Assembly (NCBI GenBank): GCA_002238645.1
Contig: MPMT01000013.1
Span: forward strand, 1-64,000
Direction of reading: 5' to 3'
Source of the DNA: Alphaproteobacteria bacterium bin52
GTDB lineage: Bacteria > Pseudomonadota > Alphaproteobacteria > Thalassobaculales > Thalassobaculaceae
DNA length: 64,000 bases
Positions 1 through 64,000 of the stretch are shown here, piece by piece. Below the pieces are notes generated by a model. The model searched no databases and was not told the origin of the DNA. It worked only from the letters and a program-made list of their open reading frames with translations. The position numbers were made by a program, and so were the translations under genes. The stretch's first letter is position 1; every line of letters begins with the position of its first letter.

Positions 1-2
1 TG

Positions 3-1400
3 CATGAGAGTCCCGGCGGGTGCTATATCCGTGTGGGCGCATCGAAGCGGCTAATGGCCGGCGACGAGCGGTTACGCTTGGCACAACGGCGGTCGCAGGC
101 CCGCTTCTTGTGGTTCGACAAGCAGCCGGTGCCGGAGACCGGTTTCAGTACATTGGCCGAGGCCCTTTGGAAACCGTTGCTCAGCGCCGAGGGTGCGGCC
201 GAGCCGGAGGCGGCACTCGGGAAGCTGGCGCTCCTTGAAGACGATGAGGCCGGAGTCCTTCGCGCCACCGTAGCCGGCGTGCTGTTGTGCACTCAAGATC
301 CGGAACGATGGCTCCCGAACGCCTGCATCACGGCCACCAGATACCGCGGCGGAGACCGTGCATCGGGCCAGATCGACGCCCGGGAGATCACCGGCCCGCT
401 GAACGAACAGATCGCCGGCGCCGTTGCCTTTGCCGTCAGAAACATGCAGGTCGCGGCGCGTAAGGATCCGGCTCGTTCGGATCTGCCCCAGTACAGCGAA
501 AAGGCCCTGTTCGAAGCTTTGGTCAACGCAGTTGTCCATCGCGACTATTCCATGAGAGGAAGCAAGATTTTCCTGTCCATGTTCGACGATCGCCTGGAAA
601 TTCAATCGCCCGGTTCCCTGCCAAACAACCTGACGGTGGAGAGCATGGCCTCGCGGCAATCCACCCGAAACGAAGCCCTGACCTCTATATTGGCGCGCAT
701 GCCTGTCGGAGGGACCCGTGGCGGCGAAGACAGGCGTTACTACATGGAGCGCCGCGGCGACGGTGTGCTCATTATCCAACGCGAGACATGGGAACTGTGC
801 GGGAAGTATCCCAAGTACCAGATCGTCGACGACTCAGAGGTCCTTCTTGTCATTCCCGCGGCGACGCAAGAACGGAGTCCCGCTCGTGCCGTAATCTCCG
901 TGCGCTCCCACGGTCGGTCCTTTCCGGGCGCCGATCTCCTGCTCCTATTTCCGAACAAGACATGGAAACAAGCCACCACGGACGAGCAGGGCGAAGCGGC
1001 AATCGATCTGCACACGACCCAGCTGCCCATGACCGTGTTCGCGTCCGCGCCGGGACATGCCGCGCAACTAGAGCGGGACTGGAAACCCAGCGAACGCGCG
1101 CTGGCGATCGATTTGGAGGCCCTGCCGGCAGGCGGGTCCGTCATTTTCGCGGAGGCGACCGGTCATCTTCCAGGATTGAAGGGCAGGCTCAATCCCATAC
1201 GCGATGCCCATGACCGGACGTATCTCTACGCGTCGAACATCGCGATCGACGAAGGCAAGCAGCAGCCGGTCCACTTCATCCCGGGCGAGGAACTGCAATT
1301 GACCGATGCGGAAGGGACGGAACTGCACGTGCGGATCGTCGATATCGTGGGCCGGTCAGCCCTTGTCGAGTATTTCTACGCTCGGCGAGCAGGTCAGTGA
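3..1400 (+). CDS. ATP-binding protein with AlbA-like and GHKL (HATPase_c_4) domains, 5' end outside window
   Basis: The reading frame is open from base 3, so the true start lies off the left edge. The first visible residues (GGCYIRVGASKRLM, then QRRSQARFLWFDKQPVP) match the end of the Schlafen/AlbA_2 module common in ATP-binding regulators. A GHKL ATPase N-box (EALVNAVVHRDY, about residue 165 of the visible part) and a G1-type box (DRLEIQSPGSLP) follow, with a second glycine box near YYMERRGDGV. The last ~180 residues form a beta-rich extension I cannot name. Proteins of this build are common in genomic islands and defence loci. The next gene, on the same strand 66 bases on, is a broken HEPN gene, so the two were probably co-transcribed. 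Its substrate is unknown. Confidence 0.8.
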   Translation, partial: HESPGGCYIRVGASKRLMAGDERLRLAQRRSQARFLWFDKQPVPETGFSTLAEALWKPLLSAEGAAEPEAALGKLALLEDDEAGVLRATVAGVLLCTQDPERWLPNACITATRYRGGDRASGQIDAREITGPLNEQIAGAVAFAVRNMQVAARKDPARSDLPQYSEKALFEALVNAVVHRDYSMRGSKIFLSMFDDRLEIQSPGSLPNNLTVESMASRQSTRNEALTSILARMPVGGTRGGEDRRYYMERRGDGVLIIQRETWELCGKYPKYQIVDDSEVLLVIPAATQERSPARAVISVRSHGRSFPGADLLLLFPNKTWKQATTDEQGEAAIDLHTTQLPMTVFASAPGHAAQLERDWKPSERALAIDLEALPAGGSVIFAEATGHLPGLKGRLNPIRDAHDRTYLYASNIAIDEGKQQPVHFIPGEELQLTDAEGTELHVRIVDIVGRSALVEYFYARRAGQ

Positions 1401-1466
1401 TCGCCCGTTCATTCCTGAACTGCAACGGGTAGGGCTAACCGACAGATAGGCAGGGAGACGTAGCGT

Positions 1467-1795
1467 ATGGCCAAGAGCACCCGCCAGTACGTGTTCGAAG
1501 GCATGGACGTGTTGCCGGAAGCGCTGGTTCCGTTTGTGGAGAAGCGGCTGGAGAGCGCGCTGACCGGTCACTGGCAGGTTCGAGTAGCCGAAAACTCCGG
1601 CTGCACGCCAACCCCAACGGCAGCATCGCCTGGGACCAGGCCGCGCTGCTGAACGCAATGGACCGGTTCTGGACAGACGCGTTCAAGACCGTGCTCGGAC
1701 GCGCCGAACGGTCGATCGCGAACGAATTGGTCGCCGTCCGCAATAAGCTCGCGCACAACGAGCATCCATGTTTCGCGTCAAGGGGGCGTGGTTGG
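1467..1795 (+). pseudogene. Swt1-type HEPN domain gene, frameshifted and truncated
   Basis: An ATG with a GGGAG site upstream opens MAKSTRQYVFEGMDVLPEAL, which matches the start of Swt1-family HEPN domains in bacterial conflict proteins. Near 1590-1600 the homology moves to another frame (NPNGSIAWDQAALLNAMDRF, then FKTVLGRAERSIANELVAVR) and ends with the HEPN signature RNKLAHNE at about 1765. In this family the domain usually heads a much longer protein; here recognisable sequence stops at the edge of an insertion sequence. One indel plus the loss of the 3' part makes this a dead gene. HEPN domains are typically RNases or RNA-binding toxins. The identity of the missing part is inference. Confidence 0.7.
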
Positions 1796-1930
1796 CGGGT
1801 TTGCGATTTATTCACAGTTTTTCCACAAGGTTATCCCCGGGGTCGTTGCCCTCGATCGCTTCCGGTTGCCACGCACTCGCGGCGTGTCTTTGACTGGTTC
1901 GATCAATTGACTGCAGCTCGTTGAGTGTGA

Positions 1931-2596
1931 TCACGCGTTCGTTTCCGCTGCGGAGACGGGCGGTTGTGGGGTCCAGGAGCGCTGCTGGCCAAGCAGGACA
2001 TTGGCCAGGACGATCAGTTTGCGCATGACCGCGACGACACCCGCCTTGTGGGCCTTGCCGGCATTGCGGAGCCGTTCGGCGAAGCTGCGCAGGTCTGGGT
2101 TCCAGTTGATTGCCGACAACGCAGCCATGTAGACAACATCGCGCGGTCGTCTGCGGCCCCCCGGACATGGCGGTTTCCGGAGGATGTCCCGCTGTCGCGG
2201 GCGTACGGGGCAACACCGGGCAGAGCGGCAGCCTGCCGGTTACCGATCGTGCCGAGTTCCGGCATCCAGGCGATCAGGGCTGCGGCGGTGATCGGTCCGA
2301 CGCCGGTGATGGATGTCAGGATGGCAGAGGCCTGCGCATGATCATCGGACCCTTCGATGAGGATCTTGATGTCCTCTTCAATCCCGGTGATCTGTTCCTT
2401 GAGGCTCTCAACAGCGCTCTTTGCCCGTGTCACCGCCATGGGAGTGATAACGCTCTGGCTGACCAGCTTCAGGGCGGTTCTGCCGTCGATCAGCCGGTCG
2501 CGGGTCACCATCAGATCCTGGAGCTGAGCGATACAGGCATCCTGTGGCGCCACCGGCGCCAGATCTGTCAAGGCCTGACCGTATCGCTGCAGCATG
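1931..2596 (-). pseudogene. Transposase of outer IS110 element, C-terminal part
   Basis: Minus-strand translation from 2596 gives MLQRYGQALTDLAPVAPQD, a charged helical linker, then the Tnp_20 (IS116/IS110/IS902) domain with the helix-hairpin-helix stretch TSITGVGPITAAALIAWMPE and the conserved region LPGVAPYARDSGTSSGNRHV. Around 2150 the frame slips, and the remainder (MAALSAINWNPDLRSFAERL to VLLGQQRSWTPQPPV) is read in another frame to a stop at 1931. The N-terminal half of the gene is on the far side of the inserted element. Confidence 0.75.
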
Positions 2597-2604
2597 GCAG
2601 ATCC

Positions 2605-2615
2605 TATGAGGCCCC
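2605..2615 (+). repeat. Left subterminal inverted repeat of the nested IS
   Basis: TATGAGGCCCC. It is repeated inverted at 4190-4201 with one extra G. The 7 bases 2598-2604 form the outer flank that belongs to the element. Confidence 0.7.
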
Positions 2616-2722
2616 GTTCGGGGGTCGGCGCTACGGTGCCGTCTTTTCCCATTTGACGAGGAGATTGACGATGTCCGCAAGGATCGCACCCGCGGCGCCG
2701 ACCGGTGCCGAGACGACCACGC

Positions 2723-3878
2723 GTGGCCATCGAGATCAGCCGGAAGAGCTGGGCGGTGGGGCTCAAGAGCCCGCTGGGCGAGAAGATCGGGCTGTACACG
2801 CTGGCCGCGGCGGACGTGGCCAGCCTCAAGGGGTTGCTCGAGCAGCACCGCACCCGGGCTGAGAAGTCGCTGGGCCGGGGGGGGGGAGAGATGCGGGTGT
2901 GCTACGAGGCCGGAGCTACGAGGGGGTCTGGCTGGCGCGCTGGCTGAAGCAGGAAATGGGTCTGGAGACGGTGGTGCTGGACCCGGCGAGTCTCCTGGTG
3001 AACCGCAAGGCGAAGCAACGCAAGACCGATCGGATCGACGCGACGAAGATGGTGCGTGCGCTGCTGGCGTATGACCGGGGCGACGCGGCAGTCCTGAGCC
3101 GGGTGCGGGTGCCGAGCGTCGAAGAGGAGGATCGCAAGCGTCTGCTCCGGGAGCGCCAGCGCCTGGTGAAGGAGCGGACGGCGCTGACGAATGCCATCAA
3201 AGGACTTCTCAAGCTGCACGGGGTGTTCGGCCTGGAGCCGCGTGCCCGCGACTTCGATGTGGCGTTCGCGGCCGTGACCACGGCCTGTGGCGAGCCGTTC
3301 CCGCCGCAGGCCGGCCAGGAGATCGAGCGTCTCGCCAACGGCTGGGGCTGGGGCTGGTCCTGCGACAGATCGAGGCGATCGAGGCCGAACGCGACCAGGC
3401 CGTGCGCCGCGCGGAGGCCGTGCACTGCGAGGCAGGCCGTCGTGCGGCGACGGGCGCGGGCAGCGGGGCCCGGGCCGACGCGTCGATCGCGGCGCTGGCC
3501 CGGCTCAAGGGGATCGGCACCAACGACGCGACCCTGCTGATGCACGAGATCTTCTACCGCCAGTTCGGCAACCGCCGCGAGCTCGCGAGCTGGGCCGGCC
3601 TGACACCGACACCGTGGGCCAGCGGCGATGTCCAGCGTGATCAGGGGATCGGCCGCGACGGGCCCGCCTGGATCCGCGCCCAGCTGGTGCAGATGGCCTG
3701 GCGCTGGGTCCGGTTCCAACCCGACAGTGCACTCAGCCAGTGGTTCGAGGCCCGCACCGCCGGTGCCCGGGGACGGATCCGCAGGGTCATGATCGTGGCC
3801 GTGGCCTGCAAGCTCCTGATCGCCCTGTGGCGCAATGCCGACACCGGTCTGGTGCCCATCGGCGCGCGCGTCGCCTGA
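2723..3878 (+). pseudogene. IS1111-type transposase, multiply frameshifted
   Basis: Translation begins around AIEISRKSWAVGLKSPLGEK (N-terminal RuvC-like DEDD domain) and is interrupted near a ten-G run at 2878-2887 and near 2914, where CYEAG changes frame to SYEGVWLARWLKQEMGLETV. It continues with KTDRIDATKMVRALLAYDRG, then slips again at a GGCTGG repeat near 3340. The C-terminal domain follows in the third frame: ARLKGIGTNDATLLMHEIF, ASWAGLTPTPWASGDVQRD with the probable catalytic serine, and a stop at 3878. It is recognisable from end to end but not translatable as one protein. The start is approximate. Confidence 0.75.
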
Positions 3879-4204
3879 CTCCGAGTTCCCGGAACCGGCC
3901 GGACGCGGCCGGCGCTGGGCCGGGTGGCGCGTGACCGAATCGATGGAGGGCTGCAAAATGCCGACTGCGCAGATGGGTCCCGCCTCCGGAACGTGGCGCC
4001 CGCAAGCAAGCGGGATCGAGGGACGGGCCGGCCATACCGCCGGCGACCGCCCGGATACAAGTTGTGTGCGCGGCTCAAGGCGCGACCGGTGCCAACGCGT
4101 TCCGACCCGGCATGACCAGATGCCGAACCGCTCCTCCGGAGGAGACCTGAACATGCTGTAGATCGCGCCGCCATCGCCGCTTGACACGGGGGGCCCTCAT
4201 ACAA
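3879..4204 (+). ncRNA. Candidate seek/bridge RNA region of the IS1111 element
   Basis: These 326 bases between the transposase stop and the right end have no plausible gene. In IS1111-group elements the guide RNA is encoded 3' of the transposase. At 3933-3955 the sequence GACCG-A-ATCGATG-GAGG-GCTGCA aligns without gaps to the insertion site read on the minus strand (GACCG-C-ATCGATG-CCAT-GCTGCA), 18 of 23 positions. ATACAA at 4055-4060 repeats the last six bases of the element (4199-4204), as a donor guide could. Transcription and folding are not shown by the sequence, so the RNA is inferred. Confidence 0.45.
4190..4201 (-). repeat. Right subterminal inverted repeat of the nested IS
   Basis: Read on the minus strand this is TATGAGGGCCCC, matching the left repeat at 2605-2615. 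Only CAA (4202-4204) separates it from the restored target sequence. Confidence 0.7.
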
Positions 4205-4498
4205 GCATCGATGCGGTCCGTCTTGGCCAACTCGCCGAACGCGAGGGCGAAGTGCCGGGTGTTTCTCGGGTTGACCACGAGGGCCTCGTAGCCCCGTTCA
4301 TGCAGGGACTGGTGGACGCTGCGGTGATAGCGCCCGGTCGCCGCCTCCGTCACCACCCGGGTGACCGAGTGCGTGCGCAGGAAACCGTGGAGCCCCCTCC
4401 AGTTCGATGCGGTGTTCTCGAACCGGCGGTCAACACCATCGACATGAACGTCGAGGTGTTGCTTGCTGCACCTCGATGCCGGCGACTACCATTGTCAT
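4205..4498 (-). pseudogene. Transposase of outer IS110 element, N-terminal part
   Basis: An ATG at 4498 opens MTMVVAGIEVQQ. A frameshift follows within about 30 bases, after which another frame reads LDVHVDGVDRRFENTASNW and onward to VTEAATGRYHRSVHQSLHER and NPRNTRHFALAFGELAKTDR. This is the RuvC-like N-terminal domain of IS110 transposases, ending in the conserved DRIDA motif exactly where the second element has inserted. The C-terminal part is at 1931-2596. Confidence 0.7.
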
Positions 4499-4784
4499 GT
4501 CCCTCGCTCCTCGTCTTGCAACAATACGGGTATGTCCAGGCATCCATTCAGGACACGAGGGACATAAGGGGCAGGCCGACCACGCTCACGCACGGGTCAA
4601 TCACCCGAGACGCCATCGGTCCGACCTGCCCCTGATGCCTCCATCCCGGCGAGGGGACGGAGGCCTCTCCAGAGTGCATCACCACCCCGGAAACCGTGTC
4701 AAATTCCGAAAGTTTTCCACAGAGGCCCCGACACCAGCCGCCTGTGGACAAATCAACACCAAAAGTGATGAAGAGGGTCAGACA
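4499..4784 (-). other. Non-coding 5' region of outer IS110 element, hairpin-rich
   Basis: This stretch lies upstream of the outer transposase start, where IS110-group elements encode their bridge RNA. Arms GGGGCAGG (4568-4575) and CCTGCCCC (4625-4632) can pair, enclosing a smaller hairpin CGGGT/ACCCG (4593-4597 with 4603-4607). No gene is seen. That it encodes a bridge RNA is inference from the family. Confidence 0.35.
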
Positions 4785-5036
4785 AGAGGGTACGAGATAC
4801 CGGCCTGCATCTTCGACCTCGAACATTGGCCGGTATGCTTGCGTAGCCAGATAGCGCTTCAAGCTCGGGTCATAGCTCAGGTTGTGCGGCGCCATCTCTT
4901 GGTACCGTGCGAGATCGGCTGATGCCTGGGGGATGGAAGTTCCAAACTGCTCGGTGAGGTTGCCGCGGTTATGCGACCATTCAAAAAAAGGCGGTCGGAA
5001 GTCGATGAACTCGAGCTACCGTTCATGTATGCGCAT
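4785..5036 (-). pseudogene. BrxR/CapW-type WYL transcriptional repressor, N-terminal remnant
   Basis: Minus-strand translation from ATG 5036 gives MRIHER, an in-frame TAG (5016-5018), then LEFIDFRPPFFEWSHNRGNL, TEQFGTSIPQASADLARYQE and MAPHNLSYDPSLKRYLATQA, ending near DAGRYL. This is the winged-HTH start of the BrxR/CapW regulators (typical: L-FIDFRLYWEG--NRSDL--FG-S-PQAS-DL--YQE-AP-N--YD-S-K-Y). The WYL and WCX domains are missing, cut off at the presumed edge of the IS110 element. Such repressors are found almost exclusively at BREX, CBASS and related anti-phage loci. The stop codon and the truncation make it non-functional. Confidence 0.7.
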
Positions 5037-5320
5037 CCGCACTTGCGTCGGTTCCGGTTCATCCGACCCTTTTTCGATTGTGTCAAACACCCGTTTCTTG
5101 CGTTCTGGACCGATAGATAGGGGAACACACCTGGCACGATTTCGTGCAGCCCCGCTTGTGGTTGACGGGATCATGTATCGTGTTGGGAAGGGTGTGCATA
5201 CGACAGGGTCTGCAGCAAAAGTGCTGGCAGGGATTTTGCCGGAGGCCCTTCAGCTGGCACTTCCTGACATGGGAGGACTGGCGGCTCGGCTGGAATGGCC
5301 TGCGTGTGACGCGAAAGGCG

Positions 5321-6025
5321 TCAATGCGAAGTTCTGTAGGCGAACGCGGCGGCAAACCGATGCTCACCCAGGTCGATGAGGTGCCAACTGTCCGATGGAG
5401 CGTGGGGGAACCGAAATTCACCCGACCGGGCGCCCCGCAGCATTGTCTCGGGCACTTCGAACCCGGACGGGTTCAGCGAAAAGCCGGAGCCAAGGGCCTT
5501 GATAAGTGCCTCCTTCATGCTCCAGAGCCGGAAAAAGAGGTGTTCCTTCTGCTGTCCGGAGGCGAGCGACAGCAGGCGGCGTTCCATCGGGCCGTAGACC
5601 AGGCTGCCGATGCCGTCGAGGTCGCGCCCGGGAGTGCGCTCGGCCACATCGATGCCAATCCTGTCATTCGATGCGAACACGAGGAGTCCGTGCTGACCAC
5701 AGTGGCTGACGTTGAACCCCGTACGCGCACGCCGGCCGTCGATGAGAGCGTAAGGTTTGCCGTGTTCACCGTACTCGAATGACAACTGGCTGTTGGTGCA
5801 GCCCAGTCGTTCCGCAAGGTTGATGCGGAGTGCCGCCCGGCAGAGGACGAAACGCCGCCCGGCGCCGGGTACAAGAAAACGGTGCCAACGGGCCTTCTCT
5901 TCATCGTCAAGGAGAGAGAACGCGCGCGCCTCGCGATCTGCATGCGGCGCGAGATCCACGTGGAACATGGTCGCACCCGCCACGGTGTGCCAGGGCCTCC
6001 ACCACAGGGACGCTGTCGTCGGCAT
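5321..6025 (-). CDS. 4'-phosphopantetheinyl transferase, Sfp/AcpT type
   Basis: The 234-residue product would transfer the 4'-phosphopantetheine arm of CoA to carrier proteins of fatty-acid, polyketide or non-ribosomal peptide synthesis. Visible family motifs are the substrate-binding stretch GRRFVLCRAALR, GFNVSHCGQHGLLVFA, the magnesium-binding IGIDVAE, and WSMKEALIKALGSG (the WxxKEA motif). I chose the ATG before PTTASLWWRPWH because Sfp proteins begin shortly before the conserved FHVDL stretch; the frame is open further upstream and an earlier start is possible. No synthase gene is adjacent, so the carrier protein cannot be named. Confidence 0.85.
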   Translation of the reverse strand: MPTTASLWWRPWHTVAGATMFHVDLAPHADREARAFSLLDDEEKARWHRFLVPGAGRRFVLCRAALRINLAERLGCTNSQLSFEYGEHGKPYALIDGRRARTGFNVSHCGQHGLLVFASNDRIGIDVAERTPGRDLDGIGSLVYGPMERRLLSLASGQQKEHLFFRLWSMKEALIKALGSGFSLNPSGFEVPETMLRGARSGEFRFPHAPSDSWHLIDLGEHRFAAAFAYRTSH

Positions 6026-7097
6026 TTGAAACTCGTACCAGTCTGATGTCAGTCGCGTCCAGCGCCGGCGGTTTGAGGACCGGTCGACGCGCGATACCGG
6101 CGCTGCCCCCACAGTGTCGGGCCGGGACCGGATGGGAACCATCCGGATGCGTGAATGTGACAACGCGCATTTGAGGCGAGACGAGCCGAAAGGGGGAGAT
6201 CCGGTTCCGGCTTGCCGGTGCCTGTTCTGCGCAGTGCAACCGACCTCGGCACCTGCAGTCGGTCACGGTCCGTCGCGACAGCGGACGGCGCGGTTCACAC
6301 GGCCTGGAAAGGAGCCTCCTGTAAACAGCATGCCTGCTCGCGGGACCGGCGTCCGCGGTGATGTCACCGGGTCAACAGGAGATGGAAACACAGCCGATCG
6401 GAAGTCATGCTGTGCGAGTGATGGGGGTCGAGCCTTCGGCGGCGCTGCCGTATCCGGGAGGCATGGTGGTGAGCGCGCAGGGACCAGGCCGGACAGAAGA
6501 ACCGGTCAGGCGCACAGCCCGGCACAGTTTCCAGTTCCTTCATGGGGGTCGTCGTGACGGTGCCCGACACCCGCAGCATCTTGGCATTGACGCTGGTGCC
6601 TTCGCTCACGGACAGCAGCCCGACTGCCGCGGCCTTGATCTCCCCCATGATCCCGCCCGTGGCGCATGGGGCACCTCTTGCAGCGGTACCTGCACAGACG
6701 AATCCGATTCGTGCCAGTCCGGAGTCAGGACGACCCGCGACCTTCGTCCCGTTCGTGTGTTTCTTCCCCGCGCCCGACCCGGGACCGGCCACCCGGGTCG
6801 AATTGCCGTACGCCCTGACCATGTCCGGATGCGCAATCGCGGGGCATGTTGCTGTCGACAGCGCTCCGGGGCTACCTTCATGAGGCTGGACATCTGATCC
6901 GACTGATAGCTCTGCAGTGGCTGATCCGCGCGGTACTGCTAGTCTCCGCGATGGCGCTCGCCATGCCCGGCAAGGATGTGATCAGCGTGGACAACCTGGA
7001 ACCGTCTATCGGCGGGACGGTTCCGGTCACGCCTGGCGCGGCAGCAGCCTGGCTGTTCCGCCGCATGGTACCTGCCCGCTGATCCGGAGAGATCGAC
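6026..7097. other. Long region without a recognisable intact gene
   Basis: About 1.07 kb separates the phosphopantetheinyl transferase from the ggt-like gene. Open frames exist on both strands, but only one minus-strand piece (6478-6822) shows codon use like real genes here. A GGAGAG ribosome-binding site at 7084-7089 belongs to the downstream gene. Its length is unusual for this compact sequence and suggests lost genes. Confidence 0.5.
6478..6822 (-). pseudogene. Possible coding remnant, unidentified
   Basis: Minus-strand translation gives a glycine- and alanine-rich stretch including GGIMGEIKAAAVGLLSVSEG, TSVNAKMLRVSGTVTTTPMK and ELETVPGC, with third codon positions almost all G or C, like the real genes around it. 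No start, ribosome-binding site or family could be assigned, and the coding character fades below about 6480. It may be a fragment of a lost gene or a chance open frame. Confidence 0.25.
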
Positions 7098-8678
7098 ATG
7101 CGCGACCTGCACCGGCCCGGCCGTTCCCCGGTCATGGCACCGGACGCGATGATTGCCACCAGCCACCCGCTGGCGAGCCAGGTCGGGATCGACATCCTCA
7201 AGTCGGGTGGCAATGCCGTCGATGCGGCGATCGCCGCCTGTGCGACGCTGTGCGTGGTCGAGCCCGCCATGACCGGCATCGGGGGTGACTGCTTTGCGCT
7301 CTATGCACCGGACGGGGCTTCACAGCCCGTCACCATCAACGGGTCGGGCCGCGCACCGGCCGGCGCCAGCGTGGACGCACTTCTCGAACGCGGGGTTTCG
7401 ACCATCGAGGTCCAGAGCCCGCATGCCGTCACCGTGCCGGGAGCAGTCGCGGCCTGGTGCCGGCTCAATGCCGATTACGGCCGCAAGGGGCTCGATGAGC
7501 TGCTGGCGCCAGCCATCCACTATGCCGAGAACGGGTATCCGGTGGCGCAGCGGGTCGGTTCCGACTGGGCCGGGCTGATACCGAAGCTGATGGCCGATGC
7601 GGTATCCTCGCGCAAGATGACGCTCGACGGGTCCGCGCCCCGCGTCGGGACGATCTTCCGCCAGCCGGAGCTCGGCTCAACCCTGCGGCGGATTGCGAAG
7701 CAGGGCAGGGACGGGTTCTACACCGGACCGGTTGCCGACGACATTGTCGAGCGGCTGCGCGGTCTCGGCGGCTTGCACACCCTGGATGACTTCGCCGGTT
7801 GCGAGCCCGAGTACGTCAGCCCCATCTCGACCGACTACCGCGGATTTACAGTCTATGAATGCCCTCCGAACGGACAGGGGATCTGTGCCCTGATGCTGCT
7901 CAACATCCTGTCCCGTCACCAGCCGGGCGGCATGTCGGAGGTCGACCGGGTCCATCTGATGGCGGAGGCGGCCAAGCGGGCCTACCGGCAGCGTGACCGC
8001 TACGTGACCGACCCCGGGTTCTGCACCGTGCCGGTCGACTGGCTGCTGTCCGGGGAACACGCGGCCCGGCTTGATGCCCTGATCGACCCTGCCCGATCGA
8101 CGGAGATGGCGGAGACGGATTTCCCCGATCACGAGGACACGACCTATCTCTGCTGCGTCGACGCCGACGGCAACGCCATCTCGTTCATCAACTCGCTTTT
8201 CGCCGGGTTCGGATCCGGCATCATGGCGGAAAGGTCCGGCGTGATGCTGCAGAACAGGGGAAGTTCATTCCGCGTCGACCATGACCATGCCAACCGGATC
8301 GAGGGCGGAAAGCGCCCGATGCACACCATCATTCCCGGCATGGTCATGAAAGACAACGCGGCCGTGGCGCCGTTCGGGGTCATGGGCGGCCATTACCAGC
8401 CTGTCGGCCACGCGAGCCTGCTCAGCCATGTACTCGACCGTGGGCTGGACATTCAGGAGGCGATGGACGAGCCACGCAGCCTTGCGATCAACGGTGTCCT
8501 GCAGGTCGAGAACGCCTTCGCGCCGGAGACCTATGTCGAACTCGAGCGGCGCGGCCACGTGCTCGAACATGTCGCGGCACCGCTCGGTGGCAGCCAGTGT
8601 GTCTGGATTGACCGGACCGAGGGCGTGCTGATCGGAGGATCGGACCCGCGCAAGGACGGGTGCGCGATCGGCTACTGA
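7098..8678 (+). CDS. Gamma-glutamyltransferase family protein (Ntn hydrolase)
   Basis: The 526-residue product has the ggt fold: the N-terminal stretch MIATSHPLASQVGIDILKSG, then GNAVDAAIAACATLCVVEPA and TGIGGDCFALYA, and the self-cleavage site with the catalytic threonine at about residue 348 (HEDTTYLCCVDADGN). The C-terminus reads GGSDPRKDGCAIGY. No signal peptide is visible, unlike periplasmic GGT, so it probably acts in the cytoplasm on a gamma-glutamyl or other amide substrate. It starts after GGAGAG, and a cyclase-family hydrolase and an ADP-forming acyl-CoA synthetase follow on the same strand, suggesting a catabolic operon. A second family member lies at 58784. The exact substrate is not deducible. 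Confidence 0.9.
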   Translation: MRDLHRPGRSPVMAPDAMIATSHPLASQVGIDILKSGGNAVDAAIAACATLCVVEPAMTGIGGDCFALYAPDGASQPVTINGSGRAPAGASVDALLERGVSTIEVQSPHAVTVPGAVAAWCRLNADYGRKGLDELLAPAIHYAENGYPVAQRVGSDWAGLIPKLMADAVSSRKMTLDGSAPRVGTIFRQPELGSTLRRIAKQGRDGFYTGPVADDIVERLRGLGGLHTLDDFAGCEPEYVSPISTDYRGFTVYECPPNGQGICALMLLNILSRHQPGGMSEVDRVHLMAEAAKRAYRQRDRYVTDPGFCTVPVDWLLSGEHAARLDALIDPARSTEMAETDFPDHEDTTYLCCVDADGNAISFINSLFAGFGSGIMAERSGVMLQNRGSSFRVDHDHANRIEGGKRPMHTIIPGMVMKDNAAVAPFGVMGGHYQPVGHASLLSHVLDRGLDIQEAMDEPRSLAINGVLQVENAFAPETYVELERRGHVLEHVAAPLGGSQCVWIDRTEGVLIGGSDPRKDGCAIGY

Positions 8679-8796
8679 CCGGACCGGTCGCCCACTGCCG
8701 GTCGGTCGGGCCGTCGCGGCCGGAGAAATCGTGCTTGTCGGGCCCGCGGGGGATACCGACAATCCGGCATCATTGCCAGGAGGAAAGGGTCACGTC

Positions 8797-9843
8797 ATGG
8801 CGCGACGGTGGGTCAACAGGCCGGAAGGGTCGAACTGGGGTGAATTCGGCCCGGATGACCAGAGAGGCCGTCTCAACCTGCTCACCCCGGAACGGGTTCT
8901 GAACGCCGTTCGCGAGGTCGAGACCGGGGAGCGGTTCTGCCTGTCGCTGCCGCTCGACTATCCGGGCGGGCGCCTGCTCAACCCGCGCCGGTTTCCGCCG
9001 CGCCTGTTTGCGACCCAGCGTGGCGGGCTGGCAAACTTCAACATGCCGCTTCATATCACCGATCCGCGGCTGACCGACGTGGTGTGTGATGATGCCGCCC
9101 TGATCTGCCTGCAATACTCGACCCAGTGGGACAGTCTCTGCCATGTCGGTGGATGGTTCGACGCCGACGGTGACGGGGAACCGGAGATCGTCTACTACAA
9201 CGGCTGGCGTGGCGGCGAACACGTGGTCGGACCGGAGACCGACCGCCCCGGGGACGAGTTCACCCGTTTCGAGGGGTCGCAGGCCCGTGCACTGGGGATC
9301 GAGAACATGGCCGAGGCCTGCGTGCAGGGCCGCGGGGTTCTTGTTGACCTTGAGCGCCGTCACGGGAGTGCCCGGGTGCAGGTTGGCTACGAGGAACTGA
9401 TGCGGATCATGGAGGAAGACGGGATCGAGGTGGAAGAAGGCGACATGGTGTGTTTCCACACCGGTTTTGCCCAGGGGCTGCTGGACATGGGGCGCGCACC
9501 CGACGAATACAGCCTGCACCATACCTGCGCCTGTCTCGACGGCCGGGATGCCCGACTGCATGACTGGATCCGCGACAGCGGCGTCGCGGTGGTGATCGGC
9601 GACAACTACGGCATCGAGGACACCTCCGTTCCGCTGCCGCCAGGCGACGCGCCTCTCGCCATGCTGCCGTTGCACGAACTGTGCATCTTCAAGCTCGGTA
9701 TCCACATCGGAGAGATGTTCTACCTGACCGGTCTGCGTGACCGCCTGGCGGAACTCGGACGCCACCGGTTCCTGTTGACCGCGCCGCCGTTGCGTCTGCC
9801 GGGAGCCGTGGGAAGCCCGCCGGCGCCAATCGCCACGCTATAG
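8797..9843 (+). CDS. Cyclase family protein (kynurenine-formamidase-like hydrolase)
   Basis: This 348-residue protein belongs to the metal-dependent cyclase family that includes bacterial kynurenine formamidase and isatin hydrolase. The stretch TQWDSLCHVG stands where the family carries its metal-binding HxGTHxD-type motif, and VVIGDNYGIED and LHELCIFKLGIHIGEMFYL are typical of the longer subfamily. I place the start at ATG 8797, directly after the strong site AGGAGGAAAGG; an earlier ATG in frame lacks one. The stop lies 32 bases before the acyl-CoA synthetase gene. The substrate is unknown. Confidence 0.85.
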   Translation: MARRWVNRPEGSNWGEFGPDDQRGRLNLLTPERVLNAVREVETGERFCLSLPLDYPGGRLLNPRRFPPRLFATQRGGLANFNMPLHITDPRLTDVVCDDAALICLQYSTQWDSLCHVGGWFDADGDGEPEIVYYNGWRGGEHVVGPETDRPGDEFTRFEGSQARALGIENMAEACVQGRGVLVDLERRHGSARVQVGYEELMRIMEEDGIEVEEGDMVCFHTGFAQGLLDMGRAPDEYSLHHTCACLDGRDARLHDWIRDSGVAVVIGDNYGIEDTSVPLPPGDAPLAMLPLHELCIFKLGIHIGEMFYLTGLRDRLAELGRHRFLLTAPPLRLPGAVGSPPAPIATL

Positions 9844-9875
9844 GTCCCAACCCATTCCGGAGAGTGATCGGTCCC

Positions 9876-11990
9876 ATGACCACGCACGCCCCCATTGCCA
9901 GACGTCCGCTGACCCGGCTGCTGGATCCCCGTTCGGTCGCCGTCATCGGGGCCTCCGACAACCCGGCGCGAATTGGTGGACGTCCGCTCCACTATCTGCT
10001 CAACGGCCGGTTCGAGGGTGAAGTCCACGCGGTCAATGCGAACCGGAGCACCGTGCAGGGAGTGACGGCCTATCCGTCGATTCTCGAGGTGCCCGGCGAG
10101 GTCGACGCGGTGATCGTCGCGGTTCCCGCCCACTCCGTGGTCCAGACCATTACCGAGTGCGCGGAGAAGGGAGTGGGTGCCGCGGTGATCTTCAGTTCCG
10201 GATTTGCCGAGCAGGATGAACAGGGAGCCGCGTGGCAGGCGGAGCTCACCGCGATATCGGCGCGGACCGGAATCAGGCTGCTGGGACCGAACTGCCTTGG
10301 CGCATTCAATGCCCGCACCGACTGGCTGGCGACGTTTTCCACCAGTGTCGAACAGTACCCGGTTCAGCCCGGGCCGATCGCGATCGCGAGCCAGTCCGGC
10401 GCCTTCGGAAGCCATCTCTACACGGTGGCGGCCAAGCGCGGCGTGCGGTGCACCTACTGGGTCACCACAGGCAATGAATCCGACATCGAGATTTCCGAGT
10501 GCATCGCGTGGTACGCCGACGCACCCGACGTCGGTGTGATCGCGGTCTACGCCGAGGGTGTGCGCAACGGGCCGGGGCTTCGTGACGCGCTCGAGAGGGC
10601 CTACGCCGCCAACAAGCCGGTGATCTTCCAGAAAGTGGGGCGCAGCGGGGCCGGTGCGGAGGCCGCGGCATCGCATACCGCCTCGCTCGCCGGCGCAGAT
10701 GCTGTCTACGATGCGCTGTTCCGCCAGTACGGTGTCTGCCGGGTCGACTCGATCGAGGAACTGCTCGACATTGCGCTTGCCTGCCAGTCCGGTGCGATGC
10801 CGCGCGGCAACAAGCTCGGGATCATGACCATCTCCGGCGGCGCCGGCGTTCAGATGGCCGACACGGCCGAGGCATGCGGGCTTGATGTTGCTCCGATGCC
10901 GGCTGACCAGCAGGCGTACCTGAAGGAACTGATCCCGTTCGCCGGGGTGCGCAACCCGGTCGATATCACGGCCCAGGCACTGAATGACATGAGCCTGATC
11001 GGCAAGTTCATGCGCAGCATGATGGACGAGGGCGGCTACGATGCCGTGGTGGCGTTTTTCACCGTGGTTGCCGGTTCGCGGATGATCTCCGAAAAGCTGA
11101 TCGAGACTCTTCGGGACATCCGTGAGAAGTATGCCCATGCACCGATGGTGCTCTCGATCGTGGCACCGGACGATGTGGTTCGTGCCTACGAGGAAGCCGG
11201 CTACACCATCCTCGAGGATCCGGCGCGTGCGGTCCGGGCAGCCGCGGCAATGGCGCATTTCGGAACCTCATTCGAACGTGGCGCCGGAGCCGCGCCGCCG
11301 TCGCTTCCGCCGGCCGCCATGGGAGTTCCCGACCGCACCGTGGACGAGGACGAGGCCCGCCGCATCCTTGCCTCGGCCGGAGTGCCGATGGCCGCGAGCA
11401 GGCTTGCAACCACTCCCGGGGAGGCTGCGGAGGCATGGAGCGCGATCGGCGGGCCGGTAGCGATGAAGATTGTCTCGCCGGATATCCTGCACAAGACCGA
11501 AATCGGCGCTGTCAGGCTCGACGTGAACTCGGCGGCGGAGGCGGCGCAGGCTCATTCCGAGATCATGGCTGCTGCGCGCCACCACTATCCGGATGCGCGG
11601 ATCACGGGCGTCATTCTGTCGGAGATGGTCACCGGCGGGGTGGAGACCGTGCTCGGCGTGATCAGCGACCCGGTGTTCGGACCGGCGGTGATGTTCGGCC
11701 TCGGCGGCGTGTTCGTCGAAGTGCTGGGCGACGTGACCTTCCGGATCGCCCCCTTCGGGATTGACGAGGCCCATCGCATGATCCGCGAGATTCGTGGCAT
11801 CAGGATGCTCGAGGGGGTGCGTGGCCAGCCTGCGTGCGACATCGATGCCCTGGCCCGCGCCCTGGTCAACCTGTCGGTGTTTGCCGCTGCCAATGCCGGC
11901 CGGTTCTCGAGCATCGACATCAACCCGTGCATCGTACTGCCCGAAGGACAGGGTGTCGCCGGCGTGGATGCCCTGATCGTGCCGTCCTGA
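9876..11990 (+). CDS. Acyl-CoA synthetase, ADP-forming (acetate-CoA ligase type)
   Basis: The 704-residue protein combines the alpha and beta parts of NDP-forming acyl-CoA synthetases in one chain. First comes a CoA-binding Rossmann domain (LLDPRSVAVIGASDNPARIG), then two succinyl-CoA-ligase-like flavodoxin domains (GIRLLGPNCLGAFN; IAIASQSGAFGSHLY) with the probable phosphohistidine near AEAAASHTASLAGAD, and last an ATP-grasp domain from about residue 475 (GPVAMKIVSPDILHKTEIGA; SSIDINPCIVLPEGQG). It interconverts an acyl-CoA plus ADP with acid plus ATP. ATG 9876 follows GGAGAG; a GTG four codons earlier is less likely. It ends the three-gene operon that starts at 7098. Confidence 0.9.
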   Translation: MTTHAPIARRPLTRLLDPRSVAVIGASDNPARIGGRPLHYLLNGRFEGEVHAVNANRSTVQGVTAYPSILEVPGEVDAVIVAVPAHSVVQTITECAEKGVGAAVIFSSGFAEQDEQGAAWQAELTAISARTGIRLLGPNCLGAFNARTDWLATFSTSVEQYPVQPGPIAIASQSGAFGSHLYTVAAKRGVRCTYWVTTGNESDIEISECIAWYADAPDVGVIAVYAEGVRNGPGLRDALERAYAANKPVIFQKVGRSGAGAEAAASHTASLAGADAVYDALFRQYGVCRVDSIEELLDIALACQSGAMPRGNKLGIMTISGGAGVQMADTAEACGLDVAPMPADQQAYLKELIPFAGVRNPVDITAQALNDMSLIGKFMRSMMDEGGYDAVVAFFTVVAGSRMISEKLIETLRDIREKYAHAPMVLSIVAPDDVVRAYEEAGYTILEDPARAVRAAAAMAHFGTSFERGAGAAPPSLPPAAMGVPDRTVDEDEARRILASAGVPMAASRLATTPGEAAEAWSAIGGPVAMKIVSPDILHKTEIGAVRLDVNSAAEAAQAHSEIMAAARHHYPDARITGVILSEMVTGGVETVLGVISDPVFGPAVMFGLGGVFVEVLGDVTFRIAPFGIDEAHRMIREIRGIRMLEGVRGQPACDIDALARALVNLSVFAAANAGRFSSIDINPCIVLPEGQGVAGVDALIVPS

Positions 11991-12345
11991 CCGGCGGTGT
12001 CCTCGCCCCGGGAGGCACACCTCGGCAGCCGGCCGACGGCCTGGGCCGCGGCAACTGACGGGCAGGTGCAGTACCCGACCAGAGCGGAAGAGGGGTGGGG
12101 TACGCTCCGGCTTCCGTCGTCGTGCTCCGTCCGCCAACACGGACGTTGATACCGTGTTCGAGGCGACTGCCGAAGCCATGCATGTTGTCGGCGCAGACCC
12201 TTGTGAGTGATGTTCGTGCTACAGCCGGCACCGATCGCGGGAGTGTCGAAACCGGGTCTCGTTGACAGATGATCGCGCGCACCCGGTGCAGACAGACACC
12301 GCCGGTGCCCGGGTGGATGGACCGCATCGCGCCTGTTGGCCGATG
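11991..12345. other. Intergenic region between convergent genes
   Basis: These 355 bases separate the stop of the acyl-CoA synthetase gene from the stop of the convergent hydroxyacid dehydrogenase gene. I see no gene, RNA or clear rho-independent terminator with a T-run. Confidence 0.5.
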
Positions 12346-13329
12346 TCAGTACCAGGCAGCCTTGTCGACGACATTCTCGAAGCTGTCGAGCGGCTCGCCG
12401 GCAACGAACCGGCGCGCGTTTGCGACCAGGGTCCGGTAGCGCCGCTCGGCGAGGTCCTCCGCGTCGGCGACCGCGATGTGCGGTGTCAGGATAACGTTCT
12501 CCATCGACCAGAGCGGGTGACCGTCGGGCAGGGGTTCGATCTCGAACACGTCAAGGCCGGCACCGGCAATGGTCCCGTTGGCAAGCGCGGCGACCAGGTC
12601 ATCGAGGCTGGTGGTCATGCCCCGGCCGATGTTGATGAAATACGCCTCGGGCTTCATGCGCGCGAAGCGCTCCGCGTTCCACATGAGCTCGGTTTCGGGT
12701 GTGTGCGGAACCGTGGTGACGACGAAGTCGGCGTCGGGCAGAACCGCGTCGAGATGCGACGGTGGATGGATCTCGCCCGGACAGTCATGTTCGCGCCTCG
12801 CGTCGATGCCTATGATCCGCGCGCCCATGGCCGCGCACAGCCGTGCGGTCTCGGCTCCGATGCCGCCGACGCCGTGGATCAGCACGGTCGAGTTCACGAT
12901 GTTGCGGTACCCGCGCTTGCGCGCATCCCTCGTCCACCGTCCTGTTCTCTGGGCATCCATCCAGTAGGGCAGGCCGCGCGAGAGCGCGAGCATGAACATG
13001 AGGATGTGGTGGGCGATATGGTCGGAATAGATGCCACGCAGGTTGGTGATGACCACCGGGTGGTCGATCAGCTCCTGGTGATAGTAGCCGGCAAAGGGCG
13101 CGGCGAACGGGCATTGCAGCCAGCGAATGCGTTTCGCCGCGCGCACCGCACCGGGCGGGATCCAGCCGAGTGCCGCGTCAGCGCGTTCCAGCATGGCGGG
13201 AACGTCGGCCTCGGTTCCGGCGCAGGCAACCTCGAGCCCGGGCACGTCCTCGCGCAGCCGGTCCGCGAGCGCGGGAACATTGTCTGTAAACGGGGGCAGG
13301 ATCGCGAAGACCAGCCGGTTGTCGCTCAT
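12346..13329 (-). CDS. D-2-hydroxyacid dehydrogenase, NAD-dependent
   Basis: The 327-residue protein would reduce a 2-oxoacid to the D-2-hydroxyacid or the reverse. The NAD-binding motif appears as VLIHGVGGIGAETARLCAAM (GxGxxG), followed by the acidic residue in IIGIDARRE. The catalytic trio is visible as R in INIGRGM, E in VFEIEPLP and H in ILTPHIA. Start ATG 13329 gives the usual family length. It is last in a minus-strand operon after scoA and scoB with a 19-base gap, suggesting a role in oxo- or hydroxy-acid catabolism with them. Confidence 0.9.
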   Translation of the reverse strand: MSDNRLVFAILPPFTDNVPALADRLREDVPGLEVACAGTEADVPAMLERADAALGWIPPGAVRAAKRIRWLQCPFAAPFAGYYHQELIDHPVVITNLRGIYSDHIAHHILMFMLALSRGLPYWMDAQRTGRWTRDARKRGYRNIVNSTVLIHGVGGIGAETARLCAAMGARIIGIDARREHDCPGEIHPPSHLDAVLPDADFVVTTVPHTPETELMWNAERFARMKPEAYFINIGRGMTTSLDDLVAALANGTIAGAGLDVFEIEPLPDGHPLWSMENVILTPHIAVADAEDLAERRYRTLVANARRFVAGEPLDSFENVVDKAAWY

Positions 13330-13348
13330 CGGTCGCCTCGCTTTCGGG

Positions 13349-13978
13349 TCAGTCGACGAGTGTCGCCTCGGTGACCGCCTCGATATCGGCCAGGCTGACA
13401 TCGGGCGCCCGTTCGAGCACCCTGATGCCGCCTTCGACGACATCGAACACACCGAGATTGGTGATGACGCGGTCCACCACTCCCTTGCCGGTGAGCGGCA
13501 GGGAGCACTCACGGAGCAGCTTCGACTCACCCTTCCTGTTGGCATGGTCCATGATCACCACGATCCGTTTCACACCGGCCACCAGGTCCATCGCACCGCC
13601 CATGCCCTTGACCAGGCGGCCCGGGATCATCCAGTTGGCGAGGTCGCCGGTCTCGGACACCTCCATGGCCCCGAGTATCGAGATGTCGATATGCCCGCCG
13701 CGGATCATGGCGAAACTGTCCGAAGACGAAAAATAGCTCGTCTTTGACAGTTCGGTCACGGTCTGCTTGCCGGCATTGATCAGGTCGGGATCGACCTCGT
13801 CCTCGGTCGGAAACGGGCCCATTCCCAGCATGCCGTTCTCGGACTGCAGGGTGATGTTGTAGTTGGCCGGCACGTAGTTCGAGACCAGTGTCGGGATACC
13901 GATCCCGAGATTGACGTAGAACCCGTCCTGCAGTTCAGCTGCGGCCCGTTCGGCCATCTGGTTCCTGTCCCAGGGCAT
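13349..13978 (-). CDS. scoB: 3-oxoacid CoA-transferase subunit B
   Basis: This is the 209-residue beta subunit of succinyl-CoA:3-ketoacid CoA-transferase, which activates acetoacetate using succinyl-CoA. It contains NLGIGIPTLVSNYVPANYN and the catalytic glutamate in SENGMLGMGPFP, plus DLVAGVKRIVVIMDHANRKG. The start ATG 13978 gives the standard SCOT-B beginning MPWDRNQMAERAAAELQDGF. It lies 31 bases after scoA. Confidence 0.92.
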   Translation of the reverse strand: MPWDRNQMAERAAAELQDGFYVNLGIGIPTLVSNYVPANYNITLQSENGMLGMGPFPTEDEVDPDLINAGKQTVTELSKTSYFSSSDSFAMIRGGHIDISILGAMEVSETGDLANWMIPGRLVKGMGGAMDLVAGVKRIVVIMDHANRKGESKLLRECSLPLTGKGVVDRVITNLGVFDVVEGGIRVLERAPDVSLADIEAVTEATLVD

Positions 13979-14009
13979 GGGTGCGTTCCTCCGTGCGACG
14001 GCGCGCGTG

Positions 14010-14705
14010 TCAGGCCGCGCGCGTGGTCCTGTTCTCGATCCGCTTCTCGTGGCTGCCCTGGAAGAGGCGCTGGACATAGACACCCGGAGTGTGGATCGCC
14101 ATCTTGTCGAGTGTTCCGACCGGAACCAGTTCCTCCACCTCGGCAACGGTCACGGTTCCGGCGGTGGCACATTCGGGATTGAAGTTCATCGCGGTCTTCC
14201 GGTAGGTCAGGTTGCCCTCGGCATCACCCTTCCACGCCTTGACGATACCGAGGTCCATCCTGAGGCCGCGCTCGAGGATGTAGGTCCTGCCGTCGAATTC
14301 CTTGTGCTCCTTGCCTTCGGCAATCAGCGTTCCGACCCCGGTCGCGGTGTAGAAGCCCGGGATGCCGGCTCCTCCGGCGCGGAGCCGTTCGGCGAGCGTA
14401 CCCTGGGGATTGAACTCGATCTCGAGTTCACCGGCGAGAAACTGCTGCATGAACAGGTCGTTCTCGCCCACATAGGACGAGATCATCTTCGCCACCTGCC
14501 GCTCCTGCAGCAGGAGGCCGAGGCCGAAGTCGTCGACGCCGGCATTGTTCGAGGCGATGACAAGGTTCTTCACACCCGACTCGCGGATCGCCTGGATCAG
14601 GTTCTCGGGAATGCCCGAAAGGCCGAATCCTCCCGCTGCGATACTCATCCCGTCCCGCAGCAGACCATCCAGCGCTGACCGCGCATCCGCATAGACCTTG
14701 CTCAT
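14010..14705 (-). CDS. scoA: 3-oxoacid CoA-transferase subunit A
   Basis: This is the 231-residue alpha subunit partner of scoB. It shows the CoA-transferase subunit A signature AAGGFGLSGIPENLIQAI, then IASNNAGVDDFGLGLLLQ and GGAGIPGFYTATGVGT, and ends with a basic tail. The start ATG 14705 agrees with family length. A PhyH-type dioxygenase gene ends 25 bases upstream on the same strand. Confidence 0.92.
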   Translation of the reverse strand: MSKVYADARSALDGLLRDGMSIAAGGFGLSGIPENLIQAIRESGVKNLVIASNNAGVDDFGLGLLLQERQVAKMISSYVGENDLFMQQFLAGELEIEFNPQGTLAERLRAGGAGIPGFYTATGVGTLIAEGKEHKEFDGRTYILERGLRMDLGIVKAWKGDAEGNLTYRKTAMNFNPECATAGTVTVAEVEELVPVGTLDKMAIHTPGVYVQRLFQGSHEKRIENRTTRAA

Positions 14706-14730
14706 GTTCCGGTCATCTCCCGTCCGGCGG

Positions 14731-15573
14731 TCAGTACCTCTGACCCTTCCTGGCCTCGGCTCCCGCGTAAAGAACCCGGCGCTTGATCTCGGTGTCTTGC
14801 CGGCACAGGTCGAAATCCTCGTCCGCGAGCCGGCCACGGGGTGATCCCGCGACGGTGAAATGCCCGAAATCGTCCGTGCCCGCAACCAGTGCGACAAGCG
14901 AGCGGTCCCCGGTCTGCTGTTTCATTGATGGCCGGATGTAGCGGACGGCCGCGCCGATGCGCCGGTTCCCGGTCCGGTTCGGGCCGGAGGAATGGAACAG
15001 GTGGCCGTGGTGCATGGATGCCTGCCCCGGCCGCAGGACGATGTCGACGGCGTCGCTCTCGTCGACCTCGACCGCCACCTCCTGGCCGCGGGACAGCAGG
15101 TTGTTCGCGTCGAAGGTGTCGGTGTGCGCCACCTGCCGGTGGCGGTGACTGCCGGGGACAAACCGCATGCAGCCGCTCTCCACGGTGGCCGGCGAGAGCG
15201 CGACCCACACCGTGAGCTCGTCGGCGTCGTCCAGACCCCAGTACGTAAGATCCTGGTGCCAGGTGACGATGTTGGTCGAATTCGCATCCTTGATGAAGAG
15301 CCCGCTGCTCCACACCATCAGGTCGGGGCCCAGGAGACGGGAGACGGCATCGACGACATGCGGCTTGCGAACCATGGCGTCAAACGACGGCAGCAGCCGG
15401 TCCGGGTAGGAACGGAGCATCGAAAGCCGGCTCGGGTCATCGGCGAGTTCCGCTTCCGCCGCCTCGAGGTCCGCGCGCACGGTGCCTGCCTCGTCCGCGC
15501 TCATGACGTCAAGCGGGAAGGCGAAACCGTCTCGTTCGTAGGAGTTCGCAAGCTGCTCGGCTGTTGCGCTCAT
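14731..15573 (-). CDS. Phytanoyl-CoA dioxygenase (PhyH) family protein
   Basis: This is an Fe(II)/2-oxoglutarate-dependent oxygenase of about 280 residues. The iron-binding facial triad is visible as HxD in TWHQDLTYWGLD and the distal histidine in MHHGHLFHSSGPNRTGNRRI, where the arginine binds 2-oxoglutarate. I use ATG 15573 (MSATAEQLANSYERDGFAFP); ATG 15588 is also possible. It heads the operon that continues with scoA, scoB and a hydroxyacid dehydrogenase. Two more genes of this family lie at 16172 and 36616. The substrate is unknown. Confidence 0.87.
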   Translation of the reverse strand: MSATAEQLANSYERDGFAFPLDVMSADEAGTVRADLEAAEAELADDPSRLSMLRSYPDRLLPSFDAMVRKPHVVDAVSRLLGPDLMVWSSGLFIKDANSTNIVTWHQDLTYWGLDDADELTVWVALSPATVESGCMRFVPGSHRHRQVAHTDTFDANNLLSRGQEVAVEVDESDAVDIVLRPGQASMHHGHLFHSSGPNRTGNRRIGAAVRYIRPSMKQQTGDRSLVALVAGTDDFGHFTVAGSPRGRLADEDFDLCRQDTEIKRRVLYAGAEARKGQRY

Positions 15574-15755
15574 CTGGATACCTGCCATTCGGGGGTAGGG
15601 AATGTCCCGGAGTATTTCCGTCTTGAACCGCTCCTGCAAGCGTGAGCCGACCTGATTCCGGCAGCGAGGTTCGAGTGTTTCGATGCAGCGCCGGGAACCG
15701 TCTCCAGCGCCGGTCGCGCCCGGCTGAGGGTGGAAGCGACGGGTGTCAGCGGACC

Positions 15756-16067
15756 CTAGGTGACGTCACGCCAGGTGTCGGGCTTGCCGTCCCGGGTGCC
15801 GGGCAGTGGCACTTCACCTGGCCGGGGCAAGCGCTCCTCGTCGGGATCGACAGTCTCCGGCGCGGCGTACTGGGCGAACCAGGTTGCAAGCAGAAAACAG
15901 CCGAAACCGAAGATCAGCACCATCTTCAGCGCATCCGGCGACCAGGAGATCCACAGCAGCAGGGGGGTGACAAGCGCCCCGAGCCCTGAGATGCCCATGC
16001 CGATCTCGGCCCGGTTCCGGGTGATGTGCCTGCGCAGAAACGCGCCAATGAAGTCGAACAGTCCCAT
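15756..16067 (-). CDS. Small membrane protein, function unknown
   Basis: The 103-residue product starts MGLFDFIGAFLRRHITRNRA and has two hydrophobic segments, roughly residues 20-42 and 46-66, then a polar, acidic proline-rich tail. GC-rich third positions and a sensible ATG support it as a real gene. I do not recognise a family. It lies between two PhyH-type genes on the same strand. Confidence 0.6.
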   Translation of the reverse strand: MGLFDFIGAFLRRHITRNRAEIGMGISGLGALVTPLLLWISWSPDALKMVLIFGFGCFLLATWFAQYAAPETVDPDEERLPRPGEVPLPGTRDGKPDTWRDVT

Positions 16068-16171
16068 CGCGCTTCCGACCGGCCATCAGGAGTGTCCAGG
16101 CCAGCTATACCACCGCGCCGCGCGGCCTGTACAGCACGGGGCGGGCAGGGAAGCATTTGCGCGGTGCACGG

Positions 16172-16975
16172 TCAGCCCGGAGGCGGCCACAGTTGCGGGA
16201 ACTCGTCGCCCTCGAACGGGTCGCCGTCGCGGTAGACAAGATCCGGGAACGACGGCGAGGTGGTGCCGGCCCGTTCGACGAAGAGCGCCCCGTCGCCCAC
16301 CCATCTGACCGAAGTTACGCGGCGCCGCAGTTCGGAGTGATTGGCGGCCGCACGGTGGAGCGTGGAGAAGTCAAACGCGATCGCGTCTCCCGGCTCGACG
16401 TCCCAGCTCCTGATCTCAAGGGCGTCCCGATTGGCGTCAAGGTCCGGCACCGGGTCGGACGGGTCGTCGGCATAGAGCGGGGTGCCATCGAACCGGGTTG
16501 GCCGGAAACTCCTGCCCCAGCGGTGCGATCCGGCCACGTATTCGATCCCGCGGTCCCGCGGCACCGGATCGGCGGGGACCCAGAAACTGACCGTGCAGGG
16601 ACTGTCGACCAGGTAGTAGGGCAGGTCGTGGTGCCACGGGGTCTCGGTGGAGTTGCCCGGTTCCTTGACCAGCACGTGATCGTGGAACACCCGTGCCGTG
16701 CTCGATCTCATGAGGCGGGCCGCAATCCTGGCCATCGGTGACGCGACAACCAGTGCACGGTAGCCGTCGAACCGGTTCCACACGCAGTAGTCCTGGAAGA
16801 ACGGCGACCGACCGTCTCCCGGCCGGTAAGTCCGTTCGCGCCAGCTGGGCGCGGCCTTGTTCTCCTCGATCGCCGAACGCACCCCCTCGATCCACGGTTC
16901 GAACAGGCCGCGCAGGAGGACGACGCCGTCGCGGTGGTACTGCTCGACCGTCTCCTCGGTCACGGTGATCGCCAT
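16172..16975 (-). CDS. Phytanoyl-CoA dioxygenase (PhyH) family protein
   Basis: The 267-residue Fe(II)/2-oxoglutarate oxygenase starts MAITVTEETVEQYHRDGVVL. The metal ligands are H and D in TPWHHDLPYYLVD and the distal H in FSTLHRAAANHSELRRRVTS. IEYVAGSHRWG is typical of the subfamily that includes hydroxylases of small acids and secondary metabolites. The start ATG 16975 was chosen over upstream in-frame codons because homologous sequence begins there. It is only distantly similar to the neighbour at 14731, so a recent duplication is unlikely. Confidence 0.87.
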   Translation of the reverse strand: MAITVTEETVEQYHRDGVVLLRGLFEPWIEGVRSAIEENKAAPSWRERTYRPGDGRSPFFQDYCVWNRFDGYRALVVASPMARIAARLMRSSTARVFHDHVLVKEPGNSTETPWHHDLPYYLVDSPCTVSFWVPADPVPRDRGIEYVAGSHRWGRSFRPTRFDGTPLYADDPSDPVPDLDANRDALEIRSWDVEPGDAIAFDFSTLHRAAANHSELRRRVTSVRWVGDGALFVERAGTTSPSFPDLVYRDGDPFEGDEFPQLWPPPG

Positions 16976-17118
16976 GTCCGTTTCCTTCCGGTCAGCGTCG
17001 GGCCATGATCTCGCCACGAATCGGGCCCGTGCGGCAAGTCTCTCTCGCCGGGCGGTTGCCATGCCCGGGCGGGCTTCACATGATGACGCCGCATGCACCC
17101 GAGGAGCCGACCCGACCC

Positions 17119-17904
17119 ATGGCCGGAACCAACCAGAGCCTGCGAGCTGAAGCCGGACCCGGACCGGAGATCATCCTCGTCGAACCGCAGCTCGGCGACA
17201 ACATCGGCGCCGCTGCCCGCGCGATGCTGAACTGCGGGCTCAGCCGGATGCGCCTGGTTCGCCCCCGCGACGGCTGGCCCAATCCGCGGGCCACGGCGAT
17301 GGCATCCGGGGCGGAGGAGGTATTGCGGCGGGTCGCGGTGCATGAAACCACCGGGCAGGCCGTGGCCGGGCTCGACCTGGTTCTCGCCACCACGGCCCGA
17401 CAGCGTGACATGGCAAAGATCGTCCTCACCCCGCGCCAGGCGGCCGGGCGCATGCGCGCGCGCCTCGCGGCGGGCGGCCGCGCCGGCATTCTGTTCGGCC
17501 CGGAGCGGGCCGGGCTGGTCAACGACGACGTCGCCCGGGCCGACGCGGTGATCAACGTGCCGCTCAACCCCGCGTTCTCGTCGCTCAATCTCGCGCAGGC
17601 TGTCCTCCTGGTCGGGTACGAGTGGTTCCAGGCCGGACACGAGCCCGAGGTCGCGTCGTCATGGGGTACATCACCTCCGGCGACACACGCGGAGCGCGAA
17701 TATTTCATGGCCCGGCTCGAACACGAGCTGGAACGGGCGGGGTTCCTGTTCCCGCCCAACCTCGCACCCACCATCAGGAGAAACCTCCGCGCGCTGTTCG
17801 CACGCGCAGACATGACCGCGCAGGAAGTTCGCACCCTGCACGGGGTGATCAGTGCGCTGACCGCACGCAAGGGATCGCCCGAGGGTTCCACTTGGGGATT
17901 ATAA
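17119..17904 (+). CDS. TrmJ-like tRNA/rRNA 2'-O-ribose methyltransferase (SPOUT)
   Basis: The 261-residue protein has the three SpoU/TrmH motifs: VEPQLGDNIGAAARAMLNCG, GRAGILFGPERAGLVNDDVA and NPAFSSLNLAQAVLLVGYEW, which form the knotted SAM-binding site. A C-terminal helical part with AQEVRTLHGVISAL resembles TrmJ, which methylates position 32 of some tRNAs. Start ATG 17119 follows GAGGAG at a longish distance; ATG 17080 is an alternative. It lies upstream of rpsD, separated by a promoter region. Confidence 0.85.
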   Translation: MAGTNQSLRAEAGPGPEIILVEPQLGDNIGAAARAMLNCGLSRMRLVRPRDGWPNPRATAMASGAEEVLRRVAVHETTGQAVAGLDLVLATTARQRDMAKIVLTPRQAAGRMRARLAAGGRAGILFGPERAGLVNDDVARADAVINVPLNPAFSSLNLAQAVLLVGYEWFQAGHEPEVASSWGTSPPATHAEREYFMARLEHELERAGFLFPPNLAPTIRRNLRALFARADMTAQEVRTLHGVISALTARKGSPEGSTWGL

Positions 17905-17981
17905 GGAAAGCTTGGCGGCTCATGCCGCGCGCCTCGAGACGTTTCCCTGGGAGCTCCTATGTCGAAAGCCCTCCCTTCCAT

Positions 17982-18008
17982 TTGACAATCGACCCGGGCC
18001 GCTATAGT
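17982..18008 (+). promoter_or_regulatory. Probable sigma-70 promoter of rpsD
   Basis: TTGACA at 17982-17987 and TATAGT at 18003-18008 sit in an otherwise gene-free stretch about 100 bases before the rpsD start. The 15-base spacer is shorter than the ideal 17, so the exact -10 is uncertain. Confidence 0.45.
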
Positions 18009-18108
18009 GCTCCGCCCATCCTGGGGAACGTGGAATGTGCCGATGGTGTGCATTCCCGGCCGCGTGGTCCTACCCGGGCATGAACAAGAATCGGCAGGGA
18101 GCTGCCAG

Positions 18109-18726
18109 GTGAGCAATCGTATCGCTTCAAAGCACAAGATCGACCGCAGGCTGGGTGTCAACCTGTGGGGACGAGGCAAGTCTCCGATCATCCGGCGGGA
18201 ATATGGCCCAGGACAGCATGGCCAGCGCCGCCGCAAGCCGTCGGATTTCGGCGTTCAGCTGATGGCCAAGCAGAAGCTCAAGGGCTACTACGGCAACATC
18301 GGCGAAAAGCAGTTCCGCAAGTACTATCGCGAAGCGGTACGCCGTCGCGGCGATACCGGCGAGAACCTCGTCGGTATCCTCGAATGCCGCATTGATGCCG
18401 TGATCTACCGGATGAAGTTCGTCCCGACCGTGTTTGGCGCACGGCAGTTTGTCAGCCACGGCCATGTCACCGTCAACGGCACGCGTGTTACCATCCCGTC
18501 CTTCCTGTGCAAGGAAGGCGATGTCGTCCGCGTCCGCGAGAAGTCGCGCCAGATCCCGATGGTGCTCGAGGCGATCGCCTCGCCCGAGCGCGACATTCCT
18601 GACTACGTCGAGGTTGATCACGACAAGATGCAGGGGACCTTCGTGCGTCAGCCCAAGCTCGAGGACGTGCCCTATCCGGTTCACATGGAACCCAATCTGG
18701 TGGTGGAGTTCTACTCCCGGACCTGA
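18109..18726 (+). CDS. rpsD: 30S ribosomal protein S4
   Basis: The 205-residue primary 16S rRNA-binding protein of the small subunit starts at GTG 18109 ([20 protein letters not shown]), the standard alphaproteobacterial N-terminus. The S4 domain follows ([20 protein letters not shown], then [20 protein letters not shown]), and the C-terminus reads [13 protein letters not shown]. In alphaproteobacteria it often stands alone rather than in the alpha operon, as here. Its last 16 bases overlap the stop end of the convergent ybaK-like gene. Confidence 0.97.
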
Positions 18727-19217
18727 TCGGACAGGGGCCGTGCCAGCCCCTCGACGATCTCCGCGCCCCCCTGCTGCTCGAGCAGTGCCGGCAGCACCTT
18801 CAGCTTCGAACCCCGGTTCCCGCCGCCGAGGATGACATGCTCGCGCCGCATGACGTCGGCGTCGATCCACAGCGGCAGGTCCTCCGGCAGGGCGAGTGGC
18901 GTCACCCCGCCGATTTCCATGCCGGTAAGCTCGCGGGTCTCCTCGGCGGTAGCGAACGAGACCTTGCGGGCTCCCAGCTTCTTGCGCACTGTTCGGTTGA
19001 CGTCGAGCCGGTGAGTGGCCAGGACCACGCATACCGCGAACTTCAGCGGACCGGTCTTCGATCGCACCAGGATGGTATTGGCCGAGTCCTCGGGCGCCAC
19101 TCCGTAGTGGGCGCAGAAGGTTGCGGTATCTGCCAGTTCCGGGTCGCAGTCCCAGACTTCGAAGTCGAGACCCGACGCTTCGAGGAGCGAGCGGATCCGG
19201 GGGAGGGTATCGGTCAT
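18711..19217 (-). CDS. YbaK/EbsC-type aminoacyl-tRNA deacylase
   Basis: The 168-residue protein of the YbaK/ProX editing-domain family hydrolyses mischarged aminoacyl-tRNA in trans. Family features visible are [20 protein letters not shown], the conserved lysine region [40 protein letters not shown] and [14 protein letters not shown]. The start ATG 19217 gives [20 protein letters not shown]. It converges on rpsD, overlapping its stop by 16 bases. Confidence 0.85.
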
Positions 19218-19480
19218 GGCTGTGGATCGATGCGGTTGAAGCGGGAAATTCCGGGAGCCGTCGGGTGTCAACCACCGGTTCTTCGGTCATCCGGGCGACC
19301 GGAACCGGGCGGATCTCATGTCAGGTGGTTGACGGCCCTCCGAGTGCGCCGGGCACTATAGAAAGAGCGATGCGTCCGATCAACGGACCGCGGATCGCGT
19401 GCACTGCGGTGCGTGAGGAGCTCCCGGGTCGCTGGTTCGGTGCCGGGATCCGGCGGTGACACGACGCGCGACACTCCCGG

Positions 19481-20005
19481 TTACCGTCTGCTTGTCCGCT
19501 TGCGCATGCGCACACGCCGTGTTGCGCGCGCATCCGGGCCACGGGCCGGAGGGACAGTGCCGGAACCGTCCTCCTTCGCGGGGCGGGCACGCTCGCGCAT
19601 GGCGAGACCAAAGGCCGCCAGGGCGACGATGGCAAGCCAGATGCTGCGGGACCACGGTGCGAAGAGCTCGACCGCGAGCATGCTCGCCGGATGGTCGCGG
19701 CGATAGAACACGGCGATCACCTGGCCAGGCTCGATCCCGTAGCGGTCCGACTCGACAACGCCTACCGGCGCGGGCTCGATGTGGCCCTGCAACCGGACCC
19801 GGTAGCGGGCCGAACCACCGTCCGCGGGCAGCGCCTCGACGATCTCCGCCGACCCGCTCGAGCCCCGGACCAGGAAGATGACATGCGGATAGCCGTAGTA
19901 GAGCGCACCGGTAAATGCGAGGAAGGCGACTGCGAACAGGGTACGGGCGGACGGGTCGAGAAGCCGCTTCAGCAGCGGCCGGCCGCTCGATGCGCGAAGC
20001 AGCAT
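19481..20005 (-). CDS. DUF3592-like membrane protein
   Basis: The 174-residue protein has one membrane segment near residues 22-42 (LFAVAFLAFTGALYYGY) and another near 120-138 (IWLAIVALAAFGLAM). They flank a soluble beta-rich part with SARYRVRLQGHIEP and FYRRDHPASMLAVE, which resembles DUF3592 proteins. A long basic tail (KRTSRR end) follows. It is 30 bases after grxD on the same strand and may belong to that operon. Its role is unknown. Confidence 0.6.
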   Translation of the reverse strand: MLLRASSGRPLLKRLLDPSARTLFAVAFLAFTGALYYGYPHVIFLVRGSSGSAEIVEALPADGGSARYRVRLQGHIEPAPVGVVESDRYGIEPGQVIAVFYRRDHPASMLAVELFAPWSRSIWLAIVALAAFGLAMRERARPAKEDGSGTVPPARGPDARATRRVRMRKRTSRR

Positions 20006-20035
20006 CGGCGACGTGCCGGCGGACAGGGTATCCCG

Positions 20036-20371
20036 TCAGGCCGCGGGGGTAACGCCCTTGCGTTCCAGGTACGGCACCAGCTCGCCGGTCTCGTACATCT
20101 CGCGGATGATGTCGCAGCCCCCGACGAACTCGCCCTTCACGTAGAGCTGGGGAATGGTGGGCCAGTCCGAGAACTCCTTGATGCCGTCGCGCAGGTCGGG
20201 ATCCTCGAGCACGTTGACGCCGCGGAACTTGACACCGAGGTGGCTCAGGACCTGAACGACGACGGCCGAGAACCCGCACTGGGGAAAGACCGGCGTGCCC
20301 TTCATGAACAGCAGCACCTCCGATCCGTCGACTTCGGTCTGGATGCGATCACGTGTGGTAGTATCGAGCAT
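20036..20371 (-). CDS. grxD: Monothiol glutaredoxin, Grx4/GrxD family
   Basis: The 111-residue cytosolic protein carries the CGFS active site at residues 32-35 and the glutathione/cluster-binding motifs WPTIPQLYVKGEFVGGCDI. Grx4 proteins bind a [2Fe-2S] cluster as homodimers or with BolA partners and take part in iron-sulfur delivery and iron sensing. A BolA gene lies 44 bases upstream, matching the well-known physical partnership. Confidence 0.95.
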   Translation of the reverse strand: MLDTTTRDRIQTEVDGSEVLLFMKGTPVFPQCGFSAVVVQVLSHLGVKFRGVNVLEDPDLRDGIKEFSDWPTIPQLYVKGEFVGGCDIIREMYETGELVPYLERKGVTPAA

Positions 20372-20415
20372 TGTTCACTGTCCCTGTCTGGATGGGGCCT
20401 GGAATTGATGCGGCG

Positions 20416-20646
20416 CTACGGTGTCGACGTCTGCAGCGCAAGCGCATGGAGTTCGTTGCCCATGCGTCCCTTCAGTGCCGCGTAGACCATCTGGTGCTGC
20501 TGAACCCGGGTCTTGCCGGCAAACGCCGCGGAAACCACATGTGCGGCATAGTGGTCGCCGTCACCACGCAGATCCTCGATCGTGACCGTCGCGTCCGGAA
20601 ACTCTTCCTTGATCAGGCGCTCGATCTCGCCAGCATCCATGGGCAT
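20416..20646 (-). CDS. BolA family protein
   Basis: The 76-residue protein starts MPMDAGEIERLIKEEFPDAT and contains the BolA core HYAAHVVSAAFAGKTRVQQH, then QMVYAALKGRMGNELHALAL. BolA-like proteins bind monothiol glutaredoxins through a shared [2Fe-2S] cluster. It sits between purL and grxD, an arrangement widely conserved in alphaproteobacteria. Confidence 0.93.
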   Translation of the reverse strand: MPMDAGEIERLIKEEFPDATVTIEDLRGDGDHYAAHVVSAAFAGKTRVQQHQMVYAALKGRMGNELHALALQTSTP

Positions 20647-20668
20647 GGTGCGGATCTCCTCGCCTGGT

Positions 20669-22873
20669 TCAGCCTCCCTGCATGTACCGTGGCAACCATG
20701 CCTCGTGCAGCGAGCGCAACACGTCAACCGGTATGGGGCTATCGCTATCGGGTGTCAACAGCCCGTCATTGGTGGTCCGGCCGATCACCGCCGTAGACAC
20801 TCGTGCCGATCGGGCACGAACGATCACCTCACCAGGCCCGGGCGTTGCCAGCAGATAGCGGCCCTGGTCCTCGCCGAACAGGAAGGAATGCAGCGGCAGA
20901 CCGGTTTCATTGTTCAGTTCGGCTCCGACCCCGTTGGAGGCGATCAGCATCTCGGCAACCGCCACGACGAGGCCGCCGTCGGACAGATCATGGCACGCCG
21001 TGACCAGGCCATCGGCGATCAGGGCCCGGACGAGGTCGCCGTTCGCCCGTTCCGAGGCGAGGTCGACCGGTGGCGGCGCTCCGTCTTCGCGCCCGATGAC
21101 CTCTCGAAGGTAGAGGGACTGCCCGAGCCAGCCGGTGGTCTCCCCGACGAGGACAAGGATCTCTCCGGCGTTCGCAATCCGCAGCACGGCGCGGCGCGAG
21201 ATGTCGTCGAGCAGGCCCACGCCGCCGATCACCGGGGTGGGCAGGATCGCCTCGCCGTCGGTTTCGTTGTAGAGCGAGACATTGCCCGAGACCACCGGGA
21301 AGCCGAGTTCCCTGGCGGCCCTGCGCATGCCCGCAATGCAGCCCACGAGCTGGCCCATGATCTCCGGGCGTTCGGGGTTGCCGAAATTCAGGTTGTTGGT
21401 AATCGCAAGCGGCCGGGCGCCGGTCGCGGTGATGTTGCGCCAGGCCTCCGCCACGGCCTGGGCCCCTCCGGTCTCCGGATGAGCGGCACAGTAGCGCGGC
21501 GTGCAGTCGACCGTCAGCGCCAGTGCCCGCGTGGTGTCGCGTACCCGGACCACCGCGGCGTCGCCACCGGGTTCGCCCAGGGTGTCGTTCATAACCATCC
21601 AGTCGTACTGTTCCCAGATCCACCGCCGGCTCGCGAGATCGGGCGAGGTGATCAGGGTCTCGAGCGCCTGCCTGGTCGAGTCCGGCGCCGGCACCGCGTC
21701 AGCATCAAGCGGAGCTGGCATCGGGGTCGCGGTCCAGGGCCGGTCGTACTCGGGAGCCTGGTCGACCATCGGATCGATCGGGATGTCCGCCTCGACGCGT
21801 CCCTTCCTGCTGACCGTGAGCCGTCCGGTGGTGGTGAGCGTGCCGATGACCGCGAAATCGAGCTCCCAGCGCCGGAAGATCCCGCGCGCCGTCCGCTCGG
21901 CCTCGGGCCTGATCACCATGAGCATGCGTTCCTGGCTTTCAGACAGCATCAGCTCGTAGGCGGTCATGGCCTCCTCGCGCACGGGAACCGCGTCGAGATC
22001 GAGTTCCATTCCGAGCCCGCCCTTGCCGGCCATCTCCACCGACGACGAGGTCAGACCGGCAGCGCCCATGTCCTGGATCGCGATGATGGCGTCCTCGGCC
22101 ATCAGTTCGAGACATGCCTCGAGCAACAGTTTCTCCACGAACGGGTCACCGACCTGGACCGTCGGCCGGCGCGCCTCGGCTTCCTCGGAAAACCCGGCCG
22201 ACGCCATGGTGGCCCCGTGGATGCCGTCGCGTCCGGTCCGGGCGCCCACGTAGATCACCGGGTTGCCGGGTCCGTGCGCCGCCGATCGGAAGATCCGGTC
22301 GGTCCTGGCGAGGCCGACGGTCATGGCGTTGACCAGGATGTTGCCGTTGTATGCGGGGTGGAAGTTGACCTCTCCGGCCACCGTGGGCACGCCGACACAG
22401 TTGCCGTAGCCGCCGATCCCGGAGACGACACCCGAGACGAGGTGGCGGGTCCTGGGGTGGTCCGGATCGCCGAACCGCAGCGCGTTCAGGTTGGCGATGG
22501 GGCGTGCGCCCATGGTGAACACGTCGCGCATGATGCCGCCGACGCCGGTTGCGGCACCCTGCCTCGGCTCGATGAAGCTCGGATGGTTGTGGCTCTCGAT
22601 CTTGAACACGGCAGCGAGCCCGTCACCGACGTCCACCACGCCGGCGTTCTCACCCGGCCCCTGGATGACATGCGGCGCCTCGCTCGGCAGGGTGCGCAAC
22701 CAGCGACGCGACGACTTGTAGGAACAGTGTTCCGACCACATGGCCGAGAAGATGCCGAGCTCGGTCAGCGTCGGTGTCCGGCCCAGGATCTCCGGGATAC
22801 GCCGGTACTCTTGCGCCGACAATCCGTGCTCGGCCGCCAGCTCCTCGGTGATGCCCGCCTCCTGTTCCGTCAC
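20669..22873 (-). CDS. purL: Phosphoribosylformylglycinamidine synthase subunit PurL
   Basis: This is the 734-residue small-form PurL, which converts FGAR to FGAM in purine synthesis using ammonia from PurQ. The ATP-binding region is visible as [34 protein letters not shown] and [19 protein letters not shown], with [15 protein letters not shown] further on. It overlaps purQ by 4 bases (ATGA), indicating translational coupling. This form normally needs PurS as well; no purS is seen next to it. Confidence 0.97.
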
Positions 22874-23538
22874 CGGAACAGCCCTGCCAGGGAACGGAAC
22901 AGCACCAGTCCGTCCTCGCCACCGGTTTCCCTGTCGATCGCATTCTCCGGGTGCGGCATCAGGCCCAGAACAGTGCGTTCCGGATTCAGGATCCCGGCAA
23001 TCCGGCGCACCGATCCGTTGGACAGGGTCGGGTCGACGTAGCGCAGGGCGACCAGGTCTTCACCCTCGAGCCGGTCCAGGGTCTCTTCGTCGGCGTGGAA
23101 GTTCCCGTCGTTGTTGGCAACGGGCAGGGTGATCGTGCGCGCGGCGCCGTAGCCCGCCGTGAACGGCGATGAAGTGGTGGCGACATCGAGCGTGACCGTG
23201 CGGCAGGTGAAGGCGAGGCCCGCGTTGCGCATCAGTGCGCCGGGCAGCAGCCCGACCTCGGTCAGAACCTGGAAGCCGTTGCAGACCCCGAGCACCATGA
23301 CGCCGCGCCGTGCCTGTTCGACCACTGCGCGCATGACCGGGGCCCGGGCCGCCATCGCGCCCGCCCGCAGATAGTCTCCGTAGGCGAAACCGCCCGGCAG
23401 CACGATCAGGTCTGTCGCTGGCAGGTCGGTCTCGTGGTGTCTCACCAGGCGGGGGGCATGTGGCGACACCCGCCGGATCGCCATCGTCATGTCACGGGAG
23501 CGGTTGGTCCCCGGAAAGAGGATGATGACGGACCTCAT
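22870..23538 (-). CDS. purQ: Phosphoribosylformylglycinamidine synthase subunit PurQ (glutaminase)
   Basis: The 222-residue class I glutamine amidotransferase supplies ammonia to PurL. It has the nucleophile-elbow cysteine in [20 protein letters not shown], the oxyanion region [20 protein letters not shown], and the His-Glu pair in [11 protein letters not shown]. An alpha/beta hydrolase gene ends 39 bases upstream on the same strand; the usual partner purS is not there. Confidence 0.97.
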
Positions 23539-23577
23539 GCGCCGGTTCCGTCCCTGCTCCGGTGAGGGCCCATCGGG

Positions 23578-24243
23578 TCAGGACGCCGGCGGGCGGGCAT
23601 ATTCCGGTGGCAGGCGCGAATCGAGGTACTCGTCCACGGCGCTGATCATCGGGGACACATGCTCGGAGAAGAAATGGTCGGCGCCGGGAATGAGCGTGTG
23701 CTGGATGACGATTCCCCTCTGGGTCGACAGCTTGTCCACGAGCTTGCGGACCGAGTCGGGCGGAACCAGGTGGTCTGCTGCGCCCTGCAGCATCAGTCCG
23801 GACGCCGGGCACGGGGCGAGGAAACTGAAGTCGAAGGTGTTGGCGGGAGGTGCGACCGACAGGAAACCAGAGACCTCAGGGCGCCGCATGAGCAGCTGCA
23901 TGCCGATCCAGGCCCCGAACGAGAATCCGCCGACCCAGAAATACGGTGCGTTTGACTGTGTCTGTTGCAGCCAGTCGAGCGCCGAGGCGGCATCGCTGAG
24001 TTCTCCCTCGCCCCGGTCGAAGGCTCCCTGAGACCTGCCGACGCCACGGAAGTTGAAACGCAGGGTCGCGAACCCGCGTGCGACAAAGCTCTGGTAGAGC
24101 GCGTAGACCACCTTGTTGTTCATGGTGCCGCCGAGCTCGGGGAGCGGATGCAGCACCAGGGCTCCCGGCGCATGATCGTCGTGGCCGGGCATGAAGCGCC
24201 CTTCCAGCCGGCCGTCGGGACCGTTGATGATCACTTCGGGCAT
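23578..24243 (-). CDS. Alpha/beta hydrolase (COG2945 type)
   Basis: The 221-residue predicted hydrolase starts MPEVIINGPDGRLEGRFMPG. It has HPLPELGGTMNNKVVYALYQ, the strand LRFNFRGVGRSQGAFDRGEGE, the nucleophile elbow GGFSFGAW with Ser, and the late histidine in LIPGADHFFSEH. These are hallmarks of a group of small cytosolic alpha/beta hydrolases with unknown substrate. It is divergent from the cysteine desulfurase gene, with 120 bases between the starts. Confidence 0.87.
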   Translation of the reverse strand: MPEVIINGPDGRLEGRFMPGHDDHAPGALVLHPLPELGGTMNNKVVYALYQSFVARGFATLRFNFRGVGRSQGAFDRGEGELSDAASALDWLQQTQSNAPYFWVGGFSFGAWIGMQLLMRRPEVSGFLSVAPPANTFDFSFLAPCPASGLMLQGAADHLVPPDSVRKLVDKLSTQRGIVIQHTLIPGADHFFSEHVSPMISAVDEYLDSRLPPEYARPPAS

Positions 24244-24363
24244 CGGTGTGGTCCCCGTGTCACGCTCGGACTGGTGGTAGGATACCGGCGCGACTATTGC
24301 ATCGGCAACGCGTGGCAGCAATCGTTGTGTTCCCGGCGACGGGGTTGCGGGAGGCTTCGGGCC

Positions 24364-25500
24364 GTGAGTGTCTATCTCGACTTCAACGCGACGACACCAC
24401 TGCGCCCCGAGGCGCGCGCCGCCATGCTCGAGGTCATGTCGAGAACCGGGAATGCGTCCTCCGTGCACCGGCCGGGCCGCGATGCACGCCGCCGCCTCGA
24501 GGCCGCGCGCCGCGACATCGCCGCCGCGCTCGGGGCCGTGCCGGAGAACCTCGTCTTTACCAGTGGCGGTACCGAAGCGGACATCCTGGCCCTGCGTGGC
24601 TGCGGCCGACAGCGAATCCTCGCCTCCGCCATCGAGCATCCCGCGGTGCTCGAGGCGGTTGCCGGCGTTGAACGGGTCCCGGTGCTCGGGACCGGTCAGG
24701 TCGATCTGGAAGCGCTTGACGCGATGCTCTTGCGACCGGGACCCGCCGCACTCGTCTCCGTCATGTGGGCCAACAACGAAACCGGCGTGATCCAGCCACT
24801 CGACGAGGTGGTGGTCCGCGCCCGCCTGCGGGGCGCGCTCGTGCACTCGGACGCGATCCAGGCCGCGGGCAGGGAGCCGGTCGACTTTGCCTCGAGCGGT
24901 CTCGACATGATGTCGGTCTCCGCCCACAAGCTTGGTGGACCGCCGGGTATCGGAGCCCTGCTGGTTTCCGACAGGGTGCGGCTCGACCCGGTGGTGTCCG
25001 GTGGCGGACAGGAGAGGGGACGGCGCTCGGGCACCGAGAACCTGCCCGGCATCGCCGGCTTCGCGGCCGCGCTCGGCGCCGCACTGCGTGATTCGGGCGA
25101 AGGCGAAAGGGTTCGCCGGCTGCGCGACCTGCTCGAGGACCGGATCGGGGACGCGGCACCCGGGGCCCGCTTCCCCGGACGGGACGCACCGCGGCTCGCC
25201 AACACCAGCTGCATCGTGATGCCCGGGGTTGCGGCGGAAACCCAGGTCATGGCTCTGGATCTCGCCGGCGTCGCGGTCAGTGCCGGGTCGGCCTGTTCGT
25301 CCGGCAAGGTCGAGGCAAGCCACGTGATTGCCGCAATGCGGGCGGGCAACGATGATGCGCGCTGCGCAATCCGGGTCAGCCTCGGTTGGACTACCGGGCG
25401 GGAGGATGTCGAGCAGCTGATCGACGCATGGCTCGCACTGTACAACCGGGCCGCACCCGCAAACGGGACCGGTGGAGCAGCCGCATCATGCCCCGCGTGA
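24364..25500 (+). CDS. Cysteine desulfurase (NifS/IscS family)
   Basis: The 378-residue PLP enzyme mobilises sulfur from cysteine for Fe-S clusters and thio-modified tRNA. It starts at GTG 24364 (SVYLDFNATTPLRPEARAAM). Visible are VFTSGGTEADILAL, the PLP lysine in SVSAHKLGGPPGIGALL (near residue 188), GGGQERGRRSGTENLPGIAG and the catalytic cysteine in SAGSACSSGKVEASHVI (near residue 310). The ferredoxin gene begins 13 bases before its stop. The tRNA thiolase MnmA, 2 kb away, is a plausible sulfur acceptor. Confidence 0.93.
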   Translation: MSVYLDFNATTPLRPEARAAMLEVMSRTGNASSVHRPGRDARRRLEAARRDIAAALGAVPENLVFTSGGTEADILALRGCGRQRILASAIEHPAVLEAVAGVERVPVLGTGQVDLEALDAMLLRPGPAALVSVMWANNETGVIQPLDEVVVRARLRGALVHSDAIQAAGREPVDFASSGLDMMSVSAHKLGGPPGIGALLVSDRVRLDPVVSGGGQERGRRSGTENLPGIAGFAAALGAALRDSGEGERVRRLRDLLEDRIGDAAPGARFPGRDAPRLANTSCIVMPGVAAETQVMALDLAGVAVSAGSACSSGKVEASHVIAAMRAGNDDARCAIRVSLGWTTGREDVEQLIDAWLALYNRAAPANGTGGAAASCPA

Positions 25501-25811
25501 CCCTCATCCACCGTGACGGCCGGCGCCATGACCTGGATGTGCCCGTGGGCTGGACCTTTCTCGACGTGGCACGCGTTCATGACATCGACATCGAGGGGGC
25601 GTGCGAGGGCAACATGGCCTGTGCAACCTGCCACGTCGTGGTCATGTCCCCCTGGTACGACCTGCTTCCGGAGCCGGGAGACGAGGAGGAAGACATGCTG
25701 GACATGGCCCAGGGCCTGACAGAGACCTCCCGGCTCGGCTGCCAGATCACGCTCACCGACGCACTCGACGGGATGGTGGTGCGGTTGCCCGACAGCGGCG
25801 AAAACCGGTAG
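25488..25811 (+). CDS. [2Fe-2S] ferredoxin, adrenodoxin/ISC type
   Basis: The 107-residue electron carrier has cysteines at 39, 45, 48 and 85 (CEGNMACATCHV and RLGCQI), the spacing of vertebrate-type/ISC ferredoxins, which feed electrons to Fe-S cluster assembly. Start ATG 25488 lies inside the end of the cysteine desulfurase gene, so the two are translationally coupled and likely work together. Confidence 0.93.
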   Translation: MPRVTLIHRDGRRHDLDVPVGWTFLDVARVHDIDIEGACEGNMACATCHVVVMSPWYDLLPEPGDEEEDMLDMAQGLTETSRLGCQITLTDALDGMVVRLPDSGENR

Positions 25812-25830
25812 CGCCGGGCAGCCGGCGGCT

Positions 25831-26808
25831 TCAGCGCAGTCCGGCGAGCAGGGGCATCACCTCGCCGGCGAACCGTTCGAGCTGTTCCAGGCGCCGTTCG
25901 TACGGCCCGACCAGATCGACGATGACATGGCGGACGCCGGCATCGTGAAACGCGCCGATGACCTCGGCCACGTCCTCGGCCGATCCAAGTGCTCCGTACC
26001 GGTCCGCCGCCCGGCGGAAGTCCATGCCATAGCGCTTGGAAAGCGAGGCTGCCGCCACGTCGAGGGCCTTCTCGCGAGTATCGTCGACCCGGGTGAACAG
26101 CAGGTGACCGGTCCCGAAGGTTCCGATCGTGCGCCCGGCTTCGTCCGCCGCCCGGGCGATGCTGGTGAGCGCGTTCCGGTACATCTGAGGTGTGACCACG
26201 TAGGACACGTAGCCGTCCGCAAGCCGTCCCATGCGGCGGAAAGCCGCCTCCTGGCGGCCACCGAACCAGACCGGCGGGCCCCCGGCCTGGCGGGGAGGCG
26301 GACGCATCAGCACGTCGGAGAAACGGAAGAACCGTCCCTGGTAGCCGGCGGGCTCGCCGGTCCACAGCGTGCGCAGTACCTCGACGCTCTCGCCCAGGCG
26401 CGCGCCGCGTTCGCCGATCGGCACTCCGGCCACCTCGTATTCCTTCGGAAACTCTCCGCCAATCCCGACGCCGAAGATGAACCGGCCCTCGCTCAGGTGA
26501 TCGAGCGTCTTGACCTGTTTGGCGACCGGGCCCGGATGGCGCAGCGGCAGGAGGTAGACCGAGGTTCCGAGCAGCAGCCGTCGGCTGACCACGGCCGCCT
26601 GCGCAAGAAGCTGGAACGGATCGAGGAACGGTAACGGCATCGAGAGGTGGTCCCCGACCCAGAGCGAATCGAACCCGGTCCGGTCGACCGCCTGAACGAA
26701 AGTGACCAGGTCATCGATCCGGGGTTCCCATGGACCCGACAGTTCGTCGGGCTCGCGGTGAATCGTCATCATTCCGAGCCTGAGCCGGCTGGCGAGTGGA
26801 AGTGTCAT
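25831..26808 (-). CDS. LLM-class flavin/F420-dependent oxidoreductase
   Basis: The 325-residue luciferase-like monooxygenase-fold protein starts MTLPLASRLRLGMMTIHREP. Characteristic stretches are VQAVDRTGFDSLWVGDHLS, SVYLLPLRHPGPVAKQVKTL, FIFGVGIGGEFPKEYEVAGV and GGPPVWFGGRQEAAFRRMGR. The cofactor (FMN or F420) and substrate cannot be told from sequence. It converges on the ferredoxin gene and diverges from tenA. Confidence 0.85.
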   Translation of the reverse strand: MTLPLASRLRLGMMTIHREPDELSGPWEPRIDDLVTFVQAVDRTGFDSLWVGDHLSMPLPFLDPFQLLAQAAVVSRRLLLGTSVYLLPLRHPGPVAKQVKTLDHLSEGRFIFGVGIGGEFPKEYEVAGVPIGERGARLGESVEVLRTLWTGEPAGYQGRFFRFSDVLMRPPPRQAGGPPVWFGGRQEAAFRRMGRLADGYVSYVVTPQMYRNALTSIARAADEAGRTIGTFGTGHLLFTRVDDTREKALDVAAASLSKRYGMDFRRAADRYGALGSAEDVAEVIGAFHDAGVRHVIVDLVGPYERRLEQLERFAGEVMPLLAGLR

Positions 26809-26953
26809 GTCACCTCGACCTGTTGGGTGTGCTGTCACGCGTGATGGCCTCCGGCCGCGGTGACCATGCTACAAGGTTTCGGGCCGTGTCGCGGGTCGCA
26901 ATTCGCGTCCGGTGCGGCTAGAGTGCCGGCCTTTCGCGAAAGGGCAAGTCGCC

Positions 26954-27661
26954 ATGTCGCAGGAACTCGTGCCTACCGACAGCCTCATGGGACGGCTCTG
27001 TGCAGCCTGCCCGCGGGAATGGGCCGACTACGTCGGCCATGCCTTCGTGCGCGGGCTCGCGGACGGCTCCCTGCCGGCGGCGGCGTTCCGGTACTACCTT
27101 GCCCAGGACTACCTGTTCCTGATCCACTTCGCGCGGGCGTGGGGGCTGGCGGTCTACAAGTCGGAAACCCTCGAGGACATGCGCGCCGCCACCCAGGCGG
27201 TCTCGGCCATCATCGATGTCGAGATGGGCCTGCATGTCAGGTACTGCGCCGACTGGGGTCTCGACGAGGCCGCGATGCAGGCTGTCGACGAGGATCCCGC
27301 GTGCGTTGCCTATACCCGCTTCGTGCTCGAAGCGGGCATGGCCGGCGACCTGCTCGACCTGCTCACCGCGCTCTCGCCGTGCACGGTCGGCTACGGAGTG
27401 ATCGGCCGGTCGCTTGCCTCGGACCCGGCGACCCGGCGGGATGCCAACCCTTACCTCTCGTGGATAGAGATGTACTCGGGGGACGAATATCTCGACCTGG
27501 TGCGCGCGTCGGTCGCCCAGCTCGACCGGGTGGCGGAGCAGCGCGGCGGCCATGCCCGGATTCCGGGTCTTGCCGCCACCTTCCGTTCGGCGACGGTTCT
27601 CGAATCGGGGTTCTGGCAGATGGGGCTTGATGCGGCCGGTCGCGGGCAGGCGGCACGGTGA
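26954..27661 (+). CDS. tenA: TenA family protein (aminopyrimidine aminohydrolase / thiaminase II)
   Basis: The 235-residue helical protein hydrolyses the aminopyrimidine part of degraded thiamin for salvage. Family features are FRYYLAQDYLFLIHFARAWG, the catalytic cysteine in LSPCTVGYGVIG (residue 143) and NPYLSWIEMYSGDEYLDLV. Start ATG 26954 follows AAAGGG. I looked for a TPP riboswitch upstream and saw none. The stop shares one base with the mnmA start. Confidence 0.9.
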   Translation: MSQELVPTDSLMGRLCAACPREWADYVGHAFVRGLADGSLPAAAFRYYLAQDYLFLIHFARAWGLAVYKSETLEDMRAATQAVSAIIDVEMGLHVRYCADWGLDEAAMQAVDEDPACVAYTRFVLEAGMAGDLLDLLTALSPCTVGYGVIGRSLASDPATRRDANPYLSWIEMYSGDEYLDLVRASVAQLDRVAEQRGGHARIPGLAATFRSATVLESGFWQMGLDAAGRGQAAR

Positions 27662-28851
27662 TGCACGGGCTTGATCTCGACACGCCGCCGCACGCCACCC
27701 GCGTGGTCGTCGCCATGTCGGGTGGTGTGGATTCATCGGTCACCGCCGCCTTGGTCGCCGAGGCGGGCTACGAGGTCGTCGGGGTGACGCTGCAGCTCTA
27801 TGACCACGGCGCGGCGGTTCGCCGGCCGGGCGCCTGCTGCGCCGGACAGGACATCCACGACGCGCGCGACGTTGCCGAACGGATCGGTATCCCGCACTAC
27901 GTGCTCAACTACGAGGACAGGTTCCGCCAGTCGGTGATCGATGGATTTGCCGACAGCTACCTGCAAGGCGAGACACCGATCCCGTGCGTCAGCTGCAACC
28001 AGACCGTGAAGTTCCGCGACCTGCTCGCAACGGCGCGCGATCTCGGGGCGGCGGCACTTTGCACCGGGCATTACGTGCAGCGGGTTGCCGGTCCGGATGG
28101 CGTGAGGATGCGGATGGCGGTGGACCGGTCCCGGGACCAGAGCTACTTCCTGTTCGCGACGACACGCGCCCAGCTCGGGTTCCTGCGGTTCCCGCTGGGT
28201 GCAATGGAAAAACAGGAGACCAGGGAACACGCCCGACGGTTCGGCCTGGCGATCGCCGGAAAGCCCGACAGCCAGGATATCTGTTTCGTGCCGGACGGTC
28301 GTTACGCCGACGTGGTGCGCCGTTTGCGGCCCGGATCCGTGACACCAGGCGAGATCGTGCATGTGGACGGGACGGTTCTCGGAACCCACAACGGGGTGAT
28401 CGACTACACGGTCGGGCAGAGAAGGGGACTCGGAATCGGCGGCCGGAAATCGGGCGCCGGTCAGAGCGAGCCGCTCTACGTGGTACGAATCGAGCCCGCG
28501 GCGCATCGTGTCGTGGTCGGACCCCGCGCCGCCCTGGCCCGGCACGAGGTTGCGCTTGATGCCGTCAACTGGCTCGATCCTCGGGCACCGGATCGAGCGG
28601 GGATGCGCTGCCTGGTCCGGTTCAGGTCAACCCAGGAACCGGTCCCGGCCGAGTTTCGGTCCGAACCCGACGGGGGCGGTCATGTCCGGTTCCGGGTCCC
28701 GCAGTATGGCGTCTCTCCGGGCCAGGCGCTGGTGTGCTACCGGGATGACGGCACGGTGCTGGGCGGCGGATGGATCCGGGCTCGCCGGGATCGGACGCCG
28801 GCCGGTCGCGGCGGGCTTTCCGGCTGTGCGGCCCCGTTGGACGCCGCCTGA
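27661..28851 (+). CDS. mnmA: tRNA-specific 2-thiouridylase MnmA
   Basis: The 396-residue enzyme thiolates U34 of tRNA-Lys, -Glu and -Gln. It shows the PP-loop SGGVDSSVTAALVAEAGYEV, the catalytic cysteine in TPIPCVSCNQTVKFRDLL (C109) and the persulfide cysteine in KPDSQDICFVPDGRYADV. It begins with an extension (MHGLDLDTPPHATRVVVAMS) and is directly coupled to tenA (TGATG overlap). Sulfur may come from the desulfurase at 24364. Confidence 0.95.
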   Translation: MHGLDLDTPPHATRVVVAMSGGVDSSVTAALVAEAGYEVVGVTLQLYDHGAAVRRPGACCAGQDIHDARDVAERIGIPHYVLNYEDRFRQSVIDGFADSYLQGETPIPCVSCNQTVKFRDLLATARDLGAAALCTGHYVQRVAGPDGVRMRMAVDRSRDQSYFLFATTRAQLGFLRFPLGAMEKQETREHARRFGLAIAGKPDSQDICFVPDGRYADVVRRLRPGSVTPGEIVHVDGTVLGTHNGVIDYTVGQRRGLGIGGRKSGAGQSEPLYVVRIEPAAHRVVVGPRAALARHEVALDAVNWLDPRAPDRAGMRCLVRFRSTQEPVPAEFRSEPDGGGHVRFRVPQYGVSPGQALVCYRDDGTVLGGGWIRARRDRTPAGRGGLSGCAAPLDAA

Positions 28852-28866
28852 CGCCGGTCCGCTCGG

Positions 28867-28896
28867 TTGACAATCGCCGCGTTCTCTCCCTATATC
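28867..28896 (+). promoter_or_regulatory. Promoter of tRNA-Met
   Basis: TTGACA at 28867-28872 and TATATC at 28891-28896, spacer 18, end 14 bases before the tRNA. Position and quality fit a strong tRNA promoter. Confidence 0.6.
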
Positions 28897-28910
28897 CGCC
28901 CGGTCGACGG

Positions 28911-28987
28911 GGCGGAGTAGCTCAGCTGGTTAGAGCAGCGGAATCATAATCCGCGTGTCGGGGGTTCGAGTCCCTCCTCCGCTACCA
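28911..28987 (+). tRNA. tRNA-Met (anticodon CAT)
   Basis: This 77-base cloverleaf has acceptor arms GGCGGAG/CTCCGCT, D-loop AGCTCAGCTGGTTAGAGC, anticodon loop around CAT, T-arm GGGGGTTCGAGTCCCTC and an encoded ACCA end. The elongator-type D-loop and the first base pair (G-U rather than the C-A mismatch of initiators) argue for the elongator Met tRNA. No integrase or att repeat was seen next to it. Confidence 0.93.
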
Positions 28988-29052
28988 GTCCCGTCCCCTT
29001 GCGCGCATGTCCGCGGGAAGACCCCGGCGCCCATGCTTGAGCGGAGATCCTG

Positions 29053-29658
29053 ATGAAGCTCTACCATGCTCCCAATTCCCGTTCGGTCAGGATCCTCTGG
29101 CTGCTCGAGGAACTCGCCATTCCCCATGAAGTCGTCGACTTCAAGCTCGGCGAGAAGGCGATGCGCGATGCGCCCTACCTCAAGGTGCATCCGATGGGCC
29201 GGGTGCCGGCGCTGGAAGACGGCGACATCACCCTGTTCGAGTCCGGCGCCATCGTCGAGTACCTGCTTGCCCGCCACGGCAACGGGCGCATGGTTCCGGC
29301 CCAGGACTCGCCGGAGTTCCCGGTGTACCTGCAGTGGCTGCACTATGCCGAAGGCATGATCATGCCGCAGGTCAACGTCATCGTGGTCGAAACCGTTTTC
29401 CTGCCGCCCGAACGCCGCAACCAGACCAATGTCGACCGGGCGACGCGCCTGCTGACCCGGATGCTGACCGCGGTCGACGCGGGCCTCGAGGGGAGCGAGT
29501 ACCTCGCGGGCGACTTCTCGGGTGCCGACATCATGACCGGGCATGCCTGCTATGCCGCCAGCAGGTTTGGCGCCGACATGACTTCGTTCCCGCAGGTTGC
29601 CGCCTATGTCGAACGGCTGGGTGCCCGACCCGCGTTCCAGCGTGCGCTGGCTCGCTGA
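29053..29658 (+). CDS. Glutathione S-transferase family protein
   Basis: The 201-residue cytosolic protein has a thioredoxin-like N-terminal domain (MKLYHAPNSRSVRILWLLEE; cis-proline region MGRVPALEDGDITLFESGAI) and an all-helical C-terminal domain (EGSEYLAGDFSGADIMTGHA). SNAIL/TRAIL-type residues ESGAI bind glutathione. The electrophile substrate is unknown. It starts 66 bases after tRNA-Met. Confidence 0.9.
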   Translation: MKLYHAPNSRSVRILWLLEELAIPHEVVDFKLGEKAMRDAPYLKVHPMGRVPALEDGDITLFESGAIVEYLLARHGNGRMVPAQDSPEFPVYLQWLHYAEGMIMPQVNVIVVETVFLPPERRNQTNVDRATRLLTRMLTAVDAGLEGSEYLAGDFSGADIMTGHACYAASRFGADMTSFPQVAAYVERLGARPAFQRALAR

Positions 29659-29738
29659 CTCTACCTTCGTGATCAGGACTGCCCCCGTGTCGGGGGTCGA
29701 GTAGGAAGCCCGCAGTGACCGGCTTCCGGGAAGGGCGC

Positions 29739-30626
29739 ATGACAGCAGTCGGCAGCCAGCGAGGAGTCCAGGCGAAGGGCCTCCTGTTCGCCGTGTTCGG
29801 CATCCTGCTTCTGTCGCCGGACACCCTGATCATTCGCCTGGTCGATACTGATCCCTGGACCTTCATCGCGTGGCGCGGAGCGCTGATGGCGGTCGGCATG
29901 ACCGTCATCATTGTCGTCCTGCACGGTCTCGCGACACCCGCGCGGGTCATCGCGATCGGATGGCCGGGGATCGTGATTGCCGTGCAGTTCGCGGTCAACA
30001 ATGCCGCCTTCCAGCTCTCGGTGCAGAGCACGTCGGTGGCCAACACCCTTGCGATCATTGCCACCGCGCCACTGTTTGCCGCCATCTTCTCGGTGATCCT
30101 GCTGCGTGAACGGGTCCCGCTGCGCACCTGGGTCGCGATCGGCCTGTCGCTTGCGGGAATTGCGCTGGTGTTTGCCGGCGACTGGCAGGCCGGGGGCAGC
30201 CAGTTCGGCAATGTCGCCGCCCTGGTGACCGCGATCGGGCTTGGCGGGCACTTCGTTCTGGTGCGGCTGGCACGACCCAGGGACATGACCCCGGCGATCG
30301 CCGCCGGCGGGGTGCTGATCTGCCTGAGTGGCCTGGTCATGGCAGAGTCGATCTACGTGGCGCCGGTCGGTTTCGGTCTTCTGGTGGTGCTCGGCCTCAT
30401 CCTGCTGCCGGTCTCCTTCCTGCTGCTGACCCGCGCACCGCGGTACATTTCCGCACCGGAAGTCAGCCTGATCCTGCTGCTCGAGACCATCCTGGGCCCG
30501 CTCTGGGTGTGGCTGGCGATTGCCGAGACACCGCCGCTGCTCACTCTGGTCGGCGGTGGCATGATCATTGTAGTGCTGGCCGTCCATGCAGTTCTTGCGT
30601 TGTGGGCCACTTCCCCGCGGAGATGA
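29739..30626 (+). CDS. EamA-family (DMT superfamily) transporter
   Basis: The 295-residue inner-membrane protein has ten predicted helices in two EamA repeats, e.g. GLLFAVFGILLLSPDTLIIR and LLLLETILGPLWVWLAIAET. The loop LLRERVPLRTWVAIGLSLAG is typical. Members export amino acids or small metabolites. Start ATG 29739 follows GGAAGG; GTG 29715 is an alternative. The amidohydrolase gene begins 6 bases after its stop, suggesting co-expression. Confidence 0.85.
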   Translation: MTAVGSQRGVQAKGLLFAVFGILLLSPDTLIIRLVDTDPWTFIAWRGALMAVGMTVIIVVLHGLATPARVIAIGWPGIVIAVQFAVNNAAFQLSVQSTSVANTLAIIATAPLFAAIFSVILLRERVPLRTWVAIGLSLAGIALVFAGDWQAGGSQFGNVAALVTAIGLGGHFVLVRLARPRDMTPAIAAGGVLICLSGLVMAESIYVAPVGFGLLVVLGLILLPVSFLLLTRAPRYISAPEVSLILLLETILGPLWVWLAIAETPPLLTLVGGGMIIVVLAVHAVLALWATSPRR

Positions 30627-30632
30627 GAGACC

Positions 30633-31538
30633 ATGCAGGTCGTCGACGCGCATCATCATTTCTGGGATCTCGCAGCCGGCCGCCATCCGTGGCTGGTCGG
30701 TGATCCCGAACCCGGGTTCTTTCTTGGCGACTACTCCGCGATCAGGCGGACGTACCTGCCTGACGACTATCGCCGCGATGCGGACGGGTTCGATGTCGTT
30801 GCCACCGTGCATGTGGAGGCCGAGTGGGACCGGTCCTCACAGGTCGCGGAAACCGAGTGGCTCACCGGTCTCAACCGGGAGTTCGGGCTTCCCAGTGTCA
30901 TCGTCGGTCATGTGTGGCTGGCGGAGCCAGCCTGCGAGAGCATCCTGCGCGGCCACATGGCCCACCCGCTGTTTCGTGGCGTGCGATCGAAGCCGGTGAC
31001 GTCGCCGGACGGCGACCCCGCGTCGCTGCCGGTTGCGGGCACCATGCGGGATCCGGCCTGGCGCGCCGGTCTCGCCGTGCTCGAGCGGCTCGGGCTGACT
31101 TATGATCTCAGGGTTCCGTACTGGCACCTCGGGGAGGCGGCTGATGCAATCGGACCGCACGGCGACCTGCCGGTGGTCCTCAACCACACCGGGTTTCCCT
31201 GGGATCGCAGCGAGGACGGACTTGCCGCGTGGCGGACCGCGATGAAGACGTTGGCAGCCCTGCCGAATGTCCATGTGAAACTGTCGGAACTCGGACTGAA
31301 GGATGCGCCGTGGACCGTCGACGGCAACCGGCGCGTCGTGTGCGAGGCGGTCGAGATCTTCGGGATCGACCGCTGCATGTGGGCCTCGAACTTTCCGGTC
31401 GCCGGCCTGCGGATCGGCTACCGCGCACAGCTCGAGGGGATGCTCGAGATCCTGGGCGACCTTTCGGCAGACGACCGGGACCGGGTGTTCCGCGGAAACG
31501 CCGCTGCCTTCTACCGCATCGGCGGCATCGCGCCGTAA
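30633..31538 (+). CDS. Amidohydrolase family protein (fuconolactonase-like TIM barrel)
   Basis: The 301-residue metal-dependent hydrolase of the amidohydrolase_2 family starts with the metal-binding motif VVDAHHHFWDLAAGRHPWL. Further ligand regions are VATVHVEAEWDR, LPVVLNHTGFPWDRSEDG and RCMWASNFPVAGLRIGY, the last holding the usual late acidic or neutral ligand position (ASNFP where many members have SDWP). Lactonases of sugar acids and decarboxylases share this fold; I cannot choose between them. Confidence 0.85.
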   Translation: MQVVDAHHHFWDLAAGRHPWLVGDPEPGFFLGDYSAIRRTYLPDDYRRDADGFDVVATVHVEAEWDRSSQVAETEWLTGLNREFGLPSVIVGHVWLAEPACESILRGHMAHPLFRGVRSKPVTSPDGDPASLPVAGTMRDPAWRAGLAVLERLGLTYDLRVPYWHLGEAADAIGPHGDLPVVLNHTGFPWDRSEDGLAAWRTAMKTLAALPNVHVKLSELGLKDAPWTVDGNRRVVCEAVEIFGIDRCMWASNFPVAGLRIGYRAQLEGMLEILGDLSADDRDRVFRGNAAAFYRIGGIAP

Positions 31539-31542
31539 GGGA

Positions 31543-32193
31543 TCAGACCATCGGATAGGCGGCCGCGACCAGGGAGGTCTGGATGTCCCAGACCGACTGG
31601 GAAACCGCCTGGCCGATCAGGTCCATCCTGCGGATCTGCTCGATCCGGTCCTGCATCTGCTTGAACTCCCGCTGCGGCACCAGTTCCTGGAGAATTCCGC
31701 ATTCGTAGGTCAGGCAGATGATCACGATGTCGCGCGGGTCCGGGATCTCGTCAGAGAACAGTACGCCCATGATCCGCAGCTTGACCTCGCGTTCGGCGGT
31801 CCCGTCGACCACCGGGTAGCGGCGGGACCGGAACACCCACAGGAACCGTTCGTCCTGTCGTTCCAGAATGCCACGCTGCACCAGTCTCGCGAGCGCCTTT
31901 TCGCGGATGTTGACCGCATCGTTCGCGATGGTCTCGACCCAGTAGCGCGGTGTCTGCCGCTCGCTGCTCGCGGCGATCAGCGCGAGCGCCGGATCCAGCA
32001 GGTCGTCATCCACTGGTGTCGGGTCGATCAGGGTCAGGGAATCGAGATCCGTGTCGATCCGGTTCGCCAGAGCCAGGTCCATCAGGACCGCGCCGGACAG
32101 TGCGTAGCGGATGGCACCCTCGGCGACCGGCAGGAAGTCGCCGTCGGTGTCATCCAGCAACAGCAGCATCAGTTCTTCCGGGAACGTCAGCAT
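31543..32193 (-). CDS. GPP34/GOLPH3-like protein
   Basis: The 216-residue all-helical protein starts MLTFPEELMLLLLDDTDGDF, the signature opening of the GPP34 family (eukaryotic GOLPH3/Vps74, which bind PI4P on the Golgi). It continues with IRYALSGAVLMDLALANRID, EKALARLVQRGILERQDERF and YPVVDGTAEREVKLRIMGVL. Full length is comparable to eukaryotic cores. Bacterial members have no settled function; an association with membrane lipids is inference. It is convergent with the amidohydrolase gene, 4 bases apart. Confidence 0.82.
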   Translation of the reverse strand: MLTFPEELMLLLLDDTDGDFLPVAEGAIRYALSGAVLMDLALANRIDTDLDSLTLIDPTPVDDDLLDPALALIAASSERQTPRYWVETIANDAVNIREKALARLVQRGILERQDERFLWVFRSRRYPVVDGTAEREVKLRIMGVLFSDEIPDPRDIVIICLTYECGILQELVPQREFKQMQDRIEQIRRMDLIGQAVSQSVWDIQTSLVAAAYPMV

Positions 32194-32338
32194 GGTCGTC
32201 GTACCTCGTTGCCACCTGTGTTCCGGACCGGCCCGGGCGTTCCGGGGTCCGACCCCTCCATCATATCTGCAGTCTTTGCCCCTGTTTGTCCACAGGGTTG
32301 ATCGAGACCGAGTGCGCCGTTGCCGGCCGGGTGAGCGA

Positions 32339-33553
32339 TCATGCCTGCTTGCGCAGCAGAAACTCCCGTCCCACCTTCACCGCAGGTTGACCGCCATAGT
32401 CGACGATGTCAGCCGTCGCGTAGGTCTCGCTCCACTTCTCGGGCAGGTATGAACCCGTCCCGACCACGTCGATCGGTGCGTCGGCGAGTGCCATGATCCG
32501 GCACTTCTCGGGTGAAAACCCGCTCGATGCCACGATCCGGGCACCCTCGAAACCGGCGGCGTCAAGCTGTTCGCGCAGGTACCAGATCGCGGCGGCGGAG
32601 ACACCGGTCCCGATCAGGTGCCGCAGTTCCGGTTCCGAGCGGTAGCCGCGAATTGCACGCGGCGCATTGCGCTCGATCGCCGCGTAGGACCGTCCCATGT
32701 CGAGACCTTCGATGTAGCGCCCGCCGTGGGTATCGAGCCGGATCGAGAGCCGACCCTGTCGTACGATATCCGGGAACCGGGCGCAGACCGCGATCGCGTC
32801 GGAGACTTCCCGGCCGAAGTAGTCCACCAGCACCGTCAGGTCCTGGTCGGGGTGGGTGTTGCGGAACATCTCCGCGGCGCGCACCGTCGAGCCGGCATAG
32901 CCGATCAGCGCATGCGGCATGGTACCGAGCCCGCGCTCGCGGCCGAAGAAGTGGGCGGTGTTGTCGGTGGCGCTGCCGACAAAGCCGATGGCGCCGACCT
33001 TCTTGCGCGCCTTGTGCGAGCCGACGCTGGCGCCGTAGGCCATGAGTTCGCCCATCTCGTTGCCGGCGCAGTGACGCGCGTCCATGGCGAGAAACGCCAC
33101 CTTCGGCAGTTCGACACACATCACGTAGGCGTTGTAGGCCGCCACGCAGGCTCCGCCCAGCTTCTGCAGGAACTGGGTCTCGAGATCGACAAGATCGTGG
33201 AATGACCCCGAGATGTAGAGGATCGGTTCGCCGGCGCCGACCCAGGCACCTTCCCGGTACTTCAGGTCGACCTCGATTCCGGTGCCGCGCTCCTGTGCCA
33301 TGTGCTCGAGCCAGGCGATCGCCAGCCTCGGTGCCGAGGTCACTGGACGGCGCATGAACACCGCGTAGGTGACGGGCTTGTCTCCGAAGCGTGCAACGAT
33401 CGCCTTGGTACGCAGGAAGTAGCTGTCGACATAGCGCGACAGGCTTGTGCCGTCCGGCTCGACCGTCATGCGTGGCACAGGTGTCGCGTGCCCTGCATCT
33501 GCGTTCACGTCCCGGGAACCGGCCGGCGGCTGGTCTTGCGTGCGTCTGCTCAT
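32339..33553 (-). CDS. Nicotinate phosphoribosyltransferase family protein
   Basis: The 404-residue enzyme of the NAPRTase family would make nicotinate mononucleotide for NAD salvage. Landmarks are TSLSRYVDSYFLRTKAIVAR, LETQFLQKLGGACVAAYNAY, the phosphoribosyl region MDARHCAGNEMGELMAYGAS, and RIVASSGFSPEKCRIMALAD followed by IDVVGTGSYLPE. The start at 33553 is preceded by a GGAGG-like site; the first ~28 residues look unconserved and ATG 33469 is an alternative. Confidence 0.88.
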   Translation of the reverse strand: MSRRTQDQPPAGSRDVNADAGHATPVPRMTVEPDGTSLSRYVDSYFLRTKAIVARFGDKPVTYAVFMRRPVTSAPRLAIAWLEHMAQERGTGIEVDLKYREGAWVGAGEPILYISGSFHDLVDLETQFLQKLGGACVAAYNAYVMCVELPKVAFLAMDARHCAGNEMGELMAYGASVGSHKARKKVGAIGFVGSATDNTAHFFGRERGLGTMPHALIGYAGSTVRAAEMFRNTHPDQDLTVLVDYFGREVSDAIAVCARFPDIVRQGRLSIRLDTHGGRYIEGLDMGRSYAAIERNAPRAIRGYRSEPELRHLIGTGVSAAAIWYLREQLDAAGFEGARIVASSGFSPEKCRIMALADAPIDVVGTGSYLPEKWSETYATADIVDYGGQPAVKVGREFLLRKQA

Positions 33554-33625
33554 GGAAACGGACCCGCCTCCGCGGGGGCAGTTGCCACCATCAGCCCTCG
33601 CTTTTGCCGATCGGCCGGCACCAGG

Positions 33626-34996
33626 TCAAGATGCGGCGACCCGGCGCGCTCCCAGCATGTCGGAAATCAGGAACGCGAGTTCGAGCGCCTGCGACGCGTT
33701 CAGCCGCGGATCGCAGTGGGTGTGATAGCGGTCCGCGAGCGACTGCTCGGTGATCCTGCTCGACCCGCCGCCGAGGCACTCGGTGACGTCCTGTCCGGTC
33801 ATCTCCAGGTGCACCCCGCCGGCATAGGTGCCCTCGGCGGCGTGGGTCTCGAAGAAGCCCCGCACCTCGGCAAGGATCCGGTCGACGGGACGGGTCTTGT
33901 AGCCGTTCGACGACGTGATCGTGTTGCCGTGCATCGGGTCGCACGACCAGACCACGGTTCGTCCCTCGCGTTCGACCGCCCGGATCAGCGGCGTCAGTTT
34001 TTCGGCCACCTGGTCGGAGCCCATTCGGCAGATGAGCGTGAGCCGACCCGGCTCGTCGTCGGGATTGAGGGTGTCGATCAGCCGCAGCAGGTCATCGGGA
34101 TCAAGCGAGGGCCCGCACTTCAGGCCCAGCGGATTGTGGACGCCGCGGGCAAACTCGACATGGGCTCCGTCCGGTTGCCTGGTCCGGTCGCCGATCCAGA
34201 TCATGTGGGCCGACGTGCTGAACCAGCCGCCATCGTCGGTGATGGTGTCGCGTCGGGTCATCGCCTGCTCATAGCCGAGCAGCAGGGCTTCGTGCGAGGT
34301 ATAGAACTCGGTCTCCCGCAGCTGCTGGGTGGACCCGGCGTCCACCCCGCAGGCGCGCATGAAGCGCAGGCACTCGTCGATACGCGTGGAGATCTCCTGG
34401 AACCGGTCGCTCTGCGGCGTGCTGGAGACAAAGCCCAGGGTCCAGCGGTGGATTTCCTCCAGGTCGGCAAATCCGCCCTGGGCAAAGGCGCGCAACAGGT
34501 TGAGCGTTGCCGCCGACTGGGTATACGCCCGCAGCTGCCGGTCGGGATCGGGCTCGCGCGAATCCCTGGCGAAACTGATCCCGTTGATGATGTCGCCGCG
34601 GTAACTGGGCAGTTCCATCCCGTCCTGGACTTCCACCGGGCTCGAACGCGGCTTGGCGAACTGGCCCGCCAGGCGTCCGACCTTGACCACCGGCATGCCG
34701 GCGGCAAAGGTCATGACTACTGCCATCTGCAGCAGGACCCGAAAGGTATCGCGGATGATATCCGGGGAGAACTCGGCGAAGCTTTCCGCACAGTCGCCGC
34801 CTTGCAGCAGGAAACCCTTCCCCTGTGCGACCCGCCCGAGCGATTCCTTCAGGCGCAGCGCCTCGCCGACAAAAACCAGCGGGGGGTATCCCGACAGTTC
34901 GTTCTCTACCCGGTCGAGGTGATCCGTATCCCGGTATTCCGGGACCTGAAGGATCGGAAACTGCCGCCAGGAACCGGGACTCCAGCTCTTCTCCAT
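33626..34996 (-). CDS. Class II 3-deoxy-7-phosphoheptulonate (DAHP) synthase
   Basis: The 456-residue plant-type DAHP synthase catalyses the first step of the shikimate pathway from PEP and erythrose 4-phosphate. Motifs are [80 protein letters not shown] and [20 protein letters not shown]. The start follows AGGAAGGA. It is separated from the MFS gene by a short divergent spacer and has no aro neighbours here. Confidence 0.95.
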
Positions 34997-35045
34997 CGGG
35001 GAGGGTCCTTCCTCTCGGTCTCAATCTGGCGGCACTCCTACCAGC

Positions 35046-36470
35046 ATGACCGGGACAAGTGAAGCCGAATGCCGGGCGCGAGGGTGCGCAGCGCGGCGGG
35101 ACTGTGCGAAACTGCGGCCGACACGGTCACTTCCTGGCGGGCATGCAGTCGTGCACGGACACACGTTTTCCATATTGGGACTGCCGGTCGCTGCGTCGGT
35201 CCGTCGGATCGCCGGGCCCGGGCCCCAGACCGCACTCGTCCGTGCCATCCTGCTGGTATTCCTGCCGTTCTCCGCCGGTTACTATCTCTCCTACTTCTAC
35301 CGCTCGACCAACGCGGTCATCGCACCGCAGCTGGTTTCCGAGGTGGGGCTGAACGCCGGTGACCTCGGGTTCCTTACCTCGATGTACTTCCTCACCTTTG
35401 CGGCCTTCCAGTTGCCGCTCGGGATCCTGCTCGACCGCTACGGGCCGCGGCGGGTGCAGAGTTGCCTGCTGCTTGCCGCCGCCGCCGGCGCGCTCCTGTT
35501 CTCGTTCGGTGACGACATCGTCACGCTTGCCGTCGGACGCGGACTGATCGGGCTCGGGGTCGCCGGTTGCCTGATGGCGGCGATCAAGGCCGGCACCATC
35601 TGGTTCGATACCCGGCACTGGCCCGTGGTCAACGGTTGCCTGCTGGCGGTCGGGGGCCTCGGCGCGGTATCGGCCACCGCGCCGCTCGAGGCGGCCCTGG
35701 GAGTGGTCGGCTGGCGCCACATCTTCGTGGCGCTCGCCTGTGCCACTGTTCTGGTGTCCGGGCTGATCCTTGTCGTGGTGCCCGAAAGCCGTACGGCTGT
35801 CGTGCGCTCCGGGCTCGTCCAGCAGGTCCGGGAACTCGGGCGCATCTATACCGACCGCGTGTTCTGGCGCCTGGCGCCGCTCACGGTGGCCGGAATGTCG
35901 GCGAACCTCGCGATCCAGGGTCTGTGGGCCGGTCCGTGGCTGCGGGACGTCGCCGGGTTCGGACGCGACGGGGTCGCGCTTTACCTGCTGGCGCTCGCGC
36001 TGGCACTCACGGTCGGTTCGGTGCTGCTCGGCGTGGCGGCGAGCTGGGCCGAGCGCAGGGGATTTCCGCTGCTCTCGTTCTTCGTCGTGTTCTCGATCGC
36101 CTTCCTGCTGGTCCAGACCGTGATCCTGACCGGTGTTGTGCCCCAGGCCTTGTGGACCTGGATCGGCTTCGGCCTGGTTGCCAACATCGCCATGGCGACC
36201 ATCGCCTACCTGACGCGCTACTTCCCGCCGGAGCAGTCCGGCCGGGTGATCACCGCGATGAACATGCTGATCTTCTCCGGCGTGTTTCTCACCCAGTACC
36301 TGATCGGCGAGGTGATCGACCTGTGGCCGAAGGACGCGGACGGCGGTTACCACCCGCAGGCCTACATGGCGGCCTTTGGCGCGGTGGCCGTGGCGCAGCT
36401 GGCGAGTCTCCTGTGGTTCGTGTTGCGCCGGCCGCAAGACGACGGGTCCCGCCAGGAGCCCGTGATCTGA
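35046..36470 (+). CDS. MFS transporter
   Basis: The inner-membrane protein has 12 predicted helices, beginning at AILLVFLPFSAGYYLSYFYR. The MFS loop 2-3 signature is GILLDRYGPRRVQSCLLLAA. Similar proteins export or import organic acids. The frame is open from 35046, but the first ~60 residues are polar and improbable; a GTG near 35151 or 35199 could be the true start. Expressed divergently from the DAHP synthase gene. Confidence 0.82.
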   Translation: MTGTSEAECRARGCAARRDCAKLRPTRSLPGGHAVVHGHTFSILGLPVAASVRRIAGPGPQTALVRAILLVFLPFSAGYYLSYFYRSTNAVIAPQLVSEVGLNAGDLGFLTSMYFLTFAAFQLPLGILLDRYGPRRVQSCLLLAAAAGALLFSFGDDIVTLAVGRGLIGLGVAGCLMAAIKAGTIWFDTRHWPVVNGCLLAVGGLGAVSATAPLEAALGVVGWRHIFVALACATVLVSGLILVVVPESRTAVVRSGLVQQVRELGRIYTDRVFWRLAPLTVAGMSANLAIQGLWAGPWLRDVAGFGRDGVALYLLALALALTVGSVLLGVAASWAERRGFPLLSFFVVFSIAFLLVQTVILTGVVPQALWTWIGFGLVANIAMATIAYLTRYFPPEQSGRVITAMNMLIFSGVFLTQYLIGEVIDLWPKDADGGYHPQAYMAAFGAVAVAQLASLLWFVLRRPQDDGSRQEPVI

Positions 36471-36615
36471 CGGCCCGCCGCGGGCGGGCACGCGTACCCG
36501 GCATCATCCGGTGCGTGTGGCTGCGGTTCCCTGACGTGCGCGAACATCGGCCGTGCTCGCGTCCGGACGCCCGGACATACCCGAAGCGTTCGGCCGTCCG
36601 CGGTGGGGCCTGGGC

Positions 36616-37536
36616 TCAATCCGCGTCCTCAAGCACCCGCTCCGTTGCCCGCGGCGCTGCGTCCGGCTCGGGATCAAAATTGAAGGCGCGGTTCGCAAGC
36701 GCGCGCTGGTTCTCGTAGATCGACCCCTCGTGTCGCGCCGGAGGGTAGGGCAGGCGAACAGGACACGGCACCATGCGCGGCTCGAGAGTGGACTGCCCGG
36801 CGATCATCCGCGCCTCGCAGGTCTCCCAGTCCTCGTTGAAACGCCGCATGTCCCAGGCATCCGCTGCTGCCACCTGGTAGAGCAGGAGCATGCGGTCCCG
36901 TCCCGAACGGTTCTGCTCCGACCCGTGAACCGCGCGCACGTGGTGGAAGCTGCAGGCTCCCGCCCTGCCCGTCACGCGGGCGGCGGAGGCGATGTCGATC
37001 GGGTCCCTGACCGGATCCATGGCGCCCGCGAACACCCCGTCAACATGGTGGTCGTGGGTCGGTCCCCTGTGGGAGCCCGGAACGATCAGCAACGGACCGT
37101 TTTCCTCGGTCATGTCATCGAGCATGACACCGACGGCCAGTACGTCGTCGTTGGTGTGCGGATAGAACGCCCAGTCCTGGTGCCATTCCACCGGTGACCC
37201 GTACTCGGCCGCCTTGATGTTGATCTTGCCGCCGTGCAACCGCAGGTTCGGACCGATCAGCTTCTTCATCACCGCGATCAGTTTCGGGTGTTCCGCCATC
37301 CGCCGGAACAGCGGATGCACCAGGTAGGGTTCCTTGATCCGCCGGACCCGCGGGCGCTCCGCCGTGTGTGACGGCTCGAGGTCGTAGACCGAATCGTGAT
37401 CGCTGATGCCCGCGGCCTGCCCGACCAGGTCGGCAACCACGCCACGCATGGCGGCCACCTCGTCATCGCTGTAGATCGCATCGACGACCAGGTACCCGTT
37501 TTCGTTGTAGAAAGCGACGTCCCGTTCATTGATCAC
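36616..37536 (-). CDS. Phytanoyl-CoA dioxygenase (PhyH) family protein
   Basis: The 306-residue Fe(II)/2-oxoglutarate oxygenase starts at GTG 37536 (INERDVAFYNENGYLVVDAI), which overlaps the stop of the small membrane protein gene (GTGA). Ligands are HxD in PVEWHQDWAFYPHTNDDVL and H in CSFHHVRAVHGSEQNRSGRD, with the binding arginine after. GPLLIVPGSHRGPTHDHHVD is typical. It is the third member of the family in this window; the substrate is unknown. Confidence 0.87.
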   Translation of the reverse strand: MINERDVAFYNENGYLVVDAIYSDDEVAAMRGVVADLVGQAAGISDHDSVYDLEPSHTAERPRVRRIKEPYLVHPLFRRMAEHPKLIAVMKKLIGPNLRLHGGKINIKAAEYGSPVEWHQDWAFYPHTNDDVLAVGVMLDDMTEENGPLLIVPGSHRGPTHDHHVDGVFAGAMDPVRDPIDIASAARVTGRAGACSFHHVRAVHGSEQNRSGRDRMLLLYQVAAADAWDMRRFNEDWETCEARMIAGQSTLEPRMVPCPVRLPYPPARHEGSIYENQRALANRAFNFDPEPDAAPRATERVLEDAD

Positions 37537-37817
37537 TTGTCGTTCTCCCCGCGTGAGGCGTCGTTGCGGCTGTCCTGGCGCGTCCTGCGTCGCAGGCGGT
37601 ACCCGGTCCAGACGTACATGATCACGCCGACCGCAAGCCCGTAGACCGAAAAGACCATGATATTGTCGAGCGTGACCGGAGGCCCCGGCTCGATCAGCCC
37701 GAAATGCTGCGTGATCGCCAGCAGGATCACCAGGGTGACGCCGTTGACAATACCGCGACCCTGCGGGGTCTCGATCCAGCGCAGCTTCGGCTGCCCGTTC
37801 CTGTCTTGATCGGTCAT
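37533..37817 (-). CDS. Small membrane protein, function unknown
   Basis: The 94-residue product (MTDQDRNGQPKLRWIETPQG) has two hydrophobic segments, GIVNGVTLVILLAITQHFGL and NIMVFSVYGLAVGVIMYVWT, then a basic-acidic tail. Coupling to the downstream dioxygenase by a 4-base overlap supports it as a real gene. No family recognised. Confidence 0.6.
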   Translation of the reverse strand: MTDQDRNGQPKLRWIETPQGRGIVNGVTLVILLAITQHFGLIEPGPPVTLDNIMVFSVYGLAVGVIMYVWTGYRLRRRTRQDSRNDASRGENDK

Positions 37818-37978
37818 TGCGTCCCGTCCATCAAGCCCGGCGCATTTCACGCTGTCCGGGCGCCGAACGCAAGGGCTCGGACGGGCTGGATCCCGCATGT
37901 GCCGCATCCCGGGCCCGGATCGTCGCACATGCGACACGTCGCCACCGGTCGCGGCGTCCGGGAACCGGCCGGATGGCG

Positions 37979-38626
37979 TCAGTTCGCTGCGCCGGTCCTG
38001 TGGTACCGGGTGGCAAGCAGGCGCAGCCGGTCCCGGAAACACCCGCGCACGCGTGCACTCCACGGCGTGTCGACCGCGCGCTTCCACTCATCGGACGAGG
38101 CCACGTCGGCCGACGCGAGATGGTAGAGCGCCACGTGGCGGTGGCTGCCGCCGGTCTCGGCCGAAAGATACCGCCTGGCCGCAAGCGTGCCGGGCACGGA
38201 TGCGAGCGCCGGAATATGCTCGGTGTCATACCAGGCGTGGAAGTCATGACTGTGTTCGGGTGCGATGTTGATCGCGTTTACCAGCAGCGCATCGGCGCCC
38301 TCCGGTGTCTCCGCGTCGCCGGGCAGGGTCTGGATGCCCTCGAACCTGATCAGGAGAGTGGACCGTGCGGCCAGCCGCTTCGTCCACGGGCTCACGTTCT
38401 CGTGCGAGACCGCCCGGTAGGCCTCGCTGCGCAGCGCTCCGATCGACGCGAGGTCATAGGTTGCGACGGCCTGTCGCGGGTTCTCCACGCTGATCCAGCG
38501 CTCCCAGCTGTCAAACCCGGCTATCGCGGCGCGTTCGGGCACATGCTCGAGATCGTACCAGTCGTGAAACTCTCCGGCATCGGCGCCGGAAAAGTCAAAG
38601 GCAGCCAACAGCAATCCCCGGGCCAT
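37979..38626 (-). CDS. Two-repeat dimeric alpha/beta-barrel protein
   Basis: The 215-residue protein contains the same ferredoxin-like unit twice: FHDWYDLEHVPERAAIAGFD near residue 20 and FHAWYDTEHIPALASVPGTL near residue 128. The W-Y-D/T-EH-P pattern resembles EthD/DUF4286-type stress barrels, many of which bind or modify small hydrophobic molecules. Fusion of two units would give a pseudo-dimer in one chain. Start ATG 38626 is 150 bases from the divergent glyoxalase gene. Function unknown. Confidence 0.7.
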   Translation of the reverse strand: MARGLLLAAFDFSGADAGEFHDWYDLEHVPERAAIAGFDSWERWISVENPRQAVATYDLASIGALRSEAYRAVSHENVSPWTKRLAARSTLLIRFEGIQTLPGDAETPEGADALLVNAINIAPEHSHDFHAWYDTEHIPALASVPGTLAARRYLSAETGGSHRHVALYHLASADVASSDEWKRAVDTPWSARVRGCFRDRLRLLATRYHRTGAAN

Positions 38627-38775
38627 GATCGTTCCTCCCTCGCATTCGCGGCCAACGGGCGCAGTCTACCCGCGCAACGGCCCCCTGTCCCCCGGTGCCT
38701 GCCGGCCCTATGCAAATTCCGGGGAGAATGTAGACTGCGCAAAACCCGACGGACCGCTGCCAGGAGGAGGGCGTC

Positions 38776-39219
38776 ATGAAGTACCTGCACACCATGGTGC
38801 GCATCAGCAATGTCGAGGACTCGCTGGAGTTTTATTGCGGCAAGCTCGGGATGGTCGAGGTGCGCAGGACCGAGAGTGAAGCCGGCCGCTACACCAACAT
38901 CTTCCTGTCCGCGGCCGAGGACGAGGAGAGGGCACGGTCCGATCGCTGGGCGCCGACGATCGAGCTGACCTACAATTGGGATCCGGAAGCCTATACCGGA
39001 GGGCGCAACTTCGGTCATCTCGCCTACGAGGTCGACGATATCTACGCGTTGTGCCAGTCGCTCATGGACTCCGGCGTGACCATCAACCGGCCGCCGCGCG
39101 ACGGACGCATGGCGTTCATTCGTTCCCCCGACGGTGTGTCGATCGAGCTGCTGCAGAAGGGTGATGCCTTGCCGCAGGCAGAGCCGTGGGCCAGCATGGG
39201 CAACACGGGCAGTTGGTAG
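38776..39219 (+). CDS. gloA: Lactoylglutathione lyase (glyoxalase I) family
   Basis: The 147-residue vicinal-oxygen-chelate protein starts [20 protein letters not shown] and contains [20 protein letters not shown] and [18 protein letters not shown], the motifs holding His/Glu metal ligands of GloA. It detoxifies methylglyoxal-glutathione adducts. It is preceded by the strong site AGGAGGAGG and followed at 28 bases by the first M20 gene. Confidence 0.92.
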
Positions 39220-39247
39220 CGACGCTTCGAGACACGGAGGGACAGGA

Positions 39248-40435
39248 ATGCCTGACGATCGTGCAGTGATACCTGCGCTTGCCGCCGATCAGGAGGAGAT
39301 GACGGTGTGGCGCCGCGATATCCACGCCCATCCGGAACTCGGCTTCGAGGAGCACCGGACCTCGGCACTGGTGGCCGAGAAACTGAGGTCGTGGGGGCTC
39401 GAGGTCACCACCGGCGTCGGGCGGACCGGGGTGGTGGGAACGCTGCGCGTCGGCAACTCGACCCGGGCAATCGGCCTGCGCGCCGACATGGACGCCCTGC
39501 CGATCCCGGAGGCGAACGATTTCGCCCACCGGTCGACCACACCCGGCGTGATGCACGCCTGTGGCCACGACGGCCACACGACCATGCTTCTCGGAGCGGC
39601 GCGCCACCTTGCCCGGACCAGGGATTTCGAGGGCTGCGTGCACTTCATCTTCCAGCCGGCCGAAGAGGGGATCGGCGGTGCCCAGGCAATGCTGGCCGAC
39701 GGGCTGTTCGAGAAGTTCCCCTGTGAGTCGGTGTTCGGCATGCACAACCGGCCCGGTCTCGCGGTCGGAAAGTTCTCGAGTCGCCCCGGCGCGATGATGG
39801 CAGGCGGGGCGCTGTTCGACATCACCGTCCGTGGCAAAGGGGCACATGGCGGGCGGCCGCAGTCGGGGATCGACCCGGTGATGGTTGCGGCTCACATCGC
39901 GACCGCGGCGCAGACCATCGTTTCGCGCAATGCCGACCCGCGCGAGGTCGCCGTGCTCTCGATCACCGCGATCACCTGTGCGGAGTCCTACAACGTGATC
40001 CCGCATACGGCCCACATGAAGGGTACCGCACGAACCTTCTCGACCCCGACCATGGAGCTGATCCGCGACAACCTGACCCGGGTGGCCACCGGGGTGGCGG
40101 CGGCGATGGGTGCCGAAGCGGAAGTCGACTTCCGGATCGTGTTCGCACCACTGGTCAATGCCGGGGACGAGTTCCAGGCCGCCTGTGACACCGCGGCGTC
40201 CATCGTCGGCGACAATCGGGTCAACCGGTCTGGAGACCTGATCTCGGCATCGGAGGACTTCTCGTTCATGATGAACCAGGTACCCGGCGCGTTCATCAAC
40301 ATCGGCCAGGGCGACCACGACCGGTGGGGATGCGAGGTCCACAACCCGAACTACGACTTCAACGACGAGATCCTGCCGCTCGGCGCGAGCTACTGGGTGA
40401 AGCTCGTGGAGTCGCAGCTCGCCCCGGACGACTGA
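39248..40435 (+). CDS. M20 family amidohydrolase (N-acyl amino acid / hippurate hydrolase type), copy 1
   Basis: The 395-residue zinc hydrolase of the M20D group removes acyl groups from amino acids or similar amides. The metal-binding motifs are GLRADMDALPIPEANDFAHR, GVMHACGHDGHTTMLLGAAR (C and H ligands), FQPAEEGIGGAQAMLADGLF and the late ASEDFSFMMNQVPG. A lid domain contains VRGKGAHGGRPQSGIDPVMV. The gene is duplicated immediately downstream with an offset of exactly 1220 bases. Confidence 0.92.
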   Translation: MPDDRAVIPALAADQEEMTVWRRDIHAHPELGFEEHRTSALVAEKLRSWGLEVTTGVGRTGVVGTLRVGNSTRAIGLRADMDALPIPEANDFAHRSTTPGVMHACGHDGHTTMLLGAARHLARTRDFEGCVHFIFQPAEEGIGGAQAMLADGLFEKFPCESVFGMHNRPGLAVGKFSSRPGAMMAGGALFDITVRGKGAHGGRPQSGIDPVMVAAHIATAAQTIVSRNADPREVAVLSITAITCAESYNVIPHTAHMKGTARTFSTPTMELIRDNLTRVATGVAAAMGAEAEVDFRIVFAPLVNAGDEFQAACDTAASIVGDNRVNRSGDLISASEDFSFMMNQVPGAFINIGQGDHDRWGCEVHNPNYDFNDEILPLGASYWVKLVESQLAPDD

Positions 40436-40467
40436 CCGGACCGGGCCTCGCCGCCGGAGGGACAGGG

Positions 40468-41655
40468 ATGCCGGACGACCCTGCCGTCATACCCGTCCTT
40501 GCCGCCGAGCAGGAGGAGATGACGGCGTGGCGCCGCGACATCCACGCCCATCCGGAACTCGGCTTCGAGGAGCACCGGACCTCGGCGCTGGTGGCCGAGA
40601 AACTGAGGGCATGGGGGCTCGAGGTCACCACCGGCGTCGGGCGGACCGGGGTGGTGGGAACGCTGCGCGTCGGCAACTCGACCCGGGCAATCGGCCTGCG
40701 CGCCGACATGGACGCCCTGCCGATCCCCGAGGCGAATGGCTTCGCCCACCGGTCGACCACGCCCGGCGTGATGCACGCCTGCGGTCACGACGGCCACACG
40801 ACCATGCTTCTCGGAGCGGCCCGCCACCTTGCCCGGACCCGGGACTTCGAGGGCTGCGTGCACTTCATCTTCCAGCCGGCCGAAGAGGGGATCGGCGGTG
40901 CCCGGGCGATGCTGGCCGACGGGCTGTTCGAGAAGTTCCCCTGCGAGTCGGTTTTCGGCATGCACAACCGGCCCGGCCTTGAGGTCGGAAGGTTTGCGTG
41001 TCGCCCCGGAGCGATGATGGCCGGCGGGGCGCTGTTCGACATCACGGTCCGTGGCAAGGGCGCGCACGGCGGGCGGCCGCAGTCCGGGATCGACCCGGTG
41101 ATGGTTGCGGCTCATATCGCGACCGCGGCGCAGACCATCGTTTCGCGCAATGCCGACCCGCGCGAGGTCGCCGTGCTCTCGATCACCACGATCACCTGTG
41201 CGGAGTCCTACAACGTGATCCCGCACTCAGCCCGCATGAAGGGTACCGCGCGAACCTTCTCGACCCCGACCATGGTACTGATCCGTGACAACCTGACCCG
41301 GGTGGCCACCGGGGTGGCGACGGCGATGGGTGCCGAGGCGGAGGTCGACTTCCGGATCGTGTTCGCACCGCTGGTCAATGCCGGGGAGGAGTTCGAGGCC
41401 GCCTGCGCCGCCGCGGCGTCGGTGGTTGGGGACGACCGGGTCGACCGCAACGGGGATATCATCTCGGCCTCTGACGACTTCTCCTTCATGATGAACGCGG
41501 TGCCCGGCGCCTACGTGATCATCGGCCAGGGGGTCGCGGAGAGGCCGGGGTCGGACTGGCACCACCCGGGATACGACTTCAATGACGACATCCTGCCGGT
41601 CGGTGCGAGCTACTGGGTGAAGCTGGTGGAGACGCGTCTGGCTCCGGACAGTTGA
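40468..41655 (+). CDS. M20 family amidohydrolase, copy 2 (tandem paralogue)
   Basis: The 395-residue sister of the preceding protein keeps all metal-binding motifs (ACGHDGHT, QPAEEGIGG, ASDDFSFMM). The first ~300 residues differ at only a handful of positions; the last ~100 diverge more, ending YDFNDDILPVGASYWVKLVE-TRLAPDS instead of SQLAPDD. The difference in the C-terminal lobe may alter specificity. It lies 32 bases after copy 1 and 13 before an MFS gene, all on one strand. Confidence 0.92.
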   Translation: MPDDPAVIPVLAAEQEEMTAWRRDIHAHPELGFEEHRTSALVAEKLRAWGLEVTTGVGRTGVVGTLRVGNSTRAIGLRADMDALPIPEANGFAHRSTTPGVMHACGHDGHTTMLLGAARHLARTRDFEGCVHFIFQPAEEGIGGARAMLADGLFEKFPCESVFGMHNRPGLEVGRFACRPGAMMAGGALFDITVRGKGAHGGRPQSGIDPVMVAAHIATAAQTIVSRNADPREVAVLSITTITCAESYNVIPHSARMKGTARTFSTPTMVLIRDNLTRVATGVATAMGAEAEVDFRIVFAPLVNAGEEFEAACAAAASVVGDDRVDRNGDIISASDDFSFMMNAVPGAYVIIGQGVAERPGSDWHHPGYDFNDDILPVGASYWVKLVETRLAPDS

Positions 41656-41668
41656 CCGGGCCCGGGAG

Positions 41669-43087
41669 ATGAACCGGGCGCGTCGCCGGATCGGACTGCT
41701 GGCCGTTGCCCTGGGCAGCCTGATCACACCGCTCGATACCTCGGTCAACATCGCCTTTCCGTATATCGTGGGCGCGTTTGGAGAACCGCTCGCCATGATC
41801 AGGTGGGTGGTGATCTGCTACGTGCTGACCTACGCCAGCCTGATGCTGGTGTTCGGCAAGCTCGGGGACCTGTTCGGCTACCGGCTGGTCTTCGCCAGTG
41901 GCCTCGTTCTCTCGATCGGTGCCCTGCTCCTGGTGTCGGTCGCGCCGGATTTCGCCTCCCTCCTGTTCTTCAGGTTCCTGCAGGGTCTGGGAGCGGGATT
42001 GCTCACCAGTGTCGGGCCGGCGCTGGTGATCGGCCTGTACCCGGCCGGGCAGCGAGCCCGCGCGATCGGGACCTTCACCGTGATCTTTGCGATCGGCAGC
42101 ATGCTCGGCCCCAGCCTCGGCGGGCAGCTGGTGGAATGGTTCGACTGGCGGGCCGTGTTCTGGTTCCGCGCGCCGATCGCGGCGGTCTCGTTGCTGCTGC
42201 TCGTGGCACTGCCGGCCCCGGAACGGGCAAAGGAGCGGCAACCCTACGATACCGCGGGCGCCGTGAGCCTGGTGCTGGCGATGACCAGTCTGCTGCTGGC
42301 GATCAACCAGGTACAGGAAATCCCGGAACACGGTGTGGTCCCGGTGCTGGGCCTGGTCGCCGTGTTCGCCGTGGCCGCGGTCTGGTTCGTGCGGGCGGAG
42401 CGTCGGGCCCGGGAGCCGATCCTCGAACTCGGCCTGTTTCGCCGGTTTGACTTCGTGGTCGTGAACGCCGCGAGCTGTCTCATGTACTTTGCCGGTTTCT
42501 CGGTGATGCTGCTGATCCCGTTCCTGCTGCCGCGCATCGAGGGGCTGTCGGTGACCATGGCGGGGCTTGTCCTCGCCACAGGTTTCGTCGGCGTCGGCGT
42601 GGCGGCGCTCGCGGGCGGTCGGCTGATCGGCCGGATCCGCGCGCCCGTTCTCGCTTTCGTCGGCATCGCGCTGACCGGGTTCGGACTGTTTTCGGTCGGC
42701 CTGATCGAGTTCCGGCCCTCGCTCGCCTGGCTGGTCGCGGCACTCGTGGTCCAGGGCATCGGCACCGGCCTGTTCCAGGTCGCCTACCTCTACATCGTTA
42801 CCGGGAGCCTGCCGGCCTCGCAGCGTGGTGTTGCCGGCAGCCTTGGGATGCTGACCAGGACCATCGGTGTCGTCTCGGGTGTCGCGACCCTGACCATGGT
42901 CTTCGTCGCCCTGCGCGGGTATGCCCGGTCGCAGGGCGCCCCGGAACCCGAGAGCTTCGAGGCGGGACTGCGGGGCGCTTTCCTGCTTGCAGGCGGCGGC
43001 GTTTTGGTGTTCCTGCTTGCCACCATGATCCGGTACCGCATCTGGTTCGGGCGCGGCCCCGCAGGCGGAACCGGCGAGGTGTCCTGA
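41669..43087 (+). CDS. MFS drug/metabolite exporter, DHA2-like (14 helices)
   Basis: The 472-residue inner-membrane protein starts MNRARRRIGLLAVALGSLIT with the helix-1 motif LDTSVNIAFPYI typical of DHA2 exporters. It has GKLGDLFGYRLVFASGLVLS (motif A) and FLQGLGAGLLTSVGPALVIG, with about 14 hydrophobic segments. It is close behind the M20 pair and 15 bases before a ThDP enzyme gene, so it may export a product of that operon. Confidence 0.87.
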   Translation: MNRARRRIGLLAVALGSLITPLDTSVNIAFPYIVGAFGEPLAMIRWVVICYVLTYASLMLVFGKLGDLFGYRLVFASGLVLSIGALLLVSVAPDFASLLFFRFLQGLGAGLLTSVGPALVIGLYPAGQRARAIGTFTVIFAIGSMLGPSLGGQLVEWFDWRAVFWFRAPIAAVSLLLLVALPAPERAKERQPYDTAGAVSLVLAMTSLLLAINQVQEIPEHGVVPVLGLVAVFAVAAVWFVRAERRAREPILELGLFRRFDFVVVNAASCLMYFAGFSVMLLIPFLLPRIEGLSVTMAGLVLATGFVGVGVAALAGGRLIGRIRAPVLAFVGIALTGFGLFSVGLIEFRPSLAWLVAALVVQGIGTGLFQVAYLYIVTGSLPASQRGVAGSLGMLTRTIGVVSGVATLTMVFVALRGYARSQGAPEPESFEAGLRGAFLLAGGGVLVFLLATMIRYRIWFGRGPAGGTGEVS

Positions 43088-43102
43088 AATCGGAGCCGGT
43101 CG

Positions 43103-44704
43103 ATGAACAATTCCGACCTGATCGTGCAGATTCTGCGGGGCGCGGGTGTCACCCACGGCTTCGGCGTACCGAGCGGCAACGTCCTGCCCCTGATCGAGGC
43201 GATGCGCCAGGGCGATATCGAATTCGTGCTCACCGCGCACGAGGGGTCGGCCGGATTTGCCGCCGACGTCATGGGACGCATGACCGGGGCCCCCGGACTG
43301 TGCATTGCCACACTCGGGCCGGGCGCTACCAACCTTGCGACCGGTGTCGGCAGTGCCTGGCTTGATCGCTCGCCGATGATCGCGATCACCTGCACCCTGA
43401 ACACGCCGCAACTCGACCGGCGCATCCAGATGCGGATCGATCACCACGCGCTGTTCGGCCCGATCTGCAAGGCGAGCTTGGCCGCACGCAACGGAAACGT
43501 CGGGGAAGTGATGCGGACGGCGCTCAGGATCGCGCTTTCGGAGCCGCAGGGTCCGGTCCACGTCGACCTGCCCGAGGACGTTTCGCTTGCACCCGCCGTC
43601 GATACCGGGGTCGGGGGAGGGGAGGCGGACGGTCCCGCGCCCGCGGACAGGACTCAGATTGATCATGCCGCCGGGCTCATCGCCGCGGCACGGCGTCCGC
43701 TGGTGGTACTCGGCTCCTCGGCGATGCGCATGCGCAGACCGGAGCTGCTTCGCGCCTTCGTCGAGCACCACGGGATCCCGTTCGCGTCCTCGACAATGGC
43801 CAAGGGGATGATCGACGAGGATCACCCGTTGGCGGTGGGCTGCATCGAGCGCAGTTGCCGGCAGGTCCAGCGCCGGTTCGTCCGGACCGCCGACCTGGTC
43901 ATCGGGCTGGGCTTCGACACGGTGGAGGTCGAATACGAGGCCTGGGTCGGCGACGTGCCTGTGCTTTCAATCGACATCGAGGATCCCGATGTCGACGCCA
44001 CCGTGACGGTGGCCGGGACTGTCACCGGCGACGTCGCGGCGTCACTGGAGCGCCTGCTCGAGCGCCCGGCGGCGGCCAACGAGTGGACGGAGGACGAAAT
44101 CGGCGGCCACCGTGCCGCGTTCCAGGCTGCGCTCCGGCCCGCGTCCTCCGGATTCGTGCCGCACGAGGCGATCGACATCGTCCGCGAGCTGCTGCCGCGC
44201 GACGGGATTGTCAGTTACGACGTGGGTGCGCACACCCACCAGATCGCAAGTCAGTGGACTGCCCACGGCCCGCGCAGCTGCCATGTCACCAACGGCTGGT
44301 CGTCGATGGGAATCGGCCTGCCCGGCGCCATCGCCGCCAAGATCGCCCGGCCGGACCTGCCGGTCGTGTGTATCATCGGCGACGGCTGTTTCCAGATGAC
44401 GGTGGGTGAACTGGCCACGGCGCGCCGTCTCGGCCTGTCGCTGCCGGTGGTGGTCCTGAACGACCGCTGGCTGTCACTGATCCAGATCAAGCAAGTGCGC
44501 AGGCAGTACCCCACCTGGGGATCACAGGTGGAGATGGGGGAATACGGCGAGCCGCCGGAACACTATTTCGGGGTGCCGGTGACCGGTGTGCGCGACGCGC
44601 AGGGACTGCGTGACGCCCTGCGCGAGGCGCTGGCGGCTCCAGGTCCGACAGTGATCGAGGCGGTCGTCGACGCCGAGCACTACATGGACACGGTGTTCGA
44701 CTGA
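43103..44704 (+). CDS. Thiamine-diphosphate-dependent enzyme (acetolactate synthase-like)
   Basis: The 533-residue protein has the three-domain ThDP fold. The N-terminal Pyr domain contains the catalytic glutamate (FVLTAHEGSAGFAADVMGRM), followed by TLGPGATNLATGVGSAWLDR, a central domain, and the PP domain with CIIGDGCFQMTVGELATARR (GDG...N-type motif, with LND downstream). Substrates could be pyruvate or another 2-oxoacid; it lacks a nearby small regulatory subunit, so true acetolactate synthase for branched-chain synthesis is less likely. A terminator follows. Confidence 0.85.
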   Translation: MNNSDLIVQILRGAGVTHGFGVPSGNVLPLIEAMRQGDIEFVLTAHEGSAGFAADVMGRMTGAPGLCIATLGPGATNLATGVGSAWLDRSPMIAITCTLNTPQLDRRIQMRIDHHALFGPICKASLAARNGNVGEVMRTALRIALSEPQGPVHVDLPEDVSLAPAVDTGVGGGEADGPAPADRTQIDHAAGLIAAARRPLVVLGSSAMRMRRPELLRAFVEHHGIPFASSTMAKGMIDEDHPLAVGCIERSCRQVQRRFVRTADLVIGLGFDTVEVEYEAWVGDVPVLSIDIEDPDVDATVTVAGTVTGDVAASLERLLERPAAANEWTEDEIGGHRAAFQAALRPASSGFVPHEAIDIVRELLPRDGIVSYDVGAHTHQIASQWTAHGPRSCHVTNGWSSMGIGLPGAIAAKIARPDLPVVCIIGDGCFQMTVGELATARRLGLSLPVVVLNDRWLSLIQIKQVRRQYPTWGSQVEMGEYGEPPEHYFGVPVTGVRDAQGLRDALREALAAPGPTVIEAVVDAEHYMDTVFD

Positions 44705-44712
44705 GGGCATTG

Positions 44713-44750
44713 CCCGCAGACGTCGGCGGCTATGCGGGGCGGGTTTTTTT
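44713..44750 (+). terminator. Rho-independent terminator after ThDP enzyme gene
   Basis: Stem arms CCCGCA (44713-44718) and TGCGGG (44733-44738) with a GC-rich loop, then GCGGG and seven T (44744-44750). It lies 9 bases after the stop and would end the operon beginning near the glyoxalase or M20 genes. Confidence 0.6.
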
Positions 44751-44875
44751 GTCGAAGACCAGGGTGGCCGGCCGCCGCTGCCGGGGCGATTGGCCGCCTC
44801 CGCGCGTTGCGTGACAAGATGCGGGTATCGTCTGCACTGCGTCGTGGCGCCGGGCGAAGCCCGCTGGCTACGCCC

Positions 44876-45736
44876 TCACTCCGGTCCCGGCCAGGCGGCA
44901 AGCGGAGGCAGGCTCATCAGGATGGCCTCTATGTTGCCGCCGGTGCGCAGTCCGAACAGGGTGCCGCGGTCGTGGATCAGGTTGAACTCGACGTACCGGC
45001 CGCGACGCACCAGTTGGTGCTGACGCTCCTCGTCGCTCCAGGGCTCGTCCATGCGCCGTCGGACGATCGCCGGGTAGATGTCGAGAAACGTCTGCCCGAC
45101 GTCGCGGGAAAACGACAGGTCGCGTGCAAAGTCCCGTTCGAGGGTGTCGTAGAAGATCCCTCCGGCACCGCGCGGCTCACCGCGGTGCGGCAGGTAGAAA
45201 TACCGGTCGCACCAGTCCCTGAACCGGTGATGGAACTCCGGATCATGCCGGTCGCAGCACTCTTGGAACGCCTTGTGGAACATCGCGACCGCGGCGGCAT
45301 CGTCCTGCATCGGGGTAAGGTCGGCTCCGCCGCCGAACCATGACCGGGTGGTTGCGATGTGGCGGGTGTTCATGTGCACGGTGGGAACCCGTGGCGAGCG
45401 GGGATGGGCGACCAGCGATATGCCCGATGCCCAGAACGACGGATCGTCCGCCGCACCGGGGACCTGGTGGCGAAACGTGTCGGAAAACTCGCCCATCACG
45501 GTCGAGACGTTGACGCCGACCTTCTCGAACACCCGTCCGTCCCGCATGAGCGCCATGACCCCGCCGCCGCCGCCGTCACGGTTCCACGGCGTGCGCACGA
45601 AGCGTCCGGGAGGACGTTCCGCTCCGGGACCGGCATGGTCATCCTCGATGGTCTCGAAAGCGGCGCAGATCCTGTCGCGCAGATCCTCGAACCAGCGCTG
45701 GGCGTCCTGTCGCTGCTCCGGGTTCGAGAGATACAT
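44876..45736 (-). CDS. hemF: Coproporphyrinogen III oxidase, aerobic
   Basis: The 286-residue oxygen-dependent enzyme converts coproporphyrinogen III to protoporphyrinogen IX in haem synthesis. It shows [53 protein letters not shown], the signature [14 protein letters not shown] and [20 protein letters not shown]. The arsenite transporter gene ends 7 bases upstream on the same strand, so the two may share a transcript. Confidence 0.96.
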
Positions 45737-45743
45737 GGGCGGC

Positions 45744-46802
45744 TCAGAGTACCGGGCGTTGGAGAGGGGATTCCGCCGAGCGGCGCTCGAACGAGGCCCG
45801 GGTCCGGTTTGCGAACGCGACCAGCGAGAGCATCACCGGCACCTCGACGAGCACGCCGACCACGGTTGCCAGTGCGGCACCGGAGTTCAGCCCGAACAGG
45901 CTGATGGCCACGGCGACCGCGAGTTCGAAGAAGTTGGAGGTTCCGATCATTGCACAGGGTGCTGCGATCCGGTGCGGAACCCGCCACGCCCATGCCGCGG
46001 CGTAGGCGATCACGAACACGCCGTAGGACTGCAGGAGCAGCGGGACGGCGATGAGCACGATCAGCAACGGACGGTCGAGGATCACCTGGCCCTGGAACCC
46101 GAACAGCAGCACCACGGTCGCGAGCAGGGCGAGGATCGAGAGCGGCTTGATGCGGGCCGTGAAGCCGTCGACCGCGGAAGCATCGCCGTGGGCCCGTATC
46201 AGGTACCTTCGGGTCAAGATACCGGCGCCGAGCGGGACCATCACGTAGAGCACGACCGACAGCAACAGGGTTTCCCAGGGCACCGGGATCTCGGTGATGC
46301 CCAGCAGCAGTGCCACGATGGGTGCGAAGGCGAACACCATGATGGCGTCGTTCACGCTGACCTGGACGAGTGTGTAGTTGGGATCACCGCGGGTCAGGTG
46401 CGACCACACGAAGACCATGGCCGTGCACGGCGCGGCACCCAGCAGGATCAGTCCGGCAATATACCCGTCCGCGTCCTCTGGCGGGATCCAGGCGGCAAAC
46501 ACCGACTTGAAGAACAGGACCCCGAGTGCTGCCATGGTGAAGGGCTTGATCAGCCAGTTGACCACCAGGGTGATCAGGAGGCCCCGTGGCTGTTCCGCAA
46601 CCCGGTTCAGGCTCGAAAAGTCGACCGCGATCATCATCGGATAGACCATGGCCCAGATCAGGACGGCCACGACCAGGTTGACGCTGGCGTACTCGAGGCT
46701 CGCAAGGGTCGCGAACAGGCCGGGCACCATCTGGCCGAGCCCGACGCCGGCGACGATGCACAGACCGACCCAGATGGTGAGATATCGTTCGAACAGGGGC
46801 AT
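45744..46802 (-). CDS. Arsenite efflux transporter, ACR3 family
   Basis: The 352-residue protein has ten membrane helices and expels arsenite across the inner membrane. The conserved cysteine lies in [20 protein letters not shown], followed by [40 protein letters not shown] completes the family signature. It starts [20 protein letters not shown]. No arsR or arsC was seen beside it, which is unusual for a resistance operon; hemF is the downstream partner instead. Confidence 0.92.
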
Positions 46803-47271
46803 TGGCGAGGGTCCGGTGCGAGGGTGGAGGATCGGGGACGGAGGACCGGGCAGGGGCGGCGTGACGGAGCGCCGTATCTGTGCGACGGAACCCGGCTCAC
46901 GGGTGGACGGGAAACGCGCGGACCCTACTGCGCGCGCCCCCGCTTGTCACCACTGCCCCGGTTCCGGCGTAGCGCTCACAGGCTGGCTCTGCGTGGACCG
47001 GTCACGCTTTCCGGGGATAGGCCGATGTCCCGTTGCGAAAGTCGCCGGGGCGGGTCAAGGCGGCAGCCTGCACGGGCCTGGTTGGATCACTATCCCCTGT
47101 CACAAGAAGCGGCGTGACGGGCAGCAAACCGGTGCGGTAGGGTTGGATTCCGGTGATCGGGCGAGCCGGACAGACAGATGTGCAACGGCACATCCGGCCC
47201 CGGGAGCGTGCGGTGTACCGCAAGGGACCGGACGGCCGGGGGCGACATTCGGAGATTGAGGGGGACACGGC
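46803..47271. other. Divergent intergenic region
   Basis: These 469 bases separate the ACR3 and hydrolase genes, which are transcribed away from each other. No gene, RNA or ArsR-like operator is recognised. A GGGGGA site at 47258-47263 precedes the hydrolase start. Confidence 0.45.
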
Positions 47272-48420
47272 ATGGCGAACATGAACGCAGTTCTGGAACA
47301 GGCGGTCGCCCGCCAGGACGTTCCCTTTGCGGTCGGCATGGTCGCCGATGCCGACGGCACCCGGTTCAGCGGGGCCGCGGGCGAGGCCGCGGCCGGCCGC
47401 GCCGCCAGCGAGGACACGGTGTTCCGGATCTTCTCCATGACCAAGGCGATCGGTTCGGTCGCGGCCATGATCCTGATCGATCGCGGCAGGATCGATTTCG
47501 ACACGCCGGTCGTCGACATCCTGCCGGAATTCTCCCGCGTGCAGGTGCTGGACGGGTACGACGGCGATACTCCCGTCCTGCGAGCGCCGAGGGTTCAGGC
47601 CACCCTGCGCCACCTGGCAACCCATACCAGTGGCTTCGAATACGAGTTCTGGAACGCGGATGTCGCGAGATACCTCGAGGTGACCGGTCACCCCACAATA
47701 CTCTCCGGGCTCAAGCAGTCCCTGTTCTACCCGCTGACATCGGACCCCGGCACCCGCTGGGGCTACGGCATCGGAATCGACTGGCTCGGCCAGGTGGTCG
47801 AGGCCGTCGACGGGCGGACCATCGACGTGTTCTGCCGCGAGGAGATCTTCGAGCCGCTGGGGATGGCGAACACGGGGTTCGAGCTTGAAGGCGGCATGGC
47901 GGCGAACCTGGGCACGCTGATGGCTCGCGGCGAGGACGGCGTCTTCGTCCCGTTCGACCTCGCACCGCCGTCGCGCCCCGAGATGTACGGCATGGGCCAC
48001 AACCTCTACTCGACGGCGCCGGACTACCTGCGGTTCCTGCGCGCGGTGCTGTGCAAGGGTGAACTGGACGGTGCGCGAATCCTTTCCGAGCAGGCTGTCG
48101 CCGACATGACGGTCGATCACATGCAGGGGCTTACCTTCCAGAAAATGGTCACCATCGCACCGCCGGTGACTGCGGATGTCGACCTGTTCCCGGGTACGCG
48201 GGTCACGCACAGCTTCGCATTCGCGCGCAACGAGGAGGCGATTCCCGGCAAACGCAGCGCCGGATCGCTGACCTGGGCAGGGGTCTGCAACACCCACTTT
48301 TGGCTCGACCCGACGAAGGGCATCGCCGGGGTGATCATGACGCAGTCGCTTCCGTTTGTCGAAGAGCGTTTCATGGCGACCTACGACGCCTACGAACAAG
48401 CGGTCTACGCCGACCTGTGA
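47272..48420 (+). CDS. Class C beta-lactamase-like serine hydrolase (EstB type)
   Basis: The 382-residue protein has the SxxK motif in FRIFSMTKAIGSVAAMILID and the tyrosine motif GYGIGIDWLGQVV, plus RHLATHTSGFEYEF. No signal peptide is visible, so it is probably a cytosolic esterase rather than a periplasmic lactamase or DD-peptidase. Start ATG 47272 with a purine-rich site upstream. The adjacent LysR gene starts 103 bases later. Confidence 0.87.
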   Translation: MANMNAVLEQAVARQDVPFAVGMVADADGTRFSGAAGEAAAGRAASEDTVFRIFSMTKAIGSVAAMILIDRGRIDFDTPVVDILPEFSRVQVLDGYDGDTPVLRAPRVQATLRHLATHTSGFEYEFWNADVARYLEVTGHPTILSGLKQSLFYPLTSDPGTRWGYGIGIDWLGQVVEAVDGRTIDVFCREEIFEPLGMANTGFELEGGMAANLGTLMARGEDGVFVPFDLAPPSRPEMYGMGHNLYSTAPDYLRFLRAVLCKGELDGARILSEQAVADMTVDHMQGLTFQKMVTIAPPVTADVDLFPGTRVTHSFAFARNEEAIPGKRSAGSLTWAGVCNTHFWLDPTKGIAGVIMTQSLPFVEERFMATYDAYEQAVYADL

Positions 48421-48523
48421 GGCAGCAACCGTCGGGCCCGACCGTGCACGCGACATGGGGCCCGGTGGCGGGAACCGCGTTGGCGGCCACGGAATCACCG
48501 GTCCGAAGGTCTGAACACTGACC

Positions 48524-49471
48524 ATGGCCCGCCCGTCCACCGGCCTGCACCGGGTTTCGGTCCGGCACCTTCGCCTCGTGGCCGCGATTGCCGAGAGCGG
48601 CAGCATGATCCGTGCGGCCGAACAGGTCGGACGCACACAGCCCGCGGTCACCAGGGCGGTGCGGGACCTGGAACGGGACCTGGGCGTCACCCTGTTCGAT
48701 CGTGGCAATCGCGGGGTCTCGCCGACGCGGTACGGCGAGGTGCTGGTGCGTCACGCGCGTCGGGTTCTTGCTCAACTCGCGGACGCGGGCGAGGAAATCG
48801 AGGACCTGGTCCACGGCACCGGGGGCCGGGTTGTCGTCGGAACTCTCCTGGCCGCATCCGCGTGGCTCCTGCCCAAGGCGATTGTCCAGCTGCGTTGCGA
48901 ACGGCCACGGGTCAGTGTCGATGTGGTCGAGGGGACCCACGATCGCCTGTTGCCGATGCTGTTGCACGGTGACCTCGAAATGGTGGTCGGGCGGCTCAGC
49001 GAGTTTCGCCACCGTGCCGGAATTCGTCAGGAACCCCTGTACTCCGAGGAGATCGTGACGGTCGCCCGGCCCGAGCATCCCCTGGTTCACCGCGGGGAGC
49101 TTGAACTTGCGGATTTGCAGGAAACCGACTGGATCCTGCCGCCGCCCGAGACCACGCTGCGCCGGCAGATCGAGAAGGTGTTCTTTGACGCCGGCCTGGA
49201 CCCGCCCCGCTGCATGGTGCAGTCCGTGTCCCTGCTGACCAACCGGAACCTGCTGTACGCCAGCGATCTCGTGGGAGCCTGGCCGAGGGGGGTGGCAGCA
49301 GATGACCTGGCGCACGGGCGCCTGGTCTCGCTTCCGGTTGACCTCGGAGGCATCCTGTGGCCGGTCGGGGTCTCGACACGCAAGAACTCCCCGCTCTCGC
49401 CGACTGCCGAGGCGCTTCTCTCCGCGCTGCGCGCAGTCGGATCAGGTGCCGCGCCACGTGGCCATGCATAA
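48524..49471 (+). CDS. LysR family transcriptional regulator
   Basis: The 315-residue protein has an N-terminal winged HTH (VSVRHLRLVAAIAESGSMIR, then AAEQVGRTQPAVTRAVRDLE) and a periplasmic-binding-like effector domain (VVVGTLLAASAWLLPKAIVQ onward). Its sequence resembles regulators of aromatic catabolism (GbpR/CbsR-like). The following genes on the same strand encode a DHDPS-family aldolase and a ring-cleaving-type cupin, which it may control. Confidence 0.88.
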   Translation: MARPSTGLHRVSVRHLRLVAAIAESGSMIRAAEQVGRTQPAVTRAVRDLERDLGVTLFDRGNRGVSPTRYGEVLVRHARRVLAQLADAGEEIEDLVHGTGGRVVVGTLLAASAWLLPKAIVQLRCERPRVSVDVVEGTHDRLLPMLLHGDLEMVVGRLSEFRHRAGIRQEPLYSEEIVTVARPEHPLVHRGELELADLQETDWILPPPETTLRRQIEKVFFDAGLDPPRCMVQSVSLLTNRNLLYASDLVGAWPRGVAADDLAHGRLVSLPVDLGGILWPVGVSTRKNSPLSPTAEALLSALRAVGSGAAPRGHA

Positions 49472-49876
49472 ACAACATATCTGATTGCGCTAATTTCACT
49501 TGAAGGCATAGCAGGAGCGCCGCACACTGCCTGCATGATCCAGCCGGGAATGGACGGCATGCACGCATCAGGCAGTGGTCTGCGGATCCCGGCGATAGAC
49601 GTGCGCCACGCTCGCCGGAACAGGCGGTGCTCGTCCTGCCGGCGGAAATCGCGGTCCTGTCCGCGGGACGTGGCTTCACGAGCAGGGGACAGTCGGGGCA
49701 GTGCCCCGGAAACCCGCGGGCGGTCCGACCGCTGTCGATACTCCGCGGGGAAGGGGATGGTGAAGACAGGGACGCCGTCGGGGCGCGCCGCACGGTGATC
49801 CGTCGCTGACCCCGGGGCAGGCGTGGCAGGCACTGCTCGGGTCTGCGGGACAGGAGGTGTCGGGAGAACCGGAGCG
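49472..49876. other. Intergenic region with AT-rich start
   Basis: The 405 bases downstream of the LysR gene have no recognised gene. The first 35 (from about 49466: ATAAACAACATATCTGATTG, then CGCTAATTTCACTTGAAGGC) are strikingly AT-rich against the surrounding GC. They contain ATCTGATTGCGCTAAT, an imperfect palindrome of the kind LysR proteins bind (T-N11-A). It could be a promoter or operator for the catabolic genes; not proven. Confidence 0.35.
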
Positions 49877-50851
49877 ATGGAATACTGCCGAAGCGAGGCC
49901 AAGGCGTACGCCCGCGCCAATCTGAAGGGGATCTGGGCTGCTGCCCTGCAACCCTTCGCGCCGGATCTTTCGATCGACGAAGCGGGCATGCGGGCGAACT
50001 TCAGGCACTGGGTCGAGGACCTGAGTATTGACGGCGTCTTCATTGCCGGCAAGCAGGGCGAGTTCTTCTCCATGACGGTGGAGGAACGCAAGAGGGTCTT
50101 CGAGATCACGGTCGACGCGCTGCGCGGGACCGGCGCCGGTACCATCATGTCGTGCTCGGACCAGAACCTGGACACGGTGATCGGGCTTGCGCGCCACGCC
50201 GAGGCGATCGGGGCGGACTATGTCGTCGTGCACGCCCCTGTCCTTCACTTCGTGACCGACCGGGACCGGATCCTGCTGGAATACTACCGAACCATCAGCA
50301 ATGCGGTGGAGATCGGCATCGCCCTGTGGAGCCATCCCGACAGCGGTTACCTGATGAGCCCGGACCTCTGTGCGCGGATTGCCGAACTGCCCAATGTCGT
50401 TGCCATCAAGTACAGCGTCCCGAGACCGATGTACGCCGAACTGACCCGACTGGCCGGAGACCGGTTGCTTGTCAGCACGGCATCGGAGGATGAATGGCTC
50501 GACAACATCCTCGAACTTGGCTGGCAGCTGTATCTCTGTTCGTCGCCGCCGTACCTGCTGCAGACGGCAGTAGATCGCCGGATGCGCGAGTACACCGATC
50601 TCGCCCTGACCGGCGACGCCGGGGAAGCCAGGCGGATCAGGGACAGCCTGGAGCCGGTCCGCCAGGCACTGAAACAGACACGTCCGGGAGCCAAGCCGCA
50701 CGCGCACCAGAAGTTCTGGCAGGAGTTGCTCGGACAGGTCGGAGGACGGGTGCGTCCGCCGATGCTGGAACTGACCAGGGCCGAACAGGCGGCGGTCCGG
50801 GCCGCGTTCGAAGGGTGTGGGCTGGGTCTGATGCGCGGTGCCGCTGATTGA
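49877..50851 (+). CDS. Dihydrodipicolinate synthase (DHDPS/NAL) family aldolase
   Basis: The 324-residue class I aldolase fold has the Schiff-base lysine in NVVAIKYSVPRP (residue 178) and FIAGKQGEFFSMTVEERKRV near the usual GTTGE site (here GKQGE). IALWSHPDSGYLMSPDL replaces the LPYYN motif of true DapA, as in hydratase-aldolases of aromatic degradation (NahE/PhdJ-like). Start ATG 49877 follows GGAG. The cupin dioxygenase gene begins 13 bases after its stop. Confidence 0.85.
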   Translation: MEYCRSEAKAYARANLKGIWAAALQPFAPDLSIDEAGMRANFRHWVEDLSIDGVFIAGKQGEFFSMTVEERKRVFEITVDALRGTGAGTIMSCSDQNLDTVIGLARHAEAIGADYVVVHAPVLHFVTDRDRILLEYYRTISNAVEIGIALWSHPDSGYLMSPDLCARIAELPNVVAIKYSVPRPMYAELTRLAGDRLLVSTASEDEWLDNILELGWQLYLCSSPPYLLQTAVDRRMREYTDLALTGDAGEARRIRDSLEPVRQALKQTRPGAKPHAHQKFWQELLGQVGGRVRPPMLELTRAEQAAVRAAFEGCGLGLMRGAAD

Positions 50852-50864
50852 GGAGGGAACGGTG

Positions 50865-51425
50865 ATGAGCCTGCATGTCACCCATCCGACCCTGAAACCG
50901 TTCGATTTCCGTCGATGGATCGACGGGCATCGCGACCTGCTGAAGCCGCCGGTCGGCAACAAGCTGGTGTTCGAGGAGGCCGGCATGGTGGTGATGGTGG
51001 TCGGGGGCCCGAACCAGCGGGTCGATTTTCACGACGATCCCGTCGAGGAGTTCTTCTACCAGCTCGAGGGCGACATGATTCTCAAGGTCGCGGACTCCGG
51101 CAGGATCTACGATGTGCCCATTCGTGCCGGCGAGGTCTTCATGCTTCCCCCGCACGTGCGGCACTCCCCGCAGCGACCCGTTCCCGACTCCGTCGGCCTT
51201 GTCGTCGAGGCACCGCGTGTCGGCGACATGAAGGACGGTTTCGAGTGGTTCTGCTTCGAGTGCGGCAGCCTGGTGCATCGGGTGGAACTGCCCGTCAGCA
51301 ACATCGTCACCGATCTGCCGCCGCTCTTCGACGCCTTCTATTCCGATGAGACCGCCCGCACCTGCCCGGTGTGCAGCGCGTTGCATCCCGGACGCGAACC
51401 ACCCGACGGGTGGGCGGTGATCTGA
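50865..51425 (+). CDS. 3-hydroxyanthranilate 3,4-dioxygenase-like cupin
   Basis: The 186-residue Fe(II) ring-cleaving cupin type shows metal ligands in VDFHDDPVEEFFYQLEGDMI (H, E) and LPPHVRHSPQRP (H). The C-terminus carries a rubredoxin-like pair CFEC and CPVC, present in bacterial HAOs. Start ATG 50865 follows GAGGAGGGAA. In bacteria such enzymes serve tryptophan, 2-nitrobenzoate or related aromatic catabolism. Next to a hydratase-aldolase-like protein, a ring-cleavage pathway seems likely; the substrate is inference. Confidence 0.85.
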   Translation: MSLHVTHPTLKPFDFRRWIDGHRDLLKPPVGNKLVFEEAGMVVMVVGGPNQRVDFHDDPVEEFFYQLEGDMILKVADSGRIYDVPIRAGEVFMLPPHVRHSPQRPVPDSVGLVVEAPRVGDMKDGFEWFCFECGSLVHRVELPVSNIVTDLPPLFDAFYSDETARTCPVCSALHPGREPPDGWAVI

Positions 51426-51463
51426 TCGCGTAGGCCGGGTGTCACGTCACCCGCCCTGAATGA

Positions 51464-52471
<1,008 letters not shown>

Positions 52472-52536
52472 CGGTCTGCGACCCCGGTGACTGACCTGAC
52501 CGCGGTGCGTGCCCGCGCCCGCACCGGAAAACACCG

Positions 52537-54348
52537 GTGCGGTTCCCGCAGGTGCTGATCCGACTGTCCGACTGCCTGCTGCACCTTGAAAGGGCGCTGC
52601 TGGTCGTGACGGGGGCCGGGCTGGTCGGTCTCATCCTGTTCAACGTGGTGACCCGTGCCGCGGGAGTGGCGGTCTACTGGGTCGATGAACTCGCGATCTA
52701 CGCCATGACCTGGCTGGTCTTCATCGGCGCCGGTCACGCCGTGCGATTGCGCCGGCACGTGCGGGTCACCTTGCTCCTGCCGGCGTTGCCCGACCGGATG
52801 CGCCACCGGGCGGAACTCGGCATCGATGTCCTGGTATGGGCGTTCTGCCTGTTGTGCGTCTGGATGAGCTGGCTCTGGTACGATCCCCCCGGGATCGTCG
52901 CCGCCGGGTTCGACCCCAACATCTTCTCCGCCCGGACCTTCAACTTCATCTATGACGAGCCGACGCTGACCATCGGTATTGCCAAGCCGTGGGTCTGGCT
53001 GGTGATGCCGTGGTTTTCCGTGGCCGCAAGCGTGCACGCCGGTGCGAACTTCGTCGAGCGGACGCGAACTCCCGGAGAGGCCGTGACCGGCGGCATCTTC
53101 CTCGCCACGCTGCTGATCGGGGTCCCAATCAGTTTCGTGCTCATGATCTCGGCCACGGCCTATATCTGGCTGTCCGGCAACCAGATGCTGTACGGCGCGT
53201 TCATGCAGCGGCTGTTCAGCGGGATCGAGTCGTGCAGTCTGCTCGCGATACCACTGTTCATGCTGACGGGCGAACTGAAAAACGCGGGCGGCCTGACCCG
53301 CAGGCTGATTGCGATGGCACGCGTGTTCGTCGGCGGACTGAAGGGAGGGCTGGCCTACATCAACCTGGTCGCGAACATGATGATGGCGTCGATCATGGGC
53401 TCGGCCGTGGCAAAGATGGCCGTCATGTCGCGGGTGATGGTGCCGGAGATGGAAAGGTTGGGGTACGACCGTGCCTTCGCCGGCGCCCTGACCGCGGCGG
53501 GCGGGCTGCTGTCACCGATCATCCCCCCGTCGATGCTGTTCGTCATATTCGGGGTGCTGGCGCAGATCGCCATCGGTGACCTGTTCATCGCCGGCATCGT
53601 TCCGGGCCTGATACTTGCCGGCGCCTTCTGCCTGTGCGTGGCCGCCATGGGAGTCCTGACCGAGTTTCCGGCAACGGCCCGCCTGTCGCGTGGCGCAGTG
53701 GTCCGGGCCATTTCCCAGGGCTTGCCCGCGCTGGCAATTCCCCTGGTGATCATCGGCGGGATCGTGCTCGGCCTCGCCACGCCGACGGAGTCGGCGGCGC
53801 TGGCGGCACTGGCAGCCTTCGTGATCGGCCGTTTCCTGTACGGGGACCTGGAACTCCGTGACCTCCCGGCGGTCTTCTACGACACCGCCGTCAACTCGGC
53901 CGTCGTCACCTTCCTGATCGCGGCCGCAAACGTGTTCGGCTGGGTCCTGATCTACGAGAAAATTCCCCAGATGGTCGCGGGATGGACCGCCGGACTGACG
54001 GACGATCCGTTCGTGTTCATGCTGCTGGTCAACCTGCTGCTGCTCGTCGTCGGGATGGTGATCGACGGGATTGCGGCCCTGATCATCGTGGTTCCGATCC
54101 TGATGCCGATCGCAACCGGGGTTTTCGGGATCGATCCGTTCCACTTCGGTGTGGTCGTCTGCATCAACCTTGTGCTCGGCCTGCTGACGCCCCCGGTCGG
54201 GGCCGGTCTGTACGTGGTGGCGGACATGTCCGGAGCACGGCCGACGGCGATCTTCCTCGCCCTGCTGCCGTTCGTGCTCTCGACCATTGCGGTGCTGGTG
54301 CTGCTCAGCTGGCAACCGGTGCTGGTCACCGGGCTGATTTCCGGCTGA
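52537..54348 (+). CDS. TRAP transporter fused permease, DctQ-DctM
   Basis: The 603-residue inner-membrane protein carries the small (DctQ) subunit in residues ~1-190 (4 helices, e.g. LLVVTGAGLVGLILFNVVTR; VDELAIYAMTWLVFIGAGH) and the large DctM subunit (about 12 helices; ending LGLLTPPVGAGLYVVADMSG). Conserved DctM stretches are LLSPIIPPSMLFVIFGVLAQ and GLATPTESAALAALAAFVIG. It starts at GTG 52537, 65 bases after the broken dctP. Without a working binding protein the transporter would be orphaned unless another DctP serves it. Confidence 0.9.
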   Translation: MRFPQVLIRLSDCLLHLERALLVVTGAGLVGLILFNVVTRAAGVAVYWVDELAIYAMTWLVFIGAGHAVRLRRHVRVTLLLPALPDRMRHRAELGIDVLVWAFCLLCVWMSWLWYDPPGIVAAGFDPNIFSARTFNFIYDEPTLTIGIAKPWVWLVMPWFSVAASVHAGANFVERTRTPGEAVTGGIFLATLLIGVPISFVLMISATAYIWLSGNQMLYGAFMQRLFSGIESCSLLAIPLFMLTGELKNAGGLTRRLIAMARVFVGGLKGGLAYINLVANMMMASIMGSAVAKMAVMSRVMVPEMERLGYDRAFAGALTAAGGLLSPIIPPSMLFVIFGVLAQIAIGDLFIAGIVPGLILAGAFCLCVAAMGVLTEFPATARLSRGAVVRAISQGLPALAIPLVIIGGIVLGLATPTESAALAALAAFVIGRFLYGDLELRDLPAVFYDTAVNSAVVTFLIAAANVFGWVLIYEKIPQMVAGWTAGLTDDPFVFMLLVNLLLLVVGMVIDGIAALIIVVPILMPIATGVFGIDPFHFGVVVCINLVLGLLTPPVGAGLYVVADMSGARPTAIFLALLPFVLSTIAVLVLLSWQPVLVTGLISG

Positions 54349-54473
54349 TCGGGGTCATGATCCTGCCCGGAGTCCGCACCCGGGTCTTTTCACGTCCGTT
54401 CCGTATTGCCAGAATGGCGCCCTGTCGGAGTGCTGTCGGCGCTCTGGCCACGTGAACAGCCGCGGCCTGCGCC

Positions 54474-55916
54474 ATGCCCCGTCCCCGAGTGTTGTTCTGC
54501 CTGTTTGACGGGCTGCGCCGTGACATGGTCCGGCCCGAACTGATGCCTCGGCTGCATCGGTTCCGCAACTCCTGGTGCGAGTTTCCGAACAGCTCCGCCG
54601 CCTTTCCGTCCGAGACCCGGGTTCAGGTCTCGAGCCTGGTCACCGGTGCCTTTCCCGAGGGTCACGGCATCATGGCCAACAGCTTCCTCGACCCGGCGCT
54701 CGGTCTTCCCGGACCGCTCGATACCTCCGACATCGAGGGCATGGCCCGGGCCCGGCGCATCTACGGCCGGGTGCACAGGGCCGAGACCCTGGGCGAGTGC
54801 CTCGCCCGGGCGCATCGACGCTACGCGGTCGTGACCGCCGGCACCCGGGGCAACGCGATGCTGCTCGACCTGCATGCGGACGAACTCGGCCAGCCGGTGT
54901 TCTCGACCCAGTCGGACGCTGTTTCGAGCCGGGCCGCCGACCACCGGGCGATCGTCGGGCGTTTCGGTCCTCCGCCGGCACGGACCTTCCCGGATACGGG
55001 AGTGACCGCCTACGTCACTCGCGTGCTGCTCGAACACTTCATTCCGCACCACGACGCCGACCTGCAGGTTCTCTGGTTCAACGAACCCGATCTCACCTTC
55101 CACTACCGCGGCATCGGTTCGCCCGAGAGCCTGGCGGCCCTTCGGGCGGTCGACGCCGCGTTCGGCCGGATCCTCGACTGGTGGGACGGAGAGGGCAGGG
55201 CGGCCGGCTGGCGCCTGGTCGCCGCCTCCGACCACGGGCAGATCACCGTTACCGGGCAGGTCGACGTGGCGGGCGCCCTGCGTGGCGGCGGTTTCCGGGT
55301 CGGGCCTGACGGTGATCTCGCGATCAGGTCCGGCTACAGCAGTCATCTCGTGGTGCGCGACCGCGATCCCTCCCTCGTCGCCCGGGTGGTCGGGTTCCTT
55401 GCCGAGCAGGACTGGTGCGGGCTGATCCTGAGCCGTACCGGCATCGAGGGAACCCTGGCGATGGAGGCGGTCGGCGTGTCCAACGAGCGCTCCGCCGACG
55501 TCGCCTTCACGCTCCGGACCACTGACGCGGCCAACGACTGGGGCTACCCGGGCACCTGCCTTGCGGACAACCCCGACATTCCGCCGGGCGGCGGGCTGCA
55601 CGGCGGGTTGCACGCGATCGAGCTGGGAACCCTGCTGGTGTTCGGAGGCGACGGTGTGGTGCCGTCGGGCCGTATCGACAGCCCGGCCGGGGTCATCGAC
55701 ATCGCCCCGACCATGCTCCACCTGCTCGGCGTTGCGTCCCCGCGGACGGCGACGGGCCGGGTGCTGCACGAGGCGTTAACGGGCGCAGCCGTGGCACCTG
55801 CCTGGCGCGAGGACATCCTGCGCTCGCGAGCGGGCGACCATGTCCAGCAGCTCACCGTCGCCCGGATCGACGGGCAACGGTCGCCACGGCTGCGCGGTGG
55901 AAGGAGGCTCGCATGA
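54474..55916 (+). CDS. Alkaline phosphatase superfamily / nucleotide pyrophosphatase-like protein
   Basis: The 480-residue protein starts MPRPRVLFCLFDGLRRDMVR with a metal-binding aspartate. The nucleophile region is AAFPSETRVQVSSLVTGAFP and later metal ligands lie in LWFNEPDLTFHYRGIG and RLVAASDHGQITVTG; GGLHGGLHAIELGTLLVFGG completes the set. No signal peptide is seen. It probably hydrolyses a phosphate ester or phosphodiester. Its last bases overlap the next gene by ATGA. Confidence 0.83.
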   Translation: MPRPRVLFCLFDGLRRDMVRPELMPRLHRFRNSWCEFPNSSAAFPSETRVQVSSLVTGAFPEGHGIMANSFLDPALGLPGPLDTSDIEGMARARRIYGRVHRAETLGECLARAHRRYAVVTAGTRGNAMLLDLHADELGQPVFSTQSDAVSSRAADHRAIVGRFGPPPARTFPDTGVTAYVTRVLLEHFIPHHDADLQVLWFNEPDLTFHYRGIGSPESLAALRAVDAAFGRILDWWDGEGRAAGWRLVAASDHGQITVTGQVDVAGALRGGGFRVGPDGDLAIRSGYSSHLVVRDRDPSLVARVVGFLAEQDWCGLILSRTGIEGTLAMEAVGVSNERSADVAFTLRTTDAANDWGYPGTCLADNPDIPPGGGLHGGLHAIELGTLLVFGGDGVVPSGRIDSPAGVIDIAPTMLHLLGVASPRTATGRVLHEALTGAAVAPAWREDILRSRAGDHVQQLTVARIDGQRSPRLRGGRRLA

Positions 55917-56839
55917 CACGGACGATCCGGTTGCTGGAGAACATGCGCGCACCGGTCTACATCCCCTACTACCTGGCGCAGGCGCGCGGCGCCTTCGCCG
56001 CCGAGGGGCTGGACGTCGACATCCGGCTGTCTCCGGCCCCGACCCGCACTTCCGAGGCGCTGCTGGAAGGCGAGGCTGACGTTTCCTGGGGCGGACCGAT
56101 GCGGGTCATGATGCACCATGACCGCGATCCGCTGTGCCCGCTGGTGTGTTTCTGCCTGGTGGTCGGGCGCGAACCCTTCACCCTGGTCGGACGCGAACCG
56201 CGACCCGGGTTCCGGTTCTCCGACCTGGCCGCCATGCGGGTGGCGACGGTGAGCGAGGTGCCGACGCCGTGGATGTGCTTCCAGGAGGACCTGCGCCGGG
56301 CCGGCATCGATCCGGCGTCGCTTGACCGCATTTCCGACGGCACGATGGCGGCGAATATCGAGGCGCTGCGCCGGGGCGACTGCGATGTGGTCCAGCTGTT
56401 CGAGCCGTGGCTCGATGTCGCGCTCGAGACGGCGGGTGCCCATGTCTGGCACCGGTTCGCCGACCGCGGCCCGGTCGCCTACACCACCTTCTACACCACC
56501 GCCCGGTTTGCCGCCCAGCAGCACGCCGCCTGCCGGGCGATGGCCCGGGCCATGGAGCGGACGCTGGCGGCACTCGCCGTGGAACCCGAGGCCGGGATCG
56601 CCGCCGAGGTCCGGTCCTTCTTCCCCGACCTGGAGGCGGCGGCGGTTGCGCGCATCATCGGACGGTACCGGGCCTCCGGAGTGTGGACGCGGACCACCGA
56701 ACTCGGTGTCGAGGCGATGGTGAGGCTCAAGCTGGGCCTGATCTCGGGCGGGCTGATCAGCCGCGACGTTCCGTGCGAGCGCCTGATCGCGCCGAAGCTC
56801 GCGGACGTTCCGCCGCTGGACCGGCCCTCGCCGTCCTGA
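55913..56839 (+). CDS. NMT1/THI5-like periplasmic-binding-fold protein without signal peptide
   Basis: The 308-residue protein begins directly with the binding fold (MTRTIRLLENMRAPVYIPYY) and has LAQARGAFAAEGLDVDIRLS and EGEADVSWGGPMRVMMHHDR. Members are usually exported partners of ABC importers (SsuA, TauA) but this one lacks a leader and no ABC permease is near. It also contains CFC in PLVCFCLVVGREPF. Cytosolic members of this fold can be enzymes (for example Thi5-type or MqnA/D). It is coupled to the upstream phosphatase-like gene. Function open. Confidence 0.75.
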   Translation: MTRTIRLLENMRAPVYIPYYLAQARGAFAAEGLDVDIRLSPAPTRTSEALLEGEADVSWGGPMRVMMHHDRDPLCPLVCFCLVVGREPFTLVGREPRPGFRFSDLAAMRVATVSEVPTPWMCFQEDLRRAGIDPASLDRISDGTMAANIEALRRGDCDVVQLFEPWLDVALETAGAHVWHRFADRGPVAYTTFYTTARFAAQQHAACRAMARAMERTLAALAVEPEAGIAAEVRSFFPDLEAAAVARIIGRYRASGVWTRTTELGVEAMVRLKLGLISGGLISRDVPCERLIAPKLADVPPLDRPSPS

Positions 56840-56848
56840 CAGGGTGCG

Positions 56849-57791
56849 GTGCTTGCAGTGTCGGCGAAGACGCTGCGCACGGGTCTGCCGGTTTCGAACA
56901 AGGCGCTCACCTGCAGGGCGGCCGGGAAACCTGCGGAACATGTCGGGAAGATGACCGCCGGCGAGTACACGCTCCGCCTGTTTCCCGGCCAGCAGCTCGG
57001 AATCGGCAAGGAAATGATGGGGATGCTCAAGCAGGGCACGCTCGACCCATTTGAGGGAACCAATGCCCAGCCGACCTGTTTCGAGGAGGGCCGGAACTTC
57101 AACGTGACCTCCGCGCCCTACGCCTTTCGCAGCCGGGACGAGTTCGTGAAGTTCCTGGACAGTGCGCTGTTCGGGGAAATGGTCGGGCAGTTCGGTGCCG
57201 GCGGCGTGACCCTGCTCGGCTACATGGATTCGCGTTCCCCGCGTGCGATCACCACCGCCAACACGGCCGTGCGCTCGCCCGCCCACATCCAGGGTTTGAA
57301 GATGCGGGTGTCCGGCTCGCCCGCATTGGTGGCGTTCTTCAAGGCGCTTGGCGCGATCCCGACCCCGATGCCGTTCTCCGAGTTCTTCACCGCTGCCAGG
57401 ACCGGGCTGGTCGAAGGACAGGACAACGGGATCGAGGTGGTCTGGCCGCGGGGGCTCTACGAGGTCCAGAAGTACTCCGCCCGGTCCGATCACGCCCACG
57501 GAGCATGGATGCTGTTTACGGGACAGAAGATGGTCGAGTCCTGGCCGGACAGACTGAAGTCGGCCCACGACGAGGGACTGTGGATCGCCGCCGAGTTCAG
57601 CGATGCGGAACTGGCCAGGTCCATGGAAGTGGCCTGTGCCGGTGTCCAGTCGACGGGACATGGCGGTGATCGATGTCGACAAGGGGTCCTTCATCGATGT
57701 CGCCCGCACGGTACGGGAGCAGATGGCTGGCGAGGCCTGGGACAAGGGTTGCATGGACCGGGGCCAGGCCCAGCTCGAGGGGCACCGGTAG
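56849..57791 (+). pseudogene. TRAP DctP gene, truncated at 5' end and frameshifted
   Basis: Homology to DctP starts abruptly (GEYTLRLFPGQQLGIGKEMM) with no signal peptide, and runs through NVTSAPYAFRSRDEFVKFLD and KMRVSGSPALVAFFKALGAI. The stretch TPMPFSEFFTAARTGLVEGQ then DNGIEVVWPRGLYEVQKYSA is the usual ligand-binding core. Near 57650 the frame changes and the end (MAVIDVDKGSFIDVARTVRE, QMAGEAWDKGCMDRGQAQLE) is read elsewhere, with a stop at 57789-57791. This is a dead paralogue, distinct from the one at 51491. Confidence 0.75.
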
Positions 57792-57836
57792 ATCCTGGCA
57801 GGTGGTGCGTCGATCGGCTCTCCCGGCGACGGGGAG

Positions 57837-58050
57837 ATGTCCGGCCGGCGCATCGGTTCCGCTGTAGGCTCCCGCACCCAGCGGGTGTTTCGGCTGTTCG
57901 ACCGAGCGCTCGACTACGCCGTCGCCGGCACGTTCCTTGCCACGGTGGTCGTGCTGTGCCTGCAGATCTTCCACCGCTACGTGCTGTCGGTCCCGCTGGT
58001 GTGGTCGACCCCACTCTCGCTGTTCCTGTTCGTCTGGGCGATCTGGCTTG
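57837..58050 (+). pseudogene. TRAP DctQ fragment (first two helices)
   Basis: ATG 57837 leads into RVFRLFDRALDYAVAGTFLA, TVVVLCLQIFHRYVLSVPLV and SLFLFVWAIWL, the start of a DctQ small permease. The homology ends at about 58050 and is replaced directly by a CoA-transferase tail in another frame. The rest of dctQ and dctM are missing. Confidence 0.65.
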
Positions 58051-58150
58051 CCGATGCCGACCCTGGGCCAGCACACCGAGGAGGTGCTGGAACTGCTCGG
58101 GCGATCGCACGAGGACCGCGAGCGGCTGCGCTCGGCGGGGGGGTCGTGTG
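58051..58150 (+). pseudogene. CaiB/BaiF (class III) CoA-transferase C-terminal fragment
   Basis: Translation PMPTLGQHTEEVLELLGRSH then EDRERLRSAG is the characteristic C-terminus of class III CoA-transferases. A run of seven G (58137-58143) puts the usual final VV-stop (GTCGTGTGA) one base out of frame. Everything before residue ~-33 of the original protein is gone, fused to the dctQ fragment. Confidence 0.65.
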
Positions 58151-58152
58151 AT

Positions 58153-58704
58153 GTGGCGTGGCGCTCGCTGCTATTCATGCCGGTGCTGAAGGAACGGTTC
58201 TTCGCCGGGGCGCAACAGCGCGGCGCGGACGCCATCGTCCTCGACCTCGAGGCCAGCGTTGCCGCGAACCGCGAGCAGGAGGCCCGCGCCGCCCAGGACG
58301 TCCTGGTGCGGGTCAACATGCCGTGGTGGCCCGCGCTTGCCGACCTCGAATACGCGGTCCGAAACGATGTCGGCACCATCGTGGTGCCAGGTGCTGACAC
58401 GTGCGAACACATGTGCGCCGTCGATGCCTGCATCAGCGAGCTCGAGGCTGAACGCGGACTGTCACACGGCGGCATCGGGCTGATCCCGGTCATCGAGACC
58501 GCGCGCGGCGTGCGTGATGCCGACACGGTCCTGCGCTTGAGCGACAGGATTGTGGCCGTCGACCTCGGGGTCGGTGACTGCCTCGCCGACATGGCGCCGC
58601 CGGCATCGATCGAGTTGCAGAGGATCACCTCGCTTGCGATCTTCGAAGCCGCACGCGCGCGCCGCGGACGCCGTGGACCGGGTGGCGCGTCTTCGCGGTT
58701 CTGA
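58153..58704 (+). pseudogene. HpcH/HpaI aldolase / CitE-like lyase, truncated
   Basis: From GTG 58153 the product reads AWRSLLFMPVLKERFFAGAQ, ADAIVLDLEASVAANREQEA, LADLEYAVRNDVGTIVVPGA and GGIGLIPVIETARGVRDADT. This is the TIM-barrel start of CitE-like enzymes, which cleave or hydrolyse malyl-type CoA thioesters. Only ~184 residues remain instead of ~280-300, and the end drifts out of frame (homology continues in another frame as AADAVDRVARLRGSD to ~58700). It probably formed an operon with the CoA-transferase. Confidence 0.65.
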
Positions 58705-58783
58705 CCGGCAAGTCGCTTCCGGTCGCGGCACTTCGTGATAGGCTCGCGGCCGTTCCCGTCTGTACCGTGTTCCCGGGAGTAAG

Positions 58784-60361
58784 ATGCAGGTTATGAATTC
58801 GTCAGCCAATGTTCCGCTCGAGACCTGGGCGCTGTCCAAGCCGCCGCGCTCGAGCGCGCGCGGCGTTGTTGCAACCCAGGAAGCGGAGGCGGCCGAGGTC
58901 GGAGCGGCGATGCTGCGCGACGGCGGCAATGCGATCGACGCCGCGATCGCCACCGCGCTTGCGCTGAGCGTTACCGAGCCGTGGATGAGCGGGCTGGGCG
59001 GCGGCGGGTTTCTGGTGGCCTGGGTCGCACGCGAGCAGGCGGTCCGGGTGGTCGACTTCGGCATGAAGGCGCCCGCAAGACTCGATCCCGACACCTACCC
59101 GCTGACCGGGGCTGCCGGAGGCGACATGTTCGCCTGGCCGGCAGTCAGGGACGATGCGAACATGCACGGTCCGCACTCGATCGCGGTTCCGGGCTCGGTT
59201 GCCGGCTACGCGCTGGCGCTCGAGCGCTTCGGGACCAGGTCCTGGCAGCAGGTGATCGCGCCGGCGCTTGCGCTGGCCGGGCGCGGTCACCGGGTGACGT
59301 GGTGGACGACGCTGTCCGTCGCCGCCGAGGCCGGGGTGCTCGCCCGCTATCCGGCGTCGAGCGCGCTGTGGCTGCCGGGGGGCCATCCGCCGGTTATGCC
59401 GGCCGAAGACCGGGTGCCGGTGCTGCCGATGCCCGCCCTGCAGCGCACGCTCGCACGGCTCTCCGGCGAGGGTCCGCGCGCATTCTACGAGGGTGCGCTG
59501 GCGCGGGACATCGCCGGGGAGGTGCAGGCCGCCGGAGGTGTGCTTTCGAGCGATGACCTCGCGTCGTACCGGGCCCGCGTCGTTGATCCGCTTGGCGTCG
59601 ATCGTGGTGAGGCCCGCTATCACGTTCCGCCGGGCCTGACCGCCGGTCCGACCTTCATCGACGCGGTCTCGTGCCTGCCCGCGCTCGGGCTGGAGACGTC
59701 GGAAGGCGAGCGCTACGCCGCCTATGCCCGGGTCCTGATCGCGGCCTACCGGCACCGGCTCGCCACCATGGGCCACGCAGGTGATGCAGGCGAGAAGAGC
59801 TGCACCACCCACGTGAGTGCCGCCGACGGGGCGGGCAACCTGGTCATGCTCACCACTACGCTGCTGTCGCGATTCGGCTCCCGGCTGACCCTGCCCGAAA
59901 CCGGCGTGCTGATGAACAACGGCATCTACTGGTTCGATCCGCGTCCGGGACGGGCAAACTCAATCGCTGCCGGCAGGCGGCCGCTTTCCAACATGTGTCC
60001 GATGGTGGCGACGAAAAGAGGGGCGCCCTGGTTCGGGTTCGGCGCATCCGGAGGACGGCGGATCATGCCCGCGGTCTTCCAGCTGGCCTCCTTCGTCAAC
60101 GACCTCGGCATGGACCTTGGCAGCGCCATTGCCGCGCCCCGCATCGACGTGTCGGGGATCGACCACATCGTTCACGACGACCGCCTCGGCGGGGCGAGCA
60201 TCGCGGAACTCGAAACCGTCGCTCCGGTGCGGTCATGGCCCGCGACCGCCTGGCCGTCGCTCTACGCCACGGCGTCCGGCGCGATGGTGGACCCGGACGG
60301 GCAGGGGTGTACCGGGGGCATTCACGTACCATCGCCTGCCGCTGCGGTTGCCGCGGCATGA
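58784..60361 (+). CDS. Gamma-glutamyltransferase family protein
   Basis: The 525-residue Ntn hydrolase has GGNAIDAAIATALALSVTEP, WMSGLGGGGFLVAWVA, GPHSIAVPGSVAGYALALER and the autocleavage site with threonine near residue 341 (SCTTHVSAADGAGN). GFGASGGRRIMPAVFQLASF is the late conserved part. No signal peptide. It is not a close copy of the member at 7098. Its stop overlaps the GNAT gene (ATGA). Substrate unknown. Confidence 0.88.
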   Translation: MQVMNSSANVPLETWALSKPPRSSARGVVATQEAEAAEVGAAMLRDGGNAIDAAIATALALSVTEPWMSGLGGGGFLVAWVAREQAVRVVDFGMKAPARLDPDTYPLTGAAGGDMFAWPAVRDDANMHGPHSIAVPGSVAGYALALERFGTRSWQQVIAPALALAGRGHRVTWWTTLSVAAEAGVLARYPASSALWLPGGHPPVMPAEDRVPVLPMPALQRTLARLSGEGPRAFYEGALARDIAGEVQAAGGVLSSDDLASYRARVVDPLGVDRGEARYHVPPGLTAGPTFIDAVSCLPALGLETSEGERYAAYARVLIAAYRHRLATMGHAGDAGEKSCTTHVSAADGAGNLVMLTTTLLSRFGSRLTLPETGVLMNNGIYWFDPRPGRANSIAAGRRPLSNMCPMVATKRGAPWFGFGASGGRRIMPAVFQLASFVNDLGMDLGSAIAAPRIDVSGIDHIVHDDRLGGASIAELETVAPVRSWPATAWPSLYATASGAMVDPDGQGCTGGIHVPSPAAAVAAA

Positions 60362-61104
60362 ACGGGACGACCAGGATGAACGAGAACGAACGTGCGAGCG
60401 CCGCCGGGCGGCGCGGAATCGATGGCCGACCTGTTGCGGACGCGGGTCGCGGCCCCATTACCGGTCCGGTCCTGCACGGACACTGCGCGAGCGTCGAGCC
60501 GATCGACCCGGCACGTGATGCGGATGCGATCTTCAGGGTCGGCCGTGAGGGCACGGACCCCGACCGGATCTGGGACTACATGGCCTTCGGACCGTTTGCG
60601 GAGGTGACCGCGGTCGAGGACTGGCTTGCCCGCTGCGCCGCCTCCCGGGACCCGGTGTTCATGGTCTACCGCGACCGTGCCAGCGGCGAGCCGGGCGGCA
60701 TGGGAAGCTTCATGGAACTGCGCCCGGCGGTCGGCGTCGGGGAGATCGGCAACATCTGGTTCGGGCGGGGGTGGCAACGCAGCCGGCATGCCACCGAGGC
60801 GCTGTGCCTGATGATGGAGCACGTGCTCGGAACCTGCCGCTACCGGCGGCTTGAATGGAAATGCAACGCGCTGAACGCACCGTCGCGCACCGCGGCGCTC
60901 CGTCTCGGGTTCCGCTACGAGGGCATCTTCCTGAACCACATGGTGGTCAAGGGATGCAGCCGGGACACCGCGTGGTTCTCGCTGACCGAGGAGGAGTGGC
61001 CTGAGGTCCGGGCGTGTCACGAGCGCTGGCTCGATCCCTCGAATTTCGAGGCCGACGGGACCCAGCGCATCTCGCTCGCGGCACTCACGCGCGCGCTGTG
61101 GTAG
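60358..61104 (+). CDS. GNAT family N-acetyltransferase
   Basis: The 248-residue protein has a disordered ~40-residue N-terminus and then the RimJ/RimL-type GNAT domain: VFMVYRDRASGEPGGMGSFM, GEIGNIWFGRGWQRSRHATE and RRLEWKCNALNAPSRTAALR, ending LGFRYEGIFLNHMVVKGCSR. It acetylates an amine, using acetyl-CoA. Translational coupling to the ggt-like gene suggests a shared substrate family (amino-acid derivatives). Confidence 0.85.
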   Translation: MNGTTRMNENERASAAGRRGIDGRPVADAGRGPITGPVLHGHCASVEPIDPARDADAIFRVGREGTDPDRIWDYMAFGPFAEVTAVEDWLARCAASRDPVFMVYRDRASGEPGGMGSFMELRPAVGVGEIGNIWFGRGWQRSRHATEALCLMMEHVLGTCRYRRLEWKCNALNAPSRTAALRLGFRYEGIFLNHMVVKGCSRDTAWFSLTEEEWPEVRACHERWLDPSNFEADGTQRISLAALTRALW

Positions 61105-61129
61105 CAGTCTGAACGCCGTGACTGTCCGA

Positions 61130-61154
61130 AGCCGCGTGCTATATGCATGCGGCT
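61130..61154 (+). promoter_or_regulatory. Inverted repeat upstream of fhs
   Basis: AGCCGCGTGC and GCATGCGGCT form a 10-pair stem (one G-T pair) around TATAT. It ends 46 bases before the fhs start. It has no T-run, so it may be an operator or an RNA hairpin rather than a terminator. Confidence 0.35.
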
Positions 61155-61200
61155 AGTCCATGCCGTCCGGACCGTCACCTGCGCAGGGGAGAAATCGAAC

Positions 61201-62874
61201 ATGGTCAAGTCCGACATCGAGATTGCACGCGAAGCGAGAATGAAGCCGATCCTCGAGGTGGGGGCTACCCTGGGTATCCCGGCGGACTCGCTCGACCCCT
61301 ACGGCCACTACAAGGCCAAGGTGTCCATGGATTACGTCCGTTCGCTGCAGGATCGCCCGGACGGCAAGCTGATCCTGGTCACCGGCATCAATCCGACGCC
61401 GGCGGGCGAGGGCAAGACGACCACCTCGGTCGGCCTCGGCGATGCGCTGAACCGGATCGGCAAGAAGGCGATCATGTGCCTGCGCGAGCCGAGTCTCGGG
61501 CCGTGTTTCGGTGTCAAGGGCGGCGCGGCAGGCGGCGGCTACGCCCAGGTGGTGCCCATGGAGGACATCAACCTCCACTTTACCGGCGACTTTCACGCGA
61601 TCGGAGCCGCGAACAACCTGCTCGCGGCCATGGTCGACAACCACATCTACTGGGGCAACGCCTGCGAGCTCGACGAACGCCGGATCAGCTGGCGCCGGGC
61701 GCTCGACATGAACGACCGCGCGTTGCGCTCGATCGTCGGATCGCTGGGCGGGGTGGCGAACGGTTTTCCGCGCGAGGACGGGTTCGACATCGTCGTCGCG
61801 TCGGAGGTGATGGCGATCTTCTGCCTCTCCGGCGATCTCCACGACATGCGCCGCCGGCTCGGCAACATCATCGTCGGCTACACCAGGGACCGGAGGCCGG
61901 TCCATGCACGCGACATCGAGGCCGATGGCGCCATGACCGTCCTGCTGAAAGATGCGCTGGCACCCAACCTGGTTCAGACGCTGGAGAACAACCCCGCCTT
62001 CATCCACGGCGGGCCGTTCGCCAACATCGCGCACGGCTGCAACTCGGTCATGGCGACACGGGTCGGGCTGAAGCTCGCCGACTACGTGGTGACCGAGGCC
62101 GGTTTCGGAGCCGATCTCGGGGCCGAGAAGTTCTTCGACATCAAGTGCCGCAAGGCGGGGCTTCGACCCGACGCGGCGGTGGTGGTCGGAACCATCCGGG
62201 CGCTGAAGATGCATGGCGGCGTCGAACGCGACGACCTTGGCGCCGAGAATGTCGAGGCGGCGCGGCGCGGCGCGGTGAACATCGAGCGGCACGTGCTGAA
62301 CACCCAGAAGTTCGGGGTGCCGGTGGTGGTGGCGCTGAACCGGTTCTCGGGCGATACCGACGACGAGATCGCCGCGGTCCAGGACGTGCTCAGGAGCCAC
62401 GGGGTCGAGGCGGTGATGTGCACCCACTGGACCGATGGCGGCCGCGGCGCGGAGGACCTGGCCCACGCGGTGGTCGAGTTGGCCGAGAGCGGACAGGCCG
62501 ACTTCCGCCCGATCTATCCCGACGACATGCCGCTGCTGGACAAGATCCGCGCCATCGCGACCACGATCTACCATGCCAACGACGTCTCGGCGCCGGCCCG
62601 GGTTGCCGGTCAGCTCCGGGAGTGGGAGGCGATGGGTCTCGGACACCTGCCGGTCTGCATCGCCAAGACCCAGTACAGTTTCTCGACTGATCCCGCGGCC
62701 AAGGGCGCCCCGTCCGGGCACGAACTTCCTATCCGCGAGGTCCGGCTGTCGAACGGCGCCGAGTTCGTGGTCGCGATCGCGGGCGACATCATGACCATGC
62801 CCGGCCTGCCGCGGGTCCCGGCAGCAACGAAGATCACGCTCAACGACGAGGGGCAGGTCGAGGGACTGTTCTGA
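61201..62874 (+). CDS. fhs: Formate-tetrahydrofolate ligase
   Basis: The 557-residue enzyme makes 10-formyl-THF from formate, THF and ATP. The P-loop is [20 protein letters not shown], with [20 protein letters not shown], the THF-binding region [20 protein letters not shown] and [20 protein letters not shown]. Start ATG 61201 follows GGGGAG. The last 35 bases overlap the end of the convergent MFS gene. Confidence 0.97.
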
Positions 62875-64000
62875 CCGGCGGCTGTGCCGCAAGCACCAGA
62901 GCGGCGGCAAGCAGGGAAACGGCGGCGAACAGCCACAGCGACAACGTGTAGCTGCCGGTGGTATCGCGCAGTGCTCCGGACACCAGTGGTCCGGCCGCCT
63001 GCGCGGTCACCTGTACCGTGAGGACGACACCGCGGATCGCACCGAAGCTCCTGCGCCCGAAGTAGTCGGCCCAGGCGATCGGCGGGATGGTCAGCAGCCC
63101 GCCGATGCCGGCGCCGAACAGGATCGAGGAGACCACGGCATCGGTCACCGTCTCGATGCCGGGCATCAGAACGGTCCCGCCGGCGAGCAACAGCCCGGTC
63201 ACCGACAGGGTGATGCGAACGCCGACCCGGCGGACGAGAAGGCCGAAGATCACCCCGGTCACGCCGGAGACGAAGGAGAACAGGCTCACCACCAGCGCGG
63301 TCGAGGTCGCATCGAGGCCGCGTTCGAGCAGGTGCGGTGCCTGGTGCAGGCTCACTCCGGCCTGGACGGGATAGGCGAACATGATGAAGGCGAGCAGGAC
63401 CCAGAACGCCGGGGTTCGCATGGCCTCCGCCCGGCTGTATTCGGGGTCGCGGTGGGGCCGGGTTCCCGACGCGAGCCAGCTCTCCGGTGACCGGCCGTCG
63501 GGAACGAGCCCGAGATCCTCGGGCTGGCGCGCCATCAGCACGAAGGTGGGCACGAAGCCGGTGACCAGCACGGTCAGGCCGACCGCGATCCAGCCGGTGC
63601 GCCAGCTGCCGGCCTCGATCGCGGCATGGGCGATCAGGGGCATGGCGGTCAGCCCGACCATCAGGGCCACCGTCACGATCGAGTTCGCGAGCGGCCGCAG
63701 CTGAACGAACCAGCTGTTCACCGCGCCGTAGATGCCGAGGTCGAAGGGACCGGCAAAGTTGGTACGCGCGATGCAGAACAGCAGGTAGAACACGAAGAGC
63801 GACGAGGTGAGCGACAGCAACAGGGCCGCGATCCCCGTCATCAGCACCGCTGCGCACAGCATCACCCGGGCGCCACGGCGGTCGACCACGGGGCCGAGCA
63901 GCGGCGAGCAGAGTGCCGCCAGCACACCGCCCAACGATACCGCTCCGGCCATTTCCGACGCGGTCCAGCCGAACTCCTCGGACATAGGCACGACGAAGAT
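62840..64000 (-). CDS. MFS transporter, 5' end outside window
   Basis: The minus-strand frame is open through base 64000 ([20 protein letters not shown]), so the start lies beyond the right edge. Visible are [20 protein letters not shown] (motif A), [20 protein letters not shown] and a second half beginning [20 protein letters not shown], with at least ten helices. It resembles the oxalate/formate-antiporter-like MFS group. Next to fhs a role with formate or another carboxylate is tempting but unproven. Confidence 0.85.

What the first reader, a model, noticed from the sequence alone, without database searches (positions are those of the whole stretch)
3879..4218. IS1111-group element carries a guide-like match to its own insertion site
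Seen: read on the minus strand, the restored target is GACCG-C-ATCGATG-C (4218-4205) joined to CAT-GCTGCA (2596-2588). The element's non-coding 3' region at 3933-3955 reads GACCG-A-ATCGATG-GAGG-GCTGCA, gap-free, 18 of 23 positions. A second motif, ATACAA (4055-4060), equals the element's terminal six bases (4199-4204). Known: IS110/IS1111 transposases are guided by an element-encoded RNA with target and donor guides; in IS1111 it is encoded 3' of the transposase gene. GCTGCA also reads inside the reverse complement of the target, because GCTGCAGC is a palindrome, so it can serve as a right guide. Inference: 3879-4204 encodes the guide RNA, and the guide is visible together with its real target.
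Basis: partly seen in the sequence, partly recalled or inferred. Interest (0 to 1): 0.78.

Follow-up and report, generated by a model that had tools for sequence, protein, structure and literature searches.

The report
Decayed IS1111 element with guide RNA
A worn-out jumping gene of the known IS1111 family sits inside the transposase gene of another jumping gene, and the stretch behind its own transposase still encodes the folded guide RNA that chooses where it lands; the kind is known, but comparison with relatives shows which letters are the guides and that most of the match first noticed is not guide.

Summary
Window 2600-4204 is a degenerate IS1111-type insertion sequence; its transposase is broken by frameshifts. 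It interrupts the TDRIDA codons of a minus-strand IS110-family transposase gene; removing it restores the frame (KTDRIDAAMLQRYG). Its 3' non-coding region does encode a seekRNA/bridge-RNA-like structure. Relatives share the fold (97% of pairs kept, 10 pairs with two-sided changes), and only short loop segments vary, tracking the flanks. The 5' target guide matches its own right flank at 89/144 positions over 16 copies, against 54 when flanks are permuted (0 of 200,000 as good). A second guide reads the left flank. A donor guide (ATACAA in the window) equals the element's right end in 14 of 16 copies. Only ATCGATG (3939-3945) is true guide match. The ATACAA observation is right. AG occurs at both junctions of nearly every copy, like IS621's CT core on the other strand. 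In this copy the guide reads GA there and the second guide fits poorly, so it is probably inactive. New member of a known kind.

The parts
2600..4204 (+). IS1111-type insertion sequence, degenerate; boundaries exact only to within the AG core (2599-2600 and 4204-4205)
   Evidence: 81-85% identical end to end to L006, L007, L009, L010; empty sites in G396; excision restores target frame
2671..3878 (+). Transposase gene remnant (DEDD domain and Transposase_20 domain), at least two frameshifts
   Evidence: Pfam PF01548, PF02371; readable only in several frames while four relatives have about 400 open codons
2599..2600 (+). Left copy of AG core dinucleotide
   Evidence: AG at 13/13 distinct left junctions
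4204..4205 (+). Right copy of AG core dinucleotide
   Evidence: AG at the right ends of all copies of this family except L061
2605..2611 (+). Left subterminal inverted repeat TATGAGG
   Evidence: read from the sequence; conserved in relatives
4195..4201 (+). Right subterminal inverted repeat CCTCATA
   Evidence: read from the sequence; conserved in relatives
3919..4105 (+). seekRNA/bridge-RNA-like structured region (extent modelled; transcript ends unknown)
   Evidence: covariance model R1 hits in relatives; covariation
3926..3936 (+).
3938..3946 (+). 5' target guide (complementary to top strand of right flank); ATCGATG 3939-3945 matches, core position 3946-3947 reads GA
   Evidence: covariation with right flank over 16 copies
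3949..3962 (+).
3964..3972 (+). 3' target guide (reads as left flank plus AG core); poor match in this copy
   Evidence: covariation in L007, L011, L066, L068, L118
3976..3984 (+). 3' arm of the stem below the target loop
4013..4017 (+). Putative second donor guide GGATC (reverse complement of left end GATCC); tentative
   Evidence: sequence match; relative L014 has AATC with left end GATTA; L007 has one mismatch
4055..4061 (+). Donor guide ATACAAG, identical to the right terminus plus G of the core
   Evidence: covaries with right end, 14 of 16 identical
4205..4510 (-). 5' part of the interrupted IS110-family transposase gene (target), up to the TDRIDA codons; itself frameshifted
   Evidence: PF01548, frame restored across the junction
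2014..2599 (-). 3' part of the interrupted IS110-family transposase gene (target)
   Evidence: PF02371

Best explanation
A degenerate copy of an IS1111-type insertion sequence whose 3' non-coding region encodes a seekRNA/bridge RNA. [quoted passage not shown] A second loop carries a donor guide that pairs with the joined ends of the excised element. An intact ancestor used this RNA with its DEDD transposase to insert, without target duplication beyond the core, into the TDRIDA codons of an IS110-family transposase gene. Shown here: element and target anatomy, conserved fold, covariation of guides with targets and ends. Inferred: transcription, binding to the transposase, the recombination itself, and that this copy is now inactive.
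For: Own-guide to own-flank covariation: 5' guide 80/126 over 14 copies (mean 47 permuted, 0/100,000), 3' guide permutation fraction 0.00035 over 8 copies, donor guide 14/16 identical; copy L118, found later, fits 8/9 in the preset register and 6 of 7 in the 3' guide; with L118 and L142, 89/144, 0/200,000. Structure: 97.0% of cells paired, 10 pairs with two-sided changes, 0/500 shuffles; guides fall in loops. 51 empty target sites for relative L011/L012. Target frame restored by removing 2600-4204. Order of guides (top-strand guide 5', bottom-strand guide 3') and downstream NCR as published for IS1111 (PMC11187229); core included in guides as in IS621 (PMC11208160).
Against: Five of 16 copies (L008, L009, L005, L047, L142) do not match in the preset register; L142 fits only when shifted one base; L008 and L009 share one guide set at two unrelated sites. 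In the window the 3' guide fits badly and the core position of the 5' guide is wrong. Permutations ignore relatedness of copies. No transcript evidence. Total terminal extension is about 8 bp, not the published 9-10 bp.
Confidence: 0.92

Rival explanations
1. One reading: one contiguous 23-nt guide 3933-3955 copies the target across the junction, with GCTGCA acting as right guide through its palindrome.
Against: The junction omits three target bases. GACCG and GGGCTG are conserved in relatives at unrelated sites and are paired in the fold. The real 3' guide lies at about 3964-3972.
Confidence: 0.02
2. The region encodes a guide RNA in relatives, but this particular insertion was made by another guide (a different copy acting in trans, or guides later replaced by mutation or gene conversion), and the 7-nt match is coincidence.
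For: Core position and 3' guide mismatch in the window; copies L008 and L009 show that guides and sites can be uncoupled. Chance of 7/9 is about 0.0012, small but for one copy.
Against: 7/9 in a register fixed by other copies, the best fit of this guide to any flank tested (others at most 5); donor guide identical to the own right end.
Confidence: 0.06
3. No guide RNA at all: conserved non-coding end sequence with chance similarity to flanks.
For: No transcript data; no Rfam family matches above chance.
Against: Joint covariation of target guides, donor guide and RNA stems; experiments on the family (PMC11187229, PMC11208160).
Confidence: 0.01

Closest known systems
IS1111 family insertion sequences with seekRNA (ISEc11, ISPa11, ISKpn4; PMC11187229)
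   Same: DEDD transposase, subterminal inverted repeats, long non-coding region downstream of the transposase gene, two short target guides in the order top-strand then bottom-strand, overlapping at the insertion point, no ordinary target duplication
   Different: Own sequence subfamily with no NCR match in plasmids or Rfam; total terminal extension about 8 bp instead of 9-10; AG core visible at both junctions; this copy degenerate
IS621 / IS110 group bridge RNA (PMC11208160)
   Same: Target loop and donor loop, guides on two sides of an internal loop, core dinucleotide included in guide pairing
   Different: NCR lies 3' of the transposase gene, guide order reversed, core AG in transposase orientation (CT on the other strand), longer inverted repeats
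IS4321/IS5075 (IS1111 members in Tn21 terminal repeats; cited in PMC11187229 and PMC11208160)
   Same: IS1111 elements that insert into other mobile elements
   Different: There the target is a transposon end in many copies; here it is the coding sequence of a transposase catalytic motif in a single copy
ISCro4 transposase (PDB 9t56)
   Same: Only sequence match among solved structures, C-terminal domain of relative L006, E = 0.0004
   Different: Distant; a different subfamily

Membership tests
IS1111 family | DEDD (RuvC-like) transposase with Transposase_20 C-terminal domain, homologous over full length | tested here: met
   PF01548 and PF02371 in window fragments and in intact relative L006; NF033542 over 26-390 of L006
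IS1111 family | Subterminal inverted repeats (7-17 bp) | tested here: met
   TATGAGG 2605-2611 and CCTCATA 4195-4201, 7 perfect bp then near-match; conserved in relatives; at the short end of the range
IS1111 family | Asymmetric terminal extensions, 7 and 3 bp (occasionally 6 and 3) | tested here: inconclusive
   A 7 + 3 reading is possible on paper (CAGATCC, CAA) but empty sites and reading frame give 5 + 3 (or 6 + 2) because the bases before AG belong to the target
IS1111 family | Long non-coding region downstream of the transposase gene | tested here: met
   3879-4204, 326 bp
IS1111 seekRNA | Two target guides in the NCR, top-strand guide 5' of bottom-strand guide, covarying with the target | tested here: met
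   Met in the subfamily; in the window copy 5' guide 7/9, 3' guide poor
IS1111 seekRNA | Conserved RNA fold with guides in loops | tested here: met
IS1111 seekRNA | RNA of about 80-150 nt bound to the transposase and required for transposition | not testable with these tools
   needs expression and RNA sequencing
IS1111 family | Circular intermediate with abutted ends, insertion without added bases | not testable with these tools
   Circle not testable; absence of added bases agrees with the empty sites and frame restoration
IS110/IS621 bridge RNA | Donor guides pairing with the element's own ends | tested here: met
   ATACAA block identical to right terminus in 14 of 16 copies; left-end donor guide only suggested
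IS110/IS621 bridge RNA | Core dinucleotide shared by target and donor and included in the guides | tested here: met
   AG at both junctions; guides of relatives carry CT/TT and AG there; window 5' guide reads GA

The most novel reading that the evidence does not exclude
The ancestor's guide was under selection to hit the conserved TDRIDA catalytic-motif codons of IS110-family transposases, making it an RNA-guided element that inserts into and disables competing RNA-guided elements, while codon differences spare its own gene (own gene GATCGGATCGACG, target GACCGCATCGATG).
Probability: 0.05. Interest if true: 0.65.

Novelty: new member of a known kind. Interest (0 to 1): 0.3.

Why it matters
It adds a subfamily of IS1111 elements, mostly in Alphaproteobacteria, with natural guide-target and guide-end pairs, a visible AG core, and a multi-copy natural target (51 empty sites in one genome): useful material for predicting targets and donor guides of IS1111 recombinases. 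It also shows how a real guide region can look longer than it is when constant scaffold happens to resemble the flank.

Tried and rejected
Rfam scan of the region: nothing above chance. Plasmid collection searched with the NCR: no match. Viral contigs searched with the target transposase: none confirmed. Search for an intact copy of the target transposase in the genome and its family: only a 415-nt fragment at 95% on contig C83 that lacks the site, and weaker fragments, so the empty site was inferred from the reading frame and from a relative's target. Element starting at 2598 (7-bp left extension): rejected, it leaves the target out of frame and disagrees with the 51 empty sites. Flanks of other copies checked for IS110 genes: diverse (a repeat and unrelated ORFs, not identified further), so no general preference for transposase genes. 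Phylum-wide search for more copies: none beyond the own genome. Papers searched for IS1111 insertions into IS110 transposase genes: none among those listed.

Full report
What the sequence holds. The window lies in a 4.2-Mb genome whose class-mates with the same element are Alphaproteobacteria. At 2600-4204 it carries an insertion sequence with an IS110/IS1111-type transposase (PF01548 and PF02371). Relatives L006, L007, L009 and L010 are 81-85% identical from end to end and have an uninterrupted frame of about 400 codons, whereas the window copy is readable only in several frames. It is a decayed copy. Both flanks are parts of one minus-strand IS110-family transposase gene.

Where the element ends. 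Relative L011/L012 has left flank GGGGCTACTCA and right flank GGATGAGG; its genome (G396) holds 51 uninterrupted copies of GGGGCTACT-NN-GGATGAGG (mostly NN = CA) and none of the control pattern. So the two bases before GATCC belong to the target. Applied to the window, removing 2600-4204 gives AAGACGGACCGCATCGATGC|TGCCATGCTGCAGCGATAC = KTDRIDAAMLQRY, one open frame through the junction, in line with the homologue TDRLDAAMLARM in L081. At 13 of 13 distinct left junctions, and at the right ends of all copies of this family but L061, the dinucleotide AG is present (the search expression for right ends also caught some unrelated strings). AG behaves like the CT core of IS621 (PMC11208160) read on the other strand, and the boundary cannot be placed more exactly than within it.

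The non-coding region. Aligned NCRs are conserved except for short blocks. Block 1 follows GTGACCG and is the reverse complement of the right flank in a fixed register: L007 GCTGGCGCTGG 11/11 (running across the junction), L010 CATCGGGCTGG 11/11, L015 CCTCCTGC, L014 ACGGCGC, L002 TGGGAGC, window ATCGATG. Over 14 copies 80 of 126 positions match, mean 47 when flanks are permuted, 0 of 100,000 permutations as good. L118, found afterwards with the covariance model, matched 8/9 in the preset register, and its left flank CGAACA-G matched its second guide GAACAG. L142, also found afterwards, matched 1/9 in the preset register and about 7/9 by eye if shifted one base, so it counts against the preset register. 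With both, 89/144 against a mean of 54, 0 of 200,000. Block 2 lies beyond the GGGCTG hairpin and reads like the left flank plus AG (L007 TCTCC-AG, L011 TACTC-AG, L066 ACCCGG-AG), permutation fraction 0.00035 over eight copies. A third block, ATACAA in the window, equals the right terminus and changes with it (ATAAGA, ATAAAA, ATAGGA): 14 of 16 identical, 4.5 expected, 0 of 100,000. These permutations treat copies as independent, which related sequences are not; but the target guides themselves differ from copy to copy, which is why they are informative.

Structure. RNAalifold places blocks 1 and 2 on the two sides of one internal loop, closed below by 3926-3936/3976-3984 and above by the small hairpin 3949-3951/3960-3962. 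Counting named pairs over 17 sequences: 97.0% of cells paired (shuffled 91.0), 10 pairs and 32 cells with two-sided changes, covariation score 0.221 against 0.113, no shuffle of 500 as high in these measures (the count of pair types was not above its shuffles); sliding the partner by 1-3 columns drops pairing to 35-45%. A structure derived from the alignment exceeds slid versions partly for that reason; the two-sided changes in the lower stem (5 of 9 pairs) are the stronger evidence. The donor block lies in the 3' part of the fold, next to a second stem, as expected for a donor-binding loop.

What this does to the original observation. Of the 18 matching positions, GACCG (3933-3937) and GCTGCA (3950-3955) are scaffold: 8 of these 11 columns are invariant over 13 copies inserted elsewhere, three vary (3934 in three rows, 3935 in two, 3954 in eight), and they lie in the stem and hairpin. 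The seven that remain, ATCGATG, are the guide. The statement about ATACAA is right.

Mechanism. Inferred from the anatomy and from experiments on ISEc11, ISPa11, ISKpn4 and IS621 (PMC11187229, PMC11208160): the transposase-bound RNA pairs with both strands of a short target around AG and with the joined ends of the excised circle, and strand exchange at AG inserts the element. For this copy the 5' guide keeps 7/9 of its match but reads GA at the core, where relatives read mostly CT or TT; its 3' guide (ACTGCGCAG) fits the left flank ATGGCAG only with a bulged C. With the broken transposase this points to an old, inactive insertion. Neighbouring genes are intact, so general sequencing error is unlikely to explain the frameshifts.

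Exceptions. L008 and L009, from one metagenome bin, carry identical guides at different sites and match neither; L008's donor guide also disagrees with its own right end. Gene conversion or mis-assembly could explain this; it was not resolved. L005 and L047 also fail.

Is the target special? Insertion into the TDRIDA codons of an IS110 transposase is striking, but other copies of the subfamily sit in unrelated places and only this one does it. IS1111 elements that hit other mobile elements are already known (IS4321/IS5075 in Tn21 ends, cited in both papers). I give the idea of a guide selected against rival transposases a low probability.

Noticed in passing
Relative genome G396 (loci L088-L116): The target of relative L011/L012, GGGGCTACTCAGGATGAGG, occurs 51 times uninterrupted in one genome; the flank GGCCGGGGCTACT is palindrome-rich, so this looks like a REP-type repeat family used as landing site.
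   Followed up: partly
L008 and L009 (bin EF100-94H03 bin56): Two copies carry identical guides at unrelated sites and match neither flank; three left flanks in that genome share TAG-AG, suggesting a different former guide. Possible gene conversion of the guide region or assembly chimera.
   Followed up: partly
window 4205-4547 and 1931-2595 (-): The interrupted IS110-family transposase is itself frameshifted near both ends, so host and guest elements are both decayed; a 415-nt fragment of it (95%) lies on contig C83 of the same genome.
   Followed up: partly
window 4181-4186 and relatives: TTGACA is conserved about 20 bp inside the right end in most relatives; joined to the left end in a circle it could supply the -35 box of a junction promoter, as described for ISEc11. 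No clear -10 at 17 bp was found by eye.
   Followed up: no
window 33-1400 (+), 5321-6163 (-), 7098-8678 (+): Neighbouring intact genes: RecG C-terminal-like protein (PF13749), 4'-phosphopantetheinyl transferase (PF01648), gamma-glutamyltranspeptidase (PF01019).
   Followed up: partly

Follow-up and report, generated by a model that had tools for sequence, protein, structure and literature searches.

A probable IS110-truncated remnant of a BrxR/CapW-type regulator gene in Alphaproteobacteria bacterium bin52

The minus strand of contig MPMT01000013.1 from Alphaproteobacteria bacterium bin52 carries a short frame that resembles the DNA-binding end of a BrxR or CapW regulator and is preceded by an in-frame stop codon. 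Does this locus still specify a regulator, or does it preserve only part of one? We addressed this question in the first 64,000 nucleotides of the contig, here called the window.

The motifs LEFIDFR, NRGNL, FGTSIPQASADLARYQE and APHNLSYDPS, which a sequence-only reading had assigned to a single minus-strand frame, were found in that frame and in that order from position 5015 downwards. The TAG that it had placed at 5016-5018 is also in frame, with codon 5018-5016 read as TAG. Matches to PDB sequences and to a profile of relatives place the winged HTH (wHTH) remnant (LEFIDFR...GRYL) in the open frame after this TAG, at 4794-5015 (minus strand). Position 5036, given earlier as the end of the feature, is an in-frame ATG that opens six codons only (MRIHER) before the TAG. 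The first in-frame ATG, GTG or TTG past the stop is the ATG at 4895, downstream of SIPQASADLARYQE, and most of the wHTH is therefore without a usual start codon. Codons at 5019-5060 (minus strand; TQVRMRIHER) possibly represent the decayed N-terminus of the same gene, with weak similarity and an uncertain alignment. Upstream of the stop column, one of the three columns that are invariant in six aligned relatives was kept (E), and the W and G were lost.

We searched the fragment against PDB sequences using phmmer. All five matches at E ≤ 1 were CapW, BrxR or WYL-domain proteins of BrxR/CapW type. The strongest was 7tb5, a 'WYL domain-containing protein' (E = 1.1e-11) that we take to be CapW from P. 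aeruginosa PA17. It was followed by 9c5g CapW (E = 4.9e-11), S. maltophilia CapW 7tb6 (E = 6.4e-11), 7qfz (E = 1.9e-7) and an Acinetobacter BrxR, 7t8k (E = 2.6e-4). The available text of PMC9122601 identifies 7qfz as E. fergusonii BrxR.

A CapW profile was then built from eight relatives and none of the window's own sequence (L009, L010, L011, L024, L025, L026, L027 and L028; L023, L029 and L030 were left out, as no frame was picked for them). It matched the fragment at 85.9 bits (E = 1.6e-25), the sole match at E ≤ 10 among the 1253 six-frame segments of 20 aa or longer in the whole window. This is not a chance match: when positions 4700-5300 were dinucleotide-shuffled 500 times, the best of the resulting 12,373 segments scored 8.2 bits. 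None of the Pfam, PADLOC or NCBIfam models matched the fragment at E ≤ 1. In two full-length relatives the only Pfam match was PF13280 (WYL), at residues 127-192 and 134-200, which the fragment does not reach. Membership therefore rests on comparison with full-length members, to which identity was about 45-54%, and 30% for one relative from the family.

The translated search against profiles that had been proposed for this region thus gave a divided answer: the PDB matches were of BrxR/CapW type with no unrelated HTH among them, but the Pfam, PADLOC and NCBIfam libraries stayed silent. The assignment to the BrxR/CapW winged HTH held up through the five PDB matches and the relatives profile. 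The earlier expectation that automated callers would probably overlook the fragment is plausible. We conclude that a BrxR/CapW-type N-terminal wHTH is present in the fragment, which, judged by its sequence, appears to derive from a BrxR/CapW gene and not to be a functional member of the family.

To place the fragment among its relatives, we searched 35 other genomes of the family. Full-length relatives were present in 3 of the 34 genomes from other genera (50, 45 and 30% identity), and the one other genome of the same genus (G001) had no match to the remnant. In PLSDB 375 records matched, all below 60% identity, and a phage collection yielded one record with a weak match. The wHTH was 45-54% identical to those of two genomes from the family (G029 and G027), Pseudacidovorax sp. 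(L026), a Xanthobacteraceae member (L027), a Magnetococcales MAG (L028) and a Methylocella tundrae plasmid (L023). Unlike the fragment, these six relatives have open frames of about 290 aa (L023 as annotated).

PADLOC scans covered at least one neighbouring gene for each of nine relatives, with L011 and L030 left out, and clear defence genes lay beside four of the nine. These were HmaA and HmaC in G029; HKD+Snf2 and a type III methyltransferase in G027; a Pycsar cyclase and a TIR effector in Pseudacidovorax; and type I restriction in M. tundrae. A Serratia plasmid (L025) is a weaker case, with an LmuA match (1.4e-11) beside a Mov34-type gene. The remaining four gave no clear support. In an Agrobacterium plasmid (L024) the first gene had no match and was followed by ThiF-family and patatin-like genes, and in L027 the next gene encodes a NACHT protein without a PADLOC match. 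L028 had a match to an RtcR-type regulator on one side, with a metal ATPase and a sulfate permease elsewhere, and L029 had no PADLOC match. According to PMC9122601, 164 of 347 BrxR homologues (48%) have a defence system no more than 50 kb downstream, and our four of nine is in line with this figure. In a separate observation, a CapW-like match on a Caballeronia zhejiangensis contig (L030, 8001-8138) lay outside any ORF of at least 150 aa in a non-overlapping list, and may be another broken copy.

We next assessed the lesions in the gene. The column of the in-frame TAG (5016-5018, minus strand) holds arginine in all six aligned relatives, and in one of them this arginine aligns with residue 17 (R) of the 7qfz chain. 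The available text of PMC9122601 shows that E. fergusonii BrxR requires R17 both to bind DNA and to repress; that index 17 of the chain equals R17 in the numbering of the paper is our own reading. Relative to the same six relatives, the frame also carries a one-codon insertion (FR-PP-FFEW), placed approximately at 4989-4994 (minus strand). After the stop, 20 of the 23 invariant columns were kept, and 21 of 27 were kept over the whole aligned stretch. Because so many are kept, the decay was probably fairly recent.

The sequence-only reading had described the fragment as hidden by a stop codon. The TAG is real, but this account is incomplete, as the larger damage is truncation by an IS110-family element at about 4790, where the CapW-like frame stops and IS110-family sequence starts. 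Part of this element occupies 4262-4790 and its outer end (4786-4790) truncates the gene. It is assigned to the minus strand, the strand of its transposase piece, whose frame (4075-4356, minus strand) matches PF01548, the IS110 transposase domain (6.1e-8). We observed copies of the element at the ends of four other contigs of the same assembly, 94-96% identical over about 500 bp on C25 and C101 and 96% identical over 127 bp on C116 and C34. The five IS-end copies agree up to 4786-4790 and then differ from each other. Between 2014 and 4790 there are three IS110-family pieces (2014-2853, minus strand; 2899-3878, plus strand; 4075-4356, minus strand), the middle one being on the opposite strand.

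A full-length CapW profile run against the draft assembly gave one match, at 4794-5027, which covered profile positions 13-89 of 288 across one TAG, and no second CapW piece was found at E ≤ 1. The central WYL domain is absent: the frame stops on reaching the IS near 4790, and no Pfam model matches it. The C-terminal dimerisation (WCX) domain is likewise absent, only profile positions 13-89 of 288 being represented. An intact frame of about 290 aa is precluded by the TAG, the IS truncation and the codon insertion. Two WYL matches elsewhere in the genome, on C17 and C97, were considered as the missing half and rejected, as the CapW profile matched their loci at E = 0.068 at best. Because the IS copies lie at contig ends in a draft assembly of 120 contigs (96.75% complete), the lost half may be on an unassembled piece.

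To determine how the patch compares with the same-genus genome, we aligned positions 1-9000 of the window to G001. Positions 5261-9000 matched contig C42 of G001 with gaps (identity of 90 and 92% in the main pieces) and positions 1-1410 matched its contig C23 at 89%, whereas the sequence between 1410 and 5261 matched neither stretch. The right-hand neighbour of the remnant, and outside it, is a 4'-phosphopantetheinyl transferase gene (5321-6163, minus strand). On C42 (L046, 7764-16000), the G001 copy of the phosphopantetheinyl transferase gene is flanked by other sequence in place of the CapW remnant and IS pieces of the window; by eye, the long terminal ORF of L046 resembles a polyketide synthase ketosynthase. 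The GC content was 54.8% at 4791-5120, compared with 67.0% at 7098-64000. The lower GC, together with the absence of the remnant from the one same-genus genome, suggests that the gene was acquired horizontally.

Beyond the IS110 pieces on the left-hand side, at about 3 kb from the remnant and on the opposite strand, lie an ORF with a HATPase_c_4 domain (33-1400, plus strand; 6.4e-17), which also matched PADLOC pAgo/Aga models (best 1.4e-12), and a HEPN_Swt1 domain split across two frames (about 1500-1762, plus strand; 0.0062 and 2.9e-8), a second broken gene in the patch. The HATPase_c_4 ORF had four matches in G001, two of them with an internal stop. A tblastn search with the HATPase and HEPN pieces against the flanks of 15 relative loci gave no match at E ≤ 1e-3, and we found nothing that links either piece to the CapW remnant. 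None of the eight right-hand ORFs up to 15639 matched PADLOC at E ≤ 1e-5, and no CBASS or BREX gene was detected in PADLOC scans of three left-hand ORFs and these eight. A link of the remnant to an Hma-type system at this locus was considered and found unsupported; DUF499 was not found in this genome.

We also looked for inverted repeats upstream of the remnant. In an analysis of 4780-5330, the upstream part held only a 16-nt pair, 81% complementary with 13 nt between the arms, at 5205-5249. The available text of PMC9122601 reports such repeats within 200 bp upstream of 193 of 347 BrxR homologues, so they are not universal, and defines them as at least 20 bp with a gap under 8, a definition that the pair at 5205-5249 falls outside.

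Could the locus nevertheless yield a protein, or have another origin? If the TAG were a sequencing error or were read through, the wHTH could be expressed, and the 20 of 23 invariant residues that survive after it would fit. We regard this as very unlikely, as the gene would still end at the IS near 4790, without WYL and dimerisation domains, and the codon insertion is also present. That a 115-aa protein with a function of its own is made from the ATG at 4895, the end of the wHTH being fused to translated IS sequence, seems more improbable than anything else we considered: the open frame exists (4895 to 4548), but it starts past SIPQASADLARYQE, leaving out most of the wHTH, IS sequence (below 4790) accounts for about 80 of the 115 codons, and no Pfam model matched it at E ≤ 0.1.

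The source might instead be another wHTH-WYL family, for example of PafBC/DriD type, given that wHTH domains are widespread and that the remainder of the protein is missing. The uniform BrxR/CapW type of the PDB matches (five of five at E ≤ 1) and the poor fit to the CapW profile of the WYL matches found on C17 and C97 of this genome make such an origin highly improbable, only marginally less so than the short protein from 4895.

Overall, our data suggest, with a probability of roughly 94%, that the stretch is a pseudogene that was acquired, was truncated by an IS and has no present function, and that it represents the first quarter of a gene that encoded a WYL-domain regulator of BrxR/CapW type. 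The intact ancestor would have been a dimer of roughly 290-residue chains that bound operator DNA via this wHTH and held an adjacent anti-phage operon off, its WYL domain sensing a signal that led to release. IS110-family insertion and deletion would then have removed the operon together with the remaining part of the gene. Most likely, no regulator is made from the remnant today.

The CapW remnant, the HATPase_c_4 gene and the HEPN_Swt1 piece could conceivably have belonged to one defence island dismantled by IS110-family insertions. We consider this proposal doubtful; if true, the ruins of the island would be a snapshot of defence-island loss. The case itself is one of ordinary genome decay, and its significance extends little beyond annotation. 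It does provide an example of a defence-regulator remnant that Pfam, PADLOC and NCBIfam models miss and that comparison with full-length members makes recognisable, and the site may record the gain and subsequent loss of a defence locus in this lineage.

The available text of PMC9122588 describes CapW as consisting of wHTH, WYL and WCX domains. Of these, WYL and WCX are missing from the fragment, which also carries a stop and one additional codon, whereas the wHTH sequence over fragment residues 1-75 is like that of the CapW proteins (7tb6, 9c5g and 7tb5; E = 1e-11 to 6e-11). BrxR differs from the fragment in the same respects, with WYL and WCX domains that the fragment is without and neither its stop nor its extra codon. 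The fragment shares the same wHTH with BrxR at weaker similarity (7qfz and 7t8k; 1.9e-7 and 2.6e-4).
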